Shown here piece by piece: positions 1-64,000 of a stretch of 64,000 nucleotides of DNA. The position numbers and the translations under genes are program-made. The notes below the pieces were generated by a model that saw only the letters and a program-made list of their open reading frames with translations, had not been told where the DNA came from and ran no database searches. This stretch comes from Oscillibacter valericigenes (lineage in GTDB: Bacteria > Bacillota > Clostridia > Oscillospirales > Oscillospiraceae). How positions within the stretch are numbered: the stretch's first letter is position 1; the number at the start of each line of letters is the position of its first letter. The DNA lies in assembly GCF_021531915.1 (NCBI RefSeq), contig NZ_JAFBIV010000003.1:1-64000 (forward strand). Direction: 5' to 3'.

Positions 1-979
1 TAAAAGACAGCAACCTCTTTGCCTTGTTTCGGTTGTAACGGTAGACAATGCCCTTTTCCTGCTCCAGCCGGCCGGTCAACGGGTTCAGTCTCCGGGTCAG
101 AGAATTGGGCTGCAAAGCAATATCCGGGGTGATTTTCTGAACAGCTTTCAGAAGTTCGGAAGCCGTCCCCTGCCACTGGTCTTCCACAACAGCGTCGATG
201 ACATCCAGCAGCGGCTCCGGCACAAGCTCGGTGGCAGACTTGCAGGCACGGATCAATTCCCACAGACAGGTCTCCCGGTCGAACCGAAGCTCGTAATGCT
301 GCATGGGCAGGTCCCGGCCAATGCAATGGAGGAAGCGTTTATCCTGTTCCGCGCATAAGACGAAGCCGCCGTCTGCCGCGCCCAGAAGGCCGTTGGTGCC
401 GGATATCTGGTTGAAGGGATTGCCCTCGTCCGGCTTCTTGTTGGTGTGGTGGACGAGGATCAGCGCCAGATCGTAGGCGTCTGTGAACAGCTTGAAAGGG
501 CGAATGTCCTTATAGTCTGAGCTGTAGCTGTATGTGGCACCATCGCCGCCCTCTCTGGCAAGATAAAGCGTATCAATGACGATCAGCCGGGTCTCCGGGT
601 GGTCAAAGACAAAGTTTCGGAGCTGCTGGATCAGGTCATTACCGCTCAGCGTGGTATGAAATGTCAGATGCAGTTTCGTTCCATCCCAGTCTGTGCCAAA
701 CATCCGGGCCAGCCGCTCCTGAATACGAGCGTCCGTGTCCTCCAGGGTCAGATACAGCACCTCGGACTGCCGCGTTTCAAAACCCAGGAAGGGCTTTCCC
801 TCCGACACACACCAGCAGAGCATGAGCATCAGAAAGGATTTGCCGATTTTCGGTTGCCCGGACAGGATGAATGTCCCAGCCGGCAGAAAATTGTCCACAA
901 CGCTGTGTCTGGGGAGAAACTGCCTGTCCATCAGCTCTCCCGCCGTGATGGTGATCAGGTCATTTTGATTTTCTGTCAT
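1..979 (-). CDS. RepA-like AAA ATPase / helicase (AAA_25 type), 3' part outside window
   Basis: The reverse strand is open from an ATG at 979 to the window edge, giving at least 326 residues. Near residue 40 there is a Walker A motif SGQPKIGKS, later LIVIDTLY (Walker B-like) and LVHHTNK. This pattern is typical of hexameric RepA/DnaB-like ATPases carried by integrative elements and plasmids, where they unwind the element's origin. The start overlaps the stop of the upstream HTH gene by one base (TAATG), so the two are probably translationally coupled. The assignment to the RepA/AAA_25 family comes from the motifs and context. The C-terminal end lies outside the window, so total length is unknown. 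Confidence 0.75.
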   Translation of the reverse strand, partial: MTENQNDLITITAGELMDRQFLPRHSVVDNFLPAGTFILSGQPKIGKSFLMLMLCWCVSEGKPFLGFETRQSEVLYLTLEDTDARIQERLARMFGTDWDGTKLHLTFHTTLSGNDLIQQLRNFVFDHPETRLIVIDTLYLAREGGDGATYSYSSDYKDIRPFKLFTDAYDLALILVHHTNKKPDEGNPFNQISGTNGLLGAADGGFVLCAEQDKRFLHCIGRDLPMQHYELRFDRETCLWELIRACKSATELVPEPLLDVIDAVVEDQWQGTASELLKAVQKITPDIALQPNSLTRRLNPLTGRLEQEKGIVYRYNRNKAKRLLSF

Positions 980-1215
980 TACTCGATCCTCCAAACTTTT
1001 CGGCCGACACTCTCTGAAGGCGCAGGCGCGGTTTCACCGCCGGAGAGATATGCTTCCAGCGCTTCGATGGTGACCAGGTACTTCTTCCCTACCCGGACAC
1101 AGGGGACACGACCGCTTCGCAGCAGCGTGCGGATGGCGGTCTCTGTCAGGCAGGTCTGCGGGTCCTGGCTTTTGAACCAGGCCGCCGCTTCCCGAATTGT
1201 TCTTGTGTGCAACAT
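979..1215 (-). CDS. Excisionase-like helix-turn-helix DNA-binding protein
   Basis: A 78-residue protein with a MerR/excisionase-type winged helix: TRTIREAAAWF near the start, then LLRSGRVPCVRVGKKYLV, the usual recognition-helix and wing pattern of element-borne Xis/HTH_17 proteins. The ATG at 1215 is preferred over an upstream TTG at 1239 because GTGAGG lies 8 bases before it. It is directly followed by the RepA-like gene with a one-base stop/start overlap. In integrative elements this pair usually controls excision and replication. Whether this copy acts as an excisionase or as a repressor cannot be told from sequence. Confidence 0.72.
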   Translation of the reverse strand: MLHTRTIREAAAWFKSQDPQTCLTETAIRTLLRSGRVPCVRVGKKYLVTIEALEAYLSGGETAPAPSESVGRKVWRIE

Positions 1216-1264
1216 AGATTTCCTCACTTTCTGATTCAAAACTGTGTTCGAAAAAAGAGTCTTT

Positions 1265-1615
1265 CGTAATAAATAGAGAAAACGGGCTATTTTTTAAGAT
1301 CTCCTATGCAAAGAGTTCACATTTTGTTCACAATTTGCAGTGGGGTCTTCAGAGGTGCCCTGCATATCCCTTCATAATAAATGGAGAAAAAGCGGGGCCG
1401 ATTATACCCGTCTCAGACAAAACATTTTCTTCTTCGAGTGATTTCCCTCCCTCCTTCTCCGTTGGTTGGCAAGAGAGATTTACAGGCATAGCCTTCATAT
1501 GCCCTCATATAAACGGAGAAACAGAGGGGTAAAATGAAACCCCCTTCGGCAAAAAATTTTCAACTTTGAGTGATGACCGGTAATCCTCTCGTAATAAATG
1601 TAGAAAACAGGCCCC
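1265..1615. repeat. Iteron-like direct repeats upstream of the repA/HTH pair
   Basis: Four imperfect direct copies of a motif near TAATAAATGGAGAAAACGGG lie at about 1265-1287, 1371-1399, 1504-1529 and 1591-1615. The second and third copies are each followed about 63 bases later by a second motif, TYGAGTGATNNCC (1433-1445 and 1567-1579), so a composite unit of about 133 bases is repeated. The array lies in the 600-base gene-free stretch upstream of a RepA-like helicase gene. It could be an element origin or a set of operator sites. No convincing gene is seen here. Confidence 0.6.
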
Positions 1616-1648
1616 TTCTGACCACCCACGGGAGCAGAAAAAATTAAA

Positions 1649-1721
1649 AAATACGTTCAACGTTGACTTTTGTAAACACAACAATTGCTGTATTTGCATT
1701 AGGTCTACGTTGAACGTATTT
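1649..1721. repeat. Perfect 15-bp inverted repeat (AAATACGTTCAACGT arms)
   Basis: The arms at 1649-1663 and 1707-1721 are exact reverse complements separated by 43 bases. The core contains TACGTTCAACGTTGA, itself partly palindromic. It lies between the element genes on the left and the TetR operon on the right, so it may be a recombination site at the element end or a paired operator. No integrase gene is in view to decide. Confidence 0.55.
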
Positions 1722-1733
1722 CTCTTATAAAGA

Positions 1734-1758
1734 GACGCATAAGGTGGAGTTATGCGTC
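1734..1758. promoter_or_regulatory. Short hairpin GACGCATAA / TTATGCGTC
   Basis: A 9-bp perfect stem with a 7-base loop just right of the 15-bp inverted repeat. It lacks a T run, so it is more likely a protein-binding palindrome than a terminator. Confidence 0.35.
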
Positions 1759-1846
1759 ATCCTGATAAGACCTGCAACAAAAAACGGTATCATACAGTCA
1801 TAAACGGCAGAAATTTGATTTAGGGAGCATAACAACCTTATTTTTC

Positions 1847-1875
1847 TTGACTACCGAACGATAGGTAGCTATAAT
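1847..1875 (+). promoter_or_regulatory. Sigma-70 promoter with embedded TetR-type operator
   Basis: TTGACT (1847-1852) and TATAAT (1870-1875) are separated by exactly 17 bases. The spacer region carries the dyad CTACC-N8-GGTAG, centred between the two boxes, where a TetR-family repressor typically binds. Autoregulation by the gene that follows is the simplest reading. The -10 box also overlaps the upstream ATG at 1874, which argues that translation starts at 1940 instead. Confidence 0.75.
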
Positions 1876-1939
1876 GATAATGCACGATGTTTCAATCACA
1901 GCAAACAGAGCGTTTTGCCGCAGTGAAGGAGAACTAGGT

Positions 1940-2557
1940 ATGGATCGAGGAAATACAAAGCAGGAAATTCTGGAAGCAGCGCTGGAACTGTTCTCTGTGC
2001 AGGGGTTTGAAGCCACCTCTATTGCCCAGATTGCCAGCGCCGTCGGTATCCGTAAGGCGTCTCTTTACAGCCATTTTGAGAACAAGCAGGCAATTCTGGA
2101 CGCAATTGTGAAAGAAGTATTGGAACAGTATGCGGCACATTCTATTTTTGCCAGGGCAGATTGGCAGAGAGATGTCGGCAGCTTTCCGCAGACTTCCGAT
2201 GATGCTGTTAAAATGATTCAGGGACAGGTCCGCTATATCCTCCACGATCCTGCCATCAGCAGGGCGCGAAAAATGCTGGTCATCGAGCAGTTCCAGAATC
2301 CGGAGCTGGCGAATCTCCAGACCAAGCAAAATTATTCCGATGTGCTGGGGTACTTCACCGGGCTGATGAAGCGCCTAATCCGGCAGAGTGTTTTGGCAGA
2401 AGATGACCCGGAGATCATGGCAGCCCAGTTCTGCCTGCCCATTTCCACATGGATCAGCCTCTGTGACCGGGAACCGGAACGTGAGCCGGAAGTCATGGAT
2501 CTGGTGGAAAAGCACATCCGGCAGTTTTTTAAGGTCTATCAGCCAGCGGCACGGTGA
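1940..2557 (+). CDS. TetR/AcrR-family transcriptional repressor
   Basis: A 205-residue regulator. The N-terminal HTH is clear: TKQEILEAALELF, then ATSIAQIASAVGIRKASLYSHF with the K-ASLY-HF recognition helix typical of TetR proteins, followed by NKQAILDAI. The rest is the variable ligand-binding domain. The start at ATG 1940 follows AAGGAG at 1926-1931; an in-frame ATG at 1874 lies inside the promoter -10 box. The gene leads a same-strand run of a cysteine hydrolase, small membrane proteins and an Ntn hydrolase. It probably represses itself and that run through the dyad at 1851-1867. The ligand is unknown. Confidence 0.88.
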   Translation: MDRGNTKQEILEAALELFSVQGFEATSIAQIASAVGIRKASLYSHFENKQAILDAIVKEVLEQYAAHSIFARADWQRDVGSFPQTSDDAVKMIQGQVRYILHDPAISRARKMLVIEQFQNPELANLQTKQNYSDVLGYFTGLMKRLIRQSVLAEDDPEIMAAQFCLPISTWISLCDREPEREPEVMDLVEKHIRQFFKVYQPAAR

Positions 2558-2635
2558 TTTCGAGGGCTTTCGATGTATACGTAAACAAACTGTTGGCGGG
2601 TGAAGCAACCATACTGAAGTGTAAGGAGAGGGATT

Positions 2636-3127
2636 ATGGAAAATAAAGCACTAGTCGTGATTGACCTACAGAATGACATCACAAAAAACTACAGAGAGAT
2701 TATTGACAATGTCAATCGGGCGATTGCTTGGGCAAACAGCAGCGGTATGCATGTCGTTTACATTCAGCACAACAACCTCTCTGCCGGTACGCGGAACTTT
2801 AAGCCCGGGACCCGCGGAGTTGAATTGGTGCCGGAATTGCATATCGTTTCCGGCAATATGTTTACCAAAACCAAGAGCAACGCGCTGACCAGTGAAGCAT
2901 TTGCGGCGTTTGTTGAAGAAAACCACATCACAGAGTTTTTCCTGGCTGGGGCAGATGCCACTGCTTGTGTGAAATCCACCAGCTACAACATGGCCAAAGC
3001 GGGCTATACTGTTCGTATTCTTTCTGACTGTATCACCAGTTATGATAAAAAGAAGCTGGATGAGATGCTGGCATATTACCAAAGCAAGGGCTGCCTTGTC
3101 GAAGCAATTGCTGATATGATCCGCTAA
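2636..3127 (+). CDS. Isochorismatase-family cysteine hydrolase
   Basis: 163 residues, the usual length for a stand-alone member. The early catalytic aspartate is in LVVIDLQND, a lysine follows in MFTKTKSN, and the nucleophile cysteine sits in AGADATACVKST after a G-A-D turn. These are the Asp-Lys-Cys triad positions of the isochorismatase/nicotinamidase superfamily. Members cleave amide, carbamate or ester bonds of small molecules in the cytosol; the substrate here is not predictable. It starts 78 bases after the TetR gene with AGGAGAGGG before the ATG, and is likely co-transcribed. Confidence 0.85.
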   Translation: MENKALVVIDLQNDITKNYREIIDNVNRAIAWANSSGMHVVYIQHNNLSAGTRNFKPGTRGVELVPELHIVSGNMFTKTKSNALTSEAFAAFVEENHITEFFLAGADATACVKSTSYNMAKAGYTVRILSDCITSYDKKKLDEMLAYYQSKGCLVEAIADMIR

Positions 3128-3143
3128 AACGAGGTATATCTTC

Positions 3144-3332
3144 ATGGATAACGATATCATGATCGTTTCCAAGAACGCGGGCGCCCCGGTGCCCTTTAGC
3201 ATTACCGCCAAAGACGCGGATAGGCGCATTGTGGCATCCGGGGAATTCCGCTTTGATGCCACTGCGGAGAAAATGTATCTGACCGTCACGGCAGACGGCA
3301 GAATCGTGGAGGACAAAAACTATGAAGGATAA
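3144..3332 (+). CDS. Small hypothetical protein, 62 aa
   Basis: Not recognised. A soluble, mixed-charge protein containing ITAKDADRRIVASGEF and MYLTVTADGRIVE, suggesting a small beta-rich fold. It starts 16 bases after the cysteine hydrolase and its last 11 bases overlap the next small gene, a packing that supports real translation in the operon. Confidence 0.55.
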   Translation: MDNDIMIVSKNAGAPVPFSITAKDADRRIVASGEFRFDATAEKMYLTVTADGRIVEDKNYEG

Positions 3333-3555
3333 GCATTTTACTTCCCGTATGCTCACCTGCGCCGGAGCATTGATGAGCATTTCGGGCATTCTCATGGCAG
3401 TCTGTGCGAAGATCGCCTATGGCGGCATTCTGTTTGCGGCAGCTGCCTGTATGTTTTTGGCGGCCCGTAATTTCCGCATTGCGGAGGACAGGGACGACCA
3501 CAACTGCCGGAACTTGGAAAATGACCATGAACCGGAAGAATCTCATGAAGGGTAA
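3322..3555 (+). CDS. Small two-helix membrane protein, 77 aa
   Basis: Not recognised by family. Residues about 10-28 (MLTCAGALMSISGILMAVC) and 32-48 (YGGILFAAAACMFLAA) are two hydrophobic segments, followed by a charged, Asp/His/Glu-rich tail. It overlaps the preceding gene by 11 bases and the following one by 11 bases, indicating tight coupling in the operon. Confidence 0.55.
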   Translation: MKDKHFTSRMLTCAGALMSISGILMAVCAKIAYGGILFAAAACMFLAARNFRIAEDRDDHNCRNLENDHEPEESHEG

Positions 3556-3979
3556 GCGGATGACGAGCAGGATCATGAATCCGTTTTCCATGCTGTGTTT
3601 CGGGCTCGCTATCGGAGCCGCTGCGAGACTGTTGGACATTTTCACAACGAATTGGGGAGAAGTCTTTTCCCAGATGGCAGTCTGGATCCTGATGGGCACG
3701 CTGATTTCCATTTACAGCAGGACAGCGAAGCACGCGATGGGAAATGTTTTGGCATTTTGCCTTGGAATGCTGGTGACGTATTATTTTGTAGCTGCTTTGA
3801 GCCACGGGGTATATTCGATGGGGTTTGTCATCGGGTGGACGGTGTTCGCGCTGTGCTCGCCTGTCATGGCTTACTTTGCGTATTTCGTTCACATCGCACA
3901 TAATCGGCCTGTTTGGCCAGCGGCTGTGGTTTTATCGCAAAAATGCGGGATACACAGACAAGTTGAAAATCAGCAATGA
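3545..3979 (+). CDS. Multi-spanning small membrane protein
   Basis: From the ATG at 3545 (MKGKRMTSR...) this gives 144 residues with about four hydrophobic segments (MLCFGLAIGAAARLL, FSQMAVWILMGTLISIY, VLAFCLGMLVTYYFVAAL, GFVIGWTVFALCSPVMAYFAYF). It resembles DUF6518-type proteins of Firmicutes, though the family link is tentative. The in-frame opening extends upstream to 3404, but that part overlaps the previous gene. The last 20 or so residues run over a ferredoxin remnant in another frame, so the natural C-terminus may have been replaced by a deletion junction near 3910. Confidence 0.6.
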   Translation: MKGKRMTSRIMNPFSMLCFGLAIGAAARLLDIFTTNWGEVFSQMAVWILMGTLISIYSRTAKHAMGNVLAFCLGMLVTYYFVAALSHGVYSMGFVIGWTVFALCSPVMAYFAYFVHIAHNRPVWPAAVVLSQKCGIHRQVENQQ

Positions 3980-4169
3980 CTGTCTCGGCTGCGGAAAATG
4001 TGCCGGTCTTTGTCCCCTGCACAATATTTCCATGGTCGATGGAAGACCCCGTCCGGGCAGCCGCTGCACCATGTGCTACCGCTGTATCAGCAGTTGCCCT
4101 GAGCAGGCGATCACCCTGCTGGGAGAGCGCGTTCAGGAGCAATACAGATTTGAGAAAATCGCAAAATAG
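3825..4169 (+). pseudogene. EFR1-type ferredoxin remnant lacking its flavodoxin half
   Basis: From about 3903 the frame encodes a two-cluster ferredoxin: CLGCGKCAGLCP and CTMCYRCISSCP, each CxxCxxCxxxCP, preceded by LWFYRKNAGYTDKLKIS and followed by QAITLLG. In EFR1-family proteins this module is the C-terminal half of a flavodoxin-ferredoxin fusion; here the roughly 150-residue flavodoxin part is absent. The upstream part of the frame is the neighbouring membrane protein read out of frame, and no convincing ribosome site precedes any start. A deletion joining the membrane gene to the 3' end of an EFR1 gene explains this best. A short functional ferredoxin remains possible. Confidence 0.6.
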
Positions 4170-4220
4170 ATATTCGCAGATTTCTACAGGGGCGCGGAGC
4201 CGCTGTGAAAGGACATAAAC

Positions 4221-5357
4221 ATGGATACACATTTTTTCTTTCGAAACAAGGAAGCCTCGCCTCCTCCCGCGAGGCATCGCAGAACAGGCATTGTTCTGCT
4301 CGTTCTGGCGGCAGCGCTGCTGACGGTATTGCTGACAGCGTGGGCCATGTTTGGCACCCAGCTTCAGGCGGCAATGACCATTCAAAAGCTGGATGACGGC
4401 CTTTGGTCTATGGAATACCGGGGAGATTACGGTTTTGATGACTTTCTGGCCCAGGGCGGCGCGAGCAGTGACGCGGAGATGGGTGACTATCTGGCTGCAT
4501 ACATTTCTCATGGCTTTTGGAAGCCCGACACCTCCGCTGCGGGTGGAAAGTACGCCTGCTCCACGCTGGCGGTAAAAAGCCCTGATGGCGCCCCTCTGTT
4601 TGGGCGAAACTTCGACTGGCAGGACTGCGATACCATGCTGATCCACACGGTTCCGAAAGACGGCTATGCGTCGGTATCCACCTGCTGTCTGGACTTCCTT
4701 GGCTTTGGTGAAGACTGGAAGCCTGATGGAAGCCTTGGAGATCGATTCATGGCCCTGGCGGCAGTCTACGTCCCACTGGACGGCATGAACGAAAAAGGAC
4801 TGTGCGTGGCCGACCTGATGGTGAGCCATGGGCAGGCTGTGGATCAGGACACTCAAAAGTCCGATTTGACTACTACCTCCGCCATTCGGCTTCTGCTGGA
4901 CAAGGCAGCTACTGTAGATGAGGCGCTGGAATTGCTTTCGCAGTATGATATACATTTTTCGATCGGTGCGGCCCAGCATCTCTCTGTCTCCGATGCCACA
5001 GGCCGGAGCGTGGCCGTGGAGTGGGTGGACGGTGAGATGGTGGTAACGGATACGCCGGTGGTCACGAACTACTATCTTTATCAGGATGATGGTACCTCCG
5101 GCAGCGGGCAGTCCTATGTACGTTTCAACACGCTTTCCGAACTGCGGCAGACCGCAGACGGTGTCATGACGTCCATTGAGGTACGCGATGCCCTTGCGGC
5201 GGTGGCCCAGAGCAACTTCCCTGGAGAAAACGGCGGCGAGCTGACCTGCTGGAGCTGGGTGTATGACCAGCAGGAAAAGACAGCCCTGTTCTACGATACC
5301 GAGGATTGGGAGCATCCCTATACGCTGTCATTGCGCAGCTCTGACTGGATTTTCTGA
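4221..5357 (+). CDS. Membrane-anchored Ntn amidohydrolase (choloylglycine hydrolase / linear amide C-N hydrolase family)
   Basis: 378 residues. A single membrane segment lies at about 24-45 (IVLLVLAAALLTVLLTAW), then a roughly 65-residue linker, then the Ntn core starting at Cys113 in YACSTLAV. Family hallmarks follow: GRNFDW, DGMNEKGL, DATGRSVAVEW and TNYYL. In bile salt hydrolases and penicillin V acylases the cysteine becomes the N-terminal nucleophile. Here it would need cleavage after Ala112, releasing or retaining an anchored propeptide outside the cell. Substrates could be bile-acid conjugates, N-acyl amino acids or acyl-homoserine-like amides; sequence does not decide. It is the last gene of the TetR-led run. 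Confidence 0.82.
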   Translation: MDTHFFFRNKEASPPPARHRRTGIVLLVLAAALLTVLLTAWAMFGTQLQAAMTIQKLDDGLWSMEYRGDYGFDDFLAQGGASSDAEMGDYLAAYISHGFWKPDTSAAGGKYACSTLAVKSPDGAPLFGRNFDWQDCDTMLIHTVPKDGYASVSTCCLDFLGFGEDWKPDGSLGDRFMALAAVYVPLDGMNEKGLCVADLMVSHGQAVDQDTQKSDLTTTSAIRLLLDKAATVDEALELLSQYDIHFSIGAAQHLSVSDATGRSVAVEWVDGEMVVTDTPVVTNYYLYQDDGTSGSGQSYVRFNTLSELRQTADGVMTSIEVRDALAAVAQSNFPGENGGELTCWSWVYDQQEKTALFYDTEDWEHPYTLSLRSSDWIF

Positions 5358-5382
5358 GTTCAATTTTTCCCGGGAGGGTGTG

Positions 5383-5568
5383 ATGAATTTGTTGGAAAAG
5401 AGATGGTTGGAAAAGAGATTAAGAATGCTTGGAATATTGGGGATTGGTGGTATATTTGACTGGAACGCCCTGTTTGATGTCTTTCCCGGTGATATATATG
5501 TAAAGTCTCTGTTCGAGATGAGTATTGGTGAACAAGAAATATACATTTTCGCGAATAATTATGTATAA
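5383..5568 (+). CDS. Possible small protein, 61 aa
   Basis: An AT-rich open frame with a GGGAGGGTG ribosome site, starting MNLLEKRWLEKRLRML, then a hydrophobic GILGIGGIF stretch. No family recognised. Base composition is markedly lower in GC than the upstream hydrolase, marking the edge of an AT-rich island. It could be chance. Confidence 0.35.
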   Translation: MNLLEKRWLEKRLRMLGILGIGGIFDWNALFDVFPGDIYVKSLFEMSIGEQEIYIFANNYV

Positions 5569-5717
5569 ACAATTTTTCATTTCAGAAGTGAGATACATAA
5601 ACCGAATTATGCTATAATATAGCCATAGTTTGGAACTTGCTACTGTCCTTTTCTTCTATATAGACAAAGGACAGTTAGACAAACTTTAATTATTAGAGTA
5701 TTAGAGGAGGTATAAAT

Positions 5718-5921
5718 ATGTATATTTACAAGACAGAAATTTTAAGGGCTTCTTTTAAGTGGTTTACAGACAAAGCGAACGAAGAAGATATCGAACAATT
5801 GGATAAACTCATTAATGAGAAAGCCGCTGACGGTTGGGAACTTGTGACCTATAATTATATGGCAACTTCAACCCAGTGGAAAGGTGCATTCCTTGTTACT
5901 TTTAGGAAGGAAAGAGCATAA
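5718..5921 (+). CDS. Small DUF4177-like protein, 67 aa
   Basis: A strong ribosome site, GAGGAGG, lies 8 bases before the ATG. The protein has the pattern LDKLINEKAADGWELVTYN followed by FLVTFRK, typical of the small DUF4177 family (two beta strands and a helix, function unknown). It stands alone in an AT-rich stretch. A TATAAT box occurs at 5613-5618 without a clear -35. Confidence 0.65.
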   Translation: MYIYKTEILRASFKWFTDKANEEDIEQLDKLINEKAADGWELVTYNYMATSTQWKGAFLVTFRKERA

Positions 5922-6226
5922 ATATAGCCCCCTTTCGCTGTGAAACGAGGATTACAAATTCCAATTTGTTGAATTGAATCGTACTATTCTCCGATAAGGG
6001 CAAGGTTGAAATACCTCATAATTGAGTCATACCTTGTACCATAAAAGCAGTAGTTATTAAAGCCATTCTCCGCAGACTATGCTTCGAAGTTTTACTCGAG
6101 ACCGCAGAAAATTCTGTGTAATCGACAATCCTCGACAGTATGAAAATCTTCGACTGAGTCAACATCAGCTATAGTAACTTTATGCGGCTCAGTATTGAAA
6201 GCGATTATTCGATTCTATAAATATGC

Positions 6227-6259
6227 AAAACGCCCAGCCGTAAACCGGCTGGGCGTTTT
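6227..6259. terminator. Bidirectional intrinsic terminator
   Basis: A 14-bp stem (AAAACGCCCAGCCG at 6227-6240 and its complement at 6246-6259) with a 5-base loop, A-rich on the left and T-rich on the right, so it can stop transcription from both sides. It closes the KdpE transcript from the right. The rest of 5922-6351 shows no gene. Confidence 0.85.
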
Positions 6260-6351
6260 GTGGTGAGGAAAGAAGAATATATCATATAAAACTCAATGAT
6301 TTATGGAGCATCATATTTTGCCACCGGTATCGGTCAGCTGTACGGATGCTT

Positions 6352-7089
6352 TCAGGCTTCCGGTGACACCGCACTGTCCTGATTGTGTTGGATCATGCGG
6401 TAGCCCACGCCAATGTGGGTCTGGATGTACTGGGGATGGCTCTGGTCTGCCTCCAGTTTTTTTCGCAGGGTAGCCATAAAGACCCGCAGGGAAGGAAGCT
6501 CCGCAGCGGCATGGTCGGCTGAGCCGCCCCAAATCTCACTGATGATATAATTGTGGGTCAACACCTTGCCGGTGTTTTTAGCCAGCAGGCACAGTAGCTT
6601 ATACTCAATGGGCGTCAGGTGCAGCTCCTGACCGTCCCGCCAGGCGCAGCCGGCGGCGTAGTCGATGACCAGGCCGCCGTTTTGATAACGAGCCGATGCC
6701 TCGCTGGTTTTCTGGTTGTCAAACCGCACCCGCCGCAGAGCCACCCGCAGCCGGGCCAAAAGCTCGTCTACAGAAAAAGGTTTTGTGAGATAGTCGTCCG
6801 CCCCGGCGTCCAAAGCGGTCACCTTGTCCCAGTCGTCGGCTCGGGCGGACACCACAATAATGGGCATATTGCTCCAGGAGCGGATCTTTTTGATGATTTC
6901 AATACCGTCCATATCCGGCAGTCCCAGATCCAGCAGCATCACGTCCGGACGGTAAGACAGCGCGTCCAGGATCGCCTGCTGACCGTTTTTCGCCCGGTGG
7001 AACTGGTAGTCCTGGGTCTCCAGCGTCGTGGCGATCAGATTGCCAACAGCAGTATCGTCCTCAACAAACAGAATTTGTGGTTTATTCAT
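6352..7089 (-). CDS. kdpE: Two-component response regulator KdpE
   Basis: 245 residues, OmpR/PhoB class. The receiver domain has acidic residues D11/D12, the phospho-acceptor D54 in MLLDLGLPD and K103 in DYLTKPF. The C-terminal winged helix includes LTPIEYKLLCLLAKN and TLRKKLE...IGVGYRM. KdpE is phosphorylated by KdpD under low K+ or salt stress and activates K+ uptake genes. Its start overlaps the end of kdpD by 8 bases. No kdpFABC genes are in the window; the divergent trkH/trkA genes are the plausible targets. Confidence 0.93.
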   Translation of the reverse strand: MNKPQILFVEDDTAVGNLIATTLETQDYQFHRAKNGQQAILDALSYRPDVMLLDLGLPDMDGIEIIKKIRSWSNMPIIVVSARADDWDKVTALDAGADDYLTKPFSVDELLARLRVALRRVRFDNQKTSEASARYQNGGLVIDYAAGCAWRDGQELHLTPIEYKLLCLLAKNTGKVLTHNYIISEIWGGSADHAAAELPSLRVFMATLRKKLEADQSHPQYIQTHIGVGYRMIQHNQDSAVSPEA

Positions 7090-9763
7090 GGGCGTTTACC
7101 TCCGATGCGTGCAGGGTGAAGCGGAATATGGTTCCCTGGGGCTCGTTTTTGATCGCTTCGATGGTGCCGCCGTGGGCGGTGATGATGGACTTGCAGAGGG
7201 AGAGACCCAGTCCCAGGCCGCGCCGCCCGTCGCCCCGTTCATTGCCCACGGTATAGAACCGGTCAAAGAGCCGTTCTCTGGCTTCGGCAGAGACACCCGG
7301 ACCATCGTCCGCAATCTCAACGATGACCAGTTGCCCGGCCTTTTTGGCGGACAGCGTGATGTGGGAGCCCTCGGGTGTGTATTTGATGGCGTTGTTTACG
7401 ATGTTGATGACCACCTGCACCATCAGCCGGGCGTCCATATCAGCCATCAGCATATCGTCAGCCAGCTCTTTGCAGATATGGTGTTTACAGGCGTTTCGGT
7501 CCAAATGGGAGAGGGCTTCCGAAAAGATATCTTCCAGCAGCTCCGGTTCCATGTTCATGTTGACATGGTTATCCTCGATTTTGGTGATAGCCAGCAGGTT
7601 TTCCACCAGATTGATGAGCCACATGGCATCATCGTAGATAGCGGTACAGAGACTGCGACGCTTTTCAGGCTCCAGTTGGTCCGCACGCTCCATCAGGATA
7701 TTGGCGTTACCGGAAATGCTGGTGAGGGGGGTCCGCAGATCATGGGAGATGGCACGCAGCAGATTGGCCCGCAGGGCTTCCTGACCTGCCTGGGCCTCCG
7801 CCTGCTGCTTTTCCCGCATGGTGAGCTCTTTTTCCAGCGCCAGGGCGCATTCGTCCAGCAGAGCCACCATCAGGTTTTTCTCAAAGGACTGCAGCGGATG
7901 CCCGCCTTCCACGGCAATGCCGACTACCGCCAGAGCGCCTCCGGTGCCCCGGATGGAAAGATACAGGCACTTGGCGCCCGGCAGGGTGTTGGTGGTGGCT
8001 CCGGCGTGCTTGTTGTTTTTCAGGACCCACTCCGCCACCGCCTCCTCGTCAGGTGTCAGCAGCGTCGAAAGATCCCGCTCCTCCGCGAAGGGGAAGGTCA
8101 CGGCTGGTAGCAGTCCACCCTTTCCGTCTGTGGGATAGACCACCAGATCCCGCTCCAACAGGTGTCCCAACTGCTGGGCGGTGACGGTCAGAATGGCCTC
8201 CGCGCTGTCCGCCGTCTGTAGCTTATGGCTGGATTCCAGCAGGATGGCGGTGCGGTAGGCCTTGTCGGCATTCATCTTCGCCTGGGTCTTGACCCTGATG
8301 GTCAGAGAGCTGCTGAGCAGGGCCACGATGAACATGATGCCGAAGGTGGCAATGTAGCTGGGATCGCTCCGCAGCGTGAAATAAGGCTCTGTGAAGAAAA
8401 AGTTGAACAGCAGCACCGACAGCAGCGAGGAAAGCAGACTGTAACTGCGCCCTGTGGTGACCATGGCGATGCCCAGCACGCCCAGCAGGTAGAGCAGGAT
8501 GATGTTGGTGTCCGAGATGCCCAGAGCGGCAAAGAAGTAGCCGCCCAGTGTACAGCCTGCCAGAACAGACAGCATCTTCAGAAGGTCCCCGGCGGAAAGG
8601 CGCTCCTCGCTCCGGCGGGGATGATCGGCGTGCTTTGTCAGGCTGTTTCCCTGTTGGTCCGGGATGATGTAGATATCCAGATCCGGGGCAAGGTCATTGA
8701 GCCGGTCCACCAGATTTTTGGTTCGCCGAAATCCCTTTCGGTGAGGGCTGCGGCCCAAAACGACCTTGGAGATGCCGCTGATGCGGGCGTACTCCGCGAT
8801 CTGCACCGCGGGGTCATCGCCGTAGGTGGTGGTGATCCGGGCGCCCAGCTCCTCTGCCAGACGGACATTGGCGCTGATACGCCTGCGGTCCTCTTCGGAC
8901 ATGGACGCATAATCCGGCGTCTCCACGAACAGGGCCGTGAAGGCTCCGTGGAAAGCCCTTGCCATCCGGGCGGCGGTGCGAATGACCTTGGGATTGGAGG
9001 GAGAGGCGGAAAGGCAAGTCAGAATATGTTCCCCCGCCTTCGGCTTTTCGTTTCCCTCGGACCACGGAGCCGCGTCCAGTCGGTCCGCTGTCCGCCGCAG
9101 GGCGATCTCCCGGAGGGAGGCCAGATTCTTGCCAGCAAAAAAGTTCCCCTTGGCCTGCCCGGCCTGCCTGGTCTTCCCCGCCCGCAGCCGCTCCAGCAGG
9201 TCGGCGGGCTCCAGATCCACCAGTTCCACCTGATCGGCGGAGTCGAACACGCTGTCCGGGATGCGCTCGGCAACGGACACGCCGGTAATGGCGGCCACCT
9301 TGTCGTTGAGACTCTCCAAATGCTGCACGTTGACGGTGGTGTAGACGTCGACGCCTGCACGCAGCAGCTCCTGCACATCCTGATAGCGTTTTACATGGCG
9401 GCTGCCCCCGGCGTTGGTATGGGCCAGTTCGTCCACCAGAATCAGCTGGGGATGGCGCTCCAGCGCCGCGTCCAGATCGAATTCCCGCAGTTCCACGCCT
9501 TTGTATGGAATGATCTTAGCGGGAAGCAGCTCCAGTCCATCCAGTAATGCCCGCGTCTCAGGCTGGGTGTGGGGTTCGATATAGCCTGCCACCACATCCA
9601 CGCCGGCGGCCTTGGCCCGGTGGGCGGCTTCCAGCATGGCGTAGGTCTTGCCGACCCCGGCGGCATAGCCGAAAAATATCTTCAGCCGGCCTCCCGGCTG
9701 GCCTTCTGTCTGCCGGAGTTCCTGCAGCAGTGCTTCAGAGTCCGGATGATACCCGTCCGCCAT
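7082..9763 (-). CDS. kdpD: Osmosensitive K+ channel histidine kinase KdpD
   Basis: 893 residues from the ATG at 9763, which has AAAGGGGGCGG upstream; a longer frame to 9826 lacks such a site. Domains in order: KdpD N-terminal ATP-binding domain with Walker A GYAAGVGKT (32-40), a universal-stress-protein domain (about 245-370), four membrane segments (about 400-495, DUF4118), a GAF-like region, then DHp with phospho-acceptor H674 in SHDLRTPL and an HATPase domain (DDGPGV, GLGLSL). The USP domain has SAS at 252-254, exactly 20 residues, then FTALF at 275-279, almost matching the SXS-X20-FTAXY c-di-AMP site described for Staphylococcus KdpD. Confidence 0.95.
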   Translation of the reverse strand: MADGYHPDSEALLQELRQTEGQPGGRLKIFFGYAAGVGKTYAMLEAAHRAKAAGVDVVAGYIEPHTQPETRALLDGLELLPAKIIPYKGVELREFDLDAALERHPQLILVDELAHTNAGGSRHVKRYQDVQELLRAGVDVYTTVNVQHLESLNDKVAAITGVSVAERIPDSVFDSADQVELVDLEPADLLERLRAGKTRQAGQAKGNFFAGKNLASLREIALRRTADRLDAAPWSEGNEKPKAGEHILTCLSASPSNPKVIRTAARMARAFHGAFTALFVETPDYASMSEEDRRRISANVRLAEELGARITTTYGDDPAVQIAEYARISGISKVVLGRSPHRKGFRRTKNLVDRLNDLAPDLDIYIIPDQQGNSLTKHADHPRRSEERLSAGDLLKMLSVLAGCTLGGYFFAALGISDTNIILLYLLGVLGIAMVTTGRSYSLLSSLLSVLLFNFFFTEPYFTLRSDPSYIATFGIMFIVALLSSSLTIRVKTQAKMNADKAYRTAILLESSHKLQTADSAEAILTVTAQQLGHLLERDLVVYPTDGKGGLLPAVTFPFAEERDLSTLLTPDEEAVAEWVLKNNKHAGATTNTLPGAKCLYLSIRGTGGALAVVGIAVEGGHPLQSFEKNLMVALLDECALALEKELTMREKQQAEAQAGQEALRANLLRAISHDLRTPLTSISGNANILMERADQLEPEKRRSLCTAIYDDAMWLINLVENLLAITKIEDNHVNMNMEPELLEDIFSEALSHLDRNACKHHICKELADDMLMADMDARLMVQVVINIVNNAIKYTPEGSHITLSAKKAGQLVIVEIADDGPGVSAEARERLFDRFYTVGNERGDGRRGLGLGLSLCKSIITAHGGTIEAIKNEPQGTIFRFTLHASEVNAHE

Positions 9764-9795
9764 GGAAAACCGCCCCCTTTCTTTCGTGGTATTCC

Positions 9796-10014
9796 TTATA
9801 CTACCTTGGAGTGCGGGGGATTGCAACCCTCTTGCTTGCCGAAAGAGTCCGTATGCACGGGCTCCTTTTTTGCGTCCTGGGCCTGCCGTTCCTCCGTTTC
9901 ATCCCAATAGGGAGAGATGCCGCCCTTGTCCAGAAAATGCCCAAGGCGGTCCATGGTGAGATATCCCACCACCGCGATATAAAGAAAACCAGTGATCAGC
10001 GCAAAGGCTTCCAT
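9796..10014 (-). CDS. Small single-span membrane protein upstream of kdpD, 72 aa
   Basis: Not assigned to a family. Residues 4-20 (FALITGFLYIAVVGYLT) form one membrane helix, followed by a charged cytoplasmic-type tail. GGGAGGGAAC precedes the ATG. It is the first gene of the kdpDE transcript and ends 32 bases before kdpD. It might modulate KdpD in the membrane; that is a guess from position only. Confidence 0.55.
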   Translation of the reverse strand: MEAFALITGFLYIAVVGYLTMDRLGHFLDKGGISPYWDETEERQAQDAKKEPVHTDSFGKQEGCNPPHSKVV

Positions 10015-10115
10015 ACAGTTCCCTCCCCAAAGCGCAAACGGTCAATGAAACCTCGTTCCCTGGTTTCATTATAAACGTAAACATCTATGGGTGAGATTTG
10101 CGTTTTCCGCAGGAG

Positions 10116-10182
10116 ATTAAGATTGTATAAATGCCGCGGGATACTTGCTGCCAGGGCTTACCCGCCTTTATTCAATCTTAAT
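10116..10182. promoter_or_regulatory. Long inverted repeat between the kdpDE and trkHA promoters
   Basis: ATTAAGATTG (10116-10125) is mirrored by CAATCTTAAT (10173-10182). Inside it ATAAA pairs with TTTAT and GCGGG with CCCGC, so about 20 base pairs form in three blocks. A TATAAT box for trkH lies downstream at 10225-10230, which places the repeat upstream of that transcript and favours a DNA-binding site, for example for KdpE, over an RNA element. Confidence 0.5.
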
Positions 10183-10273
10183 GCCCTGTGAAGAACCCTA
10201 ATAAACTCCTCATTTCTTCCGTGCTATAATCTTTATACGTTCTGATACTTTTCTTTAGGGGGGCAGTGACCGC

Positions 10274-11650
10274 GTGTTCAGAGAAACGCTTCAGGCAGTC
10301 TTTGCGCCTTTATGGAAAAGCGAGCGGGTGTCACCCGCCCGCATCATCATCTTCGGCTTTTTGCTGCTGATCCTGCTGGGAGCGGCTTTGCTGATGCTGC
10401 CTTTTTCCACACATGAGTGGGGTGGAGCCTCCTTTGCCGACGCCCTTTTTACGGCCACCTCAGCCACCTGTGTGACTGGGCTTGTGGTACATGACACTGC
10501 CACCTATTGGTCCCAGTTTGGACAGCTGGTCATTCTGCTGTTGATCCAGGTGGGCGGCATGGGCGTGGTTACCATGGCTGTGGCGATCTTTATCTTTTCC
10601 GGCAAGCGGATCGGGCTGAAGCAGCGGTGGGTCATGCAGGAGTCCATCTCCGCGCCCCAAGTGGGCGGTATCGTCCGTATGACGGGCTTTATTCTAAAGA
10701 CTGCCTTTGCCATTGAGGGCGTGGGTGCGCTGATATTAGCGTTTCGCTTCTGCCCGGAGTTTGGCCTTGGGCGCGGCCTGTGGTACGCGGTGTTTCATTC
10801 CATCTCCGCTTTCTGCAATGCAGGCTTTGATTTGATGGGCGTAAAGGCGCCGTTTTCCTCCCTGACCGGCTATACCGGAGACCCCGTTGTCAATATGACC
10901 GTTATGCTTCTGATCGTGGTGGGTGGACTGGGATTTTTGACCTGGCAGGATATTTCCACCCGGCGCTTCCGGTTCAAGGAATACCGGCTGCAGAGCAAGC
11001 TCATTTTGGTCACGACGGCGGGGCTGCTGCTGTTTGGGTTCCTGTTCTTCCTCCTTTATGAGTTCCGGCTCCCGCAATGGGACAGCCTGTCTCCCATGGA
11101 GAAAGTGTTGGCGGCCATGTTCCAGTCTGTCACCCCCAGGACCGCGGGCTTCAACACGGTGGATCTGGCGCAGATGTCCGAGCCCAGCCAGCTGCTGACC
11201 ATTCTTCTGATGCTCACCGGCGGTTCTCCCGGTTCGACAGCCGGCGGTTTCAAAACCACCACCTTTGCGGTGCTGGTGCTGAGCGCCATCGCGGTTTTCA
11301 AAAAACGGCGCAGTGCCCAGTGCTATGGGCGGCGGGTGCAGGACGGTGCGCTCCAGAGTGCCTGTGCCATTTTCCTCCTGTACCTGCTGTTTTTCCTCAT
11401 GGGCGGCATCCTGATCTGCTGCATCGACCAGGTTCCGCTGATGGACGCGCTGTTTGAGGCGGCCTCCGCCATCGGTACGGTAGGGCTGTCCCTGGGCGGC
11501 ACCGCGCGGTTTTCGCTGCCGTGCAGAATGATTCTGGTGTTTCTCATGTACTTTGGGCGGGTGGGCGGCCTGACCATGATCTACGCATTCACGGCGAACA
11601 ATCGGGCCATTTCTTCTCAATTCCCACAAGAACCGGTAACGGTAGGTTAA
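10274..11650 (+). CDS. Trk/Ktr-type K+ uptake membrane subunit (TrkH/KtrB family)
   Basis: 458 residues, close to KtrB length. It starts at a GTG at 10274 after AGGGGGGCAG. It has the repeated pore-loop signatures of the SKT superfamily: TATSATCVTGLVV, FNAGFD-type SAFCNAGFD, SVTPRTAGFNTVD and ASAIGTVGLSLG, each with the filter glycine, and eight or so membrane helices. It moves K+ (possibly with Na+) and needs a cytosolic RCK partner, encoded 13 bases downstream. It is divergent from kdpDE. Confidence 0.93.
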   Translation: MFRETLQAVFAPLWKSERVSPARIIIFGFLLLILLGAALLMLPFSTHEWGGASFADALFTATSATCVTGLVVHDTATYWSQFGQLVILLLIQVGGMGVVTMAVAIFIFSGKRIGLKQRWVMQESISAPQVGGIVRMTGFILKTAFAIEGVGALILAFRFCPEFGLGRGLWYAVFHSISAFCNAGFDLMGVKAPFSSLTGYTGDPVVNMTVMLLIVVGGLGFLTWQDISTRRFRFKEYRLQSKLILVTTAGLLLFGFLFFLLYEFRLPQWDSLSPMEKVLAAMFQSVTPRTAGFNTVDLAQMSEPSQLLTILLMLTGGSPGSTAGGFKTTTFAVLVLSAIAVFKKRRSAQCYGRRVQDGALQSACAIFLLYLLFFLMGGILICCIDQVPLMDALFEAASAIGTVGLSLGGTARFSLPCRMILVFLMYFGRVGGLTMIYAFTANNRAISSQFPQEPVTVG

Positions 11651-11663
11651 AAGGAGTATTCAT

Positions 11664-12311
11664 ATGAAATCTGTGCTTTTGATCGGACTCGGGCGTTTTG
11701 GCCGCCACATGGCGGAAAAGCTGAAGGAGCTGCACCACGAGGTGCTGGCTGTGGACCGGAATGAGGATCGGGTCAATGACATTCTTCCTCTGGTTACCAA
11801 CGCCCAGATCGGAGACAGCACCAATGAACAGTTTATTGCCTCCCTGGGCGTCCGGAATTTTGACCTGTGTGTCGTCGCCATCGGTGATGATTTTCAAAGC
11901 TCTCTGGAGACCACCGCGCTGCTGAAAGAGAATGGCGCCCCCTTCGTATTGTCCCGGGCGGCCCGCGATGTCCACGCGAAGTTTTTGCTCCGCAACGGCG
12001 CGGACGATGTCATTTACCCGGAAAGGCAGATGGCAAACTGGTCTGCGGTGCGGTATACCGCGGACCATGTGTTTGATTACATTGAACTGACAGACGACCA
12101 CTCTATTTTTGAAACCGCGGTGCCGGCATCCTGGGTGGGGAAAACCATCGTGGAGCTGGCCGTCCGGCAGAAGTACCGCATCAATGTGCTGGCGACGAAA
12201 TGGAACGGCAATCTGGAGCCTTTGCCCGGCCCCACCCACTGTTTCCGGGCGGACGAGACGATTTTTGTTCTCGGCAGCAACCGGGACTTGCAGCGGTTTT
12301 TGAATCTGTGA
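11664..12311 (+). CDS. TrkA/KtrA-type RCK regulatory subunit of K+ uptake
   Basis: 215 residues, single RCK_N plus RCK_C, the KtrA layout. The nucleotide fold is shown by LLIGLGRFGRHMAEKL and LAVDRNEDRV; the acidic strand end binds NAD(H)/ATP. The C-terminal domain (about 135-215, SIFETAVPASWVGKTIVEL...) is the module that binds c-di-AMP in several Firmicutes KtrA/C proteins. It is co-transcribed with the membrane subunit. Confidence 0.92.
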   Translation: MKSVLLIGLGRFGRHMAEKLKELHHEVLAVDRNEDRVNDILPLVTNAQIGDSTNEQFIASLGVRNFDLCVVAIGDDFQSSLETTALLKENGAPFVLSRAARDVHAKFLLRNGADDVIYPERQMANWSAVRYTADHVFDYIELTDDHSIFETAVPASWVGKTIVELAVRQKYRINVLATKWNGNLEPLPGPTHCFRADETIFVLGSNRDLQRFLNL

Positions 12312-12321
12312 GGCTCACCGT

Positions 12322-13029
12322 ATGCGTGAGAAAACCTGGGAAACGCCCTGCGGTACGATCCATTACTGGATCAATGACAGGACTGACAATCGTAAACTGA
12401 CCCTGGTATTTTTGCCGGGTCTGACGGCGGATCATCGGCTGTTTGAAAAGCAAACGGCGTATTTTGAAGGCAACTACAATGTGACCGTCTGGGATGCGCC
12501 CGGACACGCCGCTTCCTGGCCGTTCGAATTTTCATTCAGTCTGATGGACAAGGCAAAATGGGTGGACGGGATACTCCGTTCGGAGAGTTTGGATAAACCG
12601 GTTATCATTGGCCAATCCATGGGTGGATATGTGGGACAGGCCTATGCGGAGTTGTACCCGGAGAAGTTGAGGGGATTTGTGGCCATTGACTCCGCTCCGC
12701 TGCAGCGCAGCTATGTAACGGGGGTGGAGCTGTGGCTCCTGAAAAGAATGGAGCCTGTGTACCGTCACTATCCATGGAGGTGGATGCTGCGCTCCGGCAC
12801 CCAGGGTGTTTCAACCACGGAGTACGGGCGGAAACTGATGCACGATATGATGATGACCTACGACGGCGACCTGGAACACTATGCAAAGCTCTCAGGACAT
12901 GGGTTCCGGATCTTGGCGGAGGCCATGGAAGCGGACTTGCCGTATCGTCTGCAATGCCCGGGGAAGAAGTCAAGGGTGCACCATGTGGAAAATATTTTCA
13001 GTCAAATTCAACGCATATTCCTCCCCTGA
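12322..13029 (+). pseudogene. Alpha/beta hydrolase cut off before its Asp/His residues
   Basis: The frame begins as a typical alpha/beta hydrolase: LVFLPGLTADHRLF (oxyanion region), VWDAPGHA, and the nucleophile elbow GQSMGG. Homology appears to stop after DLPYRLQCP at about 12960. The strand that should carry the acid (GExD) and the C-terminal histidine are missing and replaced by an unrelated 20-residue tail. It starts 10 bases after trkA. Loss of two catalytic residues suggests a dead gene, truncated by the insertion or rearrangement that brought in the recombinase fragment. Confidence 0.72.
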
Positions 13030-13127
13030 AGCAAGACAATTTTGATACTATTGCTTTTTTACCAATTAGTCAGGCTCAAACTTGGCTATTCTGCCATATT
13101 ATGGTGTCCTATGCAGTTTGGGGAATC

Positions 13128-14000
13128 TCAGGCGGTCAAAATTGCTTCCTTGTTTAGTTCAATATACTCGAGGGCCTTTTCATAGGCATCTGTGAACTTG
13201 AAAGAGATAGTAATGCGGCCGCCCTCATGAACGTATATCTTGTCAATCAATTCGACTACCATCGCTCGCGTGAGAGTATCTATTTTTCCATATTTTTTGA
13301 AGTGAGAAATAAAATCGTTGTCTTCGGTAATGCCATTTTTGAACTCCTCATTCGTTCGCTTAAGGTTTTCAAGTGCCTTTTCAAGAGAAGTGATTTTCTC
13401 GGTTAATTGTTCCTTCAGCGTAAAGTATTCTTCTTTAGAAATGATTCCACTTTTCCAATCGGGGTACAGGTCGATTATCATTCCTTTGAGCTTTTCGAGT
13501 TCTGCGGTGTGAGTATCGATAGCTGAGCAGATGTGTGAGGACTCTTTCTTTTTTACCGGACTAGAGTTGATCCGCTTGATCAACTTATCCATTTCAACCG
13601 CAGAATCAATCATCCCTTGAATAGATGCAAGTACTGCCAGTTCCATTTTATCTATTCGGATAGTATGATTCGTACATGATGATTTTTTCATCTTTCTTGA
13701 GGTGCCACAGCGATAATAGTGATACGTCCCATATGGGTGGGAATTTGTTTTTTTGTTCATTGCACGCAGACAGTCCGCGCATCGTACAAATCCGGAGAAC
13801 AAATCAACTTCACTTTTTTGGGGGGCTTTACGAATGAATTGATTGAAAAGCGACTGCGCCTTATCAAAAGTCTCACGGTCAACGATTGCCTCATGGGTGA
13901 CTTCAACTATTATCCAGTCCTCTTTTGGAATTGCCCTGCATTGCTTAATCTTATAGCTTATTGTCGTGTTTTTACCTTGAACCATGTTCCCAACATACAT
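13128..14000 (-). pseudogene. Large serine recombinase, C-terminal two-thirds only
   Basis: 290 residues beginning MYVGNMVQGKNTTISYK, which in full-length large serine recombinases lies in the recombinase domain after the catalytic resolvase domain. Then come the zinc ribbon (CADC ... CGTSRKMKKSSC), a long coiled-coil region (about 175-245) and the C-terminal IYVHEGGRITISFKF. The N-terminal catalytic domain with its serine is absent; its upstream side abuts an McrB fragment on the other strand at 13984-14000. It cannot catalyse recombination as it stands. Confidence 0.8.
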
Positions 14001-14799
14001 TCAGCGTTCCACGAACATTCAGCAGAAGAGCAAATACATAAACTATGCATATCGTATGGCACAACAAGAAAAGCCAGCCGTGCTTCTTGGTGTCTATAAG
14101 AGAGAAGGGCAAGTTATCTTCTGTGCGTGGGCGTTAAAACCCTCTACTGCGGCCCCGGAGACTCCTATCTCGAAACAGATCAAAATCAATTCAATAGCTG
14201 AAGCTATGAAGAGCGGCTTTGTCCAGCAAGACAAGGGCGGCGGTGAATTTGCGTGTGCCTTCAGGCGCGAATTCATGTTCTTCTACCTAAATAACTATAA
14301 ATGGTTCCACGGAACCCCTGCAACTGAATTGACGGAAAACGGCACTCATTTACCCAATGCAACGCAAAACGAGAATCGTATTGGTGAAAACATCCTTCTT
14401 TATGGTGTGCCGGGTTGCGGTAAGAGTCATACAATTAAAAGAGATTACTGTGATGATGAACAGTATATGGAAAGGGTCGTATTCCATCCGGATTACACCT
14501 ATTCTGATTTTGTCGGGCAGATAATGCCGACAAATGTTGATGGACATATTAGCTATCCTTTTATTCCTGGGCCGTTTACCCGAATCCTCAAGAAGGCAAC
14601 AGATGACCCGAACCATGAGTACTTCCTTGTGATTGAGGAAATAAACCGTGGAAACGCACCTGCGATATTTGGTGAGGTCTTCCAGCTGCTTGATCGGCAA
14701 AACGGAGTCAGCGAATACGGCATCTCGAACGCTGATATCGCAAAAGTGGTTTACAATGATCCAATAGCTATGGTTACCTGCCAAGTTGTTGGAGATTGA
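13984..14799 (+). pseudogene. McrB-type restriction GTPase fragment
   Basis: The frame holds part of a DNA-recognition domain (IQRSTNIQQKSKYINYAYRM, VFCAWALK-like IFCAWALK) and the first half of the AAA+ domain: Walker A LLYGVPGCGKSH, FHPDYTYSDFVGQI and Walker B FLVIEEINRGNAPAIFGEV. After DPIAMV the sequence departs from the family, so sensor and GTPase elements and the link to McrC are gone. The 5' end is also truncated at the junction with the serine recombinase. No mcrC is present. This is a relic of a modification-dependent restriction system. Confidence 0.78.
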
Positions 14800-14914
14800 A
14801 GATGCCAATTGTACGGGTTCTGAGTATAGTTATAGAATGCGGTGGGCTAGAACAGAACTCAAACAAAAGGGAATGATAAAAAGCCCTGGTCGAGGCATCT
14901 GGGAAATCGTATAA
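14768..14914 (+). pseudogene. Mrr_N-like winged-helix remnant
   Basis: Overlapping the end of the McrB fragment in the +1 frame is a 48-residue stretch ending EYSYRMRWARTELKQKG then MIKSPGRGIWEIV and a stop. The R-WAR-LK--G-----RG-W pattern is that of the winged helix at the N-terminus of Mrr-type restriction proteins. There is no start codon of its own. It indicates a second restriction-related gene fused by deletion to the McrB fragment. Confidence 0.5.
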
Positions 14915-15205
14915 ACAGTGCGATCGCCCGTCATTTAATTATTTACCTATCATTTGTTTATTCCCCAAGGCTCGGTAAAGGGGGTACATTTTCTATGCAT
15001 TCCCGCAAGACCATAAAACCTCATAGTAATATACATCAAAACCTCGGAAGCCTTTTGTTTCAAGCCCTTTTCTGCATACGGCGGTGGCCAGCGGCCACGG
15101 TTGCGGAACTCACCGGCCACTGTGCGGCCTAACGGCCCCCCCCCCGCTTACAACATCTCGATTAGTTGACCTAATCGTGTATCAAAATGTCTCTCGACAA
15201 AACGA

Positions 15206-15298
15206 CACGCCCCAAAAGTAAACGCCAGCGTTTTGGCGCACTTTTGGAGCGTGCTTTTTATATGGAATGAGCCTGTCAAAAGGTATACTTTTTGACAG
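15206..15298. other. Paired hairpins, oriT-like, in gene-free stretch 14915-15467
   Basis: A 14-bp arm pair with one mismatch (CACGCCCCAAAAGT at 15206-15219, ACTTTTGGAGCGTG at 15240-15253) encloses a second stem CGCCA/TGGCG. A near-perfect 26-bp palindrome centred on GTATAC (15273-15298) follows. A C10 run lies at about 15138-15147. Such hairpin clusters are common at transfer origins or relaxase-gene leaders of mobilisable elements. No relaxase gene is present, so this would be an orphan site. The remainder of the stretch shows nothing recognisable. Confidence 0.4.
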
Positions 15299-15467
15299 TA
15301 GTGGGATTGTAAACTGATAAGAGTTATTCTGGCAGGGTGGTGGGATTGTGCATATTATGGTGACTAATCTGATCAAGAAAAATAGGGAGTATATTGCTCA
15401 ATTCTTAAATATAATCTATAATCTTACATTAAACTTGGAATAGCCCAAAAATGTTCCACTTGACTTC

Positions 15468-15494
15468 TGAAACGAAAACGGATATGGTGCCGTC
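15468..15494 (+). promoter_or_regulatory. ECF-type promoter, probable autoregulation
   Basis: TGAAAC (15468-15473), 17 bases, then CGTC (15491-15494) followed by TAAT. This matches the AAC / CGTC pattern of ECF sigma factor promoters in Firmicutes. It lies 40 bases upstream of the ECF sigma gene. Confidence 0.7.
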
Positions 15495-15533
15495 TAATAG
15501 GATGAAGCCGCTTCAAGTACCGGGGGAAACACT

Positions 15534-16136
15534 ATGGAACAAATCGAAACAAAGAAAGCACAATTTTCAGCCGCCATGGGAGATCAGGAGATCATTCAAC
15601 TGTTCTTTCAGAGGTGCGAGGAAGCCATTACCCAGACCCAGAAGAAATATGGTGCGCTGTGCCGTAGTGTGGCCCAGCGGCTCCTGGCAGACCCCAGAGA
15701 CACGGAGGAGTGTGTCAGTGACACCTACCTTCGTGCCTGGAATGCCATCCCGCCGGAACGCCCCCGCTCTCTGCGGGCCTATCTGGCCCGCATCACCCGG
15801 AATCTGGCATTGGACCGCTATAATTACAATACTGCCGCCCAGCGCAGCACCGCCCTCACCGACGCTTTTGAGGAATTGGAACCCTGGATCGTTGCCGGAC
15901 AGGGTGATCCGGACACAGAACTGGATGCATCAGAGCTGCGCCGGGTGCTGAACGGCTTCCTGCGCCGTCAGAGCGCTGAGGCCCGCGTGTTCTTTTTGCG
16001 CCGCTACTGGTATGGAGAGAGCATCCGGGAGATCGCGGAAGAATGCTGTGTCAGCGAAGCAAAGGTTAAGACATCCTTGTTCCGCACACGGGAACGGCTG
16101 CGCACGGAACTGGAACAGGAAAGGATCAGACTATGA
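15534..16136 (+). CDS. ECF-subfamily RNA polymerase sigma factor
   Basis: 200 residues with sigma region 2 (DTEECVSDTYLRAWNAIPPERP, then LRAYLARITRNLALDRYN) and region 4 (VFFLRRYWYGESIREIAEECCVSEAKVKTSLFRTRERL). Ribosome site GGGGGAAAC precedes the ATG. Its stop overlaps the start of the anti-sigma gene (ATGA), the standard arrangement for coupled production. It probably transcribes its own operon from the promoter at 15468. The inducing signal is unknown, likely envelope stress. Confidence 0.92.
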   Translation: MEQIETKKAQFSAAMGDQEIIQLFFQRCEEAITQTQKKYGALCRSVAQRLLADPRDTEECVSDTYLRAWNAIPPERPRSLRAYLARITRNLALDRYNYNTAAQRSTALTDAFEELEPWIVAGQGDPDTELDASELRRVLNGFLRRQSAEARVFFLRRYWYGESIREIAEECCVSEAKVKTSLFRTRERLRTELEQERIRL

Positions 16137-17263
16137 ATCAAACTCGTTTTCAAAAATGGATGAACGCCGTGGACGATGACCTGCTGGAGGAAGCTCAGCA
16201 GCCTATGAAAAAGAGACGATCCTGGCTGTACAGAGCCGGGGCGATTGCCGCCTGTCTTGCAGTAGCTGTAACTGCCATCACCCTGTCCCACCGAGGCACC
16301 GACCAACCGGCCATGATCGCAAACCCCATGCACGAATCCAGCGCAGCTGAGTTTCAGCAGCTGGGATACTCCATCCCCCTGCCGGACAGTGCCTCCGGCA
16401 CCTCCTACTACCTGATCGACACAGGGGCAAGCGACAAGCAAATGGCCGAAGTCAATTTTGAACAAGGCGGGCAAACGTACTACTGCCGTGCCTTAAAGGC
16501 AGAGCAGCCCCAGGACATCTCCGGTATTTATGCTGACTGGACGGAGAGCCTGGACTGGAGCGGCGAAGATGTTTCCGTCCAGCTGCGCAAGTCCGAGGAT
16601 GCGGCCTGGGTGGGCTGGTATGCTCCGGAGGCCGAGGTGCAGTGGTGTGTTGCCGGCGGCAGCGATGCCCAGGTGCTGCTGGACGCCGCCCAAACCATTG
16701 TGGAGAAGCTTGGGTACGTCATGCCGCTGTATCCGATGGATGGTGTGGAGGACGCCTTTGCCGACGGCGGATACTCTGTGGACTTCACGGCAGCGGACCT
16801 TGTCAAAACCGGGGATGGGTATTCCCTGACCGCGGAGATCTATGACTATGACCGCTATGAACTGGAAGATATTCAGGGCTTGAAAGAAGGCGACCAGATC
16901 CAGGTCTGTCGGAAGCCGGTGACCGTTGAGAGCATCCGGCGGGATAACGGCACCGTCATCATCAACGGCGGCATCGAAAGCGGCGGCGTAGAGCTGATTG
17001 AGGATGACGGTCTGTACCGCACCTACGCAATGGATGACCATCCGATCTACTATGATCTGGGAACGATCACCCTGCCCGTATCCACTGACTGCACCTTTGA
17101 GGACCACGCCGACCTGGAACAGGAACCTGATGGCCTGGTTTATGAGTACGAGGACGTCCCTGCGGCTATTCAGGCCAGCGAAACGCCCTTCAACTGCTAC
17201 AACACGGTCATCACTGTCCGGCAGGAGCAGGTGGTGCAGATCATCCGCTATTGGATTCCCTGA
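16133..17263 (+). CDS. Membrane-spanning anti-sigma factor
   Basis: 376 residues. A short cytosolic N-terminus (FQKWMNAVDDDLLEEA) is followed by a basic patch and one membrane helix at about 34-50 (AGAIAACLAVAVTAITL), then about 320 extracellular residues rich in Asp, Glu and Tyr. The layout and the four-base overlap with the sigma gene identify it as the cognate anti-sigma factor. The outer domain, which would sense the signal, matches no family I recognise; it lacks cysteine pairs or a protease-like motif. Confidence 0.82.
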   Translation: MNQTRFQKWMNAVDDDLLEEAQQPMKKRRSWLYRAGAIAACLAVAVTAITLSHRGTDQPAMIANPMHESSAAEFQQLGYSIPLPDSASGTSYYLIDTGASDKQMAEVNFEQGGQTYYCRALKAEQPQDISGIYADWTESLDWSGEDVSVQLRKSEDAAWVGWYAPEAEVQWCVAGGSDAQVLLDAAQTIVEKLGYVMPLYPMDGVEDAFADGGYSVDFTAADLVKTGDGYSLTAEIYDYDRYELEDIQGLKEGDQIQVCRKPVTVESIRRDNGTVIINGGIESGGVELIEDDGLYRTYAMDDHPIYYDLGTITLPVSTDCTFEDHADLEQEPDGLVYEYEDVPAAIQASETPFNCYNTVITVRQEQVVQIIRYWIP

Positions 17264-17295
17264 TGGATCGACATATAGAATCGAGGTAACATGAT

Positions 17296-18561
17296 ATGAT
17301 TCAGAAAGAAAAATACAACGCAAAAAAGATACTTGCCCTGATCCTGTCTCTCGCCTGCGTGATAGGGATGCTGGGCGGGTGCAGTCAACAGAACGCCGGT
17401 GAAAGCAACGCTGAGGGAAGTTCCCCGGAAGAACCTGCGCCCGACACCTGGTATGAAATTGATCAGGAAGCAGGCATTCTGACCATCCGCCTTCCCGCCG
17501 AAAAGGAAGGATTCATTTGGAACTTTACCATCGACGACACCACCCTGTTGGAGCCGGTCACGGAGGAGGACAATGACGGAACCTTTGTCGCCAGCTTCCG
17601 GGCGCTGGGAGACGGCGAGACAACTGTGTCTTTCTCCTATGCCAAGGATGATGCACTGGAGGAAATCCGGGCGATGAATGTTAGCTGTAAGGACGGGAAA
17701 GTAGCCGACGTCTCCAACGCTTCCGTTATGCCCATCAGCGGGCAGGATGATCCGGAGATCACAGACCTTCGCAACAGCAACAGCATCCCCATGATCATGA
17801 AGGAACACAGCGCGGTGACCTGCGTCTCCGAGACCTGGGACGGAGAAAACAACTGGCAGAATAAGACTGTCCGGCAATTCGTCAGTTCCAATGGCCGTCT
17901 GTGGTATGACTATGAACAGTACGATGACGCTGACCAGGTAGTATACTGCGAGGCGGGATACATCAACGATGACGTTCCCGGTGCCCTGTACACCTGCGAA
18001 AAAGACGGCCTGAAAACGATGACGCTGTGTCCGGCATCTGAGTATGAAGCCATGGTGTCTGACCGCTGGCTGGCGCGTCAGCCGTGTGACCATGAGACCG
18101 TGACGGGCAAGACCGACAGCACGGAGTATGGGACCAGCACCCTGACCGCCGCCAGAGAGAATCGTCTGACAGGGATCAGCAGCGAGGTTATTTACTTTAT
18201 CGACGATGCGACCGGCCTCATCAACGGCATGGAGGTGACGGAGCATAGTGCAGAGGACGGCAGCGTAGTCTCCGTGACCCGCAGCAATATTCTCTACGAT
18301 GAACCCCGGCTCATGGAGGAGCAGGCGGCTATGAGCATTCTGTTCCCGGAGGACGCCTGCTATCTGAATGTGGTTATCAATCCCGGAAAAGAGAATTCCG
18401 AGGAACAGGCTTTCCAGGTGGATAAGTCCACGGAGGTGGAATTTGACGCCATGGAGGGCTATCAGCTGTACTACGATTATGATTGTACCCAGCCCATGGA
18501 CTGGATCGACGTGGGCCAGAACAAGCTGACTGTCTATATTCAGATTGATATCGCAAAGTAG
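17296..18561 (+). CDS. Secreted lipoprotein of the ECF operon
   Basis: 421 residues with a signal peptide and lipobox: IQKEKYNAKK, a hydrophobic core ILALILSLACVIGML, then GGC, so lipidation at about Cys29. The mature part is acidic. An N-terminal beta domain of protease-inhibitor/Ig-like type is suggested by WNFTIDDTTLLEPV and TTVSFSYAKDD; the C-terminal half has LTAARENRLTGIS and a lipoprotein-like repeat pattern. It is the third gene of the sigma operon and probably a target or modulator of the stress response. Family unknown. Confidence 0.78.
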   Translation: MIQKEKYNAKKILALILSLACVIGMLGGCSQQNAGESNAEGSSPEEPAPDTWYEIDQEAGILTIRLPAEKEGFIWNFTIDDTTLLEPVTEEDNDGTFVASFRALGDGETTVSFSYAKDDALEEIRAMNVSCKDGKVADVSNASVMPISGQDDPEITDLRNSNSIPMIMKEHSAVTCVSETWDGENNWQNKTVRQFVSSNGRLWYDYEQYDDADQVVYCEAGYINDDVPGALYTCEKDGLKTMTLCPASEYEAMVSDRWLARQPCDHETVTGKTDSTEYGTSTLTAARENRLTGISSEVIYFIDDATGLINGMEVTEHSAEDGSVVSVTRSNILYDEPRLMEEQAAMSILFPEDACYLNVVINPGKENSEEQAFQVDKSTEVEFDAMEGYQLYYDYDCTQPMDWIDVGQNKLTVYIQIDIAK

Positions 18562-18611
18562 GAGTTTCAGGATACTCAAAACTAATTCAAAAGATTTGCC
18601 CAAATATAAAT

Positions 18612-18648
18612 CGGTCGTGGTTCAGTAGTTACTGCTAAACCACGACCG
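18612..18648 (+). terminator. Terminator of the ECF operon
   Basis: An 11-bp stem CGGTCGTGGTT / AACCACGACCG with an inner CAGTA/TACTG stem; TTTA follows. It lies 50 bases after the lipoprotein stop. The remaining bases to 18787 hold no gene. Confidence 0.7.
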
Positions 18649-18787
18649 TTTACATTCACTTGAACATGCAGTCATATTCTGAATTACTCGACGGAGCAAT
18701 CAAATCCAAAGGCGGCCAGAAAAGCATCCACGCATAATGGATACAATTCCTTGCAGGATCAGGAACACACCTAGCTAGCTTTGTCTT

Positions 18788-19234
18788 TTATTCAATCGTG
18801 ATTGTGGAATTTCTGGGCAGTTCTTTCTTTACCTGCTTGGGAAGAGATACTCTCAGGATACCATCCTCAAACTTGGCGGACACATCCCGAGGCTCAATTC
18901 CCTCGCCCACAAAGAAGCTGCGGCTACAAGCACCGGCGTACCGCTCCTGACGGATGTACTTGCCCTTCTTATCTTCCTGGTCCTTGTCCAATCCCTTGGC
19001 GGCGCTGATGGTCAGGTAGCCATCCTTCAAGTCAAGCTGAACTTCGTCCTTCTTGAAGCCGGGAAGATCAATATCCAGCTCATAGGTGTTGTCGGTTTCC
19101 CGCACATCGGTCTTCATCAGGTTTTTGGCGTTCTTCCCGTACAGCGGATTCCGAATAGAACGCATCGGGATCATAGGAAAGTCGTCATCAAAAAATTCAT
19201 CAAACAGGTTCTCACCAAAAATACTGGGCATCAT
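18788..19234 (-). CDS. Small heat-shock protein (Hsp20 / alpha-crystallin family)
   Basis: 148 residues. The alpha-crystallin core runs from about residue 40 to 140: ETDNTYELDIDLPGFKKDEVQLDLKDGYLTI and the conserved AKFEDGILRVSLPK near the C-terminus, ending with an I-x-I-like ITIE anchor. It is an ATP-independent holdase that forms cytosolic oligomers and hands unfolded proteins to other chaperones. It stands alone and carries a CIRCE operator in its promoter, so repression by HrcA is expected. Confidence 0.93.
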   Translation of the reverse strand: MMPSIFGENLFDEFFDDDFPMIPMRSIRNPLYGKNAKNLMKTDVRETDNTYELDIDLPGFKKDEVQLDLKDGYLTISAAKGLDKDQEDKKGKYIRQERYAGACSRSFFVGEGIEPRDVSAKFEDGILRVSLPKQVKKELPRNSTITIE

Positions 19235-19314
19235 AAGTCATTCCTCCATTCATAATCCTTACTGAAATGCCCTGTGTGAGGGGGCTGTTTTGCCCTCCCG
19301 CTTGGAACGACTCT

Positions 19315-19357
19315 GTTATAGTCTCTTGCGTTAGCACTGTCAATAGGAGAGTGCTAA
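19315..19357 (-). promoter_or_regulatory. Sigma-A promoter overlapped by a CIRCE (HrcA) operator
   Basis: On the minus strand TTGACA (19343-19338) and TATAAC (19320-19315) are 17 bases apart. Over it lies TTAGCACTG-N9-GAGTGCTAA (19331-19357), the CIRCE dyad with a single mismatch in one arm. HrcA bound here would block the polymerase from transcribing hsp20. Confidence 0.9.
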
Positions 19358-19557
19358 TGTTAACAGAAATACAAAAGTTCATTCACATATGATACGATTT
19401 CTCGGCCGTCAGGCATTAGAAATGCTGGGGCCGCAAGGAATGCCTCAGCACTTTTAGCGCTCGCCTACGAATCAGGAAAGAAAATGATGCTGGTTATACC
19501 CCGATTGCACTGTGTAGAACCATTGAAAATGCTTTTCACGATGAAACCGCAGGCGGC

Positions 19558-19585
19558 TTGCGCTTTGTGCAGATAGTGGTACAAT
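19558..19585 (+). promoter_or_regulatory. Probable corA promoter
   Basis: TTGCGC (19558-19563), 16 bases, TACAAT (19580-19585). The -10 box covers the first possible ATG at 19584, so translation must begin further on, at 19620. The stretch 19380-19557 shows nothing else. Confidence 0.5.
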
Positions 19586-19619
19586 GGCACTGAAAAAGAA
19601 GCGATTCAGGAGGCCGCTT

Positions 19620-20537
19620 ATGTATCAATATAGGATAGGTTCTAACCTGACGCCGCTGTCTGGAAAGCCAGAGCCAGATACCTGCGTCCTTACACTGCTG
19701 TCCTCGGAGGAGCTGGACCAGAATCTCCAACTCCCTGGACTAGAGCAGGTTCTCCGCCATACGCCTACAGCGAGGGATGCCCGCGTATGTAAGGCTGAAC
19801 CCCACCGGAATTATCTGTGCGGGACTATTGTGACCCCACGGCATACGAAAGAAAAGGCCCCCATCGCCTTCGGCTATCTGATGACACCCAGCCATGTGGT
19901 TTTGTGCGACGATGCGGGTGTGGCCCATGCCATGATCCAGAGACTGATCCGGGAGAATCCCCAGATGGAAAAGAGCCCAGGCAGTTTCTTTTATACGTTC
20001 CTAGAGCTGATCATCGCCAAGGATATGCACCACTTGCAGGAATTGGAGGATAAGCTGGACCAACTCGAAGATCAGGTGCTGGCAGGCCAGTTGGAAGGAT
20101 TCAACCCCCAAATGACGGCAATACGAAAAGAAATATCCAACTGGATACGGTACTATACGCAGCAGGATGATATGGTCTGTGAATTTCAGGAAAATGAAAA
20201 TGAGTATTTCAATGAGCATGAACTCCGTCTGTTTCATATGGTGGAGAAACGCATTGGACGGCTGAAGGATGAGGCGCAGATGCTGCGGGAATATGGCCTG
20301 CAGGTGCGGGAACTGTTTCAGGCGGAAATCGATATTCGCCAGAACAACATTATGAAGATACTCACCATCGTCACGACTATCTTTTTACCCCTATCTCTGG
20401 TGGCAGGCTGGTATGGCATGAACTTTTCCAATATGCCGGAATTGACCTGGAAATACGGCTACCCGGCAGTCATCGGCATCAGTGTTCTTGTGGTCTTGAT
20501 TTGCCTCTTGGTCATGAAGAAGAAAAAATTCTGGTGA
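19620..20537 (+). CDS. corA: CorA-family divalent cation (Mg2+/Co2+) channel
   Basis: 305 residues. The start at 19620 follows CAGGAGG by 7 bases. A large soluble N-terminal domain contains a long helix (about 135-240, HHLQELEDKLDQLEDQVL and on), and the C-terminus has two membrane helices with the signature YGMNF in the loop between them, as in all CorA channels. It forms a pentamer in the membrane and admits Mg2+ and related ions. It is monocistronic, ending 43 bases before a strong terminator. The usual CorA length is 300-320. Confidence 0.9.
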   Translation: MYQYRIGSNLTPLSGKPEPDTCVLTLLSSEELDQNLQLPGLEQVLRHTPTARDARVCKAEPHRNYLCGTIVTPRHTKEKAPIAFGYLMTPSHVVLCDDAGVAHAMIQRLIRENPQMEKSPGSFFYTFLELIIAKDMHHLQELEDKLDQLEDQVLAGQLEGFNPQMTAIRKEISNWIRYYTQQDDMVCEFQENENEYFNEHELRLFHMVEKRIGRLKDEAQMLREYGLQVRELFQAEIDIRQNNIMKILTIVTTIFLPLSLVAGWYGMNFSNMPELTWKYGYPAVIGISVLVVLICLLVMKKKKFW

Positions 20538-20580
20538 ATCCGAGATACCAGCGGATAGGTACCTCTTCGGGCATAATAAA

Positions 20581-20627
20581 CACCCCATTCGTCAGGCAGC
20601 ATGCCATACTGTCTAACGAATGGGGTG
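20581..20627 (+). terminator. Long hairpin terminator after corA
   Basis: A 12-bp perfect outer stem, CACCCCATTCGT with ACGAATGGGGTG, plus a partly paired inner stem. Confidence 0.65.
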
Positions 20628-20704
20628 CATTTCATCATGACTATGCTCCTTTTTTGCCTTTACATGCCTTCATCCTGAAAATCAAAGAACAGGATCATTG
20701 ATGG

Positions 20705-20800
20705 TTAAGCAGTCACCCTTTCTGCGTTTTGGGTCAGCGGCTTTTTGAGCAGCAAATTTTTCAGTGATTGTTCCAACGCCCGTTTCGTGACCTGTGACAT
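20705..20800 (-). pseudogene. N-terminal stub of a TetR-family regulator
   Basis: A start with a strong ribosome site (GAAGGAGGG) opens a 31-residue frame, MSQVTKRALEQSLKNLLL then KKPLTQNAERVTA. The first 22 residues match the opening helix of DhaS/YbiH-like TetR regulators; the HTH that should follow is absent. It is a truncated relic. The AT-rich stretch 20801-21160 upstream of it holds nothing recognisable. Confidence 0.55.
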
Positions 20801-21160
20801 GAGGCCGATTCCCTCCTTCATGCAAAAATGACATGATATTTCAGTAGTTCCTATCATGCTCATTATAGCCTATTTGAATTTTATTGGCAACGAAGAGCTG
20901 CTTTATCTTTTCGAACCGATTTATGGTTTATTTCCATTTTTCTCCGCTTCCAGCATACGATAGTGCAGGTCAAAAAATAACAAGATAGGTGTGTTTTTGA
21001 CCACATAATAAGCCGTAGCAAGCTGCGCAGCACACGGAAAACGCAGATTCAAAGAGAGCTAAAAGGAAAGTATAAATAAGCAAAAAGTGTCAAAAACGTC
21101 TCAAATCATCAGAAAATTTCAAAATCCGCTTGTAACGCAGTGACCGCAAGGCGGTATCCA

Positions 21161-21200
21161 TGATGCGACTCCCCCGCCTCACGCCGGGGCCAGCGCATCA
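21161..21200 (-). terminator. Hairpin downstream of the methyltransferase gene
   Basis: TGATGCG (21161-21167) pairs with CGCATCA (21194-21200) and an inner CCCC with GGGG. It lies just past the stop of the minus-strand methyltransferase gene. No T run, so termination efficiency is uncertain. Confidence 0.4.
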
Positions 21201-21218
21201 GGACCTCTCGGCAGTATA

Positions 21219-21812
21219 TCACCGCATGTCAGTGCGTTCGCCTGACACAAGATAGCGCGCCTCATCCGACACCATGCTGTCAACCCGGAACCATGGTGCA
21301 AAAAGCTCCGCCAGATCCTCCGGCTTGAGCATCTCCCGGGAGACATGCTCCGCCCGCCCGGCATGGTGTCTGCGGAGAGCCTCTAGCCCCATGCTGTGGG
21401 CCACCGTCAGCCGTCCCCCGGGCTTTACCCACTGGGCCAGGCGTCCAATCAGCCGCTCCGGCTCTTCAAAATGTGGAAAGGCATTGTAAATCACGCAGCA
21501 ATCGCACTGCATCCGGACCGGAATGGTCTCCACGTCTCCGCAGACCACCTCGATCCGTGGGTCATGGAGCTTGGAGGCGGCGATCTTGGCCATCTCAGGG
21601 GAGATGTCTACGCCAATGACCCGGGATACGTTTCGGCTGAGATAATATGGAAAGAGGACGCCGGTGCCGCAGGCCACATCCAGCACCACGCCGTGCTCCC
21701 GGACTCCGGCAGTATCCAGAATACCGTTGATCTTGCCGTCATCCGTCACCATGCGGGCATCCCACTGGGAGGCACAGCGGTCAAAATAGGCGATAATCTC
21801 TTTTTTGTTCAT
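21219..21812 (-). CDS. Class I SAM-dependent methyltransferase
   Basis: 197 residues from the ATG at 21812 (GAGGTGGGC upstream); a longer frame to 21920 overlaps the GntR gene. Motif I is VLDVACGTGVLFPYY, motif II region VIGVDISPEMAKIA, then EVVCGDVETIP and the post-motif VIYNAFPHFEEPERL with KPGGRLTVAH. This is the UbiE/Methyltransf_11 fold; the substrate is unknown. It lies 8 bases after gntR and is probably co-transcribed with it, so it belongs to the regulation unit divergent from the hypB operon. Confidence 0.85.
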   Translation of the reverse strand: MNKKEIIAYFDRCASQWDARMVTDDGKINGILDTAGVREHGVVLDVACGTGVLFPYYLSRNVSRVIGVDISPEMAKIAASKLHDPRIEVVCGDVETIPVRMQCDCCVIYNAFPHFEEPERLIGRLAQWVKPGGRLTVAHSMGLEALRRHHAGRAEHVSREMLKPEDLAELFAPWFRVDSMVSDEARYLVSGERTDMR

Positions 21813-21820
21813 GGCCCACC

Positions 21821-22525
21821 TCAATAATAGATTTGGCGGCTGCCGGAGATGGCCTCCTGGGTACAGTAATCGATCCAGGAAACAGCTCCCAAAATGTCCC
21901 GGTTCCGGATGTGGTCGCACAGGCGGAGGCTGGTCTCATAGAGCATGGGGATGCCGTGGAGGGCGCAGAACCGCTCCCACAACACCAGCACCGAGGAATA
22001 GAAGGACCGGAAAATCAGGGGCAGCAGGGTATTTCCGGACAGCATGGCCAGCTCGTGCTGGAAGGCGAAGGCCGCCTCCGCCGCCTGATGATTGTCGCTG
22101 GCCAGGCGGATGGCCTCCGCCTTTTCCGCCAAAAGATCGATGTCCTCCTCCGTCACATGGGGGATGATGCCGGCTACCGCCAGCTTGTCCAGGGCGTCCC
22201 GCACCTCCAGAATGGAGCGAATCTCTTCGTTCCGCAGATGGCCCCGGTTATAGGTCATGATGGATTTCAGGGTCTCCAGAGTCCCCGCCTGGCGGTAGTC
22301 CGTCACGAAGGTCCCCACCCGGGGGCGGATCTCCAGAAAGCCCCGGCGCTCCAGCTCCACCACACCGCTGTTGACCACCGCCCGGCTGACGCCCATGGAC
22401 TGGGCCAGCTGGCGCTCCGGCGGCAGCTGCTGCCCCACCGGCAGCTCACCGGATAGGATCATGGCCTCGATGTGACTGATGAACAGGTCCTTCAGCGAGG
22501 GGGACACCAGCTTTTCAAATTCCAT
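21821..22525 (-). CDS. GntR-family (FadR/FCD subfamily) regulator
   Basis: 234 residues. The start at 22525 follows AAGGAGGAAG. The N-terminal winged HTH shows LPPERQLAQSMGVSRAVVNSGVVELERRGFLEIRP-type spacing (LPPERQLAQSMGVSR, then LERRGFLEIRPRVGTFV); the C-terminal all-helical FCD domain (about 85-230) usually binds a carboxylate through a metal. A dyad with a FadR-like TGGT-N3-ACCA core sits 21 bases upstream of its start, in the region shared with the divergent hypB operon, so it probably controls both. Confidence 0.87.
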   Translation of the reverse strand: MEFEKLVSPSLKDLFISHIEAMILSGELPVGQQLPPERQLAQSMGVSRAVVNSGVVELERRGFLEIRPRVGTFVTDYRQAGTLETLKSIMTYNRGHLRNEEIRSILEVRDALDKLAVAGIIPHVTEEDIDLLAEKAEAIRLASDNHQAAEAAFAFQHELAMLSGNTLLPLIFRSFYSSVLVLWERFCALHGIPMLYETSLRLCDHIRNRDILGAVSWIDYCTQEAISGSRQIYY

Positions 22526-22545
22526 ATCCACTTCCTCCTTCTGGA

Positions 22546-22567
22546 TGTGGTATGACCACATACCACA
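22546..22567. promoter_or_regulatory. GntR/FadR-type operator
   Basis: A perfect 9-bp inverted repeat TGTGGTATG-ACCA-CATACCACA containing TGGTATGACCA. It lies in the intergenic region between gntR and hypB, close to the gntR ribosome site. Confidence 0.75.
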
Positions 22568-22641
22568 AATCATGTTTTTCTTATTATAAATTGGATTTTC
22601 AGAATTTTCAACCATTTTTCACAATTATTTTCGTATTTTAA

Positions 22642-22671
22642 TTGACTTTTTGTGAATTTCTGTGATACATT
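22642..22671 (+). promoter_or_regulatory. Probable promoter of the hypB operon
   Basis: TTGACT (22642-22647) and TACATT (22666-22671) with an 18-base spacer, 56 bases before the hypB start. The GntR operator lies about 75 bases upstream of it. Confidence 0.6.
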
Positions 22672-22726
22672 CGAGGTAGTAACTGGAAATCAATTCATCT
22701 GGTCAAGCCAGAAACGGAGGAATACT

Positions 22727-23395
22727 ATGGCAGGCTTTCAAGTCATCGAGGTGAAGGAGAGCATCTTTGCGGAAAACGACCGGCAGGCAGATGCCCTGCG
22801 GCAGAAACTGAAGGCGGAGAAGACCTTTCTCCTGAACCTCATGTCCTCTCCCGGAGCGGGAAAAACCACCACCCTTTGCCGGACCATCGAGGCGCTGAAG
22901 GGTGAGCTGCGTATCGGCATCATGGAGGCGGATATTGACTCCGACGTGGATGCCCGAACCATCGACGGCACCGGCGTCCGGGCCATTCAGCTCCACACCG
23001 GCGGCATGTGCCACCTGGATGCCGACATGACGAAGCAGGGCCTGGAGGCCTTCGGCACGGAGAACCTGGACCTGGTGGTGCTGGAAAACGTGGGCAATCT
23101 GGTTTGCCCGGCGGAGTTTGACACCGGTGCGGTGAAGAACGCCATGATCCTCTCTGTCCCTGAGGGCCACGACAAGCCCCTGAAATATCCTCTGATCTTC
23201 ACCGTCTGCGACGTGCTGCTCATCAACAAGATCGACGTGCTGCCCTACTTCGATTTTGACATGGAAAAGGTGACGGAATACGCCAGAATGCGCAATCCCA
23301 ACATTCAGATCATCCCCATCTGCGCCAAAACCGGAGAGGGCATCGGCGCCTGGGCGGACTGGCTGCTGCAGCAGGTCCGTGACTGGCAGAGCTGA
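22727..23395 (+). CDS. hypB: HypB nickel-chaperone GTPase
   Basis: 222 residues from the ATG at 22727 after CGGAGG. The G1 loop is SSPGAGKTT (40-48), the metal-binding switch is GGMCHLDAD (C95, H96), followed by LVVLENVGNLVCPAEFD and the NKID base-recognition motif. HypB dimerises with GTP and works with HypA to load nickel into [NiFe]-hydrogenase precursors. It lacks the N-terminal CxxCGC or His-rich extension seen in some species. No hydrogenase structural gene or hypC/D/E/F is in the window; the nickel acceptor in this operon is therefore unclear. Confidence 0.93.
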   Translation: MAGFQVIEVKESIFAENDRQADALRQKLKAEKTFLLNLMSSPGAGKTTTLCRTIEALKGELRIGIMEADIDSDVDARTIDGTGVRAIQLHTGGMCHLDADMTKQGLEAFGTENLDLVVLENVGNLVCPAEFDTGAVKNAMILSVPEGHDKPLKYPLIFTVCDVLLINKIDVLPYFDFDMEKVTEYARMRNPNIQIIPICAKTGEGIGAWADWLLQQVRDWQS

Positions 23396-23416
23396 GAGAA
23401 AGAGAGGAAGTGTGTT

Positions 23417-26161
23417 ATGTCCAACTACGACCCCCATCCCTATCAAATTCCGGAGGATATGCCCAAGCGGGAGATCATTTTGAAGCTGGGCCAGATGATC
23501 ACCAACCGCATGGGGCGGAAGATCACCTATGAGGACGCGGAATACTGGGGCCTCCAGGGCATCGTCACCGATGAGATGGCCGAAGTTGCCCTGAAAATGG
23601 AGGTCCGCAAGCCCAAGACCCTGGCCCAGATTGCCAAGCTTACCGGCAAGGACCCGGAGCATCTGGAAAAGCTGCTGTTTGAGATGTGCATGGTGGGCCT
23701 CATCGAATACAACTGGGAAGACCTGGACGGCAAGAATCCCAATCACGAGAAGCGCTATGTGGTCCCCCTGTTCGTCCCCGGCAGCGCCGAGTTCACCAAT
23801 ATGAATGCCAAGCAGCTGGAGGAGCACCCGGAGCTGGGCAAGTTCTTCGAGCGCATGAGCTTTGAGGCGTTGGAGCGGGTCACCCCCATGGTGCCTCCCG
23901 GCGGCGCAGGCATCGGTATGCACGTTATTCCCGTGGAGAAGGCCATCCCCACCGAGAGCCAGTCCATCTCCATCGAGCACATCTCCCACTGGCTGGACAA
24001 GTACGAGGGCCAGTACGCCAAGTCCCCCTGCTCCTGCCGCCTGTCCCGCCGGACCTTTGACGAGGGCTGCGCCGACGACCCGGAGGACTGGTGCATCGCC
24101 GTGGGCGACATGGCAAACTACATCGTGGAGACCAACCGGGGCAGCTACATCACCAAGGAGGAGGCCCTGGAGATCTTCCGCAAGGCGGAGGACAACGGCT
24201 TCGTCCACCAGATCACCAATATCGACGGCGAGCAGAAAATTTTCGGCATCTGCAACTGCAACGTCAACGTCTGCTACGCCCTGCGGACATCCCAACTCTT
24301 CAACACGCCCAACCTGAGCCGCAGCGCCTATGTTGCCAAGGTGGAGCCGGAGAACTGCGTGGCCTGCGGCCGCTGCGTGGAATACTGCCCCGCAGGTGCC
24401 GTGAAGCTGGGTCAGAAACTTTGTACCAAGGACGGCCCCGTGGTGTATCCCCGTCACGAGCTGCCGGACGCCGCCAAGTGGGGGCCGGAGAAGTGGGACG
24501 TAGACTACCGGGACAACAACCGCATCAACTGCTATGACACCGGCACCTCCCCCTGCAAGACCGCCTGTCCCGCCCACATCGCCGTGCAGGGCTATCTGAA
24601 GCTGGCGGCCCAAGGCAAGTTCACCGAGGCGCTCCAGCTCATTAAGCGGGAGAATCCCTTCCCCGCCGTCTGCGGCCGCATCTGCAACCGCCGCTGCGAG
24701 GACGCCTGCACCCGGGGCACCGTGGACCAGGCGGTAGCCATCGACGAGGTGAAGCGGTTCATCGCCCAGCAGGACCTGGACAGTGCCACCCGGTTCATTC
24801 CCCCGGTGGTGACTCCTACCCTGAAGGGCGGCTTCTCCCAGAAGATCGCCGTCATCGGTGCCGGTCCCGCCGGTATGAGCTGTGCCTACTACCTGGCGGA
24901 GAAGGGCTACAAGCCCACAGTGTTCGACAAGGCCGCCCGCCCCGGCGGCATGCTGATGAACGGCATTCCCTCCTTCCGTCTGGAAAAGGACGTGGTGGAC
25001 GCGGAGATCGACGTGCTCCGGGAGATGGGCGTGGAATTCCGCTGCGGCGTGGAGGTCGGTAAGGATGTCACCATCCAGCAGCTCCGGGAGGAAGGCTACC
25101 AGGGCTTCTATGTGGCCATCGGCCTCCAGAGCGGCGGCAGACTGAACATCCCCGGCGACGACGCCCAGGGCGTCACGGCCGGTATCGACTTCACCAAGCA
25201 GGTGAACCTGGAAGGCCCGCAGAAGCTGGAGGGCAAGGTGGTGGTCATCGGCGGCGGCAACATCGCCTGCGACGTGGCCCGCACCGCCGTCCGCTGCGGC
25301 GCGGAAGTCACCATGTACTGCCTGGAGGGCTATGACGACATGCCCTGCGGCGAGGAGGACCGCTCCGAGTGCGAGAAGGACGGCATCACCATCCGGGCGG
25401 GCTGTGGTCCTGTGGAGATCACCTCCGCCGACGGCAAGTGTACCGGAATCACCTTCCGCAAGTGCCTGTCCGTGAAAAACGCCGAAGGCCGCTTCGCCCC
25501 CACCTTTGACGATTCCGTCACCGAGACCGCCGACTGTGCCACGGTCCTCTACTGCATCGGCCAGAAGGCCGACTGGGGCCAGCTGCTGACGGGCACCCGT
25601 GTGGAGCTGAACCCCAACGGCACGGTCAAAGCAGACCCCTTGACCCTCCAGACCGCCGAGCCGGACATTTTCGTGGGCGGCGACGCCTATACCGGCCAGA
25701 AGTTCGCCATCGACGCCATTGCCGCCGGCAAGGAGGGCGCCGTGTCTCTGCACCGCTTTGTGCAGCCCCACAGCAGCCTGACTATCGGCCGCAACCGCCG
25801 CCAGTTCATTGAGCTGGACAAGAAGAACCTGGATATCGGCAGCTATGACGACACCCCCCGCCAGCGCCCCGGCTACAACGAGGCCCTGCGGAAGACCTTC
25901 TCCGACGAGCGCACCGGCTTCACCGCCGAGCAGGTGAAGATCGAGACCGCCCGGTGTCTGGGCTGCGGCGCCTCCGTGGTGGACCCCAACAAGTGCATCG
26001 GCTGCGGCGTCTGCACCACCAAGTGTGGCTTCGATGCCATCCACTTGTTCCGGGAGCGTCCGGAGTGCAGCACCATGGTGCCCATCGAGGATAAGCTGAA
26101 AGCTGTGTTCCCCTACATGGTGAAGCGGGGGCTGAAGATCAAGTTTGGAAAGAAGGCATAA
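23417..26161 (+). CDS. 914-aa FAD/NAD(P) oxidoreductase with several Fe-S modules
   Basis: Residues 1-110 include a winged-helix-like stretch (TLAQIAKLTGKDPEHLEKL). Cysteine groups follow at C205, C207, C218, C226 and C279, C281, C286 in an unfamiliar layout. A [4Fe-4S] ferredoxin motif CVACGRCVEYC occupies 314-324, then a DPYD/GltD-type N-terminal cluster module (C380, C384, C419, C423, C427, C431). FAD binds at IAVIGAGPAGMS (477-488), NAD(P)H at VVVIGGGNIACDV (608-620), and a C-terminal pair of clusters lies at 847-864. The middle is like GltD/NfnB, passing electrons from NAD(P)H to Fe-S centres. It sits between hypB and hypA; the electron acceptor is unknown. Confidence 0.85.
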   Translation: MSNYDPHPYQIPEDMPKREIILKLGQMITNRMGRKITYEDAEYWGLQGIVTDEMAEVALKMEVRKPKTLAQIAKLTGKDPEHLEKLLFEMCMVGLIEYNWEDLDGKNPNHEKRYVVPLFVPGSAEFTNMNAKQLEEHPELGKFFERMSFEALERVTPMVPPGGAGIGMHVIPVEKAIPTESQSISIEHISHWLDKYEGQYAKSPCSCRLSRRTFDEGCADDPEDWCIAVGDMANYIVETNRGSYITKEEALEIFRKAEDNGFVHQITNIDGEQKIFGICNCNVNVCYALRTSQLFNTPNLSRSAYVAKVEPENCVACGRCVEYCPAGAVKLGQKLCTKDGPVVYPRHELPDAAKWGPEKWDVDYRDNNRINCYDTGTSPCKTACPAHIAVQGYLKLAAQGKFTEALQLIKRENPFPAVCGRICNRRCEDACTRGTVDQAVAIDEVKRFIAQQDLDSATRFIPPVVTPTLKGGFSQKIAVIGAGPAGMSCAYYLAEKGYKPTVFDKAARPGGMLMNGIPSFRLEKDVVDAEIDVLREMGVEFRCGVEVGKDVTIQQLREEGYQGFYVAIGLQSGGRLNIPGDDAQGVTAGIDFTKQVNLEGPQKLEGKVVVIGGGNIACDVARTAVRCGAEVTMYCLEGYDDMPCGEEDRSECEKDGITIRAGCGPVEITSADGKCTGITFRKCLSVKNAEGRFAPTFDDSVTETADCATVLYCIGQKADWGQLLTGTRVELNPNGTVKADPLTLQTAEPDIFVGGDAYTGQKFAIDAIAAGKEGAVSLHRFVQPHSSLTIGRNRRQFIELDKKNLDIGSYDDTPRQRPGYNEALRKTFSDERTGFTAEQVKIETARCLGCGASVVDPNKCIGCGVCTTKCGFDAIHLFRERPECSTMVPIEDKLKAVFPYMVKRGLKIKFGKKA

Positions 26162-26551
26162 ATGCACGAATTGGGCATCGTATTCCACGTCATCAAGTCC
26201 GTGGAGGAGGTGGGGCGGCAGAACTGCCTCACCCGGGTCAGCGCCGTGACGCTGGAGATCGGGGAGGTCTCCGGCGTGGTGCCCTCTTACCTCACCGACT
26301 GCTGGGACTGGGCGGTGAAGAAGTCCGACCTGCTCCGTGGAGCGGAGCTGCGGACGGACATCCTTCCCGCCGTGACCCACTGCGACGGCTGCGGGAAGGA
26401 CTATCCCACCGTGGCACACGGGAAGACCTGTCCCCACTGCGGCAGCGGAGAGACATGGCTGCTGACCGGTTCTGAGCTGAACATCAAGGAGATCGAGGTG
26501 CCGGACCCGGAGCCGCCGGAAACGGGCGAAATTCCGCAACAAATGGGATAA
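26162..26551 (+). CDS. hypA: HypA nickel-insertion protein
   Basis: 129 residues. The N-terminal Met-His-Glu that binds nickel is intact (MHELGIVFHVIKSVEE), then LEIGEVSGVVPSYL, and the zinc site CDGCG ... CPHCG (about 78-101). The C-terminal tail of about 15 residues after INIKEIEV-like NIKEIEV is longer than usual. It starts directly after the stop of the oxidoreductase gene (TAAATG). HypA hands nickel to hydrogenase large subunits with HypB; here it is co-transcribed with an oxidoreductase and a DUF5692 gene instead. Confidence 0.92.
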   Translation: MHELGIVFHVIKSVEEVGRQNCLTRVSAVTLEIGEVSGVVPSYLTDCWDWAVKKSDLLRGAELRTDILPAVTHCDGCGKDYPTVAHGKTCPHCGSGETWLLTGSELNIKEIEVPDPEPPETGEIPQQMG

Positions 26552-26583
26552 TCGGGAGAAAATATTACTAGGAGGAATCGGAT

Positions 26584-27618
26584 ATGTTGTTCCAACTCTA
26601 CGGCGAGACCGCCGGTTATCAGCTTTTGGGCTTTGTGCTGGTGTTCACCTGTCTGGTGTTGGCAAACGAATTTGCCCGCCGCACCAAGACTGGCGGCATC
26701 TTCTGTTTCCTGGTGCTGCCCGCCGCGCTAACGGTGTACTTCATCGCTATCTACGTGGGCGCCGCCGCCGGAGCGGAGTGGGCGCTGAACAACCAGACCT
26801 ACACCAACATGAACAGCTGGTTCCACTACGCCAAGCTGTACGCCGCCACCGCCGGGTGCATCGGCTTCATGATGCTGAAATACAAGTGGAGCATCGGCAA
26901 GACAGAGTGGTTCAAGGTGTTTCCCTTTGCAATCGTTGCCATCAACATCCTCATCGCTGTGGCCAGCGATTTCGAGTCCGGCATCCGGGGGGCCATGGCC
27001 ATGGCGGAATTCGGAGACCGCTGGTGGCTCTCCTCCGAGAACGTGTGGCTGTACGGCGGCTGGTGGAACTGGGTCAACGGCATCGCCGGCATCATCAACA
27101 TCTTCTGCATGACGGCCTGGTGGGGCATTTACACTTCCAAGGACCAGAAGGATATGCTGTGGCCCGACATGACCTGGTGCTACATCCTGGCCTATGACCT
27201 TTGGAACTTCGAGTACACCTACAACTGCCTGCCTACCCACTCCTGGTACTGCGGTCTGGCCCTGCTGCTGGCTCCCACCTTTGCCAACCACTTCTGGAAT
27301 AAGGGCGGATGGATCCAGAACCGTGCCAATACCTTGGCCCTGTGGTGCATGTTCGCTCAGGTGTTCCCCCTGTTCCAGGACAAGAGCGTCTTCACTACCA
27401 TCCCCTCCATCTACGCCGACGGCTTCATGGATCCTGCCATCCGGCCTACCGCTGCCGATCCCACCGCTCAGGGCGTGGTGTCCATCATTGCCCTGGTGGT
27501 GAATGTGGTCATCCTGGCCACCATCATCAAGCGGGCAAAAGCGCAGAAAAAGAACCCCTACAAGCAGGAGGTCTTTACCGACCAGAAGGACTTCCAGGAG
27601 GCCATGGCGAGAGTCTGA
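26584..27618 (+). CDS. DUF5692-family polytopic membrane protein
   Basis: 344 residues with about nine hydrophobic segments and an unusually high Trp, Tyr and His content, for example DRWWLSSENVW, GGWWNWVNGI, WPDMTWCYILAYDLWNFEY and CLPTHSWYCGLALL. The C-terminus is cytosolic and Lys-rich. The family has no known function. The Trp/Tyr/His-lined helices could hold a cofactor, quinone or metal; that is a guess. GGAGGAATC precedes the ATG and the gene closes the hypB-oxidoreductase-hypA run, so it is a candidate partner of the Fe-S flavoprotein at the membrane. Confidence 0.75.
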   Translation: MLFQLYGETAGYQLLGFVLVFTCLVLANEFARRTKTGGIFCFLVLPAALTVYFIAIYVGAAAGAEWALNNQTYTNMNSWFHYAKLYAATAGCIGFMMLKYKWSIGKTEWFKVFPFAIVAINILIAVASDFESGIRGAMAMAEFGDRWWLSSENVWLYGGWWNWVNGIAGIINIFCMTAWWGIYTSKDQKDMLWPDMTWCYILAYDLWNFEYTYNCLPTHSWYCGLALLLAPTFANHFWNKGGWIQNRANTLALWCMFAQVFPLFQDKSVFTTIPSIYADGFMDPAIRPTAADPTAQGVVSIIALVVNVVILATIIKRAKAQKKNPYKQEVFTDQKDFQEAMARV

Positions 27619-27780
27619 TGCAGACTCTACAAGCAGAAAACCGCTGGAGCAGAACATCGTATGAAAACAATGGACTTGGTAATTCGCAAGGCCTCATCCT
27701 TTTGGCTGTTGAGGGGAATGAGAATGGCTGAAAATGATCATGGTACTTAAGCACTTTCTGCGCAATTTCCAAAAGAGTTT

Positions 27781-27835
27781 TTCCTTGTTATCATTTGTCT
27801 TGTTCATATACTTCCCCACCACCTGATGGAGTGGG
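27781..27835. repeat. Diverged repeat, copy 1
   Basis: Shares the string CTTGTTCATA and CTTCCCCACCA in the same order and spacing with 28602-28655. Read on the minus strand both encode VGK-MNKT--NK-K. Presumably element debris. The rest of 27619-28093 has no gene. Confidence 0.4.
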
Positions 27836-28093
27836 GGTGGTACAGAGCAAGTTGCCCGAGCCGGAAAGAGGTACTTGACAATCGTTCCGGTCCAAGCTAC
27901 TATCACGGCAGCAAGGTTTGCACTCGAGAAAAAGCCCCGGCTCCGCCTGATTCGGCGGAGCCGGGGCTTTGACCAATACGCTGACCAATATCAGAAAATC
28001 AGCGGGTGGACACAGTGGACAAGGCAGTGATTTGTACCCACAGAAATCGGGGCCAAAAGTGCCGGAAAGCACCCAATAGCAGAGCTTTGACGT

Positions 28094-28147
28094 CCCGACG
28101 TATCTTCACACGCAGGAGGTCACTGGTTCGAGTCCAGTAGTCTCCAA
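28094..28147 (+). repeat. tRNA 3'-half duplicate (attachment-site-like), left copy
   Basis: Bases 28094-28128 are identical to 33362-33396 (35 bp). The sequence reads TTCACACGCAGG (3' side of an anticodon arm with CAC), a variable loop, and a perfect T arm ACTGGTTCGAGTCCAGT (28121-28137), then AGTCTCCA of an acceptor strand. The 5' half of a tRNA is absent. Tyrosine-integrase elements typically leave such 3' halves at their ends, so this is read as an att site derived from a tRNA-Val(CAC)-like gene. Confidence 0.65.
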
Positions 28148-28150
28148 CAA

Positions 28151-28184
28151 AAAGTTCCTGATTTCGCAAGAAATCAGGAACTTT
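28151..28184 (+). terminator. Strong intrinsic terminator after the left tRNA-half
   Basis: A 15-bp perfect stem (28151-28165 with 28170-28184), GCAA loop, then TTCTTTATTTT. Confidence 0.85.
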
Positions 28185-28601
28185 TCTTTATTTTGCGATC
28201 GAAATATTCGTTCGAATCTTTCTGCTTTTCCCATGACCCAAACCGCGACCCACATCCTGCTTCACGTCGTCGCCAGCTCCATATCCCTCGTTTCCACCCA
28301 AAATGGGTGAAAACTCGCTCATTTCGCTGCTCCTCCTTTTCCCACCGAACCCGCTTGGCCCAGGCCACCTTCTCTTGGCTTGCGCCAATTCACCTTGTCG
28401 CTGGGCTTCGGCGGGAGCCCTATATGGTCCTCGCAAGCTCCTCTGAAACCGGCTCAAATTCGCCCTCACAGCCCTGGCCGGTGTCTGTTCCCGCTGCTTC
28501 TGGAAAAATCGCACACAGCGGCTTACAGGGCCAAGCAGGGCGGGAGTTGCGTGCCTTGTCCAGTTCGTTCTTTCAGGGGTGATGACCTGGTAGCAGGACT
28601 T

Positions 28602-28655
28602 TTTCTTGTTACTCTTCGTCTTGTTCATACACTTCCCCACCATCTGTTGAGGGGC
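28602..28655. repeat. Diverged repeat, copy 2
   Basis: Partner of 27781-27835, lying directly downstream of the minus-strand HTH gene. A long open frame on the minus strand (28188-28670) runs over it but has poor coding character and no support. The interval 28185-28601 holds no credible gene. Confidence 0.4.
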
Positions 28656-28662
28656 TTCCCCC

Positions 28663-28989
28663 TCATGCACTGTGGTCTGTTGCGGGAAGCTCAGGCAGCG
28701 GCAGGATGTAGTAGTGGTTGTTCCCCTGAAGCCACTTACCGCTTTTCACACACCGCGAGGTCTTGACCTTGCGGATGAACCCACGGTCAACCAACAGACT
28801 GACCGCGTCCCGCGCCGCGTTTTCCGAGCAGCCGCAGTGCAGGGCGATGGTCTTCATGCTGGGCCAGCATACATCCTTCTGTCCAGCGCAGCAGACCAGG
28901 TAACTGTACACGGCCAAGGGGATTGGCTTCAGGTCATAGCAGAAAATAGCGTTGCTCATTTGATAAAATCGTTCACCGAGAACAGGCAT
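28663..28989 (-). CDS. Rep-like helix-turn-helix protein of a mobile element
   Basis: 108 residues, with AGGAGGTTCC 5 bases before the ATG. It has the winged-helix pattern of element replication initiators: IPLAVYSYLVCCAGQKDVCWPSMKTIA, split as LAVYSYLVCCA, then CGCSENAARDAVSLLVDRGFI as recognition helix and NHYYILPLPEL near the end. In gut Firmicutes elements such short proteins (HTH_36 type) often start replication or control element genes. No other replication gene is adjacent. Confidence 0.7.
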   Translation of the reverse strand: MPVLGERFYQMSNAIFCYDLKPIPLAVYSYLVCCAGQKDVCWPSMKTIALHCGCSENAARDAVSLLVDRGFIRKVKTSRCVKSGKWLQGNNHYYILPLPELPATDHSA

Positions 28990-29550
28990 ACGGAACCTCC
29001 TGATTTTGAATTCAGAGATAAAATTTTTCTTGCGTTCCGGGTGCCTCTCTGTTAGACTGTTCGCAGATGGAGTCTGCGTTTTTCGGAACGCGGCGCGCCG
29101 CCGGACTGTTGCAGCAGTTTCGGCGGCTTTCCTTTTTAATAGGGGCGTTGAGATATTTGTTGGCCTGAGTGCAGATGAATATCACCACCATTCATAAAAT
29201 TTTTGTCAGCCACACACCATACACCTTCCTGCCCTGTGATCCTTTCTGACCTCCACGGCGTTTTCTTCCCCGTTGGTACGCTCTCGTCGCCACAAACTTT
29301 GTATCACTTGTTTTCGGATTCATTCGAAAACTCGCTCACGCCGTTGCGGCTCCTCTTCCCACAAAGTCTTCGACTTTGCGGGAGCCCTGATGATGCAGTC
29401 CTGGCGATACTTCTCCCGGCGAGTATGAACTTTGGCGGTGGGTATTCAATTGTCGAGGTGCAAAGGCTTTTCTTTGGTATGGTCCCATGGTAAAATAAAA
29501 TCAGAGGAATTCACATCAGGAAGTAATCTTTTTTGAGGGAGGCGGTGCGC
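28990..29550. other. Gene-free stretch upstream of the DUF6076 gene
   Basis: Contains a small hairpin with T run (CGCAGA 29062-29067 / TCTGCG 29073-29078, then TTTTT) that may terminate a rightward transcript. Otherwise nothing recognisable; open frames here look like chance. Confidence 0.4.
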
Positions 29551-30772
29551 ATGGCAGCAAGTGATTTCCGGCTTTTGATTGAGGAAGAGGAGAATGGCAA
29601 ATTCGCCGTTGTGCTTCGCCGCAGCGACGGGACAGAAGAACGGCTCCCCGCAGCAACGCCTGCCGCGGATTTGATCGCCGCCACCGAGATCGATTACACG
29701 GACTATCGCCGGGGGATCAAACGGCTGTGGGACGAGCATCCGTTATTTGAAGAACGAATAGACGTTTCTGTAAGTGACTTCTATGATTTGGTGTGCAAAA
29801 TCCGGTCTCTGCCGTCCATGCTCCGGGAGATCGACCCGGTCAGTTTTTACTTCCTGGAAGAGTCGCTGCCGAAAAGCTGTTTGGAAGAGGATGACGGCAG
29901 CGCGTCTTTCCTGCTGTACGCAGGAGCGAACTTGCTCCATATCCTGGAGAAGCCAATTCGTGTGCAGACCCTCCTGCGGAATATTTTCGAGATGACTTTT
30001 GACAAAATGGAGCATGCAACGCAGGGGGAGCGCCTTGAAAAGCTGCGGAGGGTATATCCCGACATCGCGGAAGCCTGCAATCCGGCTCGATTGAACGACA
30101 TTCCCGAAGGTGGTCGGTCCTTTATGGTTTTTTCGCTGCTTGACCTGCGGCTTCTGGAGCTGACGCTCTACTTCCAACAGGACAGGCAGCGGATCGCCCG
30201 GTGCGAATACTGCTGGGGTTACTTTATCCCGAAAACAAAAAAACTCACCCTGTACTGTGACAGGGTGACTGACGGTTATCGCTGCAAGGATCGAGGTTCG
30301 AGATTTAGCAGAAACCGCAAAAAGGAACAGGATGAGGCGCTTCTGATCTGCGACCAGATGCGAGATCGTATGTATGAGCGCTTCCTGCGCTACCAGGACG
30401 CCGCGCCAAGCGAACGCGGCGGCTTGCTTCCCATGGATCATGACCAGTACAACGCCTGGAGTGAGAATGCCCGTTTAGTATGTTGCCGGTAAACTAACCT
30501 CGGAGGAATTCCTGCGAAGAATTGATACCGACCATGTGCTGACCAGCTATGAGGCAGGCAAGGCGGAGCTCATCGACGAGACAGTTTGGCAGCGCCGGGT
30601 GGCCGCAAACATCCAGTTTGACCCGGCAATCTATTACCCGGAGAAGATGATGAACCTCGACTTGCGTGCGGCGGAACCGCAGTGGGAACTATTTACGGCA
30701 GATGATTTTCGGCGCCACGATCAGGAAGGACATCAGAGCTTGCGGGAACAGTATGGGAAGGGAAATAGCTAA
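29551..30772 (+). pseudogene. DUF6076-family gene broken by a frameshift
   Basis: The ATG at 29551 follows GAGGGAGGCGG. The first frame encodes about 313 residues with a zinc-ribbon-like core, RCEYCWGYFIPKTKK then LTLYCDRVTDGYRCKDRG, as in DUF6076 proteins of Firmicutes mobile elements. It ends early at 30490. The homologous-looking continuation (YVAGKLTSEEFLRRIDTDHV, ELIDETVWQRRVA, GHQSLREQYGKG) is in another frame from 30479, so a small indel near 30475 has shifted the frame. After a TAA at 30770 the same frame stays protein-like (VFHVYCQRYKKRFSGIKF, then FYTWSKAARAAKA) to about 30950, which may be a further broken part. Function of the family unknown. Confidence 0.7.
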
Positions 30773-30950
30773 ACGAATACGGAAGCCAACGATGTGTTCC
30801 ACGTTTACTGTCAGAGATACAAGAAACGATTTTCCGGAATAAAGTTCAGGAAGTTCCCAGTGGATAAATTTTACACCTGGAGTAAAGCCGCCAGAGCTGC
30901 GAAGGCTACCTTCGCTGCAGAAGAGATCACATCGGATAAATTCAAAGCAT

Positions 30951-31330
30951 GTGGCTTGAAGGTGTACGGACCCATCTCACGCCGAGGGCACACAATGGCT
31001 CACAGGGCCAACCAGGGTTTGAATCAACGCTTGTTTCTTCTTTCTATGACCACAGGTTCTTCTTTGTCAACTGCATCGCAAATTTTGATTTGGGACTTCG
31101 TGATATCCCAATCTTCTTTTCCTTGTCAACAAATCCGGCCGGGCAAGCCCCGGCCGGATGGTTACCGATAAAACCATGTCAACTGCCCCGAATAGGCTGA
31201 ATGGTTTATTTCCGCGTCTCTCTGTAATCGGATTGGCCTCGATAGTCTGGAAGGCCGCGACAAATCCTGAGGGCGCTGCCAAAACGCAGCTTTTCAAGAA
31301 AAGTCCCAGCAGGTATCCATGGTCAAAAAT
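30951..31330. other. Non-coding stretch with GC-rich hairpin
   Basis: An 11-bp perfect hairpin ATCCGGCCGGG / CCCGGCCGGAT lies at 31133-31159 with a 5-base loop. It may be a terminator of rightward transcription, though it lacks a T run. No gene seen. Confidence 0.4.
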
Positions 31331-31363
31331 GCAGAACGGCCAGCAAAATGCTGGCCGTTCTGC
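31331..31363 (-). terminator. Terminator of the DUF554 gene
   Basis: A 14-bp perfect stem (31331-31344 with 31350-31363). On the minus strand it is followed by ATTTTTGA, so it would stop leftward transcription from the DUF554 gene. Confidence 0.7.
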
Positions 31364-31449
31364 GACTCTGGAAATCTATGCGCTTCTGCTTGGCATGGGC
31401 AAATGGCGTGGAACATCTGCCAAGGCCATACAAGGAGTGCCAAAGGGGA

Positions 31450-32184
31450 TTAAAAGAACCGACACAAAAAAATCGGCAGAAAAATCGCGGGAATCAGGTT
31501 CATGACTTTGATTTTTGTAATGCCCAGCATATTCAGGCTAATAGCTAAAATCAGAAGGGAACCCACACAGGTCATCTCCGCAATGACGCTTTCTCCGAGA
31601 AAGGGGGATAACACAGAGGCCGCCAGCGTAATTGGCACCTGGTAGCAAAATACGGCGATGGCGGATAACGGGACCCCCACCCCCAGCGACACGGTGAAAA
31701 TGATCGATGCCGTCCCATCCAACAACGATTTTGCAAACAGCATATCATGGTCTCCCATGAGACCGCTGTTCAATGCACCCACAATAGACATGGCGCCGAC
31801 ACAGTACAACAGGCTGGCAGTGACAAAACCCTCTGCAATCGTAGATGTTTCGCCCTCTGAACCAAACCGGCTCATTTTCTCCTGCACCCAGTTTCCTGCC
31901 CGCTTCATCGCCCTATCCAGATCCAGCAGTTCTCCGATCAACCCACCGATGACCATGGACAAAATCATGATCAGACTGTTCTGTCCCTTCAGCGAGCCGC
32001 TGATCCCCATGCAGGTCGTACATAGCGCCAGTCCCTGCATGATGATGCTCTGCAGCCGTTCTCCCAGCTGGCCGCTGCCAGCGGAAAACAGAGCAGAAAA
32101 CCGTCGGATGCCCCATCGAAGGAGCAGCCCTACTGTTGAACCGGCCAAAATAGCCGCAACATTGACTATGGAACCTATCAGCAT
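31450..32184 (-). CDS. DUF554-family membrane protein
   Basis: 244 residues. Starts MLIGSIVNVAAILAGSTVGLLL; about seven hydrophobic segments; typical family blocks GLALCTTCMGISGSL, SMVIGGLIGELLDLD, CVGAMSIVGALNSGL and FAKSLLDGTASIIF. DUF554/YdfK proteins are inner-membrane proteins of unknown function, possibly transporters. It is divergent from a LysR regulator, which likely controls it. Despite lying between the two tRNA halves, its composition is like core genes. Confidence 0.88.
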   Translation of the reverse strand: MLIGSIVNVAAILAGSTVGLLLRWGIRRFSALFSAGSGQLGERLQSIIMQGLALCTTCMGISGSLKGQNSLIMILSMVIGGLIGELLDLDRAMKRAGNWVQEKMSRFGSEGETSTIAEGFVTASLLYCVGAMSIVGALNSGLMGDHDMLFAKSLLDGTASIIFTVSLGVGVPLSAIAVFCYQVPITLAASVLSPFLGESVIAEMTCVGSLLILAISLNMLGITKIKVMNLIPAIFLPIFLCRFF

Positions 32185-32293
32185 TCTCTCACGCCCTTCT
32201 TTCCCCTTTATTTTAAGACAGATATTGCGCTTTGAGAAATGTCAAGTTAAAATAGGGATATAAGCAACGCAAATATCCGGGAGGCGAACCGAT

Positions 32294-33172
32294 CTGAACA
32301 TCACACAGCTTCAATATGTTCTGGCCGTGGCCGATCACGGCAGTATTTCAAAGGCGGCAGAAGCACTATTCGTCTCACAGCCGGCCATCTCCCTGCAAAT
32401 CAAAAAGCTGGAAAGTGAGTTGGGCTTTTCCCTGCTCTACCGGACAGCGCAGGGTGTCTCCCTGACGCCTGCGGGGGAAGAATTCTGTGATGGGGCCAGG
32501 CTGGTACAGCAGTCATGGGCACAGCTGCAAGAAACCAATGCCCGCCTGAGCCGGCAAAACCGGGAGCATCTGCGCATCTATCTGGGGCCGCGGGTCTTCT
32601 CCAACGGATTGTTCCCGAAAATCATGGCTTTTTTCGAGCGGTATCCCCACATAGAGCCCACATTCATCCAATCCAGCGAAAACTTTTTGGAGGATTTGAA
32701 AAACGGCGATCTTGACCTTGCTCTGAATTACTTATCCTCCTCAGAGACCTGCCCCGATCTCCATCGCTTTTTCCGCTGTGAATTGATCCGAGAGCCCCAG
32801 TGTGTTCTCACCAGCCACGGAAGTCCCCTGTCAAAACAGGCCCATGCCTCTTTTGAAGACCTGCGAGGCTGCGCAATCATCGCCGCCCCGCAGGACTTCA
32901 TGGAAGCGCAGGTCTTAAAAAGAACACTCCAAAAGCACGGGGTCGTCCCCGGCAGAACGTACCGTCTGGATGGCGTAGAAACATCCATGGACATGGTGCG
33001 CAATGGAACAGGCATCATCCTGGGTCCCAAATCATTTGCGGAATACTACGGAGTCTGCGCAGTCCCCCTGTGGCCGCCATTTGAGGAGAGCCTTAGTTTT
33101 GTCTGCCTGCAGGAAAATAAAAACCATGTCGGCCTCAAAGCACTTCGGAAGTATCTTTTGGAGATTTGCTGA
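32294..33172 (+). CDS. LysR-family transcriptional regulator
   Basis: 292 residues if translation begins at a CTG at 32294, which has GGGAGGCG upstream and restores the usual LysR opening NITQLQYVLAVADHGSISKA. The first conventional start in frame is a GTG at 32327 that would delete the first 11 residues, and a stop lies upstream at 32261. The HTH is ALFVSQPAISLQIKKLESELG; the C-terminal effector domain follows (YLGPRVFSNGLFPKI onwards). It probably regulates the divergent DUF554 gene. CTG initiation is unusual; a mutation of an ATG is possible. Confidence 0.85.
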   Translation: MNITQLQYVLAVADHGSISKAAEALFVSQPAISLQIKKLESELGFSLLYRTAQGVSLTPAGEEFCDGARLVQQSWAQLQETNARLSRQNREHLRIYLGPRVFSNGLFPKIMAFFERYPHIEPTFIQSSENFLEDLKNGDLDLALNYLSSSETCPDLHRFFRCELIREPQCVLTSHGSPLSKQAHASFEDLRGCAIIAAPQDFMEAQVLKRTLQKHGVVPGRTYRLDGVETSMDMVRNGTGIILGPKSFAEYYGVCAVPLWPPFEESLSFVCLQENKNHVGLKALRKYLLEIC

Positions 33173-33361
33173 GTGCCTCCAGTTCAAGCTCCCAGGTTTT
33201 TAATGGATGACGTGAAGTACCTTGCATTTTTTTCACATGACCCAAACTGTGACCCAGACTGCAATCGGAGCAGGCAGGAAACAATGGAGACAACGGAGCG
33301 GATAGCAAATCATTTTGAGCCAAAAGGGGCGGAAAGGACGGGATAACCCGTTCTTTCCGCC

Positions 33362-33417
33362 CCCGACGTATCTTCACACGCAGGAGGTCACTGGTTTAAG
33401 TTCGGTCATCTCCACCA
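33362..33417 (+). repeat. tRNA 3'-half duplicate (attachment-site-like), right copy
   Basis: The first 35 bases equal those of the left copy. The T arm here is degenerate (ACTGG TTTAAGT TCGGT) and the acceptor strand ends in an encoded CCA (CATCTCCACCA, ending 33417). Like the left copy it lacks a 5' half and is followed directly by a terminator. The two copies lie 5268 bases apart. Confidence 0.65.
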
Positions 33418-33448
33418 AATCCTTGGAAACCAAGTGTTTCCAAGGATT
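33418..33448 (+). terminator. Terminator after the right tRNA-half
   Basis: A 13-bp stem AATCCTTGGAAAC / GTTTCCAAGGATT followed by T5. The interval 33173-33361 before the repeat holds no gene. Confidence 0.8.
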
Positions 33449-33601
33449 TTTTTATTTTCCCGGAGATGCCAGACCGGCTGCGTCTTGTACAGAATTTGAA
33501 GAAAGCCAGCGGTGCAATATGGAAAAAATCGGGATAAAGGGTCCGGCAGAGGCCGGGGTGAACGTATTTTTTCAGTATGGCTCCTCCATCTTTCAGGCAT
33601 C

Positions 33602-33635
33602 AAAAATGAGCGGAGCATCCTGGATGCTCCGCTCA
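33602..33635 (-). terminator. Terminator of the XRE-type regulator gene
   Basis: TGAGCGGAGCATCC and its complement (33607-33620, 33622-33635) with TTTTTG following on the minus strand. Confidence 0.8.
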
Positions 33636-33684
33636 CTTCATAACAGCAGTTCTGCGTTTTGGGCAGATGGACACGTGGGTACCG

Positions 33685-35196
33685 TCAGTTGCTCAGCTCC
33701 TGAATCAGGCCCCGCAGCTCCATTCGGGCCTTCTCCCGGTGAATGCCGTCATAGCCGGCGGCCTCGGCCCGGCGGAGCAGATGCTCCCGGAAGGCGGTGA
33801 CCATTGGGGGGCGGCGGACGTCCAGGGTCATCAGCGGCTTTGCGGTGCGGACGATCAGGGCGATGTGGCCCTCGTTGACGAACAGGTCATAATCCGGGTA
33901 TTCCTTTTCGTTCAGCGGTACGAAGAAATAATTTTCGTACTGCTCCATGAGCCGCAGAATGTTTTTCAGGTGGAGGCAGTAGGTCTCGGGAGTGTACCAG
34001 GGCTGGCCGGAATAGTCCTTTGAGGAGGACCCCACAGGCGCATGGCCGCTGCGGACCTCCTCCGCGGTAAACAGGCGGCACATATCAATAAAGGGCACCT
34101 GCTCCAGCTTGCTCTCAAAATTAGAAACGTTATCCAAATAGATCTGGAAAGTACTTCTCCATGTTTCGTGCTCCGTCTCCCGGGTGTACCGCTCCAGCAG
34201 CTCTGGGGGCATGCTGGTGAGGGAGAGGCAGTTGATCAGCTGGACGCTCTCTCCCCGATGCTCAAAGTAGTCCCGGAAGCTGGGATAGGACTCTCCGAAA
34301 TTCCGGTATACGTCCAGCGACGGCCGGCAGAGGGAGAGATGTTCCCGGAACTGCTGCTCAAAGGCTGCCACCAGTTTGAGATCGGTGGAGAACATGGTGA
34401 TGTCGCTGGTACTGCCGGCTGCCACAGAGCACGCGTACTGCACACAGCATCCGGGCACCACGATCATGGAGTGGCGGTAAAGGTTGCCGCGGAGCCGGGG
34501 ATAGTAATAGACCTTGGCCTGTCCTGTGGCGTATACGGGCAGCCAGAATTGCAGCGATTCCGTATAACGGTTGATAAAATTCAGAGGGGGCATGATCTGC
34601 AAAAAGTTGAAACCCTGTTCTGCCGAATGCAGCAGCCAGGTCTGGACCTGTCTGGTCAGAGAATAGTTGGACAGCAGCCACTCCAGGTTGTCGTCCACTA
34701 CCGCCATGATGGTGCCCGGCGTCTCCAGTCTCCGGCTCTCCTGCATGATCCGGTTCATGGCCTCCTGACGGCCTGCCTCCCCGTAGAAAAACCGGGTCTG
34801 GTTTCCCGAAGCGGAGGTTAGGGTGGGAAGGGGCGGCGAGTCCTGGGACTGAGTGGGAAAGGCTTGGATGCCGGAGAGGAACGTGTCGGTGATGGGGCGA
34901 TCTCCCTGGAGCCAGCTCTCAAGACTGGAGGCCAGTGCCTCCACGGGCATGCTGGGGCTGATGGACGCCTGCCCCAGCATTTCAGACAGGGCCTGGCGCT
35001 GAAATGCCGCAGAACTGCGTCTGGCGAAGAAGGCGCCCATCTTCCGGGCCTGGGCAGGATTTTTGGACAGCTTCCGTTTGCCTGTGCGCATCAGGCTGAT
35101 GAGAGAGGGGTCCACCCCCAATTCTGCGGCAAGTTCCTTGTTGCTGGTCTCCGTGATATGCATGAGAAAGGACAGCTTTTCGGCAAACGGCATCAT
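33685..35196 (-). CDS. XRE-type HTH regulator with large unknown sensor domain
   Basis: 503 residues from the ATG at 35196 (AAAGGAG upstream; a GTG at 35205 is too close to that site). The N-terminal HTH is NKELAAELGVDPSLISLMRTGKRKL. The remaining 400 residues have no recognised domain: blocks include IMAVVDDNLEWLLSNYSL, FLQIMPPLNFINRYTESLQFW, YYYPRLRGNLYRHSMIVVPG and, at the C-terminus, VTAFREHLLRRAEAAGYDGI. It stands alone and is divergent from the Hpt/c-di-GMP genes, making control of those genes plausible. Large XRE regulators of this kind are common in gut Clostridia but poorly studied. Confidence 0.72.
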   Translation of the reverse strand: MMPFAEKLSFLMHITETSNKELAAELGVDPSLISLMRTGKRKLSKNPAQARKMGAFFARRSSAAFQRQALSEMLGQASISPSMPVEALASSLESWLQGDRPITDTFLSGIQAFPTQSQDSPPLPTLTSASGNQTRFFYGEAGRQEAMNRIMQESRRLETPGTIMAVVDDNLEWLLSNYSLTRQVQTWLLHSAEQGFNFLQIMPPLNFINRYTESLQFWLPVYATGQAKVYYYPRLRGNLYRHSMIVVPGCCVQYACSVAAGSTSDITMFSTDLKLVAAFEQQFREHLSLCRPSLDVYRNFGESYPSFRDYFEHRGESVQLINCLSLTSMPPELLERYTRETEHETWRSTFQIYLDNVSNFESKLEQVPFIDMCRLFTAEEVRSGHAPVGSSSKDYSGQPWYTPETYCLHLKNILRLMEQYENYFFVPLNEKEYPDYDLFVNEGHIALIVRTAKPLMTLDVRRPPMVTAFREHLLRRAEAAGYDGIHREKARMELRGLIQELSN

Positions 35197-35346
35197 AATA
35201 CTCACTCCTTTGCTGCATTATATATGCATCTTATCACTTATACAAGAGAAAAATGTAAATTTAAGTGACATTAGTTCCAAAATACATTGATTTTCGACAT
35301 GTAGTCTGCTAATATATGCTATATATAATGATAAAATTGGGAGTAA

Positions 35347-35386
35347 TTTTGTCATTTTGGTTGACTTTTGTCATCAAAAATGACAG
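35347..35386. promoter_or_regulatory. TTTTGTCAT repeats in the regulator/Hpt intergenic region
   Basis: Two direct copies, 35347-35355 and 35366-35374, start 19 bases apart; an inverted ATGACAG follows at 35380-35386. The two-turn spacing suggests a dimeric regulator binding on one DNA face. The surrounding interval 35197-35554 is AT-rich and shows no gene. Confidence 0.45.
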
Positions 35387-35554
35387 TTTTGCTGCTGAAG
35401 ACAGCAAGGGAGACTGTCCTGATCCGGAGCCTGAGCACCAGGCAGGAATGAGGACTGACATAGAGCCTTTTGTAAAAAATGGAGACAATCTCTGGATGCC
35501 CCGGTGATGACTGCACATACCGCAGCGGGGCAGACAGACGGGGGGAAGAACTGT

Positions 35555-35920
35555 ATGACAATGGGAGAATGCTATCAACAGCTGGGTGGGAACTACGCGG
35601 AGGTAAGCGCCCGGCTCCCCAGCCTCAGACTGGTGGAGAAGTTCGTGGGCAAATTCCGGGAGGACAAGAGCTTTGAGATGCTCTGCGCCGCCATGGAGAT
35701 CGGAGATCGGGAAGCGGCTTTCCGGGCTGCCCACACGCTGAAGGGCGTTTGCGCCAATCTGAGTTTCACCCGGCTGCTGGATTCCGCCTCCCGCCTGACG
35801 GAGGCTTTGCGCCCGCCGGCGGACACCATCCCGGCCGGCGCTTCGGCGCTGCTGGAAGAGGTTCGGCGGGACTATGAGGAGACGGTCCGGGCCATTCGGT
35901 CCTACACGGAGGGGAACTGA
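35555..35920 (+). CDS. Hpt (histidine phosphotransfer) domain protein
   Basis: 121 residues from the ATG at 35555, preceded by GGGGGGAAG. A four-helix Hpt fold with the phospho-histidine motif RAAHTLKGVCANLSF in the middle, the normal position. It would shuttle phosphate between a hybrid sensor kinase (none seen here) and a receiver such as the one in the next gene. Probably co-transcribed with the c-di-GMP protein 128 bases downstream. Confidence 0.85.
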   Translation: MTMGECYQQLGGNYAEVSARLPSLRLVEKFVGKFREDKSFEMLCAAMEIGDREAAFRAAHTLKGVCANLSFTRLLDSASRLTEALRPPADTIPAGASALLEEVRRDYEETVRAIRSYTEGN

Positions 35921-36048
35921 CCGGAAACGGAAGATCCCACCGTTTTTTCTATCGCATTGACACTGAAACAAGCGGCGGAGGTGACCCTCCGCGACCTGCG
36001 GCATTTCACATTTCATTTTAGAGATCGAGATAAAAGAGGGATACAAGT

Positions 36049-38631
36049 ATGCTTCCGAAGAGACAGATATTGGTGGTAGAAGATAACCCGCTCAACCGTG
36101 AGATGCTGCTGGAGATCCTGTCCGGACAATATGCGGTCCTGGAGGCGGAGAACGGCCAGGAGGCACTGGACGTGCTGAAAGCGCACGCGGATAACATCGC
36201 CGTGATCCTGCTGGATGTGATGATGCCCGTCATGGACGGCTTTACCTTTCTGGAGAAGATCAAGGCAGACGCCGAGTTGTCGCTGATTCCGGTCATCGTC
36301 ATGACCCAGAGCGACAGCGAGGCGGACGAGGTGACGGCCCTGGCTCACGGCGCCACGGATTTTGTGCCGAAGCCCTACCGTCCCCAAGTGATTCTGCACC
36401 GGGTGGCCAGCATTATCAACCTGCGGGAGACCGCGGCCATGGTGAATCTGTTCCAGTATGACCGCTTGACCGGGCTGTACAGCAAGGAATTCTTCTATCA
36501 GAAGGTCCGGGAGCGGCTGCAGGAAGACCCGGACGGGGCATACAGCATCGTCTGCTCCAATATTGAGAATTTCAAGCTGTTCAACGACACCTTCGGCGTT
36601 CCTGCGGGAGACCGACTGCTGCAGGAGGTGGCCGGTATCACGCGGCAGATGGTGGGACCGTCTGCGATCTGCGGCCGCTTCAGCGGCGACCGGTTCGTGT
36701 GCCTGCAGGAGCGCGAACAGGAGATCCTGGACCGGGCTTCTTTTGATCCGGAGCGGAAGGAGCTGGCGGAGGGCCGGAACGTGGTGATGAAGTGGGGCAT
36801 CTATCAGATCACGGACCGTTCCGTGCCGGTGGAGCAGATGTGTGACCGGGCCATGCTGGCCGCGGACAGCATCAAGGGCCAGTACAACCGCCACTTTGCC
36901 GTCTATGATGATGTCCTCCGAAACAAGCTGCTGCGGGAGCAGGCCATTACCGAGGCCATGGAGACCGCGCTGCAGAGTGGCCAATTTATGGTCTACCTCC
37001 AGCCGAAATACAGCCTGCGGGATGACTGTCTGTCAGGAGCGGAGGCGCTGGTGCGCTGGGTCCATCCGGATCTGGGCTTCCTGTCACCCGGGGAGTTCAT
37101 TCCCCTGTTTGAAAAAAACGGCTTCATCACCCGGCTGGACCGGTATGTCTGGGAGAGCGTGTGCGCCACGCTCCGGGACTGGCGGGAAAAAGGGTATCCC
37201 CAGATTCCGGTGTCGGTCAACGTCTCCCGGGCGGATGTCTATCAGTCCGACCTGACGGATACGCTGCTGGGGATCGTCCGGAAATACGGCGTAAAGCCCG
37301 CCCAACTCCATCTGGAGTTGACGGAGAGTGCTTATACAGAGAATCCGGGGCAGATTCTCAGCACGGTGGAACGACTGCGGAAGCTGGGCTTCATCATCGA
37401 AATGGATGACTTCGGCAGCGGCTATTCTTCGCTGAACATGCTGAATCAAATGAAGCTGGATATCCTGAAGCTGGATATGAAGTTCATCCGGAGCGAGACG
37501 GCCAAGCCCGCGGATCAAGGGATCCTGCAGTTTATTGTGCGGCTGGGCCGCTGGCTGAACCTGAGCGTGGTGGCAGAGGGCGTGGAGACCCGGGAACAGC
37601 TGGAGCATCTGAGGGAGATCGGATGCGACTATGTCCAGGGCTACTTCTTTGCCAAGCCCATGCCTGTCGGTGAATTTGAGGCGCTGCTGAAGACGCAGGT
37701 CTCCAAGTATCTGACGCCGCCGGTAGCGTCTGAGGAGCACAAAAGCAGTCTTCTGAAGCTGCTGGTGGTGGATGAGGATGCCGGATACCGTGAGAGTGTC
37801 CGACAGACCTTTGCGGGTCAATACCAGGTGCTGGAGGCTGCCGGTGAGTCGGATGCCCTCGCCTGCGTCATGCAGGGTGGCCAGCCTCCCGTCGCGGCCA
37901 TGATCCTGAGCGCGACGCTCCCGGAGGAGGGCGCTTTCCGCCTGCTGAAAGCCATGCGCCAGGACCCGGTCCTCTGGAGAATTCCGGTTTTAACCACGGT
38001 ACCTCAGGGCAGGGATGTGGAGAGACTCTGCACGGAGCTGGATACCGATGATTTCCTGTGCAAGCACCATCCGCTGAGCGATTTGCGCAGAAGGGTGCGC
38101 TACCTGCTCAGCATGGCTGCCCACCAGGAGCAGGAGCAAAAGCTGAAAGACGAGGCTTGCCGGGATTACCTGACGGGACTTTTGAACCGGCGTGGTTTCT
38201 ATGCCGCGCTGGACGCTCTGCGCCAGGAGGACCTGCCTGTGGCGGTGTATCTCTTTGACCTGGATGATCTGAAAAAAGTCAATGACCAGTACAGCCATGA
38301 AGCGGGAGACGAAATGCTTCGCTTCTTCAGCGATCTGCTTCGCCGCCAGACCCGGAAGGAAGATGTCCTCTGCCGCTACGGCGGAGACGAGTTCGCGGTA
38401 GTTCTCCGGCGGATCAGTTCGCTGCCCACCATTCTGCGCAAGGGTGAGGAAATCTGCCGGGAATTCCATGAGTTCTTACTGCCCAACGGCTTCCATGCCG
38501 CCTGCTCCGGGGGGATCACCTTTTGCGGTGCGGATGAACGGCCTTCGGCGAAGCTGCTGGAACAGGCGGATGCGGCGCTGTACCAGGCCAAGAGGCAGCA
38601 TAAGGGGAGCTGCTGCCTGTGGGAGAAGTAG
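36049..38631 (+). CDS. REC-GGDEF-EAL-REC-GGDEF c-di-GMP signalling protein
   Basis: 860 residues. REC1 (1-125) has D56 in LLDVMMP and K108 in PKPY, so it can be phosphorylated. GGDEF1 (about 135-290) has SGDRF (212-216) and is probably inactive. The EAL domain (about 300-545) has EALVRW (332-337), NVS, LELTES, DDFGSG (452-457), LKLDMKF, AEGVE and QGYFFAKP, the full phosphodiesterase set. REC2 (about 568-690) has Ser where the Asp should be (ILSATLPEEG). GGDEF2 (about 695-855) has intact YGGDEF. So it can likely both make and degrade c-di-GMP, switched by phosphorylation of REC1, perhaps through the upstream Hpt protein. Confidence 0.9.
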   Translation: MLPKRQILVVEDNPLNREMLLEILSGQYAVLEAENGQEALDVLKAHADNIAVILLDVMMPVMDGFTFLEKIKADAELSLIPVIVMTQSDSEADEVTALAHGATDFVPKPYRPQVILHRVASIINLRETAAMVNLFQYDRLTGLYSKEFFYQKVRERLQEDPDGAYSIVCSNIENFKLFNDTFGVPAGDRLLQEVAGITRQMVGPSAICGRFSGDRFVCLQEREQEILDRASFDPERKELAEGRNVVMKWGIYQITDRSVPVEQMCDRAMLAADSIKGQYNRHFAVYDDVLRNKLLREQAITEAMETALQSGQFMVYLQPKYSLRDDCLSGAEALVRWVHPDLGFLSPGEFIPLFEKNGFITRLDRYVWESVCATLRDWREKGYPQIPVSVNVSRADVYQSDLTDTLLGIVRKYGVKPAQLHLELTESAYTENPGQILSTVERLRKLGFIIEMDDFGSGYSSLNMLNQMKLDILKLDMKFIRSETAKPADQGILQFIVRLGRWLNLSVVAEGVETREQLEHLREIGCDYVQGYFFAKPMPVGEFEALLKTQVSKYLTPPVASEEHKSSLLKLLVVDEDAGYRESVRQTFAGQYQVLEAAGESDALACVMQGGQPPVAAMILSATLPEEGAFRLLKAMRQDPVLWRIPVLTTVPQGRDVERLCTELDTDDFLCKHHPLSDLRRRVRYLLSMAAHQEQEQKLKDEACRDYLTGLLNRRGFYAALDALRQEDLPVAVYLFDLDDLKKVNDQYSHEAGDEMLRFFSDLLRRQTRKEDVLCRYGGDEFAVVLRRISSLPTILRKGEEICREFHEFLLPNGFHAACSGGITFCGADERPSAKLLEQADAALYQAKRQHKGSCCLWEK

Positions 38632-38652
38632 AAGACTGCATGGAGAACGGTT

Positions 38653-38750
38653 TTGAAACGGCAGATGCCGGTGATGAACGGTCACCTGCCAAAGCCCATT
38701 GCGATGGATGAGGTCGTAAAGGCCATTGCGCGGAATCTGCATCGCTGTGC
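38653..38750 (+). pseudogene. Receiver-domain remnant A (middle deleted)
   Basis: The frame reads MPVMNGHLPKPIAMDEVV then KAIARNLHR. MPVMNG is the segment after the phospho-Asp of a receiver, and HLPKPI with the helix after it is the receiver's C-terminus; about 50 residues between are gone. Deletion between two ATGAACGG-like MNG codons explains this. No start site. Confidence 0.6.
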
Positions 38751-38788
38751 GCAGATTCCCAATAGTTGTACAAACCGGGAGAAAGGAG

Positions 38789-39007
38789 ATGCCGGTTATG
38801 GATGGCTACGGGGCGACCCGGGCGATCCGTGCGCTGGAAGATCCCGCACTGGCCGGAATTCCCATTCTGGCCATGACCGCCAACGCCTTTGACGAGGATC
38901 GAAAGGCGGCGGCTGCTTGCGGTATGGATGGCTTCCTCTCCAAGCCCATTGATCTGGCGGAAGTTGTACAGACCTTGCAGAACGTGTTTGGACACGAAAA
39001 GGCATGA
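38789..39007 (+). pseudogene. Receiver-domain remnant B (C-terminal half)
   Basis: From MPVMDGYGATRAIRALEDP through IPILAMTANAF to GMDGFLSKPIDLAEVV, the C-terminal 70 residues of a hybrid-kinase-type receiver, with the conserved T and K but without the acidic pocket and phospho-Asp. A ribosome-site-like GAAAGGAG precedes the ATG, so a small protein could still be made. Confidence 0.6.
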
Positions 39008-39072
39008 AGTGAAGAGAAACCGGAAGAAGGCGGCTGTGCGTAGACAGCAAAAGCTGTTTTCCGGCAAATATG

Positions 39073-39123
39073 GCCGAAGGTATCCGGCGCATGATCCGGC
39101 GGATACCTTCGGCATGATTTTTT
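39073..39123 (+). terminator. Terminator inside the receiver-remnant region
   Basis: A 14-bp perfect stem (GCCGAAGGTATCCG at 39073-39086, complement at 39100-39113) followed by ATGATTTTTTA. Confidence 0.75.
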
Positions 39124-39165
39124 ATGGATATTATGATGCCGGAGATGAACGGCTATGATGCTGCA
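39124..39165 (+). pseudogene. Receiver-domain remnant C (phospho-site scrap)
   Basis: MDIMMPEMNGYDAAS is the phospho-Asp segment of a receiver, with nothing of the domain before it and unrelated sequence after. A third scrap from a hybrid kinase gene. The rest of 39166-39480 shows no gene. Confidence 0.5.
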
Positions 39166-39533
39166 AGCGCGGATGTCCGGATAGACAGGGTGGGCGCGGA
39201 GAAAATGGAAACGAACCGCATGGAAGAAACACAAGAATCCCGGTTCAGGCCTGCAGGAATTCTGCGACATGGAGCAGCTATATCATCGGCAGAGATTTCT
39301 ATGCGGCATCACAGGAGCGTTGAGCCGCGAAGAAAGAACGCCCCCGGAACATGCAGTACGCATCACGTGCGGCCCATAGCCTTCTCCATATGATATCCGC
39401 CTCCGCGGGCACGGGCAGTGCGGCTTTCGTTGCAATTTTTACAGAGCGTGTATATAATACGGATGATAAACTGTCGGCAAAAGGCGCAGAGCGGCATGGT
39501 CATGCGCTTTTGCCGCTCAAAGGAGCAAACTCT

Positions 39534-40280
39534 ATGAAACGCCCTCTGCTATTCGCCCACCGGGGCTTCTCCGGTATCTATCCCGAAAACAGCCCCTTGG
39601 CGTTCCGCATGGCTGCGGAAAAAACAAATGCCGACGGCATTGAGAGCGATGTCCACCTCTCAAAGGATGGTCAGCTGGTCATTTTCCACGACGCCTCCGT
39701 GGAGCGCACCTCCAACGGCACCGGCTTCATCCGGGATCTGACCTATGCCCAACTGCTGGAGCTGGACATCGGCGCCTGGAAATCCCCGGAATTTGCCGGC
39801 CAGCACATCTGGACCCTGGGGCAGCTGCTGGACTTCTGCCGGGAGGCCCGGATGCTCCTGAACCTGGAGCTGAAAAATTACGAGGTCTTCTACGATGGCC
39901 TGGAGCAGCGGGTCATTGACGAGGTCTGCGCCCGTGGGATGCAGGAACAGGTCTTTGTCTCCTCCTTCAACCACATCTCCATGCAGCGGTTCAAGGACCT
40001 GTGTCCGGAGATCGAAACGGGGCTGCTGTATGATAAACCCCTTCTGGACATGGAGCACTACCTTCTGCCCTCCAACGCCGACAACATGCACCCCCGCTAC
40101 ATGCTGCTGCAGTACCAGCCGGAGCTGATGGACCTGTTCCACAGCCGGGGCATGAAGGTGAACACCTGGACAGTGAACGACGAGGCGGATATGCTGGATA
40201 TGATCCATCGCGGCGTGGACGGCATCATCTCCAACTACCCGAACCTGCTGTGCCGCGTGGCGGATCAGATCTGCGGCTGA
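39534..40280 (+). CDS. Glycerophosphodiester phosphodiesterase
   Basis: 248 residues, normal for the cytosolic UgpQ-type enzyme. The start follows AAAGGAG. Catalytic motifs: AHRGFSGIYPENS (His and Glu), GIESDVHLSKDGQLVIFHD (metal Glu/Asp and second His), LNLELKN, and the C-terminal NTWTVND. It hydrolyses glycerophosphodiesters to glycerol-3-phosphate and an alcohol. No signal peptide, so it acts inside the cell on imported substrate. It lies tail-to-tail with the HAD/EEP/ABC unit, which fits organophosphate use. A hairpin AGCGGCA/TGCCGCT lies just before the ribosome site. Confidence 0.93.
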   Translation: MKRPLLFAHRGFSGIYPENSPLAFRMAAEKTNADGIESDVHLSKDGQLVIFHDASVERTSNGTGFIRDLTYAQLLELDIGAWKSPEFAGQHIWTLGQLLDFCREARMLLNLELKNYEVFYDGLEQRVIDEVCARGMQEQVFVSSFNHISMQRFKDLCPEIETGLLYDKPLLDMEHYLLPSNADNMHPRYMLLQYQPELMDLFHSRGMKVNTWTVNDEADMLDMIHRGVDGIISNYPNLLCRVADQICG

Positions 40281-40292
40281 ACACAGAACAAA

Positions 40293-40317
40293 GCCCCCGG
40301 AGCGTTGCTCCGGGGGC
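40293..40317. terminator. Bidirectional terminator between GDPD and HAD genes
   Basis: GCCCCCGGAGC - GTT - GCTCCGGGGGC, flanked by AA on the left and CTTTGCC on the right. Confidence 0.75.
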
Positions 40318-40324
40318 CTTTGCC

Positions 40325-41095
40325 TTATTTCAGTGCCATGGCGGGGTTTTCCCGGTCCAGCCAGGCCAGGAACTCCTCAAAGTTCTGAATGACCACGTCG
40401 GGTTTCTCCGACTCCGCGATGGGGATACCCACATCCTTCTGGGCGGTGAGGAAGGAGTATATCTGCGCCGCCCGGCCGAAGCCGGCCCGCTTGGCGCCGA
40501 TGATGTCCCGGGAGACCGTGTCACCCACATAGACGCAGTTCTCCGGCCTACAGCGCATCTGCCGCATGGAGATGCGGAAGATCTCCGGATGGGGCTTGCG
40601 GTAGCCGGTGACACTGGAAACAGTTACATCCTCCATGTAGTCCCGGATGCCGTACTCCTCCAGCACGTTGAACACATTGTAGAGAGACGCGTTGTTGGAA
40701 ATCACGCCGATGTGGTAGCCGCGGGCCTTCAGGCCGTCCATCAGTTCCTTGACGCCGGGCCGCAGCTCCCGGTGATAGTAGGTGATCTCCCAGAGGTTTG
40801 CCAGCTCCTCCGTGATGGGAAGCAGCTTTTCACGGTCGAAGCCGAAGGACTTCAGGTAATAGTCAGGCCAGATCTCCTCGGGCTTTGCCTCCAGCATGTT
40901 GCCCTCGCTCCAGCGTTTGTAATCCTTGACGCCGGCCAGGACCCGCTCCTGAAATTCCTGATCCGTGCAGCCCGGCTCCAGGCCGTTGGCCCGCAGGACA
41001 GCCTTCAGCTTTTCCATCACGTCGGCGACGGTCTCGTCGTTGTACCAGATATCCTCCAGGGTACCGCCCATATCAAACAGAACTGTGTTCAGCAT
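40325..41095 (-). CDS. HAD-superfamily hydrolase
   Basis: 256 residues. Motif I LFDMGGTLED (nucleophile Asp8, with Gly in the usual Asp+2 position), motif II VISNN, motif III K in GYRKPHPEIF, motif IV VYVGDTVSRDIIGAKRAG. A helical cap is inserted after motif I (C1 type). The MGGT variant of DxDGT lacks the second Asp of the usual DxD that acts as acid in phosphatases, which may change its reaction. It ends the LacI-EEP-HAD transcript and probably handles a phosphorylated product of the imported compound. Confidence 0.85.
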   Translation of the reverse strand: MLNTVLFDMGGTLEDIWYNDETVADVMEKLKAVLRANGLEPGCTDQEFQERVLAGVKDYKRWSEGNMLEAKPEEIWPDYYLKSFGFDREKLLPITEELANLWEITYYHRELRPGVKELMDGLKARGYHIGVISNNASLYNVFNVLEEYGIRDYMEDVTVSSVTGYRKPHPEIFRISMRQMRCRPENCVYVGDTVSRDIIGAKRAGFGRAAQIYSFLTAQKDVGIPIAESEKPDVVIQNFEEFLAWLDRENPAMALK

Positions 41096-41117
41096 AGCAT
41101 GATCTCCTATCTCTCTT

Positions 41118-42155
41118 TTATCTCGGGAGGGCGCAGCTGGCCCAGACGGCGTTGTGGTCGGAGAGCTCCTGGCCGCCGAAGGCCTCCAGCGCGGATCCGG
41201 GGACGGCGAAGGGCCAGGTTTCGCGGCAAGTGGAAATGGTGCGGCTGTCCGTAGGCTCCAGGTCCCGCAGCAGCAGCCAGTCCAGACGCAGGTCCAGGTG
41301 TCCGCCGCCGGGCAGGGGCTTGCGGCGGGTCAGGATGGGATGGTCCGGCATGGCCTTGTAGCCGGCCTTTTCCGCGGCAGGCAGGCAGCCCTCCCAAGCG
41401 GCCACGTCCTCCAGGCAGCGGCGCTGCAGCTCCGGACTGCCGGCGATCTCCTGGATGGCGTCCTTGTCCCGGCCGTCGAAGGTATTGGTGTTCAGGTCGC
41501 CGCCCAGCGCCGCCGGCATTCCGGCAAACATCTCGTCAGCGGCCTTCAGAATGGTTTCCAGCTGTTCCTGGCGGCCGGGGCCGTGGGTGCGGTTTTCCAG
41601 ATGGATGGTGCCCACGCCCACGCTCTTGCCGTTCACGTCCAGCTCCGCCAGAATGGCGAGGCGGCCGCCGATACGGCGCTGACGGTCAAAGTACCAGTTG
41701 TACTGCTCCGGCAGGCGGACGACCTTCGCCTGCTTGATAGGCCAGCGGGAGAAGATGGCGTTGCCGTGGAAGCCCTTGGCGTCCTCGCCGTTCACCAGTT
41801 CGATGAACTCCAGGCCGAACACGTAGTTCATACCCAGGCGCTCCGCCAGTTCTTTTGTGGTATCCTTCTGGCCGGAGCGGACGCAGCCGTCATCCAGCTC
41901 GTTGGCAAGGATCACATCAAAGGGCCGGACCTCCGGGCAGTTCTCCAGAAAGTCACCCAGCTCCGCCAGGTGTACGCCCCGCTCCATGTTGAACACCAGG
42001 ACTCCCAAAGAGTCCGGTGCCTGTTCGGGCGCAGCGGCGATGTTGTGAATCTCCGCCTGGGAAAATTGAGGGATCATGGCCATGACCTCCTCCTGGGAGG
42101 CGTGGTCCAGCAGCGCGCCAAGGCGCTGGCGTTCGTCATTGGGAAGTCCGTTCAT
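41118..42155 (-). CDS. Endonuclease/exonuclease/phosphatase (EEP) family protein
   Basis: 345 residues. EEP motifs: VFNMERG, ILANELDDG, HGNAIFSRWPI, VGTIHLENRTHG, GGDLNTNTFDG, LDWLLLRD and the C-terminal SDHNAVW. This family contains inositol-phosphate and sphingomyelin phosphodiesterases as well as nucleases, all using a His/Asp/Mg2+ centre. There is no signal peptide. Position beside an ABC transporter, GDPD and HAD hydrolase favours a phosphodiesterase acting on a small imported substrate; this is inference. Confidence 0.85.
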   Translation of the reverse strand: MNGLPNDERQRLGALLDHASQEEVMAMIPQFSQAEIHNIAAAPEQAPDSLGVLVFNMERGVHLAELGDFLENCPEVRPFDVILANELDDGCVRSGQKDTTKELAERLGMNYVFGLEFIELVNGEDAKGFHGNAIFSRWPIKQAKVVRLPEQYNWYFDRQRRIGGRLAILAELDVNGKSVGVGTIHLENRTHGPGRQEQLETILKAADEMFAGMPAALGGDLNTNTFDGRDKDAIQEIAGSPELQRRCLEDVAAWEGCLPAAEKAGYKAMPDHPILTRRKPLPGGGHLDLRLDWLLLRDLEPTDSRTISTCRETWPFAVPGSALEAFGGQELSDHNAVWASCALPR

Positions 42156-42173
42156 GGGATATAAGGTCCTCCT

Positions 42174-43187
42174 TTATCTGTTGGTTTGATGCCTGATACA
42201 GGTGGAGCGGATGACCAGCTCCGGTTCCAGAATATCCGCCGTGTGTTGGTCAGAGCCGTTGATCTGCTCCAGCAGCCGCTCCACTGCCAACTGTCCCTGC
42301 CGGTACTTATGCTGGGAGACAGTGGTCAGGTCGATCCGGGGTAGTGCCCCAAATGCAATATTATCATAGCCTACTACGGACAGGTCCTCCGGGATGCGGA
42401 CACCTCGCTGCTCCGCCGCCTCCAGGATCTTCAGGGCGGTCATGTCCGAGTAGGCAAAGATGGCATCCGGCAGAGGACCCTTCAGCAGCTCCAGTGCGGT
42501 CTCATAACTCCATTGGCGCATGAGGCTCACATCGGGAGGCGCAGGCAGCTCCCGGCCCTCCAGCCCTGCCTCCGCCAATGCCCTGCGGAACCCCCGGATG
42601 CGCTGCGCCCGGGTGCGGGAGGTGGTCCGTCCCCCCAGGAACAGGATGTCCCGGTGACCCAGGAGAATGAGATAGCGGGCGGCGGCATAGGCACCAGCCT
42701 CGTTGTCCGTCATTACATAGTTGAGGCTTTCATCATGGTTGGCGCCCAGGTAGACGCAGGGCAGTCCCCTCAGGATTTCCCGGTGGCAAAGCTGGCTTTC
42801 CGGAGAGACCGGGTTCACCAGGATGCCGTCCACCTGACGGGCCACCAGGTTTTCAATGGCACGCAATTCCCGGTCCTTTTTGCGCAGGGAATTGCTCAGA
42901 AACACCCGGTAGCCGTGGGCCGCGGCGGTCTCCTCAATAGCGGTGGCCATGTCAGAGAAGTAGGGGTTTGAAATATCGGGAAGCACCAGGCCGATGGTGT
43001 GGGTTGCGTGACCGGCCAGTCCCCGTGCTGCCGCGTTGGGTACGTAGCCCAGCTGGGCACAGGCGGACCGGACCCGCTTCTTGGTTTCGGCGCTGATCTC
43101 GGGACGGTTGTCCAGAGCCCGGGAAACCGTAGCGGCGCTGACGCCCGCCAGAGCCGCCACATCTTTAATCGTCGCGCGCTTCTTCAT
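42174..43187 (-). CDS. LacI-family regulator (first copy)
   Basis: 337 residues from the ATG at 43187; its first 23 bases overlap the end of the membrane-protein gene before it. HTH: TIKDVAALAGVSAATVSRALDNRPEIS. The periplasmic-binding-like core has IGLVLPDISNPYFSDMA, GILVNPVSP and VVGYDNIAFGALPRIDLTTV. It lies inside the ABC-EEP-HAD gene run, so its ligand is probably a substrate or product of that pathway. Confidence 0.92.
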   Translation of the reverse strand: MKKRATIKDVAALAGVSAATVSRALDNRPEISAETKKRVRSACAQLGYVPNAAARGLAGHATHTIGLVLPDISNPYFSDMATAIEETAAAHGYRVFLSNSLRKKDRELRAIENLVARQVDGILVNPVSPESQLCHREILRGLPCVYLGANHDESLNYVMTDNEAGAYAAARYLILLGHRDILFLGGRTTSRTRAQRIRGFRRALAEAGLEGRELPAPPDVSLMRQWSYETALELLKGPLPDAIFAYSDMTALKILEAAEQRGVRIPEDLSVVGYDNIAFGALPRIDLTTVSQHKYRQGQLAVERLLEQINGSDQHTADILEPELVIRSTCIRHQTNR

Positions 43188-43848
43188 CTTCGTCGTCCTC
43201 GTAAAGCAGCATGGCTTCCTCCTGGGCGGAGCGGGACGCAAAGGGGGAGCGGTCCGCCTGCAGGCCGAACATAGCCTCCTCCACCGTAGCCGCAGACTCC
43301 GGTTCGGAGGGTTCCGGCGCGGAGTGCCTCGTATCCTTCGACTCCGGGCGGGCAGCCTTTCCGGCGTTTTCTTTTTCCACAGCCTCCCGCAGTTCCTCGG
43401 CTATGGTCTTTCTATGGTTCAGCGCGGGGTTGGCGCGCTTGATTTTCAGGTAAATGGGCCACGCCACGGCATTGCCCACCAGCACGGGGGCCAGACCGTA
43501 GAGCGTGATGAGGTACAGCATCAGGGGCCGGGCGTCCTCCTCCAGCAGGAAGGCCACGGCGTAAAAAACAAGCAGCAGCACAGCCAGGCCCAGAAAACCG
43601 TAAGGAGCCACCCGCTTGTCCTTCAGCAGGAACAGCAGGCAGCAGATCACCGTGCCCAGCACGGCAATGATGAGGGCATGGACCACCACGGTGGCGGCGG
43701 TGCTGCCCAGGGAGATGGTGTCGTAGAGCGGCTTTGCCAAAAAAGCGTACAGCAGGCCGAAAACAGCCAGATCCAGCAGGGCCGCGCCAAAGGCGGCCAG
43801 GGCCAGGGGACTTTTTCTCCGGTTGAAACGGTCAATAAAAAAACTCAT
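43165..43848 (-). CDS. Membrane protein with acidic C-terminal tail
   Basis: 227 residues; four hydrophobic segments (about 15-37, 45-72, 80-100, 105-130), then a long disordered, Glu/Pro-rich tail ending LLYEDDEDEEARDD. No family recognised. It lies between the ABC substrate-binding gene and lacI and overlaps the latter, so it may be a regulator or accessory of the transporter. Confidence 0.6.
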   Translation of the reverse strand: MSFFIDRFNRRKSPLALAAFGAALLDLAVFGLLYAFLAKPLYDTISLGSTAATVVVHALIIAVLGTVICCLLFLLKDKRVAPYGFLGLAVLLLVFYAVAFLLEEDARPLMLYLITLYGLAPVLVGNAVAWPIYLKIKRANPALNHRKTIAEELREAVEKENAGKAARPESKDTRHSAPEPSEPESAATVEEAMFGLQADRSPFASRSAQEEAMLLYEDDEDEEARDD

Positions 43849-43894
43849 AACAGGCTCCTTGTGAGCGGCAGATCATAGAGTGGAAGCAAGGGGA

Positions 43895-43924
43895 AAGCGG
43901 CGGGCGGGAATCCGCCCGCCGCTT
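43895..43924 (-). terminator. GC-rich hairpin between the SBP and membrane-protein genes
   Basis: A 13-bp stem AAGCGGCGGGCGG / CCGCCCGCCGCTT with a 4-base loop and little T run. It could partially stop the ABC transcript or protect its 3' end. Confidence 0.6.
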
Positions 43925-43955
43925 GGTGGCTTACATGTCAGTCAGACTGAAAAAC

Positions 43956-45194
43956 TCAGCCCAGCATCTGCCAGAAGTCGCGCACGGTGTTGTAGTTCAC
44001 ATAGATCTCGTTGGCGTCGAAGGGAGCCACGTTGATCTCGGAATAGGGAGTGGAACCCTTTGCGGGCTCGATATCGTCACGGACAGGCCAGCCGCCCAGG
44101 GTGTTGAAGGGCTTGTAGCCGGAGGTGTCGCCGTCGATGCCGCCCATCATGAAGCGGACCAGCAGCTTGGCGGCGGCGGGATGCTCGCAGCCTTCCACGA
44201 TGTACAGGGTGTTGACAGCGGGGATACCGGTGTCGGGCTCCAGATTCACGGGAGCGAAGACCCAGCCGTTATCCTCGGCCTTGCGCAGCTTGGAGGAGGC
44301 GCAGAAGCCAACCGGGGGATCCTTCTGACCGGGAGTGCCGACAGCCTCGGCGATCTCGTCAGAGGAGGCGGTGAAGATGGGCTCGTTGGCGTGCAGGCGC
44401 TTCAGGAACTCAAAACCGGCGTTCTCGCAGCCGTCGGACAGCTTCAGCTCCTCGCCGTACAGGTTCTTGTAAGCCTCGGCCAGACGGTCGGGCTCCTCAC
44501 CCACGCAGAAGCCGGTGATCCAGGAGCCCCAGGACAGGTTGTCCAGAGGATTCTGCATCATGATCTTGCCCTTCCACTGGGGCTCGGTCAGCTGCCAGAG
44601 GTTGGTGATGGGGGAACCATCGGGATATGCCTCGGTGTTGTAGAACAGCTGAGTCAGCTCAATGTACAGGGGGGTGGCGGTGGCGGTGTACTCGGGGTCA
44701 ATGTGGGAGAAGATGTCGGCGGGCTGGTAGTTATAGAACTTGCCGCCCTGGACGTACTCGATGTACATGGAGCCATCCTGGTCCTTGATGTGGACCACGT
44801 CAGCGGTGGGGGCACCGGCATCATACTCACGGGTGACCTTCTCCAGCAGCTCGTTGGTGGAGATGTCAAAGGGGACACAGTCGATGCCGGGATACTTTTC
44901 CTCAAAGGCAGCCTCGACCTTGGTGCAGCGGGAGGAGATGGAGTACAGGGTCACGGTAGCGCCCTCCTCCAGGGCCTTCTGATACAGTTCCTCGTCGGTC
45001 TCATCGGTGTTGTAGATGCCGGACAGCTGCTCCCACTCGGTCAGATCGGACGCGGCGGGGGTCTCGGCGGGAGTCTCGGACTGGGCGGGGGTCTCTGCGG
45101 GCTTTTCCTCGGTCTTCTTGCCGCCGCAGGCGGTCAGGCTGAGCAGCATGACCACGGCCATGAGGGCGGCCAGAGCGTTCTTGTGCTTGAACAT
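43956..45194 (-). CDS. ABC transporter substrate-binding lipoprotein (AfuA/FbpA-like, type 2 PBP)
   Basis: 412 residues from the ATG at 45194 (AAGGAGGAAAAGG upstream). Signal peptide and lipobox: FKHKNALAALMAVVMLLSL then TACGGK, lipidation at about Cys24; then a Thr/Pro/Glu linker. The mature fold has the usual TLYSISSRCTKVEAAFEEKYPG, DVVHIKDQDG and FYNTEAYPDGSP. This subgroup carries Fe3+, phosphonates, polyamines, thiamine or, as in Actinobacillus AfuA, hexose phosphates. It is the third gene of a permease-ATPase-SBP run. Confidence 0.9.
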   Translation of the reverse strand: MFKHKNALAALMAVVMLLSLTACGGKKTEEKPAETPAQSETPAETPAASDLTEWEQLSGIYNTDETDEELYQKALEEGATVTLYSISSRCTKVEAAFEEKYPGIDCVPFDISTNELLEKVTREYDAGAPTADVVHIKDQDGSMYIEYVQGGKFYNYQPADIFSHIDPEYTATATPLYIELTQLFYNTEAYPDGSPITNLWQLTEPQWKGKIMMQNPLDNLSWGSWITGFCVGEEPDRLAEAYKNLYGEELKLSDGCENAGFEFLKRLHANEPIFTASSDEIAEAVGTPGQKDPPVGFCASSKLRKAEDNGWVFAPVNLEPDTGIPAVNTLYIVEGCEHPAAAKLLVRFMMGGIDGDTSGYKPFNTLGGWPVRDDIEPAKGSTPYSEINVAPFDANEIYVNYNTVRDFWQMLG

Positions 45195-45258
45195 TTCCTT
45201 TTCCTCCTTGATTTCTTCCGTTTTATTTCGCGCGGCATCCGCCGCAGGGGGTACGATC

Positions 45259-46380
45259 TCAGACGCAGTACTTGATGAGGTTCTCGGTGTTGGTGTCGAA
45301 CACGTTGATCTTCTTGGGATTGAAGCCCAGATAGACGGTTTCGTCACTGTTGTAGTGGGTGGAGCCCAGTTCCTTCACGGTCAGCATGTCGCCGCCCACC
45401 CGAACGGTGACCAGGGTCTCGGAACCGGCGGGCATGCCGGAGTAGACATGGCCCTCGATGCGGTGCTGGTCGTCAGGGGTGCGGGTGATGCTCAGCTGCT
45501 CGGGGCGGATGCCCAGGGTCACGTCCAACTTGCCGCTCTGGGGGGCGTCGGGGGTCATATCGGCCCGCTCAAAGGCGACCTGGCCAACGGAGCTCTCGGT
45601 GGTCATACCGGCGGCGTCCACCGTGGCGGTACCTTTGATAAAGTTGATGCTGGGGTTACCGATGAAGTCGGCAGTATAGAGGTTGCAGGGGTTGTCGTAC
45701 AGCTCCAGGGGAGGCGCCACCTGGACCAGCTCGCCCTTACGGAACAGGGCGATCTTGGTGGACATGGTCAGGGCCTCCACCTGGTCGTGGGTCACGTAGA
45801 TGATGGTGGTGCCGGTTTCGTGGTGCAGGCGCTTCAGCTCGGCCCGCATATCCACGCGGAGCTTGGCGTCCAGGTTGGACAGGGGCTCGTCCAGCAGCAG
45901 CAGACGGGGCTCGGACACGATGGCGCGGGCGATGGCAACACGCTGCTGCTGACCGCCGGATAGCTCGGTGGGATAGCGCTTGGCATACTCACCGATCTGC
46001 ATCCGCTCCAGAGCGCTGGCCACCTTCTTCTCAATAACATCGCTGGCTTCCTTGCGGATCTTCAGGCCGAAGGCCACGTTTTCATACACGGTCATGTGGG
46101 GCCACAGGGCGTAGGACTGGAACACCAGGTTCAGGTTCCGCTTGCTGGGAGGGGCAAAATAGGCCTCGGTAGCATTGACCATTTCCTGGCCGTCCATATG
46201 AATGAAGCCGTTCTGGGGCTTTTCCAGGCCGGAGACCACACGCAGGGTGGTGGTCTTGCCGCAGCCGGAGGGCCCCAGCAGGGTCATGAAGTCGCCGTCC
46301 TCGATGGTCAGGTTCAGGTCCTTCAGGACGTGGTTCTTGCCGTAAAATTTATCGACATTTGTCAGTACGATCTTGCTCAT
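45259..46380 (-). CDS. ABC transporter ATP-binding protein (Afu/Pot type with TOBE domain)
   Basis: 373 residues. Walker A GPSGCGKTT, Q-loop QSYALWPHMTVYENVAFG, signature LSGGQQQR, Walker B RLLLLDEPLSN, H-loop YVTHDQVEA. The C-terminal 130 residues form the TOBE regulatory domain (LGIRPEQLSI). It powers the neighbouring fused permease. GAAAGGAG precedes the start. Confidence 0.95.
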   Translation of the reverse strand: MSKIVLTNVDKFYGKNHVLKDLNLTIEDGDFMTLLGPSGCGKTTTLRVVSGLEKPQNGFIHMDGQEMVNATEAYFAPPSKRNLNLVFQSYALWPHMTVYENVAFGLKIRKEASDVIEKKVASALERMQIGEYAKRYPTELSGGQQQRVAIARAIVSEPRLLLLDEPLSNLDAKLRVDMRAELKRLHHETGTTIIYVTHDQVEALTMSTKIALFRKGELVQVAPPLELYDNPCNLYTADFIGNPSINFIKGTATVDAAGMTTESSVGQVAFERADMTPDAPQSGKLDVTLGIRPEQLSITRTPDDQHRIEGHVYSGMPAGSETLVTVRVGGDMLTVKELGSTHYNSDETVYLGFNPKKINVFDTNTENLIKYCV

Positions 46381-46406
46381 AATTCGTTTTCGTCTCCTTT
46401 CTGTTC

Positions 46407-48272
46407 TCAGCCGGCCATGCTCTTGGCCAGGTCGGCGTCTCCGAAGATGTTAGCCAGCGCGTACACCAGGAACACGATGGAGAACATCACGATGGCCACG
46501 CAGTTGGATGCCTGGGGGCAGTTCTGGTTCTGATACTGGAACGCCAGGTAAGGCAGCGTGGAGGTCTTGGGGGTCATGATCAGAATGATCAGGTCCAGTT
46601 CCTTCATAATGGAGACGAAGATCAGCATGAAGCCGGAGATGAAGCCACCCTTGGACAGGGGGAACACGATCTTCACAAAGCGCTTGAAGAAGCCGGCGCC
46701 CTCGATGGTGGCAGCCTCCTCCAGCTCACCGCTGATCTGCATCATGTTGGAGGTACCGGCACGGGAGGCGAAGGGCAGGTGCTTGACCACGGAGGTCAGG
46801 GTCAGCAGGGCAAAGGTGCCGTACAGGGCGGGGATCAGCTCCACACCGAAGATGCTCTGGGGCTTGGAGAACATGGACAGGTAGATGCCGCCGAAGGCCA
46901 CAGAGGGGATCAGGTAGGGGATGAACACCAGCTGTTCCACCAACCGGCCATGGAGTTTGCCGCGGCCCTTGGCGCAGATGTAGCCCAGCATCTGACCGAA
47001 GATGGTGCCGAACACACCGTTGACGAAGGTCAGCTTCAGGGAGTTCCACAGGGACAGCTTGAAGTTGCTGTTCTTGAAGATGCCCGGGACGCCTTCCATG
47101 ATATCGGGATTACCCTCACCGATCCAGTAGTATAGCGTGAAGTTAGACAGGGAGTAGGTGCCCTCCTTCAGCATGCAGCTCTCGATAATCAGAATGACCA
47201 CCGGCATGATGATGCCGACGATGAAGAAGATAAACAGGATCACAGTGATGATGGGCTTCCAGCCGACCAGACCGATGGGAGTGGACCGGCCGCCCTTGCC
47301 GCCCACGGTGGCATAGGACTTCCGGGTGCCGATGAGCTTCTGGTTGATGAACACCGACAAAGAGGCAATGCAGATCATCAGGATGGCCATGGCGAAGGCC
47401 GTCTGGGTGTTCTGGGACTTGCTGTTGGAGTACAGCTCACTGGACAGGGTCCGGAAGCTGACGGGAGCACCCAGATAATTGATGGTGCCGAAGGTGCCGA
47501 TGGCCTTGGAGAAGGTCAGAATGACGGCGGACAGCATGGCGGGCAGCACCAAAGGCAGGGTGATCTTCCGCAGGATCAGGGTCTTGCTGGCGCCCTGGAT
47601 CTCGCCCATCTCCTCCAGCTCGGAGTTGATGGAGTTCAGCGCCGCGGAGACCAGCAGGTATGTATAGGCGTAATAGTGCAGCGTCAGCACGATGATGATG
47701 GCGATGCGGCCATAGGCGATGGGAGAAAGGATGCTCTCGATCGCGTCATTGGATATGCCTGCGTTCATCATCATGGATGCCACAAAGCCCGGCGCACCGC
47801 CGACACGGGGTGTCTTGAACATGGAGAGCCAGGCCTGGGACTTCACCCAGGAGGGGATCATATAGGGGATGATGACCGCCAGGGAGAAGAAGGGCTTGAA
47901 GGGCAGGTCGCTGCGGACCATGAGCCATGCCAGGCAGGAGCCCAGGGCGATGGCGCAGACAGACACGCCGAAGCCGATGGTCAGGGAGTTCAGCAGGGGC
48001 TTTACCAGCAGGTTCCAGCTCAGGTCGCTGGCCAGCAGCCGCTGCCAATAATAGAAGGTGAATTCGCCGGCAACACCGCCCGGAACAGCCCGCAGGTCAC
48101 GCTGGGCAAGCCGGAAAGTGGTGGCCAGCATGTCCAACAGGGGAAGGACGATCAGATAGGCCAGCAGGATGATGGCGATCAGCACGATCACATTGTACGG
48201 ATTGGTGACCACCGCCTTGATTTGGTTCTTCAACCGCCGGGATTTGGAGTAGTTTTGCTCTTGTTGCTTCAT
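46407..48272 (-). CDS. ABC transporter permease, two permease units fused in one chain
   Basis: 621 residues with about twelve membrane helices. Two BPD_transp_1 units are visible: the first with the EAA-like loop ELEEMGEIQGASKTLILRKITLPLV, the second with ELEEAATIEGAGFFKRFVKIVFPL. Both contact sites are intact, so a single chain supplies the whole pore. Such fusions are typical of FbpB/AfuB-type systems. It is the first gene of the leftward operon, with a LacI-type site at 48341. Confidence 0.93.
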   Translation of the reverse strand: MKQQEQNYSKSRRLKNQIKAVVTNPYNVIVLIAIILLAYLIVLPLLDMLATTFRLAQRDLRAVPGGVAGEFTFYYWQRLLASDLSWNLLVKPLLNSLTIGFGVSVCAIALGSCLAWLMVRSDLPFKPFFSLAVIIPYMIPSWVKSQAWLSMFKTPRVGGAPGFVASMMMNAGISNDAIESILSPIAYGRIAIIIVLTLHYYAYTYLLVSAALNSINSELEEMGEIQGASKTLILRKITLPLVLPAMLSAVILTFSKAIGTFGTINYLGAPVSFRTLSSELYSNSKSQNTQTAFAMAILMICIASLSVFINQKLIGTRKSYATVGGKGGRSTPIGLVGWKPIITVILFIFFIVGIIMPVVILIIESCMLKEGTYSLSNFTLYYWIGEGNPDIMEGVPGIFKNSNFKLSLWNSLKLTFVNGVFGTIFGQMLGYICAKGRGKLHGRLVEQLVFIPYLIPSVAFGGIYLSMFSKPQSIFGVELIPALYGTFALLTLTSVVKHLPFASRAGTSNMMQISGELEEAATIEGAGFFKRFVKIVFPLSKGGFISGFMLIFVSIMKELDLIILIMTPKTSTLPYLAFQYQNQNCPQASNCVAIVMFSIVFLVYALANIFGDADLAKSMAG

Positions 48273-48340
48273 TGCGTGGAGACACCCTCTCTCTTTCCTG
48301 GATTTTTACCGAAAGCAACGCTATATGAATCAGTAATTTA

Positions 48341-48354
48341 TGCAAACGTTTTCG
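48341..48354. promoter_or_regulatory. LacI-type operator in front of the ABC operon
   Basis: TGCAAACGTTTTCG, with core AAACGTTT and the central CG typical of LacI/PurR sites. A closely matching site (GCAAACGTTACC) lies at 48622-48633 upstream of the divergent lacI gene. The intergenic region 48273-48662 otherwise contains the two promoters. Confidence 0.6.
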
Positions 48355-48482
48355 GCTTTCTGGCTTTACATTAGCATTATTTAGGATGAATTGTCAAGGC
48401 TTCCATTGCATTTTTCACATTAGACACTATATATCTGTTCCTTTTTTGTTTAAAATAGATAATGTTCCTTTTGCTTCATTTT

Positions 48483-48491
48483 TGTTATAAT
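48483..48491 (+). promoter_or_regulatory. Extended -10 promoter for the second lacI gene
   Basis: TGTTATAAT (TG, one base, TATAAT) at 48483-48491 without a good -35; the start codon is 172 bases downstream, with the AAACGTT site in the leader. Confidence 0.5.
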
Positions 48492-48621
48492 GAATCCAGC
48501 GAAAGCGATTTCAGCCGCTTTTCAACGGCATTTCCTTTTGAAATCGGTGAATTTTTGGAGGATTCCCCTTTATTTCTTCACATTCTGGACATGTGGGTAT
48601 CTTCGTCGGTTCCGACGGCAA

Positions 48622-48633
48622 TGCAAACGTTAC
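48622..48633. promoter_or_regulatory. LacI-type operator in the leader of the second lacI gene
   Basis: GCAAACGTTACC, sharing GCAAACGTT with the site at 48342. Two matching sites 280 bases apart on either side of the promoters would permit looping by a tetramer or simple dual control. Confidence 0.55.
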
Positions 48634-48662
48634 CAATCTATATGGTGAAAGGAGGTCCGCTC

Positions 48663-49706
48663 ATGCGGCGTGTGACCATTAAGGATATTGCCCGGATGGC
48701 AGGCGTCTCTGTGACCACCGTCTCCCGGGCCCTGAATGATGCCCCGGAGATCAACCCGGAGACCCGGGAGCGGATCCTGGAGCTCTGCCGGAAGGAGGGC
48801 TACCGCACCAACCTGCTGGCCCGGAGCCTGATCTCCAGCCACACCAATGTCATCGGCGTCATCCTGTCGGACATCTCTGCGCCCTTTCATGCCGCCCTGG
48901 CCCTGCACATTGAGACCTGCGCCGCCCAGTTGGGCTATCAGGTCATGCTGTGCAGCGGACAGCCCGGTTCGGACCGCATCGATCAGCTCTTTGAATTTCT
49001 CCTCAGCCAGGGTGTGGACGGCATCCTGCTGGCCAGTGCCAGCAACAGCGCTCTTCCCCTGCTGGAGCACTACCAGTCTGCAGTGCCCACGGTCCTGATC
49101 GGTGCCGCCTTCCCCCCCATAGCATCCTCCAAACGTATCAACTCCGTCTGCACAGACAATTATGTGGGTGGCCAGATGGCTGCCCGGTATCTCCACGGTC
49201 TGGGCCACCGGAAGGTGGCCTATCTGGGTGTGCGTCAGGGCAGCGATACCCACCAGCTGCGCCACCAGGGCTTCCTGGATGCGGCAGCAGAGCTGGATAT
49301 GACTGTGGATACCGTCTGGAATCCCGCCAACCACTCTACCTCCGAAAGCGGCTACCAGTTGGCCCGGAACTTCTTTTTGCAGCCCTTCTCCCATACGGCG
49401 GTGTTCGCCGCCTCGGACCTGATGGCCCTGGGCATCATGCAGGCAGCCGATGAGCTCGGCATCGCCATTCCGGATCAGCTCTCCCTTCTTGGCTTCGATA
49501 ATATCGACTATGCCGCCCTGCCCAAGATCCGGCTGACCACCATCTCCCAGCGAACCGAGGCTCTGGCCGCCGCCAGCGTGCGGCTGCTGACGGAGCTGAT
49601 CCGGCAGAGCGACGGAACGGAGTTTACCCAGTTCCTGCTGACGCCGGAGCTGATCCAGCGGGATACCTGCAGGAGCATTTGTGCAGAGAGTCAAGAGCAT
49701 TTATAA
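48663..49706 (+). CDS. LacI-family regulator (second copy)
   Basis: 347 residues; the ATG at 48663 follows AAAGGAGG by 7 bases, and the long in-frame opening upstream is the leader. HTH: TIKDIARMAGVSVTTVSRALNDAPEIN. Core: VIGVILSDISAPFHAALALHIE, GILLASASNSALPLL, ASDLMALGIMQAADELG and LLGFDNIDYAALPKIRLTTI. It is divergent from the ABC operon and most likely the direct repressor of that operon through the GCAAACGTT sites. It belongs to the same subfamily as the first copy. Confidence 0.92.
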   Translation: MRRVTIKDIARMAGVSVTTVSRALNDAPEINPETRERILELCRKEGYRTNLLARSLISSHTNVIGVILSDISAPFHAALALHIETCAAQLGYQVMLCSGQPGSDRIDQLFEFLLSQGVDGILLASASNSALPLLEHYQSAVPTVLIGAAFPPIASSKRINSVCTDNYVGGQMAARYLHGLGHRKVAYLGVRQGSDTHQLRHQGFLDAAAELDMTVDTVWNPANHSTSESGYQLARNFFLQPFSHTAVFAASDLMALGIMQAADELGIAIPDQLSLLGFDNIDYAALPKIRLTTISQRTEALAAASVRLLTELIRQSDGTEFTQFLLTPELIQRDTCRSICAESQEHL

Positions 49707-49829
49707 AGCAAGCGGCCCCGGGCCGCTCACGAACGATCTGATCTGCCATTTTCTTCTTCGGCAAATATACCCGGTTGACAAAAGGGGTTGGCAGCAAGAC
49801 CTCTCCGGCGTATACTTGCCTCAATTGAA

Positions 49830-49945
49830 TCAGGATCTTCAGGGCGGGGTGCAATTCCCCACCGGTGGTAAAGCCCACGAGCCGCAAGGCATGATTCGGT
49901 GAAATTCCGAGGCCGACAGTACAGTCTGGATGAAAGAAGATCGTG
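49830..49945 (+). ncRNA. FMN riboswitch (RFN element)
   Basis: The P1 helix is GATCTTC (49834-49840) with GAAGATC (49936-49942). Between them are the conserved blocks AGGGCGGGGTGCAATTCCCC, ACCGGTGGT, AGCCCACGAGCC, GGTGAAATTCCGAGGCCGAC and ACAGTCTGGATGAAAG, in the family order. FMN binding would favour the terminator at 50051 and shut off the rib operon. Confidence 0.97.
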
Positions 49946-50050
49946 TGAACGCAGGGGTCATTATACCTGCGCCCATGGTTTTGCTCTGGAATGTGTTTCA
50001 TTCCGGGGCTTTTATTTTTCCATGGGCGTGGGCCTTTTTGCCGTATCGCG

Positions 50051-50087
50051 GTGCCTTGAACGGTCTGTTCAAGGCACTTTTTTCTTT
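50051..50087 (+). terminator. Riboswitch-controlled terminator before ribD
   Basis: GTGCCTTGAAC - GGTCT - GTTCAAGGCAC followed by TTTTTTCTTT; the ribD ribosome site (GGAGG) begins one base after. Upstream, GCCCATGG (about 49970) and CCATGGGC (about 50028) and GGAATG/CATTCC stems probably form the competing folds. Confidence 0.88.
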
Positions 50088-50098
50088 GGAGGTGCACC

Positions 50099-51199
50099 AT
50101 GAACGATCTGGACTATATGCGTCTGGCCCTGGAACTGGCGGAACGGGGCCGGGGCTGGACAAATCCCAATCCCATGGTAGGCGCCGTCATTGTCAAGGAC
50201 GGGCGCGTCATCGGAGAGGGCTACCACCACCGCTGCGGCGGCCTCCACGCCGAGCGGGAGGCCTTCGCCGCCTGCACGGAATCCCCGGCAGGGGCCACTC
50301 TGTACGTAACATTGGAGCCTTGCTGCCACCACGGCAGGCAGCCGCCCTGCACGGAGGCCATTCTGGAGGCCGGCATTTCCCGTGTGGTGGTGGGCTCCTG
50401 GGACCCCAACCCCCTGGTGGCAGGCAAGGGGCTGTCATTTCTCCGCGCCCACGGCGTGGAGGTGGAAACCGGGGTCCTACAGGAAGCATGTGACGCCCTG
50501 AACGATGTCTTTTTCCACTATATCCGCACCAAGCGGCCCTATGTGGTGATGAAATACGCCATGACCCTGGACGGCAAGATCGCCACCCGCACCGGAGCCT
50601 CCCAGTGGATCACCGGGGAATCCGCCCGGGAAAGAGTCCATCAGGACCGCCACCGCTATGCGGCCGTTATGGCGGGTGTGGGGACCGTTCTGGCGGACGA
50701 TCCCCTGCTGACCTGCCGGATGGAGGGCGGCAGAAACCCCGTCCGGGTCATTTGCGACACCCACCTGCGGACACCGCTGGACAGCCAGATCGTCCGCACC
50801 GCCCGGGAGGTCCCCACCATCCTGGCCTGCACCGACGGAGCCCGAAGGGCGCCCTATGAGGCTGCGGGCTGCCGGGTGTTCGTCCTGCCGGAGCGGGACG
50901 GCCATGTGGACCTCTCCGTGCTGATGGAACGGCTGGGCGCCGCGGAAATTGACAGTGTGCTGCTGGAGGGCGGCGGCACGTTGAACTGGGCGGCGCTGGA
51001 GAGCGGCATCGTCCAACGGGTCCAGGCCTATATTGCCCCCAAGCTGTTCGGCGGCAAGGACGCCAAATCCCCGGTGGCGGGCCTGGGCGTGGAGCTTCCT
51101 GCTCAGGCGGTGAAGCTGAAAAACACCACTGTCACCCAAATCGGAGAGGACTTTTTACTGGAAGGCGAGGTGGATACGGATGTTCACGGGAATCGTTGA
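50099..51199 (+). CDS. ribD: Bifunctional riboflavin biosynthesis deaminase/reductase RibD
   Basis: 366 residues. The N-terminal deaminase has the zinc motif HAEREAF and PCCHHGRQPPC; the C-terminal reductase begins near residue 145 with RPYVVMKYAMTLDGKIATRTG and has LLEGGGTLNWAAL. It converts the GTP cyclohydrolase II product to 5-amino-6-ribitylamino-uracil phosphate. First gene of the riboswitch-controlled operon. Confidence 0.97.
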   Translation: MNDLDYMRLALELAERGRGWTNPNPMVGAVIVKDGRVIGEGYHHRCGGLHAEREAFAACTESPAGATLYVTLEPCCHHGRQPPCTEAILEAGISRVVVGSWDPNPLVAGKGLSFLRAHGVEVETGVLQEACDALNDVFFHYIRTKRPYVVMKYAMTLDGKIATRTGASQWITGESARERVHQDRHRYAAVMAGVGTVLADDPLLTCRMEGGRNPVRVICDTHLRTPLDSQIVRTAREVPTILACTDGARRAPYEAAGCRVFVLPERDGHVDLSVLMERLGAAEIDSVLLEGGGTLNWAALESGIVQRVQAYIAPKLFGGKDAKSPVAGLGVELPAQAVKLKNTTVTQIGEDFLLEGEVDTDVHGNR

Positions 51200-51827
51200 G
51201 GAGATGGGCACCATCCGCTCCATCCGGCGGGGCGCCCACTCGGCGGTGCTGTCCATCGGTGCGGCATTGGTTTTGTCTGATTTGAAAATCGGCGACAGCG
51301 TGGCGGTGAACGGCGTTTGCCTGACCGCCACCGGCAAGGACAGCGGCGGCTTCACCGCCGACGTGATGCACGAGACGTTGAACCGCTCCTCCCTGGGCGC
51401 ATTGGTGCCGGGGAGCCGGGTAAATCTGGAGCGGGCCATGGCGGCGGACGGCCGGTTCGGCGGCCACATCGTCTCCGGCCACATCGACGGCACCGGCACC
51501 ATTACCGCCCTGCGGAAGGACGACAACGCCGTCTGGTACACCGTGCAGGCGACTCCTTCCCTGCTGCGGTACGTCGTGGAGAAGGGCTCCATCACCATCG
51601 ATGGTATTAGCCTGACGGTGGCGTCTGTGGAGCCGGACCGCTTTTCCGTTTCTATCATCCCCCATACCGCTGCGGTCACCATCCTGGGCCAAAAACGGCC
51701 GGGAGATATGGTGAACCTGGAGCCGGACATCATCGGCAAATATGTGGAGAAGCTGCTGCAGCCCCGGACGGAACAGACCAGGTCCGGCGGCATCTCCCTG
51801 GAATTTCTGGCAAGCAACGGATTTTAA
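51180..51827 (+). CDS. ribE: Riboflavin synthase alpha chain RibE
   Basis: 215 residues, two lumazine-binding repeats. Begins MFTGIVEEMGTIRSI; repeats carry VNGVCLTA with the internal FTADVMHETLNRS, and IDGISLTVASVE with FSVSIIPHTA. It forms riboflavin from two 6,7-dimethyl-8-ribityllumazine. It overlaps the end of ribD by 20 bases. Confidence 0.97.
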   Translation: MFTGIVEEMGTIRSIRRGAHSAVLSIGAALVLSDLKIGDSVAVNGVCLTATGKDSGGFTADVMHETLNRSSLGALVPGSRVNLERAMAADGRFGGHIVSGHIDGTGTITALRKDDNAVWYTVQATPSLLRYVVEKGSITIDGISLTVASVEPDRFSVSIIPHTAAVTILGQKRPGDMVNLEPDIIGKYVEKLLQPRTEQTRSGGISLEFLASNGF

Positions 51828-51839
51828 GGAGGAAGCAAT

Positions 51840-53042
51840 ATGGAACAGACTTACTGCACCGTGGAGGAAGCGCTGGAGGAGCTGCGGGCAGGCCGCATCA
51901 TCGTCACCATCGACGACCCGGACCGGGAAAACGAGGGGGATCTGATCTGCGCCGCCCAGTTCGCCACCACGGAAAACGTGAACTTCATGGCCACCCACGC
52001 CAAGGGTCTCATCTGCACGCCTATGAGTGAGGAAGTGGCCGCCCGCCTGGGGCTGGAGCAGATGGTGAAGGTCAACACCGACAACCACTGCACCGCCTTT
52101 ACCGTATCCATCGACCATGCGGACACCACCACCGGCATCTCCGCCGCGGAGCGGGGCTACACCTGCCGCAAGTGCGTGGACCCCGCCACCCGTCCCGAGG
52201 ATCTGCGGCGGCCCGGCCATGTGTTCCCACTGATTGCACGGCGGGGCGGCGTGCTGGCCCGGAACGGACACACCGAGGCCACGGTGGACCTGTGCCGTCT
52301 GGCGGGCCTTCATCAGTGCGGTCTCTGCTGCGAGATCATGCGGGATGACGGCACCATGATGCGGACCACCGAGCTGCTGGAAAAGGCGCGGGAGTGGGGC
52401 CTGAAGGTCATCACCATCAAGGCGCTGCAGGACTACTGCCGCCGCCACGACAAGCATGTAGTGCGGGAGGCTTCCGCCAAAATGCCCATCCGCTTCGGGG
52501 ATTTCCAGATTTACGGCTACGTCAACGACCTGACCGGCGAGCACCATGTGGCCCTGGTGAAGGGTGATATCGGCGACGGCAGGGAGGTCCTCTGCCGGGT
52601 CCACTCCGAGTGCCTGACCGGCGATGTGTTCGGCTCCCGCCGCTGCGACTGCGGCGACCAGCTGGCCGCCGCCATGCGGCAGATCGAGCGGGAGGGCCGG
52701 GGCATCCTGCTCTATATGCGGCAGGAGGGCCGTGGCATCGGCCTCATCAACAAGCTGAAGGCCTACGCCCTGCAGGAGCAGGGGCTGGACACCGTGGACG
52801 CCAATGTGCAGCTGGGCTTTGCCCCGGACCTGCGGGAGTACTGGACCGGCGCCCAGATCCTCCGGGACCTGGGGGTACGGACCATGCGGTTGCTGACCAA
52901 TAACCCGGACAAGGTCTACCAGCTCTCCGACTTCGGCCTGGAGATCGTGGAGCGGGTGCCCATTCAGATGGCTGCCACGGCGGAGGACCTGTTCTATCTG
53001 CGGACCAAGCAGCAGCGGATGGGTCATCTGCTGGACTACTGA
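51840..53042 (+). CDS. ribBA: Bifunctional DHBP synthase / GTP cyclohydrolase II RibBA
   Basis: 400 residues. The N-terminal DHBP synthase (1-200) has [15 protein letters not shown] and GHTEATVDL; the C-terminal GTP cyclohydrolase II has the zinc site [15 protein letters not shown] and QEGRGIGL. It supplies both precursors, from ribulose 5-phosphate and GTP. GGAGGAAG precedes the start, 13 bases after ribE. Confidence 0.97.
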
Positions 53043-53079
53043 TTTGAATCTACAATTAAATTTACAGGAGGAAATTACT

Positions 53080-53547
<468 letters not shown>

Positions 53548-53675
53548 AACAGGCTGTCATGCCAAAGTCTCTGCCGGTCCCACTCACTGTCTTCCGCGGA
53601 TGAAATGTTCTTCATTCCAGGCAGCGCCGGAACGTGCAGAAGTGTTTTTGCCTGTAAATCCGCCTGCAGGCGGCA

Positions 53676-53709
53676 AAAAGGAGGGACTGCGAAAGCAGTC
53701 CCTCCTTTT
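53676..53709. terminator. Terminator between the rib and Phn-type operons
   Basis: A 15-bp perfect stem (53676-53690 with 53695-53709), GAAA loop, A-rich left and T-rich right side; serves both converging operons. Confidence 0.9.
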
Positions 53710-53722
53710 CATTATGACACGT

Positions 53723-55249
53723 TTACACTTTTCTTCTCCGGCTGCGGTCCGCAATGGTGCCGGAAATCAGCACCAGCACCAGCATACCCAGCAGGTAGGC
53801 CGCCGCCTGAGGCCACAGGTAGCCGTTCATGGCAAACAGCAGCGGCGTGCCCAGGCCGCCGGCGCCCACCAGTCCCAGCACCGCCGCCTCCCGTAGGTTC
53901 ACGTCAAAGCGGTACAAAGCAGCGGACAGCATGGGGCCTTTTGCCTGGGGCCAGACGCCGTGGCGCAGCACCGCCAGACGGCCGCAGCCCATGGTCTCCA
54001 TGGCCCGGACAGCCCCCAGGTCCATAGCATCCAGAGCGCCGATGTACAGCTTGCAGCACATGGAGACCGACAGGACTGCCAGGGTCAGCAGTCCCGCAAA
54101 GGAGCCGGGTCCCGTGACCCGGATGAACAGCAGGCCCGTGACGATAGCGGGCAGGGTCCGCAGGGCCAGGAGAAGCAGCTTCCATACCCCCGCCCGCCAG
54201 GGACCGGAAATGTTCCGACTGCCCGACAGAGCAATCGGCACGGACACCACGGCGCCCATGGCCGTTCCGGCCACGGTCATGGCCAGGGTCTCCAGGCACA
54301 GGTAGGGCACGCCTTTCTTCGTAAAATTCCACAGCAGGGACCAGTCCGGGTGCAGCAGGCCGGTGAGAATGCCACTGAACACCGTCAGGCCTCCCGCCGT
54401 CACCGTGGGAGGCGAGATGGTCACGGCGCTCCAGAGCACCACCGCCGCCCCCAGGCACCACAGACCCCGGCGGGCGGTGCCGGAGATGTGGGTCTTTCCC
54501 GCCAGCAGACGCCGCAGCCAGCTGCTGAAGGTCTCCACCGCAAAGACCACACCGTACAGCAGCAGAAGAATGGTGCCCACCCGGCTCCACTCCCGCCAGG
54601 CGATCTTCTCATTTAATAAAATGCCCAGACCCCCGGCGCCCACATAGCCCAGAATGGCGGCGTGGCGCACGTTGGCCTCCAATACATACAGCACGTCCGA
54701 GAGATATCCCGGCAGCACCTGGGGCAGGCAGGCCCGCCAGAAGGCCCGCCCGCGACCGCAGCCCGCGGCGCACAGGGCCTCCATGGCCCCCAGGTCCTGG
54801 TGCTCCACCGTCTCCCAGCCCATGCGGGCCAACAGGCCCAGGGCGTACAGGGCGATGGCGAAGGCCCCGGCGAAAGAGCCGGTTCCCCACACGAAGGAGC
54901 ACAGCAGTGCCAGCACCAGCACCGGAATGGCCCGCAGCAGGTGGATGAGCCCCCGAAGCGCTGCCGCCGCCCGGGGATGGCCGGAGGCCCGTCCGGAGCA
55001 CAGCCCCGCCAGAGGCAGGGCCATCAGGGCTCCGGCAAAGGTCCCCAGCAGGGACATCCGCAGGGTGTCCAGCAGGGGCGGCAGCACCTTGGTCAGATAC
55101 CCCAGGTCCGCCGGGAACAGCTGTCCCAGAATGCGGCCCATCTCCCCGCCCCGCTCCAGCAGGGTGGTCAGGGAAAAGCCGCAAAACCAGGCGCACAGCA
55201 CCGCGACAGCCGCCGGCAGCAGGGGCCGCAGCCGTTTACTCCGCTTCAT
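53723..55249 (-). CDS. PhnE-type ABC permease, two units fused
   Basis: 508 residues with two PhnE-like permease halves. Each has the coupling loop (ALCAAGCGRGRAFWRACLPQVLPGYL; AMETMGCGRLAVLRHGVWPQAKG region) and the ANVRHAAILGYVGAGGLGILL / VNLREAAVLGLVGAGGLGTPLL signature of phosphonate permeases. One chain makes the full pore. It overlaps the ATPase gene by 14 bases. No C-P lyase or phosphonatase gene is near, so the substrate may be a phosphonate, phosphite or another small oxyanion. Confidence 0.9.
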   Translation of the reverse strand: MKRSKRLRPLLPAAVAVLCAWFCGFSLTTLLERGGEMGRILGQLFPADLGYLTKVLPPLLDTLRMSLLGTFAGALMALPLAGLCSGRASGHPRAAAALRGLIHLLRAIPVLVLALLCSFVWGTGSFAGAFAIALYALGLLARMGWETVEHQDLGAMEALCAAGCGRGRAFWRACLPQVLPGYLSDVLYVLEANVRHAAILGYVGAGGLGILLNEKIAWREWSRVGTILLLLYGVVFAVETFSSWLRRLLAGKTHISGTARRGLWCLGAAVVLWSAVTISPPTVTAGGLTVFSGILTGLLHPDWSLLWNFTKKGVPYLCLETLAMTVAGTAMGAVVSVPIALSGSRNISGPWRAGVWKLLLLALRTLPAIVTGLLFIRVTGPGSFAGLLTLAVLSVSMCCKLYIGALDAMDLGAVRAMETMGCGRLAVLRHGVWPQAKGPMLSAALYRFDVNLREAAVLGLVGAGGLGTPLLFAMNGYLWPQAAAYLLGMLVLVLISGTIADRSRRRKV

Positions 55250-56009
55250 GGGCCGTTTCCCCTCCGTAAATGTCCCGCAGTACCGTCTCGGTCACGGCAT
55301 CGGGCGGGCCGTCGAAGACCACCCGGCCCTGCCGGAGGCCCAGGATGCGGTCCGAATACCGCAGGGCCTGGTCCACGTTGTGGCTGTTCATCAGCACGCT
55401 GAGCCCCTGGTCACGCTGCAGCTGCCGCAGCAGAGCCAGCACCTCCTCCGCCCGCACTGGGTCCAGGGAGGCCACCGGCTCGTCCGCCAGCAGCAGCGTA
55501 CCGCTCTGCATCAGGGCCCGGGCCACCGCCACCCGCTGGCGCTCTCCGCCGGAGAGACTGTCGGCCCGCTGCTGTTCTTTCCCTGCCAGGCCCACCGTGG
55601 CCAACAGCTCCCGGGCCCTCTTCCGCTTTTCCTTCGGGAAGTGCCCCAGCAGGACGGACAGCGGGTCCAGCTCCGGCAGGCAGGCGTTCAGCACGTTGGC
55701 CTCCGCCGTGGAGCAGCCCACCAGGCAGAAGTCCTGGTAGATCATGCCGATCTTCCGCTGCAGCCGCCGCTTTTTCCGGCCCCGCAGGGCCGCCATATCC
55801 GTCCCCTCCAGCAGGATCCTGCCGCTGTCGGCAGTCAGCTGGCCCGTGATGCACCGCAAAAGGGTGGATTTTCCCGCGCCGGAGGGGCCGATGACGGAGA
55901 CAAATTGCCCCGCCCCCACCGAAAAGCTGACGCCCTCCAGTGCGGCCTCAGAGCCGCCCTGACCAGGGTATGTTTTTCTCAGGTCCCGGATCTCCAGCAC
56001 GTCATTCAC
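55236..56009 (-). CDS. PhnC-type ABC ATP-binding protein
   Basis: 257 residues. Walker A GPSGAGKST, Q-loop MIYQDFCLVG, signature DSLSGGERQRVAVARAL, Walker B LLLADEPVASLD, H-loop NSHNVD. PhnC-like length. It lies between the SBP gene (17 bases upstream) and the permease gene. Confidence 0.92.
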   Translation of the reverse strand: MNDVLEIRDLRKTYPGQGGSEAALEGVSFSVGAGQFVSVIGPSGAGKSTLLRCITGQLTADSGRILLEGTDMAALRGRKKRRLQRKIGMIYQDFCLVGCSTAEANVLNACLPELDPLSVLLGHFPKEKRKRARELLATVGLAGKEQQRADSLSGGERQRVAVARALMQSGTLLLADEPVASLDPVRAEEVLALLRQLQRDQGLSVLMNSHNVDQALRYSDRILGLRQGRVVFDGPPDAVTETVLRDIYGGETAHEAE

Positions 56010-56026
56010 CTCTCAAAAAGTTATGT

Positions 56027-57088
56027 TCAGCTCAGGGACTTCAGCAGCTCCTGGGCGGCCCGCTCGCCGTCGTAGTCGCTGTCCTGAGCAAAGGCATAGC
56101 CGGTATGGGCAAAGGTCTGGATGATGGCCAGGCCCTCTTCCGTCTCGCCGATCTCGATCATGGCCTCGCCGAAGGCCTGCCGGAAGTCGTCGGTCATCAC
56201 CTTGGAGGCCTTGCTGACGCTGACTGTATCATTGTAAATGCCCTCGGTGACCCCCAGGACGTTGGTCTGCTCCCATACGGAGCCGGTGCCGCCGAATTCA
56301 CCGGTCCACTGGTCGGCGTACTTGTACTGCAGATGGCCGAAGCCCACGGCGATGTCCGCCTGTCCGGCAGCCAGCCGGGCCATGGAGGTGCTGTAGGAAT
56401 CAGACTGGATCACATTGGGCAGGTCGCTGATGGTCTTGCCGTAGTGCTCGTTGAGCCACAGGGCGGGATAGATGTAGCCGGAGGCAGAGGAGGCACTCAT
56501 GACGGTCCAGGTGGCGTCAGACAGCTCCTCCCAGGTCAGCTCCTCCCCGGCGTTGACCTTGGCGGCCAGGGCCCGGCCCTTCTCGCTGGGGCCGGCCAGG
56601 ATGATGGAACGGTAATAGGTGGCCTTGTCGCCGGTGTATGCGCCGGGGGTGCCGTCGTTCCAGTCGGCGGGATTCTCGGAATCCTTGCTGTATGCGGACC
56701 GCAGGGCGCTCAGCAGCACGTCGCAGTCGTCGCTGTACAGGGTGTAGGTGCCGCCGGAGATGAAGCCCACGTCGGCGCTGCCGGCGGAGAGGGCCTCGCC
56801 CACGGCCTCATAGGAGGCGCCCACGGAGAGTTCGATATCCTTCACATCATAGCCCTTTTCCAGCAGTTTCTCCTGCAGCATACCGCACAGGGGTTCGGTG
56901 GCGGCCATGATGACCTCAGAGGCATCATAGGGGGCAAAGGCGATGTTCAGCTTCTCCACCGCCACGGGTCCATCGGTCTCCGGAGCCGGGTCGGCGGCAG
57001 GCTCCTGCTTGGCACCGCAGGCGGACAGTACGCCCGCCAGCATGGTCAGTGCCAGCAGCAGGCTCAGTTTTTTGTACATTTTTTTCAT
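56027..57088 (-). CDS. PhnD-type substrate-binding lipoprotein
   Basis: 353 residues from the ATG at 57088 (GGAGGAACG upstream). Signal peptide with lipobox LSACGAK (lipid Cys at about 25). The mature domain has LNIAFAPYDASEVI, SVGASYEAVGEALSAGSADVGFISGGTYTLY, SIILAGPSEKGRALA and SASSASGYIYPALWL, all usual PhnD landmarks. The SASG region binds the anionic ligand in phosphonate proteins. First gene of the leftward operon, behind a structured leader. Confidence 0.9.
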   Translation of the reverse strand: MKKMYKKLSLLLALTMLAGVLSACGAKQEPAADPAPETDGPVAVEKLNIAFAPYDASEVIMAATEPLCGMLQEKLLEKGYDVKDIELSVGASYEAVGEALSAGSADVGFISGGTYTLYSDDCDVLLSALRSAYSKDSENPADWNDGTPGAYTGDKATYYRSIILAGPSEKGRALAAKVNAGEELTWEELSDATWTVMSASSASGYIYPALWLNEHYGKTISDLPNVIQSDSYSTSMARLAAGQADIAVGFGHLQYKYADQWTGEFGGTGSVWEQTNVLGVTEGIYNDTVSVSKASKVMTDDFRQAFGEAMIEIGETEEGLAIIQTFAHTGYAFAQDSDYDGERAAQELLKSLS

Positions 57089-57120
57089 GTCTCGTTCCTC
57101 CAGTTTCCTTTTGCACAGCA

Positions 57121-57227
57121 AAAAGGGCGCAGAAAGCAACACACCCGAGGTGGTGTGCCCCTTCCTGCGCCCTTGTTGGGTGCATTCTCAAAACAGTATT
57201 GGACTGGAACCGGGAATTCCCGATTCC
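57121..57227 (-). promoter_or_regulatory. Structured leader with terminator-like hairpin ahead of the Phn-type operon
   Basis: From the presumed start near 57228 the RNA would first form GGAAxCGGG-AATT-CCCGxTTCC (57206-57227). It then forms a large hairpin with arms 57123-57136 and 57161-57174 (14 bp, one mismatch or wobble) and inner CACACC/GGTGTG, followed by a short T run, 20 bases before the phnD-type ribosome site. This is the geometry of transcription attenuation. No known riboswitch class was matched. Confidence 0.55.
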
Positions 57228-57234
57228 GTTGGCT

Positions 57235-57263
57235 ATTATAGGGTACTTTTCCCGGTCTGTCAA
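57235..57263 (-). promoter_or_regulatory. Consensus sigma-A promoter of the Phn-type operon
   Basis: TTGACA (57263-57258) and TATAAT (57240-57235) with a 17-base spacer, both perfect matches. Confidence 0.9.
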
Positions 57264-57327
57264 CCGGTTTCTTCTCTTCCCCCACGCTTTTCCTTATTTT
57301 GGTTCTGCGAATTACAAATATTGTAAG

Positions 57328-57377
57328 CCCATGCAACGTTATCGAAACATTTATTGGTTTCAATAACGTTGCATGGG
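57328..57377. promoter_or_regulatory. 50-bp inverted repeat, candidate activator site for the sigma-54 promoter
   Basis: CCCATGCAACGTTAT-c-GAAAC (57328-57348), 8 bases, GTTTC-a-ATAACGTTGCATGGG (57357-57377): 20 of 21 positions pair. Its centre is about 210 bases upstream of the -12 box at 57568, a normal distance for enhancer-binding proteins. It lies 65 bases upstream of the divergent Phn-type promoter and could influence that too. Confidence 0.6.
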
Positions 57378-57554
57378 TCTTATTATGTTTCACTTTGTGT
57401 TTCATATCAGCAAAATTAACCATGTAACGAAAAAAGAAAACGTTTAAACCGTCAGTTTTCCTCTTGTTACTTTGCTTAATTTTTCACTATCTTTTAAGCA
57501 GAACTGACAAAAAGCAATTCCTTTCCCTGCTCTGCCCGCCTTATACTGTTGTTT

Positions 57555-57569
57555 TGGCACGATAATTGC
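57555..57569 (+). promoter_or_regulatory. Sigma-54 (-24/-12) promoter of the pdxA-tct operon
   Basis: TGGCACGATAATTGC matches TGGCAC-N5-TTGC exactly, with the GG and GC ten bases apart. It lies 76 bases before the pdxA-like start. A sigma-54 activator is encoded at the end of the same gene run. Confidence 0.9.
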
Positions 57570-57645
57570 TTGTATATTTAGGCAAATAAAATGCAGAAAA
57601 TGACTTCCGCAAAACACTGAAAATCAGATATGGAGGTATCTACTT

Positions 57646-58659
57646 ATGAGTGAGAAACCCATTCTCGGCGTTCTCCTGGGCAACTCCGCCGGCGTCGGTC
57701 CGGAGCTGGTGGCCATGCTGGCCGTCAAAGACTACTACGCTGACTACTGCCGTCCCGTTATCATCGGCGACCTGCGGATGTTCGAGCACGGCCTGAAGGT
57801 CGTGGGCGGCGACGTGCCCCACTATGTGATTGACGATCTGAGCCAGTGCGACTGGTCCAAGGGCTATCCCGTGCTGGACCTGAAGGACCAGGATCCCGCC
57901 CAGGTGGTCTATGGTGAGGCCAATCAGTACTGCGGCGCCGGTGACCTGCACCAGCTGGACACCGCTATCGACCTGTGCAAGGCCGGTAAGATCGAGGGTT
58001 TCGTCTTCGGCCCCTTCCACAAGGGCGCCATGAAGATGGCGGGTATGCATGACGAGAGCGAGCACACCTACCTGGCCAACGCTTTCCAGTTGACCACGCC
58101 TTTCTGCGAGGTCAATATGATGGATGATCTGATGACCGTCCGCACCACCAGCCATGTGCCCATCAGCGAAGTCAGCAGCATCATCAATGAGACCACCCTG
58201 CGGGAGGCCATCGAGCTGGGCGAGATCACCGGCGAGAGCCTGGGCCACAAGCCCCGCATCGCCGTGGCTGCCCTGAACCCCCACTGCGGCGAGTTCGGCC
58301 TGTGCGGCCGCGAGGAAGTGGACATCATCCAGCCCACTATTGAAAAGGTGGTCAAGGAGACCGGTTGGAACGTCACCGGCCCCTACTCTGCCGACACTCT
58401 GTTCATCAGCGCTCTGAAGGGCGACTTCGACGTGGTGGTCACCATGTATCACGACCAGGGCCAGATTGCCCTGAAGCTGGTGGGCTTCCAGCGCTGCATC
58501 ACCGTGGCCGGCGGCCAGCCCTATCCCATCGCCACCTGCGCCCACGGCACCGCCTTTGACAAGGTGGGCAAGGCCAGCGTGACCACCGATTCCTTTGAAC
58601 GCGCCGTGCGGACCACCGCCAAGATGGCGATGGCTAAGCGTGAAAAAGCCAATGGCTGA
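57646..58659 (+). CDS. PdxA-family dehydrogenase (probably PdxA2 type)
   Basis: 337 residues. PdxA features: GNSAGVGPELVAM at the start, FGPFHKGAMKMAG, AALNPHCGEFGLCGREE, PYSADTLF, the metal/substrate motif VVTMYHDQGQIALK, and HGTAFD. PdxA oxidises 4-phospho-hydroxythreonine for vitamin B6. The paralogue PdxA2 oxidises 4-phospho-threonate or erythronate and is found next to kinases and TTT/TRAP transporters. Here the gene leads a sigma-54 operon with TctBAC, with no B6 genes near, so the PdxA2 role is favoured. The expected DUF1537 kinase is not in the window. Confidence 0.88.
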   Translation: MSEKPILGVLLGNSAGVGPELVAMLAVKDYYADYCRPVIIGDLRMFEHGLKVVGGDVPHYVIDDLSQCDWSKGYPVLDLKDQDPAQVVYGEANQYCGAGDLHQLDTAIDLCKAGKIEGFVFGPFHKGAMKMAGMHDESEHTYLANAFQLTTPFCEVNMMDDLMTVRTTSHVPISEVSSIINETTLREAIELGEITGESLGHKPRIAVAALNPHCGEFGLCGREEVDIIQPTIEKVVKETGWNVTGPYSADTLFISALKGDFDVVVTMYHDQGQIALKLVGFQRCITVAGGQPYPIATCAHGTAFDKVGKASVTTDSFERAVRTTAKMAMAKREKANG

Positions 58660-58688
58660 TATATTTTAACAAGAGAGAGGGAAAAACT

Positions 58689-59153
58689 TTGGAGAACAAG
58701 AAGAAAGGCTTCAACCTGCGGACGGTCATCCCCCTGGCCACGATCATCGTGTCCCTGGTGTTCATCGTCGTGGGTCTGAAGAACTACGGGTTCTGGAACG
58801 CCCAGCCCACCCCCGGCTTCTTCCCCATCATCATCGCCGTGGTGCTGCTGGCCTCCAGCATCGCCTGCTTCGTCCAGATCGCCCGTGACAAGAACAGCGA
58901 CGAGGTCAAGTACAACCGCAACGAGCTGATGGTGATGCTGGGCGCCGCCGGCATCATCCTGTGCACCTTCCTCATCGGCCTGGTGCCCAGCTGCCTCATT
59001 TACATCTTCCTCTGGCTCAAGTTCGTGGAGCACGCCCCCTGGAAGGTCATCATCGTCATTGAGATCATCATGGCCGCCATCATCTTGGGTGTGTTCACCG
59101 CCTGGCTGCAGATCCGCTTCCCCATGGGTCTGCTGGGCGATCTGATTTTCTAA
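58689..59153 (+). CDS. Tripartite tricarboxylate transporter small subunit TctB
   Basis: 154 residues starting at a TTG (58689) after GAGAGAGGG. Four membrane helices in the TctB pattern: VIPLATIIVSLVFIVVGLKNYG, GFFPIIIAVVLLASSIACF, MLGAAGIILCTFLIGLVPS and IIVIEIIMAAIILGVFTAWL, ending RFPMGLLGDL. It is the small membrane subunit that assists TctA, encoded 12 bases downstream. Confidence 0.87.
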   Translation: MENKKKGFNLRTVIPLATIIVSLVFIVVGLKNYGFWNAQPTPGFFPIIIAVVLLASSIACFVQIARDKNSDEVKYNRNELMVMLGAAGIILCTFLIGLVPSCLIYIFLWLKFVEHAPWKVIIVIEIIMAAIILGVFTAWLQIRFPMGLLGDLIF

Positions 59154-59165
59154 GGAGGGTCTGAC

Positions 59166-60689
59166 ATGGAAAACTTTCTGTCCCTGCTGGCCGGTTTCCA
59201 GGTAGCCCTCGCTCCTGAGAACATCGGTGCCTGCCTGCTGGGCGCTGTTCTGGGTCTGGTGGTGGGCGCCATGCCCGGCATCGGCTCCCTGGCTGGCTGC
59301 GCCCTGCTGCTGCCCCTGACCTACAAATTCAATCCCACCACTGCCATCATCATGCTGGGCGCCCTGTACTATTCCAATATGTACGGCGGCTCCTTCAGCG
59401 CCATCCTGCTGAACATCCCCGGCGACTCCCCGGCCATTACCACCGCCCTAGATGGCTACCCCATGGCCAAAAAGGGCCGTCCCGGCCAGGCTCTGATGGC
59501 GGCTAACATCGCCAGCTTCCTGGGCGGCACCATCGGCATCCTGATCCTGACCCTGACCGCTTCCGGTCTGGCCACCCTGGGTCTGAAGTTCGGCTACGCC
59601 GAGATGACCCTGATCCTGCTGATCGCCATGACCTCCATCAGCTGGCTGATCGGCGAGAACCCCATCAAGGGCATCGTCATCACCATGCTGGGCATTCTGG
59701 TGGCCTCCATCGGTATGGATACCCTGTCCGGCGCTCCCCGCTTTGAGTTCGGCAACATGTATCTGCTGGGCGGTGTGCCCTTCACTCCCTTCATTATCGG
59801 CTGTGTGGGCTTTGCCCAGGTCATCAAGCTCATCAATGAGCGCGAGGCCGACGAGAAGAAGCGGGCCAACGAGGACAGCAAGACCAAGCTGTCCATCCGC
59901 CAGTCCATGCTGACCGGTCACGATTTCAAGCGCATCCTGCCTCCCATCCTCCGTTCCGGCGTGATGGGCACCTTCGTGGGCGTGCTGCCCGGTTCCGGTG
60001 CCACCACCGGCTCCATGGTGGGCTACGCCATGCAGAAGAAGTTCAAGAGCGAGGAGCCCATGGGCACCGGCGCTATCGAGGGCATCGCCGCCTCTGAGGC
60101 CGCCAACAACGCCGCGGCCGCAGGCGCCTTCGCTCCCCTGCTGGCTCTGGGCATCCCCGGCTCCGGCACCGGCGCCGTCCTGCTGGGCGGTCTGATGATG
60201 TGGGGCTTGAATCCCGGCCCCCTGCTGTTCGACAGCAACCCTGAGTTCTGCTGGGGTCTGATCTCCTCCATGTACATGGCCAACGTGTTCACCCTGCTGG
60301 TGGCCATTCTGGTCATTCCTTTCCTGATCAAGATCCTCAGTGTGCCCGTTAAGTACATGATTCCCATCATCACCTGCGTATGCATCGTGGGCGCCTATTC
60401 CACCAGCAACTCCATGTACGGTGTGATCGTGATGTTCGTGTCCGGCATCGTGGGTTACCTGCTGGATAAGAACGGCTTCCCCACCGCTCCCATGCTGCTG
60501 GCCTTCGTGCTGGCTCCCATGCTGGAGAAAAACATGCGCAAGGCCTTCATTGCTTCCCAGGGCAGTCTGAAGATTTTTGTCGACTCCCCCCTGAAGCTGG
60601 TGCTGCTGGCCGTGTTCCTGGTGCTGGTGCTCACCCCCGTGGTCAAGAGCATCCGCCGGAAGATGAAGGCCAAGAAGGCACAGGCCTGA
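59166..60689 (+). CDS. Tripartite tricarboxylate transporter large subunit TctA
   Basis: 507 residues, about eleven helices. Characteristic motifs: GLVVGAMPGIGSLAG, YYSNMYGGSFSAILLNIPGDSPA, GTFVGVLPGSGATTGSMVGY and EAANNAAAAGAFAPLLALGIPGSG-type block (split as EAANNAAAAGAFAPLL and ALGIPGSGTGAVLLGGL). The duplicated G-x-P-G-x-G loops are the family mark of the transport core. It uses an ion gradient, with a periplasmic-type binding protein delivering the acid. Confidence 0.94.
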   Translation: MENFLSLLAGFQVALAPENIGACLLGAVLGLVVGAMPGIGSLAGCALLLPLTYKFNPTTAIIMLGALYYSNMYGGSFSAILLNIPGDSPAITTALDGYPMAKKGRPGQALMAANIASFLGGTIGILILTLTASGLATLGLKFGYAEMTLILLIAMTSISWLIGENPIKGIVITMLGILVASIGMDTLSGAPRFEFGNMYLLGGVPFTPFIIGCVGFAQVIKLINEREADEKKRANEDSKTKLSIRQSMLTGHDFKRILPPILRSGVMGTFVGVLPGSGATTGSMVGYAMQKKFKSEEPMGTGAIEGIAASEAANNAAAAGAFAPLLALGIPGSGTGAVLLGGLMMWGLNPGPLLFDSNPEFCWGLISSMYMANVFTLLVAILVIPFLIKILSVPVKYMIPIITCVCIVGAYSTSNSMYGVIVMFVSGIVGYLLDKNGFPTAPMLLAFVLAPMLEKNMRKAFIASQGSLKIFVDSPLKLVLLAVFLVLVLTPVVKSIRRKMKAKKAQA

Positions 60690-60751
60690 CCCCCATTCCT
60701 CAGTTTTCCAATAAAAATGGAAATATATTTGAAAAGAAGGAGAAAAAAATC

Positions 60752-61804
60752 ATGAAGAAACTGATGGCCCTGACTCTTGCACTGCTCATGGCCCTGTCTC
60801 TGGCTGCCTGCGGCGGCAAGAAGACCGAGCAGCCCGCCACCTCTGGCAACAACGCTTCCACCGAGACCGCTGCTTTCGTTCCCAGCAAGAACATCACCTG
60901 GATCTGCACCTCTTCCGCCGGCGGCGGCTCCGACATCTTCTCCCGTAAGATCGCCGACATCATGAAGAACGACAATCTGGTCAACGGCCAGACCATCGTT
61001 GTCTCCAACGAGACCGACGGCTCCGGCGAGGTTGGCCGCAACAAGGTGGCTACCATGAAGGCTGGCGACGCCGACTACACCCTGCTGACCTTCAACTCCG
61101 GCGACCTGATGCCCATGGTCAAGAACACCAAGAACCGTTCCTCCAACTTCCGCATCCTGGCCATCATGGCTGTGGACAAGCAGCTGCTGTTCTCCTGCCC
61201 CGGCTCCGAGGCCAAGACGGACTATGCCAAGGCCGGCGGCGACCAGAACGACTTCGCTGCTGCCATTGAGGCTGCCAAGAACGGCACCTTCGTGGTCATC
61301 GGCGGTTCCAAGGGCGACGATATCACCACCTATGGCAAGCTGCTGGCCGAGGTCGGTCTGACCGAGCAGCAGATGGGCTACATCACCTACGACTCCACCT
61401 CCGACGCCATCACCGCTGCTCTGGGCGGCAACGTGGACTTCGTCATCTCCAAGCCCGCCGCCGCTTCCCAGTATGTGGAGTCCGGCGACCTGAACGCCGT
61501 CCTGGCTCTGGCCAACGAGCGCTATGCCGGCAACCTGGCCGACGCCCCCACCCTGTCTGAGATCGGCAGCTACAACAATGTGGAAGTTCCCGTGTGGCGT
61601 GGCGTTGCCGCTCCCGCCGCCATGAGCGATGCCGCTGTGGCCTTCTGGTCTGAGGCTCTGGGCAAGGTGTCCGCTTCCGATGCTTGGCACACCGAGTACC
61701 TGCAGAAGAACCAGCTGCTGGACGAGTACAAGGATACCGTCGCCGCCACCGAGTATGTCACCGCCTATGAGGCTGACTACATGGCTGCCAACGGTTTGAG
61801 CTAA
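60752..61804 (+). CDS. TctC-type substrate-binding lipoprotein
   Basis: 350 residues. Signal and lipobox: KKLMALTLALLMALSLAAC, lipid Cys at about 20, then a Ser/Thr-rich linker. The mature protein has the Bug/TctC pattern: ITWICTSSAGGGSDIFSRKIAD, VVSNETDGSGEVGRNKVA, GDADYTLLTFNSGDL and VPVWRGVAAPAAM. The ligand of Bug proteins is usually a carboxylate bound through two loops with waters. It lies 62 bases after tctA with a small hairpin (TTTCCA/TGGAAA) between them that may raise the level of the binding protein. Confidence 0.9.
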   Translation: MKKLMALTLALLMALSLAACGGKKTEQPATSGNNASTETAAFVPSKNITWICTSSAGGGSDIFSRKIADIMKNDNLVNGQTIVVSNETDGSGEVGRNKVATMKAGDADYTLLTFNSGDLMPMVKNTKNRSSNFRILAIMAVDKQLLFSCPGSEAKTDYAKAGGDQNDFAAAIEAAKNGTFVVIGGSKGDDITTYGKLLAEVGLTEQQMGYITYDSTSDAITAALGGNVDFVISKPAAASQYVESGDLNAVLALANERYAGNLADAPTLSEIGSYNNVEVPVWRGVAAPAAMSDAAVAFWSEALGKVSASDAWHTEYLQKNQLLDEYKDTVAATEYVTAYEADYMAANGLS

Positions 61805-61834
61805 GACTTGAGCTGAGTTACAATTTGTAGTATG

Positions 61835-61869
61835 ATTGAGGCGGGTCGCTTTTGCAGGCCCGCCTCAAT
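61835..61869 (+). terminator. Terminator after tctC
   Basis: ATTGAGGCGGG (61835-61845) pairs with CCCGCCTCAAT (61859-61869); a TATACTTAT tail follows. Confidence 0.6.
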
Positions 61870-61902
61870 TATACTTATGACAGCTGCAGGAGGGAGAGCG
61901 CC

Positions 61903-63795
61903 ATGGTCAACGTCATCGTATTCGTACCGTCGCCCAGCCAGCTGAGCTATGTGGAAGGCCTGGTCCGGGACATGCAGACGGATGAGGTCCATATCGACGT
62001 GGTCCACCGTTTCGGCAGTCCGGAGATCCTGAATCATCTGGACAGCTACGACGTGGTCCTGGCCCGGGGCATCACCTACCGCATGGTCTGCGCCCAGTAC
62101 CCCGGCAAGCATGTCATCCACCTGGCCTTTGACGGCACCGATATTCTGGAAGCGCTCCTGCACTGCCGGGAGGACTTCCATCCGAAGAAGATCGGCCTCT
62201 GTCTCAAGCGGGATGAATTGAAGCCCGTTCTGGCGGCTCTGTGCGAGTTCACCCATGCGGACATCCGCCTCTACGAAGTGGTGGATGAGCAGAGTGCCTA
62301 CGATGCCGTGGACGCTTGCCAGCGGGACAGAGTAGACGCCGTGGTCAGCGGCGGTACCGTCAGCGATATCTGCCAGAAGCGGGGCATGCCCTGCACCTAC
62401 ATCAATATCCGCCCGGCCACCCTGGAACGGGCAATGCAGGAGGTCCTGAACACCGCCCGTACCATCAACACTGAGCGCACCAAGACAAACATCATCCGCA
62501 TGATCCTGGACAACAGTGATGACGCGGTGCTGGCCGTGGACGAGACTGGCCGCGTTCTGGAGGCCAACGGTCAGGCCTACCAGCTGTATCAGCTGGCCTT
62601 CCTTCACAACTGGCAGGGACTTCCCGTCCGGGATATCAATCCCCAGTTGTCCTTTATCGGCAGCCGGGAGGCACCTTGCCGGGACGGTGAGGAAACCATT
62701 ATCAATCTGGGTGGCCAGAAGTACTACGTCAAATACAAGCTGATCTCCGGTGAGGCCTCCGGTATCGGCACGCTGATCACCACCAGTTCCGCCAGCAAGA
62801 TCCTGCAGGAGGAGCGCCAGCTTCGGAAGAGCCTGGTGCGAAAGAGCTCCTCCGTCAAGTACACCTTCCGGGATATCATTGCGGTGAATCCGGAGATGCA
62901 GAAAAAGGTGGAGATCGCCAAGAAATTCAGCCAGGCCCACTCCAACGTGCTGATCACCGGCGAGACCGGCACCGGCAAGGAACTGTTTGCCCACAGCATC
63001 CACGCTGCCAGCGGCCGCATGAATCAGCCCTTTGTGGCCATCAACTGCGCCACGCTGCCGGAAAACCTGCTGGAAAGCGAGCTGTTCGGCTATGAACCCG
63101 GCTCCTTCTCCGGTGCGTCCCGGGAGGGAAAGGCAGGCCTTTTTGAACTAGCCCATCACGGCACCATTTTTCTGGACGAGATCGGCGAGATCCCTGTGGC
63201 ACTGCAGGCCAAGCTGCTGCGGGTCCTGCAGGAGAAGGAGATCCGCCGGATCGGCAGCGCCGCCACGATCCCCATTGACGTGCGGGTCATCGCCGCCACC
63301 AACGTGAACATTCAGGAGCAGATCGCCCAGGGCCGCTTCCGCAGCGACCTGCTGTACCGGCTGAACGCTCTAGAGATCTATATTCCCCCGCTGCGGGAGC
63401 GTCCGGACGACGTGATCCCCCTGATGGAGGGCCAGCTGCGGATTCTGGCCGCTGAGCAGGGCAAAAAGGTGCCGAAGCTGTCCGCCGAGGCGCAGGATAT
63501 TCTGCGCCTCTATGCCTGGCCTGGCAATGTGCGGGAGCTGCGCAACATTTGCGAACGGCTGGTGGTGTTAAACGACTCTTCGGATGTGGATGTGGAAACA
63601 CTGAACGAGCTGCATGTGTTTTCCGGCAGCGCCCAGCCCTCTCCCGCACTGCAGCACAAGCCTGCAGCAACCCTTGTGCCTCCTCCGGCAAAAAAGAAAA
63701 AAGATCTGGCCCGGGAGCTGGGTGTCAGCCGCACGACGCTGTGGCGAATGAGCAAGCGTCAGGAAGCTGTCGCCCAGAAGAAGGACCAGGATTGA
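61903..63795 (+). CDS. PrpR-type sigma-54-dependent transcriptional activator
   Basis: 630 residues from the ATG at 61903 (GGAGGGAG upstream). The N-terminal 190 residues are a PrpR_N-like sensor (VFVPSPSQLSYVEGLV, DVVLARGITYRM, DAVVSGGTVSDIC). A PAS-like segment follows (NSDDAVLAVDETGRVLEAN). The AAA+ domain has Walker A GETGTGKE, ELFGYEPGSFSGASREGK, in which the sigma-54-contact loop GAFTGA reads GSFSGA, and Walker B GTIFLDEIGE. The C-terminal Fis-type HTH is LARELGVSRTTLWRMSK. It is presumed to activate the promoter at 57555 through the 57328-57377 repeat when the substrate is present. Confidence 0.92.
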   Translation: MVNVIVFVPSPSQLSYVEGLVRDMQTDEVHIDVVHRFGSPEILNHLDSYDVVLARGITYRMVCAQYPGKHVIHLAFDGTDILEALLHCREDFHPKKIGLCLKRDELKPVLAALCEFTHADIRLYEVVDEQSAYDAVDACQRDRVDAVVSGGTVSDICQKRGMPCTYINIRPATLERAMQEVLNTARTINTERTKTNIIRMILDNSDDAVLAVDETGRVLEANGQAYQLYQLAFLHNWQGLPVRDINPQLSFIGSREAPCRDGEETIINLGGQKYYVKYKLISGEASGIGTLITTSSASKILQEERQLRKSLVRKSSSVKYTFRDIIAVNPEMQKKVEIAKKFSQAHSNVLITGETGTGKELFAHSIHAASGRMNQPFVAINCATLPENLLESELFGYEPGSFSGASREGKAGLFELAHHGTIFLDEIGEIPVALQAKLLRVLQEKEIRRIGSAATIPIDVRVIAATNVNIQEQIAQGRFRSDLLYRLNALEIYIPPLRERPDDVIPLMEGQLRILAAEQGKKVPKLSAEAQDILRLYAWPGNVRELRNICERLVVLNDSSDVDVETLNELHVFSGSAQPSPALQHKPAATLVPPPAKKKKDLARELGVSRTTLWRMSKRQEAVAQKKDQD

Positions 63796-63832
63796 TCCGT
63801 CGGCTTCTTTGAGCCGTATAGGGAGGACCTCT

Positions 63833-64000
63833 ATGATACAAACCGTGCTGACACTGGCTTTGAGCACCACTGTCGGATATCTCCTTTACCGGAAACACGT
63901 CCCCGCCGGCATGCTGATCGGTGCGGTCATCGCCTCGGCAGTGCTGACTGCCGTATTCCACGCAGACAGCATCCCCAACGCGGCCAAAAACATGGCCCAG
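63833..64000 (+). CDS. AbrB-family membrane protein, N-terminal part (continues outside window)
   Basis: 56 residues are visible to the window edge, starting at the ATG at 63833 after GGGAGGACC. The hydrophobic start LTLALSTTVGYLLYRKHVPAG, then MLIGAVIASAVLTAVF and PNAAKNMAQ fit the first helices of AbrB-duplication membrane proteins (pfam05145), proposed transporters. It lies 37 bases after the activator gene and probably shares its operon. Confidence 0.65.
   Translation, partial: MIQTVLTLALSTTVGYLLYRKHVPAGMLIGAVIASAVLTAVFHADSIPNAAKNMAQ

Follow-up and report, generated by a model that had tools for sequence, protein, structure and literature searches.

The presence of hypA and hypB at this locus of Oscillibacter valericigenes raises a question: what do two nickel chaperones serve in an operon that encodes no hydrogenase? 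HypA and HypB normally take part in the maturation of [NiFe]-hydrogenases. In the window (the 64,000-nucleotide stretch of contig NZ_JAFBIV010000003.1 analysed here), they instead accompany a 914-residue iron–sulfur flavoprotein (hereafter FP) and a predicted membrane protein of the DUF5692 family.

A sequence-only reading had described these genes as a tight four-gene unit under a divergent GntR regulator. Our analysis confirmed this arrangement, with the genes where they were first placed. hypB, FP, hypA and DUF5692 follow one another in that order on the plus strand, with intergenic gaps of 21, 0 and 32 nt: the hypB stop at 23395 precedes FP at 23417, the hypA ATG at 26162 comes directly after the FP stop at 26161, as had been noticed, and the hypA stop at 26551 precedes DUF5692 at 26584. 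The features are as follows.

21219..21812, minus strand: SAM-dependent methyltransferase (197 aa), just behind gntR; Pfam Methyltransf_11, 73.2 bits
21821..22525, minus strand: divergent GntR-family regulator with an FCD domain; PF00392, 63.2 bits, and PF07729, 42.7 bits
22546..22567, no strand: palindromic operator candidate, TGTGGTATG-ACCA-CATACCACA; perfect 9-bp inverted repeat with a 4-bp centre
22727..23395, plus strand: hypB, nickel GTPase chaperone; TIGR00073, 238.6 bits (cut-off 121.2)
23417..26161, plus strand: FP, IsrA-like FAD/NAD(P) Fe-S oxidoreductase, 914 aa; PF14691, PF07992 and two Fer4-type stretches
24029..24274, plus strand: N-terminal Cys site of FP (C205, C207, C218, C226, H264, C279, C281, C286), recognized by conservation
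26162..26551, plus strand: hypA, nickel metallochaperone; PF01155, 108.9 bits (cut-off 28.9), with an MHE start and two CxxC motifs
26584..27618, plus strand: DUF5692, predicted polytopic membrane protein; PF18948, 480.5 bits (cut-off 27)

The mechanically assigned starts of hypB (GTG 22652) and gntR (22615) probably make both genes too long at the 5' end. For hypB, the ATG at 22727, which lies behind GGAGGAA at 22716–22722, is preferred; for gntR, the ATG at 22525 fits better. Promoter-like sites lie in the divergent region on both strands (22611–22583 on the minus strand and 22642–22671 on the plus strand). The operator that had been reported there is indeed present as a perfect palindrome, whose role as an operator we treat as a candidate one. 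The pattern TGTGGTATG-N4-CATACCACA has a single perfect copy in the assembly, and two further places match it at 3 mismatches. It is doubtful that the methyltransferase belongs to the unit; among the ORFs compared, its relatives (67–69%) occurred only in loci L015 and L156. HypB has no His-rich N-terminus. HypA is a HypA by Pfam and lies outside the hydrogenase equivalog TIGR00100 of NCBI, for which it scored 66.8 bits against a cut-off of 88.1.

Destination of the nickel

The source assembly (2.49 Mb, 97.68% complete) encodes one HypA and has no [NiFe] large subunit (PF00374) and no HypD. The earlier observation that no hydrogenase accompanies the genes can thus be extended to the whole assembly, the search having covered HypA, PF00374 and HypD. 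A set of 49 DUF5692 genomes was also examined (our own plus 48 reached through DUF5692 loci, which were the best 80 of at least 560). PF00374 had no match in 46 of them and a match in three, full-length in only one, that of Collinsella tanakaei. HypD was found in 5 of 55 DUF5692 genomes and was absent from the other 50. The suggestion that the nickel goes to a hydrogenase elsewhere finds no support in these counts, and we reject it. The same data bear on the view that hypAB are displaced maturation genes for a [NiFe]-hydrogenase encoded elsewhere in the genome. The usual role of HypAB and the few genomes that do hold HypD or a full-length large subunit would agree with it; however, the source genome has neither component, barring a whole set hidden in the missing ~2%, HypD is missing from most DUF5692 genomes, and FP, hypA and hypB stay grouped with or without DUF5692. 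We regard displacement as extremely improbable.

FP itself is another candidate recipient. The protein matches PF07992 (98.3 bits) and PF14691 (74.4 bits), and its residues ~359–852 have solved relatives of the NfnA/GltD/dihydropyrimidine dehydrogenase type, which cover only this part. Ferredoxin-type stretches lie at 306–328 and 854–875. Residues 1–300 had no solved relative at E 0.1: whereas the core is common to NfnA/NfnB, GltD and dihydropyrimidine dehydrogenase, the Cys-rich N-terminal domain of 300 residues is matched neither by these enzymes nor by any other solved protein. The unusual cysteine set that had been singled out at residues 205–286 of this domain is real. In an alignment of 60 FPs including the window's (55 with at least 57% identity and 5 with 47–51%), C205, C207, C226, C279, C281, C286 and H264 are kept in all 60, and C218 in 59. 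On these sequence grounds, we propose that the site is a Ni/Fe-S active site.

A published parallel is IsrA, a putative isoprene reductase encoded in the isr operon of Acetobacterium wieringae (PMC10134865, Kronen et al. 2023). According to that source, isoprene, which is an unactivated conjugated diene, induces IsrA, and the host is described as lacking [NiFe]-hydrogenase; the protein has four canonical [4Fe-4S] sites and a Cys6 “cluster V” with two CxC motifs, which is proposed to receive nickel from HypA/HypB. Neighbour frequencies among 988 IsrA homologs are given there as 0.73 for hypA, 0.56 for hypB and 0.4 for DUF5692. FP is likened to IsrA (VUZ27132.1) by anatomy as published, not by sequence identity. 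Both have a GltD/NfnB-like FAD–NAD(P) core with PF14691, extra ferredoxin-type clusters (289–300 and 848–877 in IsrA, at the two stretches given above in FP), an N-terminal CxC...CxC arrangement (C205xC207 and C279xC281, plus C226 and C286, in FP) and adjoining hypA and hypB in a genome without [NiFe]-hydrogenase. The operons differ: as described in PMC10134865, isr holds two hypA genes and a 4Fe-4S ferredoxin and no DUF5692, whereas the unit studied here combines a single hypA with DUF5692 and a GntR regulator. Homology and context support the idea that FP is a nickel-dependent partner of HypAB. It is not an unrecognised one, because Kronen et al. already propose nickel for the IsrA family (PMC10134865).

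DUF5692 and its co-inheritance with FP

Structure prediction, which had been put forward for the DUF5692 protein, gave a confident helical model (pLDDT 93.1, pTM 0.89) with nine helices of at least 15 residues, formed by a hydrophobic sequence; no known fold stood out. The mean column identity of 67 aligned members is 59%. Residues invariant among them include N28, E29, R32, D190, D195, K240 and R247. Conservation is nearly complete at H81, H219 and four cysteines, and no Cys or His is fully invariant.

The earlier reading had also offered DUF5692 as the nickel-dependent partner. This is unlikely because FP is missing from Limosilactobacillus and Bifidobacterium genomes that encode a DUF5692 protein. 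Within the fetched loci of six Limosilactobacillus (L. ingluviei, L. rudii, L. vaginalis and three more) and of Bifidobacterium scaligerum, no match to FP, HypA or HypB was found. The DUF5692 proteins of FP-less genomes of the two genera are nevertheless 68–71% identical to the window's, which argues that the protein has a function of its own. A nickel transporter, or an accessory partner of HypAB or FP, might be expected to adjoin hypAB as DUF5692 does, to recur near IsrA homologs (at the frequency of 0.4 given in PMC10134865) and to keep histidines and cysteines nearly unchanged; yet the FP-less genomes, their loci devoid of hypA and hypB matches, and the want of a single invariant Cys or His among the 67 members speak against such a role, which we consider very unlikely.

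In a rapidly built tree that carries no support values, the window's protein nests among those of gut Clostridia, the actinobacterial members form their own group, and the Limosilactobacillus members fall together among the Clostridia. This last placement suggests that DUF5692 has spread by horizontal transfer. A mobilizable plasmid of Subdoligranulum variabile encodes both DUF5692 and FP.

DUF5692 and FP are co-inherited, often without being linked. In a sample of 245 genomes drawn across the class, DUF5692 occurred in 12 and FP (E < 1e-60) in 16; FP was present in 10 of the 12 DUF5692 genomes vs. 6 of the 233 others (Fisher p 2.8e-12). Both of the DUF5692 genomes without FP (G110 and G170) have their DUF5692 matches at contig ends, and six of the 16 FP genomes hold the FP-hypA-hypB trio without DUF5692. 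The genus of Roseburia inulinivorans (62 genomes) gave a similar picture: each gene is found in 27 genomes, both in 25 and neither in 33 (Fisher p 7.5e-13, or 8.4e-12 if G431, which has DUF5692 fragments only, is counted as lacking the gene). These p values are a guide only, as genomes of one genus are not independent. The pairing is broken in four of the 62, with FP only in G414 and G465 and DUF5692 only in G443 and G461. Some genomes of this genus have the two genes close together; others, such as G412, G418 and G256, have them at separate loci. In the genome assigned as R. hominis, 1.3 Mb lie between them, and in R. inulinivorans (locus L031) they are on different contigs.

A scan of named genomes yielded at least 589 stretches, at least 560 of which encode DUF5692 relatives. 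Among the best 80 of these, which are close relatives, the fetched stretch also contained FP in 52 cases, HypA in 50, HypB in 41 and a GntR regulator (≥150 bits) in 16. The order hypB-FP-hypA-DUF5692 was seen in 29 of the 80, and several other orders occur; such shuffling argues for a selected association. The matches listed include loci titled Bacteroidales, Cacconaster and Cryptobacteroides (L071, L068 and L074), as well as Lachnospiraceae.

A proposed route from linoleate to vaccenate

We judge it rather probable that the operon is a module for the biohydrogenation of polyunsaturated fatty acids, in which DUF5692 acts in the membrane as the linoleate isomerase and FP, loaded with nickel by HypAB, as the CLA reductase. 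DUF5692 would isomerise linoleic acid, and probably also alpha-linolenic acid, into a conjugated c9,t11 diene (c9,t11-CLA from linoleate) while the fatty acid is in the membrane. Electrons would then pass from NAD(P)H through the FAD and [4Fe-4S] clusters of FP to its N-terminal Cys-rich centre, into which HypB and HypA would have put nickel and which would reduce the conjugated diene to a trans-11 monoene (vaccenate). The divergent GntR/FCD protein may repress the unit through the palindrome at 22546 and release it on binding an effector, which could be a fatty acid. A more specific version is offered tentatively: DUF5692 may be the family to which the classical linoleate isomerase of membranes belongs. 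FP may be a nickel enzyme of a new catalytic type, whose Ni/Fe-S centre, matured by HypAB, would hydrogenate an unactivated conjugated C=C bond of a fatty acid, with CLA handed over between the two proteins at the membrane.

Several observations point to this biohydrogenation module. FP resembles IsrA, which is linked to a conjugated diene, and the CLA reductase (CLA-R) of Butyrivibrio fibrisolvens is likewise confined to conjugated substrates, as it is reported to reduce CLNA and t11,c13-CLA and not the non-conjugated t11,c15-18:2 (PMC2654759). DUF5692 and FP are co-inherited in both the class sample and the Roseburia genus. In addition, the N-terminal domain of FP was missing in only four of the 49 DUF5692 genomes (L. 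ingluviei, L. rudii, L. vaginalis and B. scaligerum), and these are the sole members of their two genera in that set. Lactobacilli and bifidobacteria are reported, as groups rather than for those four species, to form c9,t11-CLA from linoleate (PMC12254105) and to stop at CLA. Rumen butyrivibrios carry linoleate on to vaccenate (PMC12254105, PMC4478896).

We compared species for the presence of these genes within Bifidobacterium, Limosilactobacillus and Roseburia. DUF5692 scored over the cut-off in 33 of 112 Bifidobacterium genomes. By inferred names, it is present in genomes assigned as B. breve (G307, at L123:7325-8317), B. dentium and B. pseudocatenulatum and absent from those assigned as B. 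adolescentis, B. bifidum, B. longum and B. angulatum. Genomes assigned as B. catenulatum and B. kashiwanohense have only weak matches, the latter to an ORF that looks like a remnant, and the B. animalis match is weak and under the cut-off. None of the ten named Bifidobacterium genomes has FP at E 1e-20. B. breve is described as the strongest CLA maker, with B. dentium reaching 29% (PMC12254105), and B. pseudocatenulatum strains are reported to raise colonic CLA in mice (PMC10730214). By genome, three of three reported makers have DUF5692 and four of four others lack it, although several of the others have CLA reports of their own: Table 1 of PMC11723137 also lists CLA for B. adolescentis, B. 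bifidum, B. animalis subsp. lactis, B. catenulatum, B. longum and B. pseudolongum, and PMC12254105 gives 43% for a B. longum strain; strains of bifidobacteria are reported in these reviews to differ strongly. Because CLA is reported for non-holders, the split is not clean, and one has to assume differences between strains or a second route.

In Roseburia, vaccenate is listed for R. inulinivorans and R. hominis, and hydroxy acids only for R. intestinalis (PMC11723137). R. inulinivorans (L031) and the genome assigned as R. hominis have both DUF5692 and FP; the R. intestinalis-assigned genome has FP and no DUF5692. An NADH-linked oxidoreductase, FP, is thus present in both vaccenate makers, the NADH link being assigned by domain only. 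In the species compared from Bifidobacterium and Roseburia, the presence of DUF5692 tends to follow the reports of CLA or vaccenate, with the exceptions just given.

Some observations run against the biohydrogenation reading. CLA is reported in Bifidobacterium species without DUF5692; the pairing with FP is broken in 4 of 62 Roseburia-genus genomes and in 2 of the 12 DUF5692 genomes sampled across the class, and G431 has only DUF5692 fragments; of the 16 class-sample genomes with FP, six have the trio and no DUF5692; and the B. breve linoleate transcriptome, in the portions of PMC6955684 available, names no isomerase-like gene as induced. The size of the lactobacillus isomerase and a hydratase route to CLA, taken up below, also count against it.

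The trio without DUF5692 would also fit a role of FP in reducing some other unactivated conjugated diene or polyene (isoprene, terpenes, carotenoids or dietary polyenes), with DUF5692 serving as a membrane anchor or in substrate uptake. PMC10134865 connects IsrA with isoprene and 1,3-butadiene and suggests terpenes as substrates of its homologs. We consider such a role unlikely, given that DUF5692 is conserved where FP is missing and that its holders tend to track reported CLA or vaccenate formation among the species compared. The same distribution would be expected if FP and DUF5692 acted in sequence on a lipid other than linoleate (e.g., hydroxy- or oxo-fatty acids, or retinoids); the phenotypes found to match are CLA and vaccenate, however, and this alternative seems distinctly unlikely.

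No fatty-acid biohydrogenation reading of DUF5692 or FP was found in the literature searched. What is new here is the probable role of the DUF5692 branch; the hypA/hypB/DUF5692 neighbourhood and the proposed nickel Cys site are already in PMC10134865. By turning linoleic acid into CLA and vaccenate, biohydrogenation influences how much trans fat and CLA milk and meat contain; as a lipid conversion in the gut, it is also of interest to medicine. Its steps have long been measured chemically, and their genes are uncertain. If our proposal is true, DUF5692, a Pfam family of unknown function, and FP with hypAB would be metagenome markers for the two steps, much of gut and rumen biohydrogenation would gain a gene basis, and nickel would acquire a further biological role, with a nickel requirement of biohydrogenation becoming testable. 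R. intestinalis, with FP and no DUF5692, should then reduce supplied CLA and not linoleate.

Comparison with known isomerases and CLA reductase

In B. breve CCFM683, deletion of bbi reduced CLA to 0%, and complementation gave 85.62% conversion; bbi is thus described as a single gene necessary for CLA in this species (PMC11812354). BBI-like genes (≥40% identity) are reported in rumen MAGs of Paludibacteraceae (5), Lachnospiraceae (2) and unclassified bacteria (3) (PMC10019597), a distribution that offers a circumstantial fit to the Bacteroidales and Lachnospiraceae among the DUF5692 taxa. For Butyrivibrio and L. reuteri, the c9,t11 isomerase is said to be bound to the membrane (PMC12254105). 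All three points favour the isomerase role proposed for DUF5692. The linoleate delta12-cis, delta11-trans isomerase (of Butyrivibrio, or bbi) is a membrane protein, as DUF5692 is predicted to be from its model; a B. breve-assigned genome has DUF5692, and DUF5692 holders tend to match the reported CLA makers among the species compared. The likeness is one of description and distribution, not of sequence. The bbi sequence is said to be in Mei 2023. The putative isomerase (LAI) of the L. reuteri type, in contrast, is larger: an integral membrane protein of 625 residues and 70.5 kDa (PMC13365329). Several LAIs of this type have been re-annotated as MCRA hydratases, another route to CLA (PMC13365329).

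For CLA reduction, a ratio of NADH to rumenate of 1:1 is reported (PMC4478896), and the same 2015 genome study could not include the reductase in its searches, since no family database contained it, although a sequence had been reported. CLA-R and FP are compared here by reaction only, and cla-r may encode another protein. The sequence of the B. fibrisolvens cla-r gene was reportedly published by Fukuda in 2007. The enzyme is not known to contain nickel. The likeness between CLA-R and FP lies in the proposed NADH-linked reduction of conjugated, not isolated, dienes.

Flavoprotein without DUF5692

In G414, a genome of putative Roseburia intestinalis, the N-terminus of the flavoprotein is kept at 74% (C1:2831096-2832064; locus L213), and a search of this genome with DUF5692 showed that the membrane protein is absent. 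To judge from gene content, G414 is a natural case of the putative reductase without DUF5692, its proposed isomerase partner.

Neighboring genes and a plasmid-borne copy

Directly behind gntR in the window lies one further gene:

21219-21812, minus strand: SAM methyltransferase gene

Relatives of this methyltransferase (67–69%) occur within the same kind of cluster at two fetched loci, after DUF5692 in L015 and after HypB in L156. The flavoprotein and DUF5692 are both found on a mobilizable plasmid (MOBV) of Subdoligranulum variabile (L217; OY725877.1, 9001-10029), for which the PLSDB record holds no annotated features at the flavoprotein/DUF5692 stretch.

Divergent and apparently decayed DUF5692 proteins

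A separate, distant DUF5692 group (L003, L004, L008, L009, L010 and L012) is 28–44% identical to the window protein. The flavoproteins are 47–49% identical in four of its six genomes (L159, L160, L162 and L163); those of the remaining two stand at 63% (L164) and 75% (L156). This group perhaps acts on a different substrate.

The DUF5692 proteins of Mobiluncus, Arcanobacterium and Gordonibacter (P0266, P0276 and P0316) share 79–80% identity with the Bifidobacterium scaligerum protein; these three genera are not known to form CLA. Matches to DUF5692 were weak in genomes G311 and G333, and a putative B. kashiwanohense genome carries an apparently decayed remnant (L120, 781-2034, minus strand). A distant DUF5692 (35.5%) is present in Latilactobacillus curvatus (L218; CP117684.1, 5995-6924), with neither flavoprotein nor hyp genes annotated beside it. 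L. curvatus LMG 13553 is recorded as a producer of conjugated linolenate (PMC13365329).
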